Shown here in pieces: positions 1 to 13,037 of a stretch of DNA of 13,037 nucleotides. The first letter of the stretch is position 1, and each line of letters begins with the position of its first letter. Origin of the DNA: Myxococcales bacterium. Its GTDB lineage: Bacteria > Myxococcota > Bradymonadia > UBA7976 > UBA1532. The stretch spans positions 1 through 13,037 of the forward strand of contig JAGQJJ010000044.1 in NCBI GenBank assembly GCA_020430675.1, given 5' to 3'. Position numbers and translations under genes: made by a program. The notes below the pieces were generated by a model. The model had not been told where the DNA came from and did no database searches. It saw only the letters and a program-made list of their open reading frames with translations.

Positions 1-3000
1 ATTGTGGCAACGATGGCGAGCTCGTCGGCGGTGGCCCCGAGGTGGTTTACAGCTTCGTGTCCCCGGCCGATGGCCAGGTGTGCCTGAGCACCGCCGGGTC
101 GGCTTTTGACACCGTGCTCTACGTCCGCTCGGCGTGCATCGATCCGGTCACCGAGCTGGCCTGCAACGACGACGCCCGCGAGGATCTCACCTCGGGCCTG
201 ACGCTCGATGTGGCCGCGGGCGCGGAGTACTACATCTTTGTCGATGGCTATGATGAGGCCGAGTTCGGCGCGTTCTCGCTGAGCGTGGCGCCGGGCGCCT
301 GCCCCATCGAGTGTGCCGAGGATCTGGACTGCCGGGGTGGTCAAGTCTGCCTCGACGGCATCTGCACCGATCCGCCTCCCGAGTGCGCCAACGACGGCGA
401 TTGCCCGGATGGCGAGGTCTGCCAGGACGGCCGGTGCTTCGCTTGCTTCGTCGACGACGACTGCGGCCCGAACGCCGCTTGCGTCGACGGCGAGTGCGTG
501 CCGGCGCCGCCCGAGTGCTTCATGGACTTCGATTGCCTCGACGGTCAGATCTGCGATGTGGCGACCCAGCGGTGCGTCGATCCCGAGTGCGTGATCGACG
601 ATGACTGCGGCGGCGACATCTGCAGCAATGGCCGTTGCGTGCCGCCTCCGCCCGGCTGTGATGCGGCGCAGCCCATCGCCGTCGGCGACGTGGTGCAAGG
701 CGCGACCGCCGGTCCGGACCGGCTCCAGCAGGCCGACCCGCTGTGCACCGTCGGAGAAGGCGCCAGCGGCCCCGAGGCGGTTTTTGTGCTTCAGGTGCCG
801 GTCGACGGCGATGTCTGCGTCAGCTCGGCCGGCTCGGCGATCGACACCATCGTGTACGTGCGCGCCGGCGCCTGTGATGATGGCGCCGCCGAGGTGGGCT
901 GCAGCGACGACAACCCCGACCTGACCGGCGAGCCGCGCAGCTCGGCGCTGACCGTGGGCGCCACCGCCGGCACCGCCTACTACATCATCGTTGACGGCTT
1001 CGGCGGCGCCGCGGGTGACTTCACCCTGAGCGTGCAGCCCGGCCCCTGCGTCCCGCCGCCCGACTGCTTGCAGGACGGCGACTGCCTCGGTGGCTTCTGC
1101 GTGGACGGCTCGTGCGTGGAGTGCCGCAATGACGGCGACTGCGCGCCGGGTGACGTCTGCAACCCTGAAGGCATCTGCCTGCCGCCCATCGTGGACTGCG
1201 CGGCCGACGCCCTGCCCATCGCGGCGGGTGACACCGTGCAGGGCAGCACCGTTGATGCGCCGGGCGCCCAGGGTGGCTCCTGCGGCAACTCGCAGAACTC
1301 GCCCGACGTGGCGTACGCCTTTGCGCCCGGCGGCGATGGCACGTTCTGCGTGTCGACCCGCGGCTCGGGCTACGACACCGTGCTGCACATTCGCGGCGAC
1401 GTCTGCGGCGATCCGGCCGCCGAGGTGGCCTGCAATGATGACAACGGCGCCATCGCGGGCGGTCTGCAGTCGGCGATCGAGTTCGACGCGGCCGGGGGCA
1501 CGACGTATTACATCTTCGTCGACGGCTTCAACGGCGCTGCGGGTGACTACACCCTGAACGTCGCGGCCGGGCCTTGCGTGCCCCCGCCGGAATGCGCGGT
1601 CGACGAGGACTGTGGCTTGGGTGAGGTCTGCCAGGACGGCCAGTGCGTGGTGCCGCCCGACTGCATCGAAGACGCGGATTGCGCGCCGGGCGAGCTGTGC
1701 CTCGAGGGCGCCTGTGTGGTGGGTGACTGCCGCATCGACGCCGACTGCGCGCCGGGCCTGACCTGCGTGAACAACGCCTGTCGTGACATCGGTGGCGTCG
1801 GCACCTGCGATGACTTCAACGTCATCGACGCCGGTGACACCGTGCAGGGCACCACCGCCGGCGCGCCGTCGGTCCAGGGCGCGACCTGCGGCGGCAACGC
1901 GGCGAGCCCCGAGTCGGTGTTCGCCTTCGCGGGCGACGGCGAGTTCTGCGTCAGCCTGCGCGGCAGCGCCTACGACACCGTGCTGCACGTCCGCGGTGAT
2001 GCGTGTGACGATCCGGCCGCGGAGGTGGCTTGCAACGACGACAACGCGGCGATCGCAGGCGGTCTCCAGTCGGCGCTCACCCTGAACGCCGATCCGGCGG
2101 TGGTGTACTTCATCTTCGTCGACGGCTTCGGCGCGGACGAGTCGGGTGACTTCACCCTCTCGGTCACCGCCGGACCTTGCGTGCCGCCGCCCGAGTGTGT
2201 CGCGGACGGGGACTGCGCGCCCGGCGAGGTGTGCCTCGAAGGCCAGTGCGTGGTTCCGCCTGACTGCCTCGCTGATGCCGACTGCGCGCCGGGCGAGCTC
2301 TGCCTCGATGGCGCTTGCGTGGTGGGCGATTGCCGCGACGACGCGGACTGCGCGCCGGGCCTGACCTGCGTGAACAACAGCTGCCGCGATCTGGCCGGCG
2401 TCGGCACCTGCGATGACTTCAACGTCATCGACGTCGGCGACTCGGTCGATGGCACCACGGCCGGCGCCCCGTCGAACCACGGGGCGACCTGTGGCTCCAA
2501 CGCGGGCAGCCCGGAGTCGGTGTTTGCCTTCGCCGGTGACGGCGAGGTATGCGTCAGCACGCAGGGCAGCGCCTATGACACGGTGCTGCACATTCGGGCC
2601 GACAACTGCGCCGACCCGGCCGCCGAAGTGGCTTGCGCCGATGACAGCGCGGACCTGACCGGTGAACTGCGGACGTCGGCGATCACGCTGAACGCCGATC
2701 CGGCGGTGGTGTACTTCATTTTCGTCGACGGCTTTGGCGCCAACTCGTCGGGCGACTTCACCCTGACCGTGACCGACGGCGCCTGTCAGGCGGCGCCGGA
2801 GTGCGTGCAGGACGCGGACTGCTTCGCTGGCGAGGTCTGCCTCGACGGTCAGTGCGTGGTGCCGCCCGAGTGCGTGGACGACGCGGACTGCGCCGCGGGC
2901 GAGCTCTGCATCGGTGGTGGCTGCGTCGTTGGCAACTGCCGCGACGACGCCGACTGCCTGCCGGGCGAGCTCTGCATCGACAACGGTTGCTTGCAGCCGC

Positions 3001-4001
3001 CTGAGGCGGGCACCTGCGATGCGCCGGCGCCCTATCAGGTCGGCACGGTGGTCACTGGCAGCACCACGGGGGGCGTCAACCTCATCAGTGACGCCACTTG
3101 CGGCGGCGGTGGCGCCGGACCGGACTCGGTCTACGCCTTCACCGCGCGCGGCGATGGCCCCGTCTGCCTGTCGTTGGCCGGTTCGTCCTACGACACCGTC
3201 CTCTCGGTGCGGGTCGATCCGTGCGGGGACGCCGCGTCGGAAGCGATTTGCAACGACGACGCCGTCGGTCTTCAGTCGCGGCTCGAGTTGGCCGCGACCG
3301 CCGGCACCACCTACTACGTGGTCGTCGACGGCTTCGGTGGCGCCAACGGTGACTATCGGCTCAGCAGCTCGGCGGGCACCTGCGCGGCGGCGCCGCCTCC
3401 GCAGTGCGATGACAACACCGACTGCTTCGGCGACGGTGAAGTCTGCGTGGACGGTGCCTGCGTGCAGGCGCCGGACTGCCTGCAGGACGCGGACTGCGCC
3501 GATGGCGTCTGCGTCGCGGGGGCCTGCGTGGAGTGCCGCGCCGACGGCGACTGCGCGCCTGGCGATGTGTGCCGCGAAGGCGCCTGCGTACCGCCGCCGG
3601 TGCTGGCGGGCACCTGCGCTCAGCCGACGCCCATCCCCGGACCCGGTGTGTTCAACGGCTCGACGGACGGCGCTGAATCGCTCAACGGCGCGAGCTGTGC
3701 GGGCGGCGCCGGCAGCCCCGAGGCGGTGTTTGTGCTCAACGGGAACGGGCAGCCCTTCTGCCTGAGCCTGGAGGGCTCCGACTACGACACCGCGTTGTTC
3801 GTGCGCACCGCTTGCGGTGATCAGAACAGCGAGGTCATCTGCAACGATGACAACGGTGGCGGTGGTCTCTGGTCGCGGCTGACGCTCAACACCGCGGCCA
3901 ACACGCCCTACTTCGTCTTCGTCGACGGCTACTTCAGCCAGTTCGCCGGTGGCAACAGCGGCAACTACCTGCTGACCGTGGCCGCGGGCGCCTGCCCCTG
4001 A
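1..4001 (+). CDS. Giant secreted Cys-rich repeat protein (PPC-like domains plus Cys/Asp-rich modules), 5' truncated
   Basis: The reading frame is open to the left edge from base 3, and the first visible residues (CGNDGELVGGGPEVVYSF) match the interior of a repeat unit. The GTG at 42 is therefore not a start, and the gene begins outside the window. 1332 residues are visible. Seven beta-rich units of about 120-130 residues share a core like YDTVLxVR...C...E(V/L)xCNDD...L.AG..YYxxVDGF...G(D/N)(F/Y).LxV..G.C, resembling the bacterial pre-peptidase C-terminal (PPC) fold. The first unit is partial. Between them are 19 modules of the form (E/D)CxxDxDCxxGxxCxxGxC, grouped 5-2-3-3-3-3. The many paired Cys and acidic residues suggest a disulfide-bonded, possibly Ca-binding, extracellular or surface protein. 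It ends directly after the seventh unit (GNYLLTVAAGACP), with no MYXO-CTERM or other sorting tail. Similar architectures are known in myxobacterial secreted proteins. The ligand or partner cannot be read from the sequence; adhesion or a surface scaffold is only a guess. Confidence 0.88.
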   Translation, partial: CGNDGELVGGGPEVVYSFVSPADGQVCLSTAGSAFDTVLYVRSACIDPVTELACNDDAREDLTSGLTLDVAAGAEYYIFVDGYDEAEFGAFSLSVAPGACPIECAEDLDCRGGQVCLDGICTDPPPECANDGDCPDGEVCQDGRCFACFVDDDCGPNAACVDGECVPAPPECFMDFDCLDGQICDVATQRCVDPECVIDDDCGGDICSNGRCVPPPPGCDAAQPIAVGDVVQGATAGPDRLQQADPLCTVGEGASGPEAVFVLQVPVDGDVCVSSAGSAIDTIVYVRAGACDDGAAEVGCSDDNPDLTGEPRSSALTVGATAGTAYYIIVDGFGGAAGDFTLSVQPGPCVPPPDCLQDGDCLGGFCVDGSCVECRNDGDCAPGDVCNPEGICLPPIVDCAADALPIAAGDTVQGSTVDAPGAQGGSCGNSQNSPDVAYAFAPGGDGTFCVSTRGSGYDTVLHIRGDVCGDPAAEVACNDDNGAIAGGLQSAIEFDAAGGTTYYIFVDGFNGAAGDYTLNVAAGPCVPPPECAVDEDCGLGEVCQDGQCVVPPDCIEDADCAPGELCLEGACVVGDCRIDADCAPGLTCVNNACRDIGGVGTCDDFNVIDAGDTVQGTTAGAPSVQGATCGGNAASPESVFAFAGDGEFCVSLRGSAYDTVLHVRGDACDDPAAEVACNDDNAAIAGGLQSALTLNADPAVVYFIFVDGFGADESGDFTLSVTAGPCVPPPECVADGDCAPGEVCLEGQCVVPPDCLADADCAPGELCLDGACVVGDCRDDADCAPGLTCVNNSCRDLAGVGTCDDFNVIDVGDSVDGTTAGAPSNHGATCGSNAGSPESVFAFAGDGEVCVSTQGSAYDTVLHIRADNCADPAAEVACADDSADLTGELRTSAITLNADPAVVYFIFVDGFGANSSGDFTLTVTDGACQAAPECVQDADCFAGEVCLDGQCVVPPECVDDADCAAGELCIGGGCVVGNCRDDADCLPGELCIDNGCLQPPEAGTCDAPAPYQVGTVVTGSTTGGVNLISDATCGGGGAGPDSVYAFTARGDGPVCLSLAGSSYDTVLSVRVDPCGDAASEAICNDDAVGLQSRLELAATAGTTYYVVVDGFGGANGDYRLSSSAGTCAAAPPPQCDDNTDCFGDGEVCVDGACVQAPDCLQDADCADGVCVAGACVECRADGDCAPGDVCREGACVPPPVLAGTCAQPTPIPGPGVFNGSTDGAESLNGASCAGGAGSPEAVFVLNGNGQPFCLSLEGSDYDTALFVRTACGDQNSEVICNDDNGGGGLWSRLTLNTAANTPYFVFVDGYFSQFAGGNSGNYLLTVAAGACP
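1590..2795 (+). repeat. Two-copy in-gene tandem duplication, 603-base period
   Basis: Within the giant Cys-rich gene, the block of three Cys modules plus one PPC-like unit at about 1590-2192 is followed by a close copy at about 2193-2795. The two are in register at an offset of exactly 603 bases (201 codons). For example, the stretch encoding GVGTCDDFNVID begins near 1794 and again near 2397, and NADPAVVYFIFVDGFGA occurs in both. The other units in the gene are clearly more diverged, so this looks like the most recent unit duplication. The outer limits are approximate because the linker modules resemble each other throughout. Confidence 0.8.
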
Positions 4002-4008
4002 GCCGGCC

Positions 4009-4033
4009 GGCGCGCGGCTCCGTGCCGCGCGCC
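4009..4033. terminator. Perfect 10-bp GC hairpin between convergent genes
   Basis: GGCGCGCGGC (4009-4018) and GCCGCGCGCC (4024-4033) are exact reverse complements around the loop TCCGT. The hairpin starts 8 bases after the stop of the giant repeat gene. The following bases are pyrimidine-rich (CACCCCTTCCTCC) but there is no true T-run, so this is a plausible but non-canonical terminator. It could also work on the opposite strand, for the PilT-like gene that ends at 4125. The rest of the intergenic region (4034-4124) shows no feature I recognise. Confidence 0.5.
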
Positions 4034-4124
4034 GCCACCCCTTCCTCCAGCTGCCACATCGGTTGGCCCGGGTCTCGGGCGTCCAGCAGCTATTCCGTTT
4101 GAGCTGAGCAGAAGCCCGGCGTTC

Positions 4125-5807
4125 CTAGCCCTCGCCGAGCTGCATCTTCAGGTGGCTCGGGTCACGCGCCACCTGCAGCGCGACCTCGCGGCTGATCAGC
4201 CCCTGCCGCGTCAGGTTGGCCAGCGAGGTGTCGAACGGCAGCATGCCCTCGCGGCGGCCGCTCTGCATCACGGTGCTGAGCTGGTGGGTGCGACGCTCGC
4301 GAATCATGTTTGCGATCGCATAGTTGGCGCGCAAGATCTCGACCGCGGGCACCCGCCCCAGGCCGTCGACGGTGGGCAGCAGACGTTGGGTGACCAGCGC
4401 CCGCAGCACGTCGGCCAGCTGATGCCGAATCTGCGACTGCTGGTGCTCGGGGAAGACATCGATCATGCGGTCGATCGCCTGGCTGACGCTGCCGCTGTGC
4501 AGCGTTGAGAGCACCAGGTGCCCCGTCTCGGCGGCGGTGATCGTCGCGGCGATGGTGTCGAGGTCGCGCATCTCGCCCACCAGGATGATGTCGGGCGCCT
4601 CGCGCAGCGCAGCGCGCAGGCCGTCGGCGAAGCTCGCGACGTGCACCCCGATCTCGCGCTGGTGGATCAGGCTGAGCTTGTCACCGAAGAGATACTCGAC
4701 CGGATCCTCAAGCGTGATGATGTGGCTGCGCCGCGTTGTATTGACGTGCTCGATGAGCACCGAGAGCGTCGTCGACTTGCCCGAGCCGGTCGGCCCCGCC
4801 AGGAGCACCAGGCCGCTGGGGAAGTCGACCAGCTCGCTGAGCTGCTGCGGCAGGCGCAGCGCCTCGAAGTCGGGCACCTGATCCCAGATGGGCCGAAATG
4901 CGGCGGCGAGGCCGGTCATGGTCTTGAAGACGTTGACCCGAAAGCGATCCTGCCGCCCGCCTTCGCCAGCGACGTCGAGCGCCACGTCGAGGCTGCCGGT
5001 CTCTTCCAGGTGGGCCCGTCGGGCGTCGGTCAACGTGGCGCCGAGCGCGCCGAGGATGTCATCGGCGCTGAACGTCGCCCCCGCGATCGAGCGATACTGC
5101 GACGCCAGCCGGACGCGCGCTTCGCGGTCGGTCGAGACCACCAGGTCCGAGATGCGCTGGACCACCACCTGGCGCAGAATCTTGGTGATCGAGCGCTCAC
5201 AGCCGCGGAACAGGGTCAGGACCGGTCCGCCGGGTTCGCTCATCGAGCCCTGCGAGCGCCCGTCGGCGAGCACCTCGCCCGCGCTTGAAGGCGATGGTCC
5301 GCCGGCGGCTTCGGTCGCTGGTTTGTCGACCCGCGGGGGCTCGAGCAGCGGTCGAGCGCGCTCGATGCTGATGCTCGACGCGACCTGCGGATTGCTCGCG
5401 CGACTCGGGATGCCCGCCGGCAGCCCTGGCCGCGGCTCACCGGGCCGGCTCATGCGTCTGGGCGGTGCCGCCGCCGGCGCATCCATCGAGGCATCGGGCC
5501 CGTCGGCCGATCGGAAGGCGATGGCCAGGCCATCGGACAGCCGCCGCACGCGAAAGCGAATGCGGCCGATGCGACTGCCCGCGTATTCCCCGTCGACCAG
5601 ACCGCGGCCGGTCAACACCGCGAGCTGCTCCGAGTCGAGCAGCTGCTCGATCAGCTTCGCCAGCATGTCGCCTTCGATCGGCGTGGTCTCGGGGATGGCG
5701 CGCGTCTCGCCCTTGTGCACGAGGAACGGCGCTTGACCTGGGCGCAGCTGCAGCGAGTCTGCACCCTTGGTCACCATCTGCTGGAGCATGTCGTTGAGGC
5801 TGGGCAC
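4125..5807 (-). CDS. PilT-family (type IV pilus retraction-type) ATPase with a duplicated N-terminal domain
   Basis: 560 residues from GTG 5807; PilT proteins are usually about 350-420. A PilT-type N domain (about 1-102, beginning VPSLNDMLQQMVTKGADSLQL) is followed by a Pro/Ala/Ser-rich linker (about 103-198). A second N domain (about 205-307: SITKILRQVV...ISDLVVS...DRFRVNVF) leads into a complete catalytic domain. That domain has Walker A GPTGSGKST (338-346), the Asp box ITLEDPVEY (364-372), Walker B PDIILVGEMRD (405-415) and the His box HLVLSTLHS (430-438). All catalytic residues are present, so it should be an active hexameric cytoplasmic motor powering pilus retraction or a related machine. 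The start is GTG 5807 because GGAGG lies 5 bases upstream and the N domain begins there. An in-frame ATG at 5864 would add 19 residues but has no ribosome binding site. It is last of three minus-strand genes, 159 bases after the YARHG gene. No pilB or other pilus gene is in view. Confidence 0.9.
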   Translation of the reverse strand: MPSLNDMLQQMVTKGADSLQLRPGQAPFLVHKGETRAIPETTPIEGDMLAKLIEQLLDSEQLAVLTGRGLVDGEYAGSRIGRIRFRVRRLSDGLAIAFRSADGPDASMDAPAAAPPRRMSRPGEPRPGLPAGIPSRASNPQVASSISIERARPLLEPPRVDKPATEAAGGPSPSSAGEVLADGRSQGSMSEPGGPVLTLFRGCERSITKILRQVVVQRISDLVVSTDREARVRLASQYRSIAGATFSADDILGALGATLTDARRAHLEETGSLDVALDVAGEGGRQDRFRVNVFKTMTGLAAAFRPIWDQVPDFEALRLPQQLSELVDFPSGLVLLAGPTGSGKSTTLSVLIEHVNTTRRSHIITLEDPVEYLFGDKLSLIHQREIGVHVASFADGLRAALREAPDIILVGEMRDLDTIAATITAAETGHLVLSTLHSGSVSQAIDRMIDVFPEHQQSQIRHQLADVLRALVTQRLLPTVDGLGRVPAVEILRANYAIANMIRERRTHQLSTVMQSGRREGMLPFDTSLANLTRQGLISREVALQVARDPSHLKMQLGEG

Positions 5808-5835
5808 GGCTCCCTCCGGTCTCGCTGCTGTCGGC

Positions 5836-5841
5836 AGTGTA
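5836..5841 (-). promoter_or_regulatory. Possible -10 element upstream of the PilT-like gene
   Basis: On the minus strand, TACACT (reading 5841 to 5836) lies 28 bases before the GTG start at 5807 and just upstream of the GGAGG at 5817-5813. No convincing -35 hexamer is present at the usual distance, so this is weak. If real, it would give a short leader with a good ribosome binding site, and it would rule out the longer ATG start at 5864. The remaining 5842-5966 holds only the small hairpin described separately. Confidence 0.25.
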
Positions 5842-5941
5842 GACCGAAGTGGCCGGGAGATCATCGAACCGTGGCCTGCATGTCCGCCGTGTCGCGAAGG
5901 CGCCCCGCGCGTGGTCCGGAACCACCGCGCGGCGCCGTCAG

Positions 5942-5957
5942 CGCCCCGACCGGGGCG
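5942..5957. other. Small GC inverted repeat after the YARHG gene
   Basis: CGCCCC (5942-5947) and GGGGCG (5952-5957) pair around a 4-base loop, 9 bases beyond the stop of the minus-strand YARHG gene. No T-run follows on the minus strand. It may be a weak terminator or attenuator between that gene and the PilT-like gene, or simply a chance feature of GC-rich sequence. Confidence 0.25.
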
Positions 5958-5966
5958 TCGCGCTCA

Positions 5967-6797
5967 TCAAGCGGCAAACATCCAGTGGTCGTCGCCGTAC
6001 TCTTCCTTCTGATGCTGCTCGTCGGTCAGCGGGCCGCCCACCTCGTCTTCGACGGAGCGGATCAGCTTCACGTTGCGCCAGTCGAGCGGCGTCAGCTTCG
6101 CGGTCGTGTACTTGGGGTCGATCTGGTACCAGTCGGTCGCCGCGAAGTACTCGCGCAGCAGGTCGGACTTGAACGCATAACCGCGGCGCGCAAACACCAT
6201 GTTGCGCAAGATGCGCAGGTCGCGCCGCGACATGTTCTCGAGCTGCGCTTTGGTCAGCTGCTTGTCCAACAGGCGCGGATCTTCCAGCGGCGAACGGTCG
6301 GTCTCCGGCGCTGCCTGATCCCCCAGCCACCGCCCCAGCCGCTGCGAGAGCAGGTGCATCTCGATCTGCATCTCTGGGGTCACGTCGCCCTCGGCCATCT
6401 TGGCCTGGTACGCCTCGGCGCGCTTCTTGAGGACCTCGGGGGTCAATGCCGCCTCGTAGGTGGCGATCAGCTTGGCGTTCTGCCAGTCGAGCTTGCTGAT
6501 CTTGCTCGCGTCGGCCTTGCCCTGCGCCTTGTACCAGGGCTGGGCGCGGAAGTAGGTGTCGAGCCACTTCCGCCGGAAGGTATTGCCGGCACGGGCGAAG
6601 ATCACGTTGCGCATGAGCGAAAGCTCGCGCAGCGTGCGCCCTTCGAGGTCGGCCGGGGTCAGCGCGCGATCGAAGTAGAACGCTGGCGAATACGTCAGCC
6701 CGACGACGGGCGGCGTGGTCGGGGTCGGGGGCGGTTGGGCCCAGGCGGGCATGGCGACAAAGAGCGTGGCCACGCCGACTTTCCTCCAGGATCTCAA
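5967..6797 (-). CDS. Secreted protein with two YARHG domains
   Basis: 276 residues from TTG 6797. The start was chosen because GGGAGG (6808-6803) sits 5 bases upstream and the product begins with a clean signal peptide: basic MRSWRK, hydrophobic VGVATLFVAM, then PAWA with cleavage expected before Q21. An in-frame upstream extension to 7019 would add an Arg-rich stretch overlapping the preceding gene and is unlikely. Two copies of the YARHG motif follow: residues about 51-115 (NVIFARAGNTF...YFRAQPWYK...LDWQNAKLI) and about 186-250 (NMVFARRGYAF...YFAATDWYQ...LDWRNVKLI). A charged helical spacer lies between them. YARHG is an extracellular or periplasmic domain of unknown biochemical role. There is no lipobox Cys, so it is probably soluble and exported. 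It lies 116 bases after the membrane-protein gene and 159 bases before the PilT-like gene, on the same strand. Confidence 0.85.
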   Translation of the reverse strand: MRSWRKVGVATLFVAMPAWAQPPPTPTTPPVVGLTYSPAFYFDRALTPADLEGRTLRELSLMRNVIFARAGNTFRRKWLDTYFRAQPWYKAQGKADASKISKLDWQNAKLIATYEAALTPEVLKKRAEAYQAKMAEGDVTPEMQIEMHLLSQRLGRWLGDQAAPETDRSPLEDPRLLDKQLTKAQLENMSRRDLRILRNMVFARRGYAFKSDLLREYFAATDWYQIDPKYTTAKLTPLDWRNVKLIRSVEDEVGGPLTDEQHQKEEYGDDHWMFAA

Positions 6798-6913
6798 GGT
6801 GTCCTCCCGCGCGCGCTCCGGTGCGCGTCGCGCTTCGAGCATCGCATGGGCGGGGGCATCGGCGGAAGCGGCGCCCGCTGGGGTGAGGGAATGCGCGGCT
6901 CGGCGCGCAGCGG

Positions 6914-8056
6914 TCAGTCCGGGCAGCGCGCTCCGTCGAGCAGGCGGGCGGCGGCGTCGAGATCGGCGTCGGCGGGGCCGAAATAGAAGCCCACGAAGCT
7001 CGCCCCCAGCTTGGGGCACCCGAAGGCCGTCAACAGCGCGCGCTGGCTGCCCGGCTCGTCGGCCACGGTGCCGGTGAAGGCGAAATACTGGCGCGGCTGA
7101 CCCCCGACCTTGCGCAGCCCGGGCGGGGCGATCGGATGCAGGTTCTGCAGCATCAGCCCCATCAGGGCGTTGCGGGCCTGCTCGACCTCGGCGAGCTTGC
7201 GCGGCAGCTCCAGATCGGGCTCAGCGGGCGCAAAGCCGACCGCCTCGTCGCCGCGCGCATACATCTTCATCTCCGGATCCTCGACCTCAACAAAGCCCGG
7301 TGGGGCCTCAAAATGCGCCGAGGGCACCACCAGGCCGGGCGGAAGCGCCGCGCAGCGCGCCGAAGCGAGCACCGCGCCATGCAGCCGCAGCGCGACCGCT
7401 TCCGTGGCCTGCATCGACGTGCCGACCAGCACCGTCAGGCCGTCTTCGCCGCATTGAAAGGTGGTCATGGCCGAGGCGAAGGGTCGCGCGTCATCGCTGA
7501 TGACCACCGTCTCGGCCGGCCGGTCGGCGACGCGCTCGGGCGGTCCGTCATGCGCCTTCAGGTTGGGGAGCAGGCCGCTGAGCATCTGCGCGATCTCATC
7601 GCGGCTCAGGGTCGGGCCCAGCTTCCATTCAATGTGCACCTGCGCCCGCTCATCGAAGCGGCTGCGCACGATCTGGCCGCGCGGGCCGAGGCGGTGCTGG
7701 TTGACCTCGGGCCAGCGCGGCACCGAGATGACCAGCCCGGGCACTTCGACCGACTCGAGCTCGGGCGCGTCGGGGTCGCCCACAAAGTGCATGAAGCCGG
7801 CCACGATCAGCGCGGAGAGCCCCGCCGCGAGGGGCAGCGCCGCCAGCCATCGCACCGGGCCGTCGGCCCGCCGCATGAGCTGACCGCTGGCGATGATGAG
7901 GCCGATCGCGCCCCCGGTCAGCAACGTGTTCAACCCGGCCGAGAGCCCGTCGATCGGCAGATAGACATACCGGCAGATCAACAGGGTGAGCCCGGCGCAG
8001 AGCACCACCGCGCCTGCGGTGCGGGCCGACGACGGCGCAGGGGTGGGCGATGACAT
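6914..8056 (-). CDS. Unrecognised membrane protein: three N-terminal helices and a duplicated Cys-paired domain
   Basis: 380 residues from ATG 8056, chosen because GGAGG (8068-8064) is 7 bases upstream; a longer in-frame start at 8140 has no such support. Hydrophobic segments at about 13-35, 41-60 and 70-92 look like three transmembrane helices. The remaining 285 residues are soluble, with an odd helix count placing them outside the cytoplasm if the N-terminus is inside. This part appears to contain two related halves. Each ends with a Cys-to-Cys segment of similar pattern: FQC202...ASARC235 and FGC347...DGARC378, 33 and 31 residues apart, each preceded by a beta-rich stretch. That suggests an internal duplication with one disulfide per half. 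I do not recognise the family and assign no function. It is first in a minus-strand series with the YARHG and PilT-like genes and is divergent from the sixA-like gene. Confidence 0.8.
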   Translation of the reverse strand: MSSPTPAPSSARTAGAVVLCAGLTLLICRYVYLPIDGLSAGLNTLLTGGAIGLIIASGQLMRRADGPVRWLAALPLAAGLSALIVAGFMHFVGDPDAPELESVEVPGLVISVPRWPEVNQHRLGPRGQIVRSRFDERAQVHIEWKLGPTLSRDEIAQMLSGLLPNLKAHDGPPERVADRPAETVVISDDARPFASAMTTFQCGEDGLTVLVGTSMQATEAVALRLHGAVLASARCAALPPGLVVPSAHFEAPPGFVEVEDPEMKMYARGDEAVGFAPAEPDLELPRKLAEVEQARNALMGLMLQNLHPIAPPGLRKVGGQPRQYFAFTGTVADEPGSQRALLTAFGCPKLGASFVGFYFGPADADLDAAARLLDGARCPD

Positions 8057-8226
8057 GGGTCGGCCTCCGATGGCGGACGGATGGCTACCCATAATCGATG
8101 CCTCGGGCGCGCGCCACCCTCGCGAACGCCGCGCGCGCACCCGACTTCAACCCCGGCCGCCCGAAGCGGTGGGCAGGGCCCATCGCTTGGAGTACAACCA
8201 TCGCCACCCCCCTTCGCGGAGTCCTC
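8057..8226. other. Divergent intergenic region between the membrane-protein gene and sixA
   Basis: These 170 bases must hold the start signals for both the minus-strand membrane-protein gene and the plus-strand sixA-like gene. Visible ribosome binding sites are GGAGG at 8068-8064 (minus) and GGAG at 8218-8221, 5 bases before the ATG at 8227 (plus). The only AT-rich island is CCATAATCGAT near 8089-8099, which contains CATAAT, one mismatch from a -10 consensus on the plus strand. No matching -35 was found on either strand, so I do not call a promoter. Confidence 0.4.
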
Positions 8227-8715
8227 ATGAAGACCTTGCTGATCATGCGCCACGGCAAGTCGAGCTGGTCCGACCCGGGCCTCTCGGACGATGAACGGCC
8301 CCTCAAGCAACGCGGGCGCGATGCCGCCGAGCGCATCGGCCACGAGGCGAAGGCGCGCGGCCTGGTGCCCGATCGCATCGTCAGCTCAAAGGCGAAGCGC
8401 GCCCGGCAGACGGCCCGCCTGTTCGCCGAAGCGAGCGGCTTCGACGGGTCGATCGAAAAGACCGGGCGGCTCTACTTTACCGGGCTCAAGAAGCACCTGA
8501 AGGTGATCAACGAGCAGCCCGACACCGTCGAGCGGCTTATGATCGTGGGGCACGATCCCGACCTGGAAGACCTCGTGCACGCGCTCTTGGGCGAGCACAT
8601 CGCGTTGCCCACCGGCACGCTGGTCGCGTTGGCGTGGCCCGGCGAGCACTGGGCCGACCTCGGCCGGGGCAAGTGCGCGGTGCAGGTGGTCATCCGCCCG
8701 CGCGAGCTAGCATAA
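8227..8715 (+). CDS. sixA: SixA-type phosphohistidine phosphatase (histidine phosphatase superfamily)
   Basis: 162 residues from ATG 8227, matching the short SixA length; GGAG lies 5 bases upstream. A longer frame from 8098 exists but lacks family similarity before MKTLLIMRHG. The catalytic RHG motif is at residues 8-10 (His9 the likely phospho-acceptor). SSKAKRARQTA at 53-63 carries the conserved second Arg, and IVGHDPDLE at 106-114 carries the second catalytic His109. SixA removes phosphate from phosphohistidine, in E. coli on phosphotransfer proteins such as ArcB-type HPt domains or nitrogen-PTS components. Orthologues elsewhere have untested substrates, so the biological target here is unknown. 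It is cytoplasmic, with no signal peptide. It lies 94 bases upstream of the tolC-like gene, which has its own apparent promoter. Confidence 0.9.
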   Translation: MKTLLIMRHGKSSWSDPGLSDDERPLKQRGRDAAERIGHEAKARGLVPDRIVSSKAKRARQTARLFAEASGFDGSIEKTGRLYFTGLKKHLKVINEQPDTVERLMIVGHDPDLEDLVHALLGEHIALPTGTLVALAWPGEHWADLGRGKCAVQVVIRPRELA

Positions 8716-8744
8716 CTGCTCGGGAAGACGAGAAAAAATCACAT

Positions 8745-8773
8745 CTGCGGCCGCAGCGCGCCCCCCGCTGCGG
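8745..8773. promoter_or_regulatory. Overlapping palindrome and hairpin abutting the tolC-like -35 box
   Basis: CTGCGGCCGCAG (8745-8756) is a perfect 12-base palindrome. Its right half also begins a hairpin: CCGCAGCG (8751-8758) pairs exactly with CGCTGCGG (8766-8773) across a 7-base loop. The hexamer CTGCGG or its complement therefore occurs three times in 29 bases, ending one base before the TTGACA at 8775. This could be a repressor or activator site for the tolC-like gene, or a terminator for sixA, although no T-run follows the hairpin. Confidence 0.4.
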
Positions 8774-8774
8774 G

Positions 8775-8801
8775 TTGACATCGGCGGGGGGGCAGCATAC
8801 T
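8775..8801 (+). promoter_or_regulatory. Sigma70-like promoter for the tolC-like gene
   Basis: A consensus -35 TTGACA (8775-8780) is followed after 15 bases by CATACT (8796-8801), a 4-of-6 match to TATAAT. The spacer contains a run of seven G (8786-8792) and is shorter than the 17-base optimum. Transcription would start about 8808-8809, right at the ATG of 8810, implying a leaderless or nearly leaderless message. This agrees with the absence of a Shine-Dalgarno sequence before that ATG. Confidence 0.5.
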
Positions 8802-8809
8802 TACAGCCG

Positions 8810-10333
8810 ATGACCGCCCCCCTCACCGCGGTGCGCACCGTCTTCGGGCACCGGTGCACGATTGCCGCTCGGCGTGGGCGGGCGGCCTGGGTCGTGGCGA
8901 CCGTGCTGATCGCCGGCCTGCCCGCCCGGGCGCAGGCGCCCACCGTGCTCTCGCTCGACGAGCTGTTGCGTCTCGCCGAAGAGACCAGCCCGGTGATGGA
9001 CATCGCCCGGGCCCAGCTCTCCGATTACGACGCGCTCTTCGACCGCGCCTACTATGCCTGGACGCCTTCGCTCAAGGTGCGCTCGGCCCTGGCGCCGCTG
9101 CCCGAGCGACGCGAGCTGAAGGAATGCGTGCAGGTCGACCCCGATGACCTCCCGGCCATGGGCGCCCGCGGGGGGCGTGACCTCGACCCCTTGACGCTCG
9201 CGGTCAAACCCTGCCCCGGACAGAACCTGCAGACCGACGAGCGCATCACCGCTGACACCGAGATCGGCCTCTTGACCCGCACCGAGGTCGAGATGACGTT
9301 TCCGATCTATACCTTCGGCAAGATCTCGCACGCGCAGCGCGCCGCCCGCGCCGGCATTGATGTGGGTCGCGCTGGCCTTGAGGTCGCTCGCGGCGAGCTG
9401 AGCTACCTGGTCAAGAAGGCCTATTACGGCGCGCAGCTCGCCGCCAGTGCGCTCGACATTCTCGAAGATGGGCGCAAGCGGCTGGCCAAGGCCAAACGCG
9501 ACATCGAGAAGGAGCTCGACAAAGAGAGCGGCCGCTTCACGAGCAACGACCTGCGCAAGATGCTGGTCGACGAGGCCGACATCGAGGCGGCCTATCTTGA
9601 GACCGACGCGCTGCGCCGGGTGGCCTGGGAGGGCCTGCGCATCGCCGCCGCGGTGGGCCCCGACGCGCCGTTGGCCCTCGACACGATGGAGCTGGAGCCG
9701 GTGCACGTCGAGCCGCGTTCGGTCGACGCCTACGTCGAACTCGCCGCCGAAGCGCGGCCCGAGATGCGCATGGCGCGCGCGGCGGTGCGGGCGCGGCAGA
9801 GCCAGGTCGACATGGCCTACGCCGATCGCTGGCCCAACATCGCGCTGGTCGGCTTCTTCCGCTACGGCCTGGGCACCAGCGCCGACAACCCGATCGACCC
9901 GTTCGCCAACGACGGCTACAACTTCTTGAGCTGGGGCGGTTTTCTGGCCGCCGAGTGGCGCATTGACAACGACACCTGGTCGAACAAGGTGCTGCGCGCC
10001 GAAGCGGCGCTGGTCAAGCAGCGGGCCGAGGCCGACGCGCTCACTCAGAAGCTTCGGCTCGATGTGGTGCAGCAGTTCGGCGAGGTCGATCGGCGCGCCC
10101 GCGAGCTGGATGTGCGGCGCGTCGCGACCAAAGCGGCCAAAGGCTGGCTCGTTTCCAACTCGCTCAACTTCGGGCTTGGCCTGGTCACCACCGACGAACT
10201 GCTCAAGAGCCTGGTGGCCTATAGCCAGGCGCGACTGACCTATTTCCGCACGATCTACGAACACAACCTGGCCGTCGCGAAGCTCTCGCAGATGGTCGGC
10301 ACCGAGCTGGCGGTTCCGCCGCCACGTGAATAG
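8810..10333 (+). CDS. TolC-family outer-membrane efflux/secretion channel protein
   Basis: 507 residues from ATG 8810. The long N-terminus contains a basic stretch (RRGRAAW) and a hydrophobic segment ending LPARAQA, read as a signal peptide with cleavage near residue 43. The mature part begins with the typical LSLDELLRLAEETSPVMDIARAQL helix. The family pattern repeats twice: strand-rich FPIYTFGKISHAQRAARAGI (164-183) after the first half, and WRIDNDTWSNKVLRAEAAL in the second. Between them are long coiled-coil-like helices (about 184-270 and 400-470). Such proteins form trimeric barrel-tunnels carrying substrates of RND, ABC or MFS exporters across the outer membrane. An insertion of about 50 residues after TPSLKVRSAL carries Cys106 and Cys135, possibly a disulfide in the first external loop. 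No inner-membrane or adaptor partner is in the window. There is no Shine-Dalgarno site; a GTG at 8831 is an alternative start. The mlaC-like gene follows 56 bases downstream. Confidence 0.88.
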   Translation: MTAPLTAVRTVFGHRCTIAARRGRAAWVVATVLIAGLPARAQAPTVLSLDELLRLAEETSPVMDIARAQLSDYDALFDRAYYAWTPSLKVRSALAPLPERRELKECVQVDPDDLPAMGARGGRDLDPLTLAVKPCPGQNLQTDERITADTEIGLLTRTEVEMTFPIYTFGKISHAQRAARAGIDVGRAGLEVARGELSYLVKKAYYGAQLAASALDILEDGRKRLAKAKRDIEKELDKESGRFTSNDLRKMLVDEADIEAAYLETDALRRVAWEGLRIAAAVGPDAPLALDTMELEPVHVEPRSVDAYVELAAEARPEMRMARAAVRARQSQVDMAYADRWPNIALVGFFRYGLGTSADNPIDPFANDGYNFLSWGGFLAAEWRIDNDTWSNKVLRAEAALVKQRAEADALTQKLRLDVVQQFGEVDRRARELDVRRVATKAAKGWLVSNSLNFGLGLVTTDELLKSLVAYSQARLTYFRTIYEHNLAVAKLSQMVGTELAVPPPRE

Positions 10334-10389
10334 GCGGGGCGGTCGTTCGTACTGCCCGCCGAATCGGCTTTGACCTCAAGGTGGTCCCC

Positions 10390-11088
10390 ATGACGCGCAC
10401 TCTCACAAGCTTTGTCGCCCTTTTTGCCCTCCTCGTCTCCGCCTCCGCGGCGCTCGCCGGCCCACCCACGCGCTTCCTCGAATCCCAGGTCACCGCGGTC
10501 CGCACCCTGCTCCAGAAGCCGGCTGCCGCGGGCACGCCCGAGTCCGACGCCATCGATGATCAGCTCCGGGCCATCATCAACCCGGTCATGGAGTTCGATC
10601 GCCTCAGCGAGAGCGCCCTGCGCAAGCACTGGCCGACGCTCACGCCCGCGCAGCGCACCGAGTTCATCACGCTCTTCCGCGCGCTCGTCTTCCACAGCTA
10701 CCTCAAGAAGATCCGCTCGGCGAACGAGGACTACACCGTCGAGTATGAGGATGAGGAGCTGAAGAGCCGCGAGGCGGCGACGGTGACCGCCATCGCCAAG
10801 ACCAAAAAGGCGGAGATCGAGCTGGTCTTCCACCTGATCGCGCGCGGTCCGTCGGTGTGGGTCGCCGAAGACATCGTCATCGACGAGGTCTCGCTGGTCG
10901 AGAACTACCGCGAGCAGTTCAACAAGATCATCGCCAAGGATGGTTTCGCCGCGCTGACCAAGAAGATGCGCGACAAGCTGGTCGACCTGGGCGGCAAGGT
11001 GCCCGAGATTCCCGCGACCCCGGCTGCCGACAAGCCCGCCGCGCCCGCGCCGACGGCCGACAAGCCCGCTGCGCCGGACACGAAGTAA
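10390..11088 (+). CDS. mlaC: MlaC/Ttg2C-type periplasmic phospholipid-binding protein
   Basis: 232 residues from ATG 10390, chosen over an in-frame GTG at 10381 because AAGGTGG (10378-10384) ends 5 bases before the ATG and overlaps the GTG. The signal peptide MTRTLTSFVALFALLVSASAALA is cleaved before G24. The mature protein shows the MlaC pattern: helical N-terminal part, INPVMEFDRLSESALRKHW, LTPAQRTEFITLFRALVFHSYLKKI, then a strand-rich part with SVWVAEDIVIDEVSLVENYREQF and an inhibitor-like helix IIAKDGFAALTKKM. MlaC ferries phospholipids between the inner-membrane MlaFEDB transporter and the outer membrane. None of those partner genes is nearby; instead the gene directly follows a tolC-like gene and probably shares its transcript. 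The C-terminal tail has ADKPAAP twice, a flexible Pro/Ala extension beyond the usual domain. The orthology to mlaC, as opposed to a paralogue, is not certain. Confidence 0.85.
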   Translation: MTRTLTSFVALFALLVSASAALAGPPTRFLESQVTAVRTLLQKPAAAGTPESDAIDDQLRAIINPVMEFDRLSESALRKHWPTLTPAQRTEFITLFRALVFHSYLKKIRSANEDYTVEYEDEELKSREAATVTAIAKTKKAEIELVFHLIARGPSVWVAEDIVIDEVSLVENYREQFNKIIAKDGFAALTKKMRDKLVDLGGKVPEIPATPAADKPAAPAPTADKPAAPDTK

Positions 11089-11126
11089 CGCCCCACCAGA
11101 CGACCCCCGCAGTCTTGTTGATTGGC

Positions 11127-11150
11127 CCCGGGCGGCGGTCGCCGCCCGGG
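11127..11150. terminator. Perfect bidirectional GC hairpin between convergent genes
   Basis: CCCGGGCGGC (11127-11136) and GCCGCCCGGG (11141-11150) are exact reverse complements around a GGTC loop. The hairpin sits 38 bases after the mlaC-like stop and ends one base before the stop codon of the oppositely oriented FHA gene. It is ideally placed to end both transcripts. T-runs are missing on both sides, as is common in GC-rich genomes, so its activity is inferred from symmetry and position. Confidence 0.65.
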
Positions 11151-11151
11151 T

Positions 11152-11901
11152 TCACATCAGCAGCAGCGACGCCAGGGCGCCCACGATGGCGGCGCCCAGC
11201 ACCAGCAAGCCATAGATGACAAACTGGCGCGCCTGGCGGCCCGACTTGGCCTTGCCGCGCGGGTCGACCAGGATGCACTCGATATTGCCGAACTGGACGC
11301 GGTCGCCGTGGAAGACCCGCGACGAGCCGACCAGCCGGCGGCCGTGCACCAGCGTGCCATTGCTGGAGTTGAGGTCGGTCAGCACGTAGCTGCCGTCGTC
11401 CTGCCGCTTGAGCCGCGCGTGATGGCGCGAGACCGACACGTCGGGCAGCGTGACGTCGTTTTCGTCGGTGCGGCCGACGCAGGTGATCGGCTCGAACATG
11501 AGCTGTTCGCGGCCGGCCTGGGCCCCGCTGACCACCACCAGCTTTCCGTGCGCCTGTTCGGGGTGCACGATCGCGGTGCTGATGCCCTCTTGCGGCGCGC
11601 CTTTGCTGGTGGCGCGCTCCAAGAAGACCCGGTACTCGCCGATGCGAATCTGGCTGGTCTCGTCGATCGGGGTGTCAGTGCGCACCCGCTGTTCGTTGAC
11701 GACGACCCCATTGCTGCTGCCCTCATCCGAGACGAAGGCGGTATTGCCCTGCAGGTAGATGGAGGCGTGGCGGCGTGAGACCGCGCCGCTGGGCAGGACG
11801 ATGTCGTTGTCCGGTGTACGGCCGATGCTCAGCGCACCGCCCGACAGGACATGCTCGCTGACCAACGCGCCCCGCTCGTCTTCGACGACGACGATGTACA
11901 C
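11152..11901 (-). CDS. Tandem FHA-domain protein with a C-terminal membrane anchor
   Basis: 249 residues from GTG 11901, with GAGGA about 9 bases upstream. Two FHA domains are clear. FHA1 (about 1-97) has GRTPDNDIVL from residue 27, SRRH 42-45 and SSNG 62-65. FHA2 (about 119-213) has GRTDENDVTL from 143, SRHH 158-161 and NSSNG 178-182. The Gly-Arg, Ser-Arg-x-His and Ser-Asn residues that define phosphothreonine-binding FHA domains are kept in both. After a basic stretch (RGKAKSGRQARQ), residues 226-247 are hydrophobic and end the protein, so it is probably tail-anchored with both FHA domains in the cytoplasm. It lies 30 bases downstream of the CpaF-like gene, very likely in one operon. The expected role is to read threonine phosphorylation by a Ser/Thr kinase and dock partners at the membrane. 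The kinase and its targets are not visible here. Confidence 0.9.
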   Translation of the reverse strand: MYIVVVEDERGALVSEHVLSGGALSIGRTPDNDIVLPSGAVSRRHASIYLQGNTAFVSDEGSSNGVVVNEQRVRTDTPIDETSQIRIGEYRVFLERATSKGAPQEGISTAIVHPEQAHGKLVVVSGAQAGREQLMFEPITCVGRTDENDVTLPDVSVSRHHARLKRQDDGSYVLTDLNSSNGTLVHGRRLVGSSRVFHGDRVQFGNIECILVDPRGKAKSGRQARQFVIYGLLVLGAAIVGALASLLLM

Positions 11902-11931
11902 CGCGGATGGTCCTCGTCTGGCCGCGCGCCG

Positions 11932-13037
11932 TTATTGGAAGAGGTTGGCGTCGATGGAGAAACCCAGGCTCTGTGCGTTGAGCACCCAGCGCGGTACGAA
12001 GCCGCTCTGCGCGCGGAACGCCTCAAGGCCGTTGAAGACCTCCTGGATCTCGCCATCGATGTCCATGATCTGCGTCACGCGCCGGCGTCCGTCGGCGTAG
12101 TGCAGCAGCTGCACCAATACATCAGCCGTGTCGCGGATGGCCGCGTCAACCTGCGCCGCGTCGATCGACTGCGCGAGGCTGGCGTGGCGCATCAACCGGA
12201 TGATGGCGTCATCAGGCGACTCGGCGTCAACCCCGATGATGCCGCCGTTGACCGCGCCGCCCAGCGCGCTCAGCGCGTGGTAGGCCTCGGGGCCGCGGGC
12301 ATCGGCGACCACGAGCCGGTCAGGGCGCATCTTGATGGCCTGCTGAACCAACGTGACGTTGTCGGCCCCGGGCGCACCCGAGAGCACGACGCGGGCGCCG
12401 GCGCCGCGCGAGAGCCGCCCGCCGCCTTCGACCGCGACGACCCGCAGATGCGGTGCCCCAGCGTCGAGCAGCGCGCCGATGAACTCGAACCGCGCGTCGA
12501 CCTCGTTGCACGAGACGATGACGTTGCGGCCGAGCTCGATCGCGTGGCGCAGGAAGGCCGCCATATTGGCGCTGAGCACGTCGCCCGCGACCATCTCGTC
12601 GAGAGACTGCGCGCCCTGGCCCGGTCGGTCGAGCGTCAGGTAGGGGCCACCCACCGCCGGCTGGGCGACATGCGCCCGGGTGCCGTCGGCCAGCCAGGCC
12701 TCCCCGAACGGGGTGTGCCCGTCGAGGATCTGCCCCGCGCCGGCCAGCAGGCGCAGGCCCGCGGTGACGGCAAAGACCGGATGCGAGAAGGCGCCCGCAT
12801 CTTCGACCCGGCCGTCGCGCAGGACGCGAACGGCCGTGCCGTCGACGGTGATGCGCCCGACCGACTCGTCGTCAAGCAGCGCGGTCAGCGGGCCGATGGC
12901 CAGCGCCTCGGCGGTGACCAGCGTCGCCGCGGTGGCCGCGTCGTAGCCATCGGGCAGCGCGCCGGCGTCGATCGCACCCAGCGCGGTCTGCTCGACCCGC
13001 TTCCAGGTCATGTCGTCGATGGCCTGGCCCGGTCGCC
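11932..13037 (-). CDS. CpaF/TadA-like secretion-ATPase homologue with lost nucleotide-binding motifs (probable pseudo-ATPase), partial
   Basis: The frame is open to the right edge (RPGQAIDD precedes the ATG at 13011), and no good ribosome binding site supports that ATG, so the 5' end probably lies outside. Numbering from 13011 gives 359 residues. The CpaF order is clear: LAIGPLTALLDDESVGRITVDG, DGHTPFGEAWLADGTRAHVAQP, SLDEMVAGDVLSANMAAFLRHAI, KMRPDRLVVADARG and ADGRRRVTQIMDI. Catalytic motifs are replaced in place without gaps. The Walker A that reads IVSGGTGSGKTT in the family is IVSCNEVDARFE (165-176), with Lys to Arg174 and every P-loop Gly gone. The Walker B Glu is Asp237 (VADARG for VGECRG). 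The His box TTIHANSP is IGVDAESP, with His to Asp262. It probably cannot hydrolyse ATP. It may be a structural or regulatory relative of a Tad/Flp-pilus motor. The tandem FHA gene follows after 30 bases. The reading frame is intact, so it is not a decaying pseudogene. Confidence 0.82.
   Translation of the reverse strand, partial: RPGQAIDDMTWKRVEQTALGAIDAGALPDGYDAATAATLVTAEALAIGPLTALLDDESVGRITVDGTAVRVLRDGRVEDAGAFSHPVFAVTAGLRLLAGAGQILDGHTPFGEAWLADGTRAHVAQPAVGGPYLTLDRPGQGAQSLDEMVAGDVLSANMAAFLRHAIELGRNVIVSCNEVDARFEFIGALLDAGAPHLRVVAVEGGGRLSRGAGARVVLSGAPGADNVTLVQQAIKMRPDRLVVADARGPEAYHALSALGGAVNGGIIGVDAESPDDAIIRLMRHASLAQSIDAAQVDAAIRDTADVLVQLLHYADGRRRVTQIMDIDGEIQEVFNGLEAFRAQSGFVPRWVLNAQSLGFSIDANLFQ

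What the first reader, a model, noticed from the sequence alone, without database searches (positions are those of the whole stretch)
11932..13037. CpaF-like pseudo-ATPase with P-loop, Walker B Glu and His box all replaced
Seen: the protein aligns along its visible length with CpaF/TadA secretion ATPases, yet IVSGGTGSGKTT is IVSCNEVDARFE, VGECRG is VADARG and TTIHANSP is IGVDAESP. These are gap-free substitutions in an intact frame. Known: these motifs bind and hydrolyse ATP in the family. Inference: selection has kept the fold while removing catalysis, pointing to a regulatory, scaffolding or differently-liganded descendant that may not have been described.
Basis: partly seen in the sequence, partly recalled or inferred. 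Interest (0 to 1): 0.75.

Follow-up and report, generated by a model that had tools for sequence, protein, structure and literature searches.

The report
Conserved dead relative of pilus motor
In some Myxococcota bacteria, a protein built like the motor that assembles Tad pili has lost the parts needed to burn ATP and keeps instead its own fixed set of residues, together with an almost unchanging phosphate-reading domain, so it probably serves as a scaffold or switch and not as a motor.

The parts
11932..13035 (-). CpaF-like pseudo-ATPase domain (3' 367 codons of a gene whose 5' end, expected to hold a Pro-rich linker and an FHA domain, lies beyond the window)
   Evidence: open frame; PDB sequence match to CpaF; AlphaFold and fold search; full-length relatives
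12484..12513 (-). position of the P-loop / Walker A, now SCNEVDARFE (residues 175-184); N177 and R182 in 36 of 36 rows, D180 in 35 of 36 (E in one)
   Evidence: the model has strand 171-176 and a helix from 179, with a two-residue turn between
12412..12429 (-). position of the Asp box, EGGGRL (residues 203-208); the Mg-coordinating E312 of CpaF is R207
12292..12309 (-). position of Walker B, VADARG (residues 243-248); catalytic E357 is D245
12214..12237 (-). position of the His box, IGVDAESP (residues 267-274); H382 is D270
12676..12696 (-). second-domain arginines, W114 to R120: R217 lost (W), R223 kept (R120)
11152..11901 (-). partner gene: two FHA domains and a C-terminal hydrophobic stretch (read by eye as a membrane anchor, not computed), 30 bases downstream on the same strand
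   Evidence: Pfam FHA, two stretches, 1.1e-37; same neighbour in 10 of 10 clade loci
10381..11088 (+). MlaC-like periplasmic lipid-transfer protein, convergent, conserved neighbour
   Evidence: PF05494 3.9e-33; present with the OEP gene at 7 of 9 clade loci examined with flanks
8810..10333 (+). TolC/OEP-type outer-membrane protein, conserved neighbour
   Evidence: PF02321 4.8e-28

Best explanation
The gene is the 3' part of an FHA - linker - CpaF-fold protein whose ATPase site is dead. It descends from an FHA-bearing Tad/Kil-type motor ATPase that left its pilus cluster together with an FHA-containing partner gene (the origin is inferred). SHOWN by computation: the fold is kept; Walker A, Asp box, Walker B Glu, His box and R217 are replaced, while R223, and in most rows R359, remain; an invariant or nearly invariant substitute set (N177, D180, R182, R207, D245) sits at the old site; the partner gene is fixed; the FHA is under far stronger constraint than the ATPase-like part. 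INFERRED: the protein still makes a CpaF-like ring that shows up to six FHA domains. Opposed charges at the old site (R182 and R207 with D180 and D245) hold the ring without nucleotide. The ring gathers Thr-phosphorylated proteins at the inner membrane, where the two-FHA protein with its hydrophobic tail anchors it. It is thus a phospho-dependent scaffold and not a motor.
For: Fold. Active site: 36 of 36 rows with R for Walker-A K, R for Asp-box E, D for Walker-B E and N for a P-loop G; 41 of 41 comparison rows keep K, E, E and H. Models: a 6-residue loop before K166 in the P-loop-bearing relative L046, but a 2-residue turn and a helix starting 3 residues before R182 here. FHA 93.5% mean identity (minimum 88.5%) against 45.4% (minimum 33.9%) for the last 340 residues of the same 12 proteins, 66 pairs, some of them close kin. 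Partner gene in 10 of 10 loci. Asp-box Glu absent from all 134 rows of the sister set (17 + 10 loci, 107 database rows), and E312 and R347 both absent from 107 of 107 P-loop-bearing ones. More than one P-loop loss: AU p 0.030 and 0.0047. No RcpC, no Tad-type secretin N-domain and no P-loop CpaF found in G001 or G002. dN/dS 0.23 (G001-G002) and 0.25 (G039-G064). Two motif-complete homologues with a similar FHA (L122, L123) lie between a Tad-type secretin gene and another FHA gene.
Against: Oligomer, nucleotide state, phosphopeptide binding and membrane anchoring are untested. K-to-R with an acidic residue kept at the Walker-B position does not exclude weak nucleotide binding. Invariant charged residues could bind another ligand instead of locking the site. 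Eight of ten clade genomes also hold a P-loop CpaF, so a role beside a real Tad motor is possible there. MAG completeness is not told, and one search scored 79 of 132 and 79 of 120 first-look candidates in G001 and G002 (searches scored all), so absence of a Tad machine there is provisional. Window pairwise dN/dS is only about 0.4-0.6, at large distance and with 90% G+C at third positions.
Confidence: 0.5

Rival explanations
1. Rebuilt site: the fold is a ligand sensor in which the N-x-x-D-x-R motif plus R207 and D245 bind a different small molecule, and ligand binding changes the ring and its FHA arms.
For: Five positions of the old active site carry new residues that are invariant or nearly so, which drift or mere loss would not give; the last 340 residues are only 45% identical on average in 12 members.
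Against: No pocket or ligand was computed; the motif can as well be structural, and the model shortens the loop where phosphates would sit.
Confidence: 0.2
2. Regulatory subunit of a Tad/Kil pilus: the dead protein forms mixed rings with, or competes with, the canonical CpaF of the same genome.
For: Eight of ten clade genomes have a P-loop CpaF and seven have RcpC; the ancestor looks like a Kil/Tad-type motor.
Against: In G001 and G002, the nearest relatives of the window, I found no canonical CpaF, RcpC or Tad-type secretin N-domain, yet they keep the clade member; in the seven genomes with Tad markers these lie on other contigs; the FHA module was found once in each of 7 of 8 genomes searched and not in G002, so no second copy sits on a canonical motor there.
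Confidence: 0.15
3. Weak or unusual NTPase: R182 and D245 still support slow binding or turnover, as a much slowed motor.
For: R223 is kept in 34 of 35 rows with a letter there, R359 in 27 of 36, an acid at the D215 position in 25 of 35, and the Walker-B position stays acidic in 36 of 36.
Against: The P-loop glycines at G282, G284 and G286, the Mg-binding Thr, the Asp-box Glu (charge reversed), the His box and R217 are gone. In C. crescentus CpaF, K287A abolishes ATPase activity in vitro (PMC12019362, passage), and E357A gives no plaques of a pilus-dependent phage (PMC11300603, passage).
Confidence: 0.08
4. Decaying gene or assembly error.
For: The window copy is cut by the contig end.
Against: The same residues in 36 of 36 rows from several databases; intact frames in the genome loci examined; G001-G002 dN/dS 0.23; synteny kept.
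Confidence: 0.02

Closest known systems
CpaF/TadA, class III (FHA - disordered linker - CpaF), as classified in PMC12019362 (passages read)
   Same: Domain order in full-length clade members, fold, ungapped motif positions
   Different: Catalytic set replaced; Tad markers absent or on other contigs; FHA extremely conserved; fixed two-FHA partner. That paper found class III mostly in betaproteobacteria
KilF of the Myxococcus xanthus Kil (Tad-like) predation system, PMC8460266 (passages read)
   Same: FHA fused to a CpaF-type ATPase; several FHA proteins in the system
   Different: KilF is reported as the ATPase of a Tad-like apparatus with secretin and platform; the window gene has no such neighbour on the side that is visible, and no Tad marker was found in the two nearest genomes. 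M. xanthus KilF itself was not compared by sequence here
Sister set, Bradymonadales-type (names seen among the database rows: Lujinxingia, Persicimonas, Bradymonadaceae)
   Same: FHA-linker-CpaF fold; where loci were checked, the two-FHA neighbour (16 of 17 P-loop-bearing and 9 of 10 P-loop-less loci) and often MlaC and OEP genes in the same arrangement
   Different: Often keeps GxxxxGK[ST], Walker-B Glu and His box; lacks Asp-box Glu, and R347 in all P-loop-bearing rows; P-loop lost in some lineages only
VirB11/TrbB and FlaI ATPases
   Different: Other systems; recalled as active ATPases

Membership tests
CpaF/TadA secretion ATPase | CpaF fold (three-helix bundle, NTD, RecA-like CTD) | tested here: met
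CpaF/TadA secretion ATPase | Walker A GxxGxGK[ST] | tested here: not met
   SCNEVDARFE; R at the Lys position in 36 of 36 clade rows
CpaF/TadA secretion ATPase | Asp-box Glu (E312) | tested here: not met
   R207; R in 36 of 36
CpaF/TadA secretion ATPase | Walker-B Glu (E357) | tested here: not met
   D245; D in 36 of 36
CpaF/TadA secretion ATPase | His box (H382) | tested here: not met
   D270; no His in 36 of 36
CpaF/TadA secretion ATPase | arginine fingers R217, R223, R347 | tested here: inconclusive
   R217 is W114 (no R in the 35 rows with a letter), R223 is kept as R120, R347 is K235 (K in 29 of 36, R in 1)
CpaF/TadA secretion ATPase | curated model cut-offs (Pfam T2SSE, NCBIfam TIGR03819) | tested here: not met
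   window 13.8 of 24.9 and 99.2 of 373.15 bits; the full-length relative L049 does pass Pfam T2SSE with 42.1 bits. TIGR03819's cut-off is missed by every match in 13 of 13 genomes, canonical CpaFs included, so that cut-off says little
CpaF/TadA secretion ATPase | located in a Tad pilus gene cluster | tested here: not met
   window neighbours are two-FHA protein, MlaC, OEP; no RcpC or PF13629 in G001 or G002, and in the 7 clade genomes with both, these lie on contigs other than the pseudo-ATPase. Genes upstream of the window are unseen
CpaF class III architecture | N-terminal FHA and disordered linker | tested here: inconclusive
   lies outside the window; present in 12 full-length relatives
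CpaF/TadA secretion ATPase | hexamer, ATP hydrolysis | not testable with these tools
   needs protein
KilF | encoded beside secretin or platform of a Kil/Tad system | tested here: not met
   no secretin or platform domain among the 9 window proteins scanned; secretin N-domain hits lie on other contigs. Flanking genes of L049-L054 were not scanned with Pfam

The most novel reading that the evidence does not exclude
A lineage of pilus-motor pseudo-ATPases spread over the Myxococcota has left pilus assembly and become phosphothreonine-reading inner-membrane hubs. In the window's clade the ATP site was rebuilt into a new invariant N-x-x-D-x-R / R207 / D245 site that binds a ligand other than ATP and gates the hub.
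Probability: 0.2. Interest if true: 0.8.

Novelty: new variant of a known kind. Interest (0 to 1): 0.62.

Why it matters
Motor ATPases of type IV filaments are treated as engines by definition. A conserved, syntenic lineage in which the engine is dead while its FHA arm is nearly frozen suggests that the ring can be kept for other work. It also gives a graded series (motif-complete FHA-CpaF; P-loop kept but Asp box and Arg finger lost; P-loop lost; site rebuilt) for studying how a pseudo-ATPase evolves. Source annotations call several clade members 'pilus assembly protein CpaF' or 'Flp pilus assembly complex ATPase component TadA', so pilus predictions that rest on such hits in Myxococcota are unsafe.

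Tried and rejected
Pseudogene, frameshift or assembly error: rejected (same residues in 36 of 36 rows; near-pair dN/dS 0.23 and 0.25). Mixed ring with a canonical CpaF as the general explanation: not favoured, as none was found in G001 and G002. One single loss of the P-loop: disfavoured, though the p for the P-loop-less sister rows alone is only 0.030, and starred branches alone force 2 changes of that label. Orthology of the clade with the sister set: one clade is not rejected (p 0.555, lnL 1.69 higher than the free tree), but that does not prove it; the free tree put subgroup B (4 rows) and the long-branched P0026 in the same set (94/98), so orthology rests on synteny as much as on the tree. 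A simple order 'finger first, then P-loop' is not borne out: 6 of 10 P-loop-less loci still have Arg at the R347 position. A partner function through MlaC/OEP was considered, but the linkage is missing at 2 of 9 clade loci, so I made no mechanism of it.

Rows dropped or unlike: of the 28 clade-like rows I left out two fragments (P0123, P0124), uninspected. Tree: 88 of 104 rows, 16 left out, mostly near copies (P0004 for its odd C-terminal end); P0013 and P0018 (partial) were not among the 104, and P0121/P0122 were fetched later. P0004 counts at the motifs. L084 was dropped uninspected, and further divergent T2SSE-like genes listed (G039:C11, G064:C273, G105:C39, G074:C127) were not fetched. 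The 41 comparison rows were picked by me from the hits. The 107 database rows of the sister set are P0196-P0302, placed by similarity and not checked for synteny. Rows of loci and of protein clusters overlap in part (L023 and P0024 have identical tails; L024 and P0022 are near copies). In some searches only the five best first-look candidates of each genome were scored, so counts of genomes are lower bounds. One search printed nothing because of my own pattern and was followed. The FHA cut-outs for L077 and L076 did not hit an FHA and were not used. Paper searches with nothing on point: no papers; 541 papers, 15 listed; 1 paper, already known; 148 papers, 12 listed; 9; 6. Recalled and from no call: the general idea of pseudo-ATPases. 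That FHA domains bind phosphothreonine is also stated in PMC12019362 (passage). One of them, G025, has a contig of 917808 bases, the same length as that of the Lujinxingia vulgaris row P0235, so it is probably that species.

Full report
What is there. The minus-strand frame from 13035 to 11932 is open for 367 residues. The window is a complete 13037-base contig that ends inside this gene. Six further clade contigs also end in the 5' part of the gene (G001:C62, G002:C39, G074:C232, G039:C94, G064:C225 before the domain, G162:C57 inside it), so 7 of 11 clade loci, the window included, are cut; four are not (G105, G152, G265, G223). The cause is probably ordinary: the first 110-120 bases of L001, L002 and L024, which code for the Pro/Ala-rich linker, are 87-91% G+C. 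In G001, G039 and G064 the FHA module that belongs upstream was found on another contig, in G064 at positions 142-423 of that contig. The ATG at 13011 is therefore not a reliable start.

The observation. phmmer against solved structures gives CpaF of the Tad pilus (8rkd, 8rjf, 9e24) at E about 1e-18, with no gap inside a motif. Mapping C. crescentus CpaF numbers (functions from passages of PMC11300603 and PMC12019362) onto the window gives K287 to R182, T288 to F183, E312 to R207, E357 to D245, R359 to R247, H382 to D270, R217 to W114, R223 to R120 and R347 to K235.

A conserved clade, not a lone wreck. The protein search found 24 rows of 39-100% identity, followed by a drop from 234 to 117 bits. 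The profile search added P0121 and P0122 and two fragments that I left out. Of 377 genomes of the phylum of G001, G001 and G002 included, 10 hold a member above 370 bits, and the next matches are at 233 bits or less (only five candidates per genome were scored, so 10 is a lower bound). Over 36 rows (26 proteins, 10 loci, partly overlapping) N177, R182, R207 and D245 are 36 of 36, and D180 is 35 of 36. None of these five residues occurs at its position in any of the 41 comparison rows. In a tree of 88 rows built without the motif columns the clade is one branch, 100/100, with 26 rows. dN/dS between near pairs is 0.23 and 0.25. It is higher (0.4-0.6) at larger distances, where the simple method and 90% G+C at third positions make it unreliable.

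The locus. In 10 of 10 clade loci and in the window the next gene on the same strand is a two-FHA protein of about 250 residues; the window copy has a hydrophobic C-terminal end. An MlaC-like and a TolC/OEP-type gene follow in convergent orientation in the window, G001, G002, G152, G265, G223 and G162, 7 of the 9 clade loci for which I had flanks; G105 and G064 lack them, and G074 and G039 were not examined with long flanks. The same arrangement occurs in a sister set: FHA-CpaF-like gene plus two-FHA gene plus MlaC and OEP in L057-L060 and L062 (5 of 5 of this set in the first batch), and MlaC plus OEP in L131, L134 and L135 (3 of 7 of a second batch, several on short contigs; the two-FHA gene in 6 of those 7). 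Three further loci of the first batch (L055, L056, L061) lack these neighbours in what was fetched and belong to another subgroup. Names seen among database rows like the sister set are Lujinxingia, Persicimonas and Bradymonadaceae.

How catalysis was lost. In the sister set 17 of 17 loci that I grouped as P-loop-bearing and 90 of 107 database rows match GK[ST]. In all 107 of these, the Asp-box Glu and the R347 finger are both absent. The other 17 of the 107 database rows, and 10 loci (overlapping in part), do not match GK[ST]. The Asp-box Glu is absent from every row of the set, but Arg at the R347 position is still there in 6 of the 10 P-loop-less loci and 10 of the 107 database rows, so the branches lost different parts. 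Holding the P-loop-less sister rows as one clade is disfavoured (AU p 0.030), and holding them together with the window clade is rejected (p 0.0047). Holding the window clade with the whole sister set is not rejected (p 0.555). The simplest history, inferred, is that the Asp-box Glu went first and the finger and the P-loop went later on several branches, and that the window clade then fixed its own replacement set. Motif-complete homologues with a similar FHA (L119/L122 and L121/L123) lie between a secretin gene with PF13629 and another FHA gene, which points to a Tad/Kil-type origin of the pair.

What selection protects. In 12 full-length clade members the FHA module is 93.5% identical on average (minimum 88.5%, 66 pairs), while the last 340 residues are 45.4% identical (minimum 33.9%); some of the 12 are close kin. 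A search with that module found one copy in each of 7 of 8 clade genomes and none in G002 (8 of the 10 genomes were given). The FHA, and by implication its partner, is thus the most constrained part.

Machine or no machine. In G001 and G002, whose members are 63% identical to the window protein, I found no RcpC, no PF13629 secretin N-domain and no P-loop CpaF; the other T2SSE matches I read by eye as PilB-, GspE- and PilT-like. G265 has no RcpC or PF13629 either but has a P-loop CpaF. The other 7 of 10 clade genomes have all three, on contigs other than that of the clade member. Genome completeness was not told, and one search scored only part of the candidates in G001 and G002, so these absences are provisional.

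Mechanism, with status. Shown: fold, dead site by sequence, invariant substitutes, partner gene, FHA constraint. Inferred: a ring with FHA arms, no nucleotide, charges paired across the old site, binding of phosphothreonine proteins, anchoring by the two-FHA protein. I put the scaffold reading at 0.5, a new ligand at 0.2, and a subunit of a Tad motor at 0.15. That the site is not a working ATPase I hold at about 0.9.

Literature. The FHA-linker-CpaF architecture is known as class III (PMC12019362, passages), and KilF of Myxococcus has an FHA (PMC8460266, passages; PMC12075869, passages, does not mention FHA). I found no description of a CpaF-type pseudo-ATPase in the searches; those cover open-licence papers only, and of the long hit lists I saw only the first 15 and 12.

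Noticed in passing
G001 and G002, loci L015 and L016: A second ATPase of this superfamily looks altered: a PilT-like protein with what looks by eye like a cyclic-nucleotide-binding N-terminus and GPRGSGRST (L015) or GPRGAGRST (L016) in the Walker A motif, Lys to Arg.
   Followed up: no
window 13037 end; L001, L002, L022, L024, L025, L027: Contigs of 7 of 11 clade loci end within the 5' part of this gene; the linker is 87-91% G+C in the three cut contigs measured.
   Followed up: partly
window 4125-5864 (-): PilT/PilU-type ATPase with intact GPTGSGKST; NCBIfam pilT_fam matches it in two stretches, so its N-terminal domain may be duplicated.
   Followed up: no
window 3-4001 (+): Large repetitive protein, 5' open, with 11 DUF7107 stretches and 4 Dickkopf-like Cys-rich stretches.
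   Followed up: no
L029, L030, L035, L038 (G333, G304, G369, G286): Subgroup B: another FHA-CpaF-like group, with nearly the same FHA module in the three where it was seen (L029, L030, L035); Walker A reads GK-A, GK-N, GK-T or GK-G, Walker-B Glu is Asp in 3 of 4, and no His box; no two-FHA neighbour seen, though L029/L056 has only about 0.3 kb downstream.
   Followed up: partly
window 5967-7019 (-): Protein with two YARHG stretches, E 8.6e-35.
   Followed up: no
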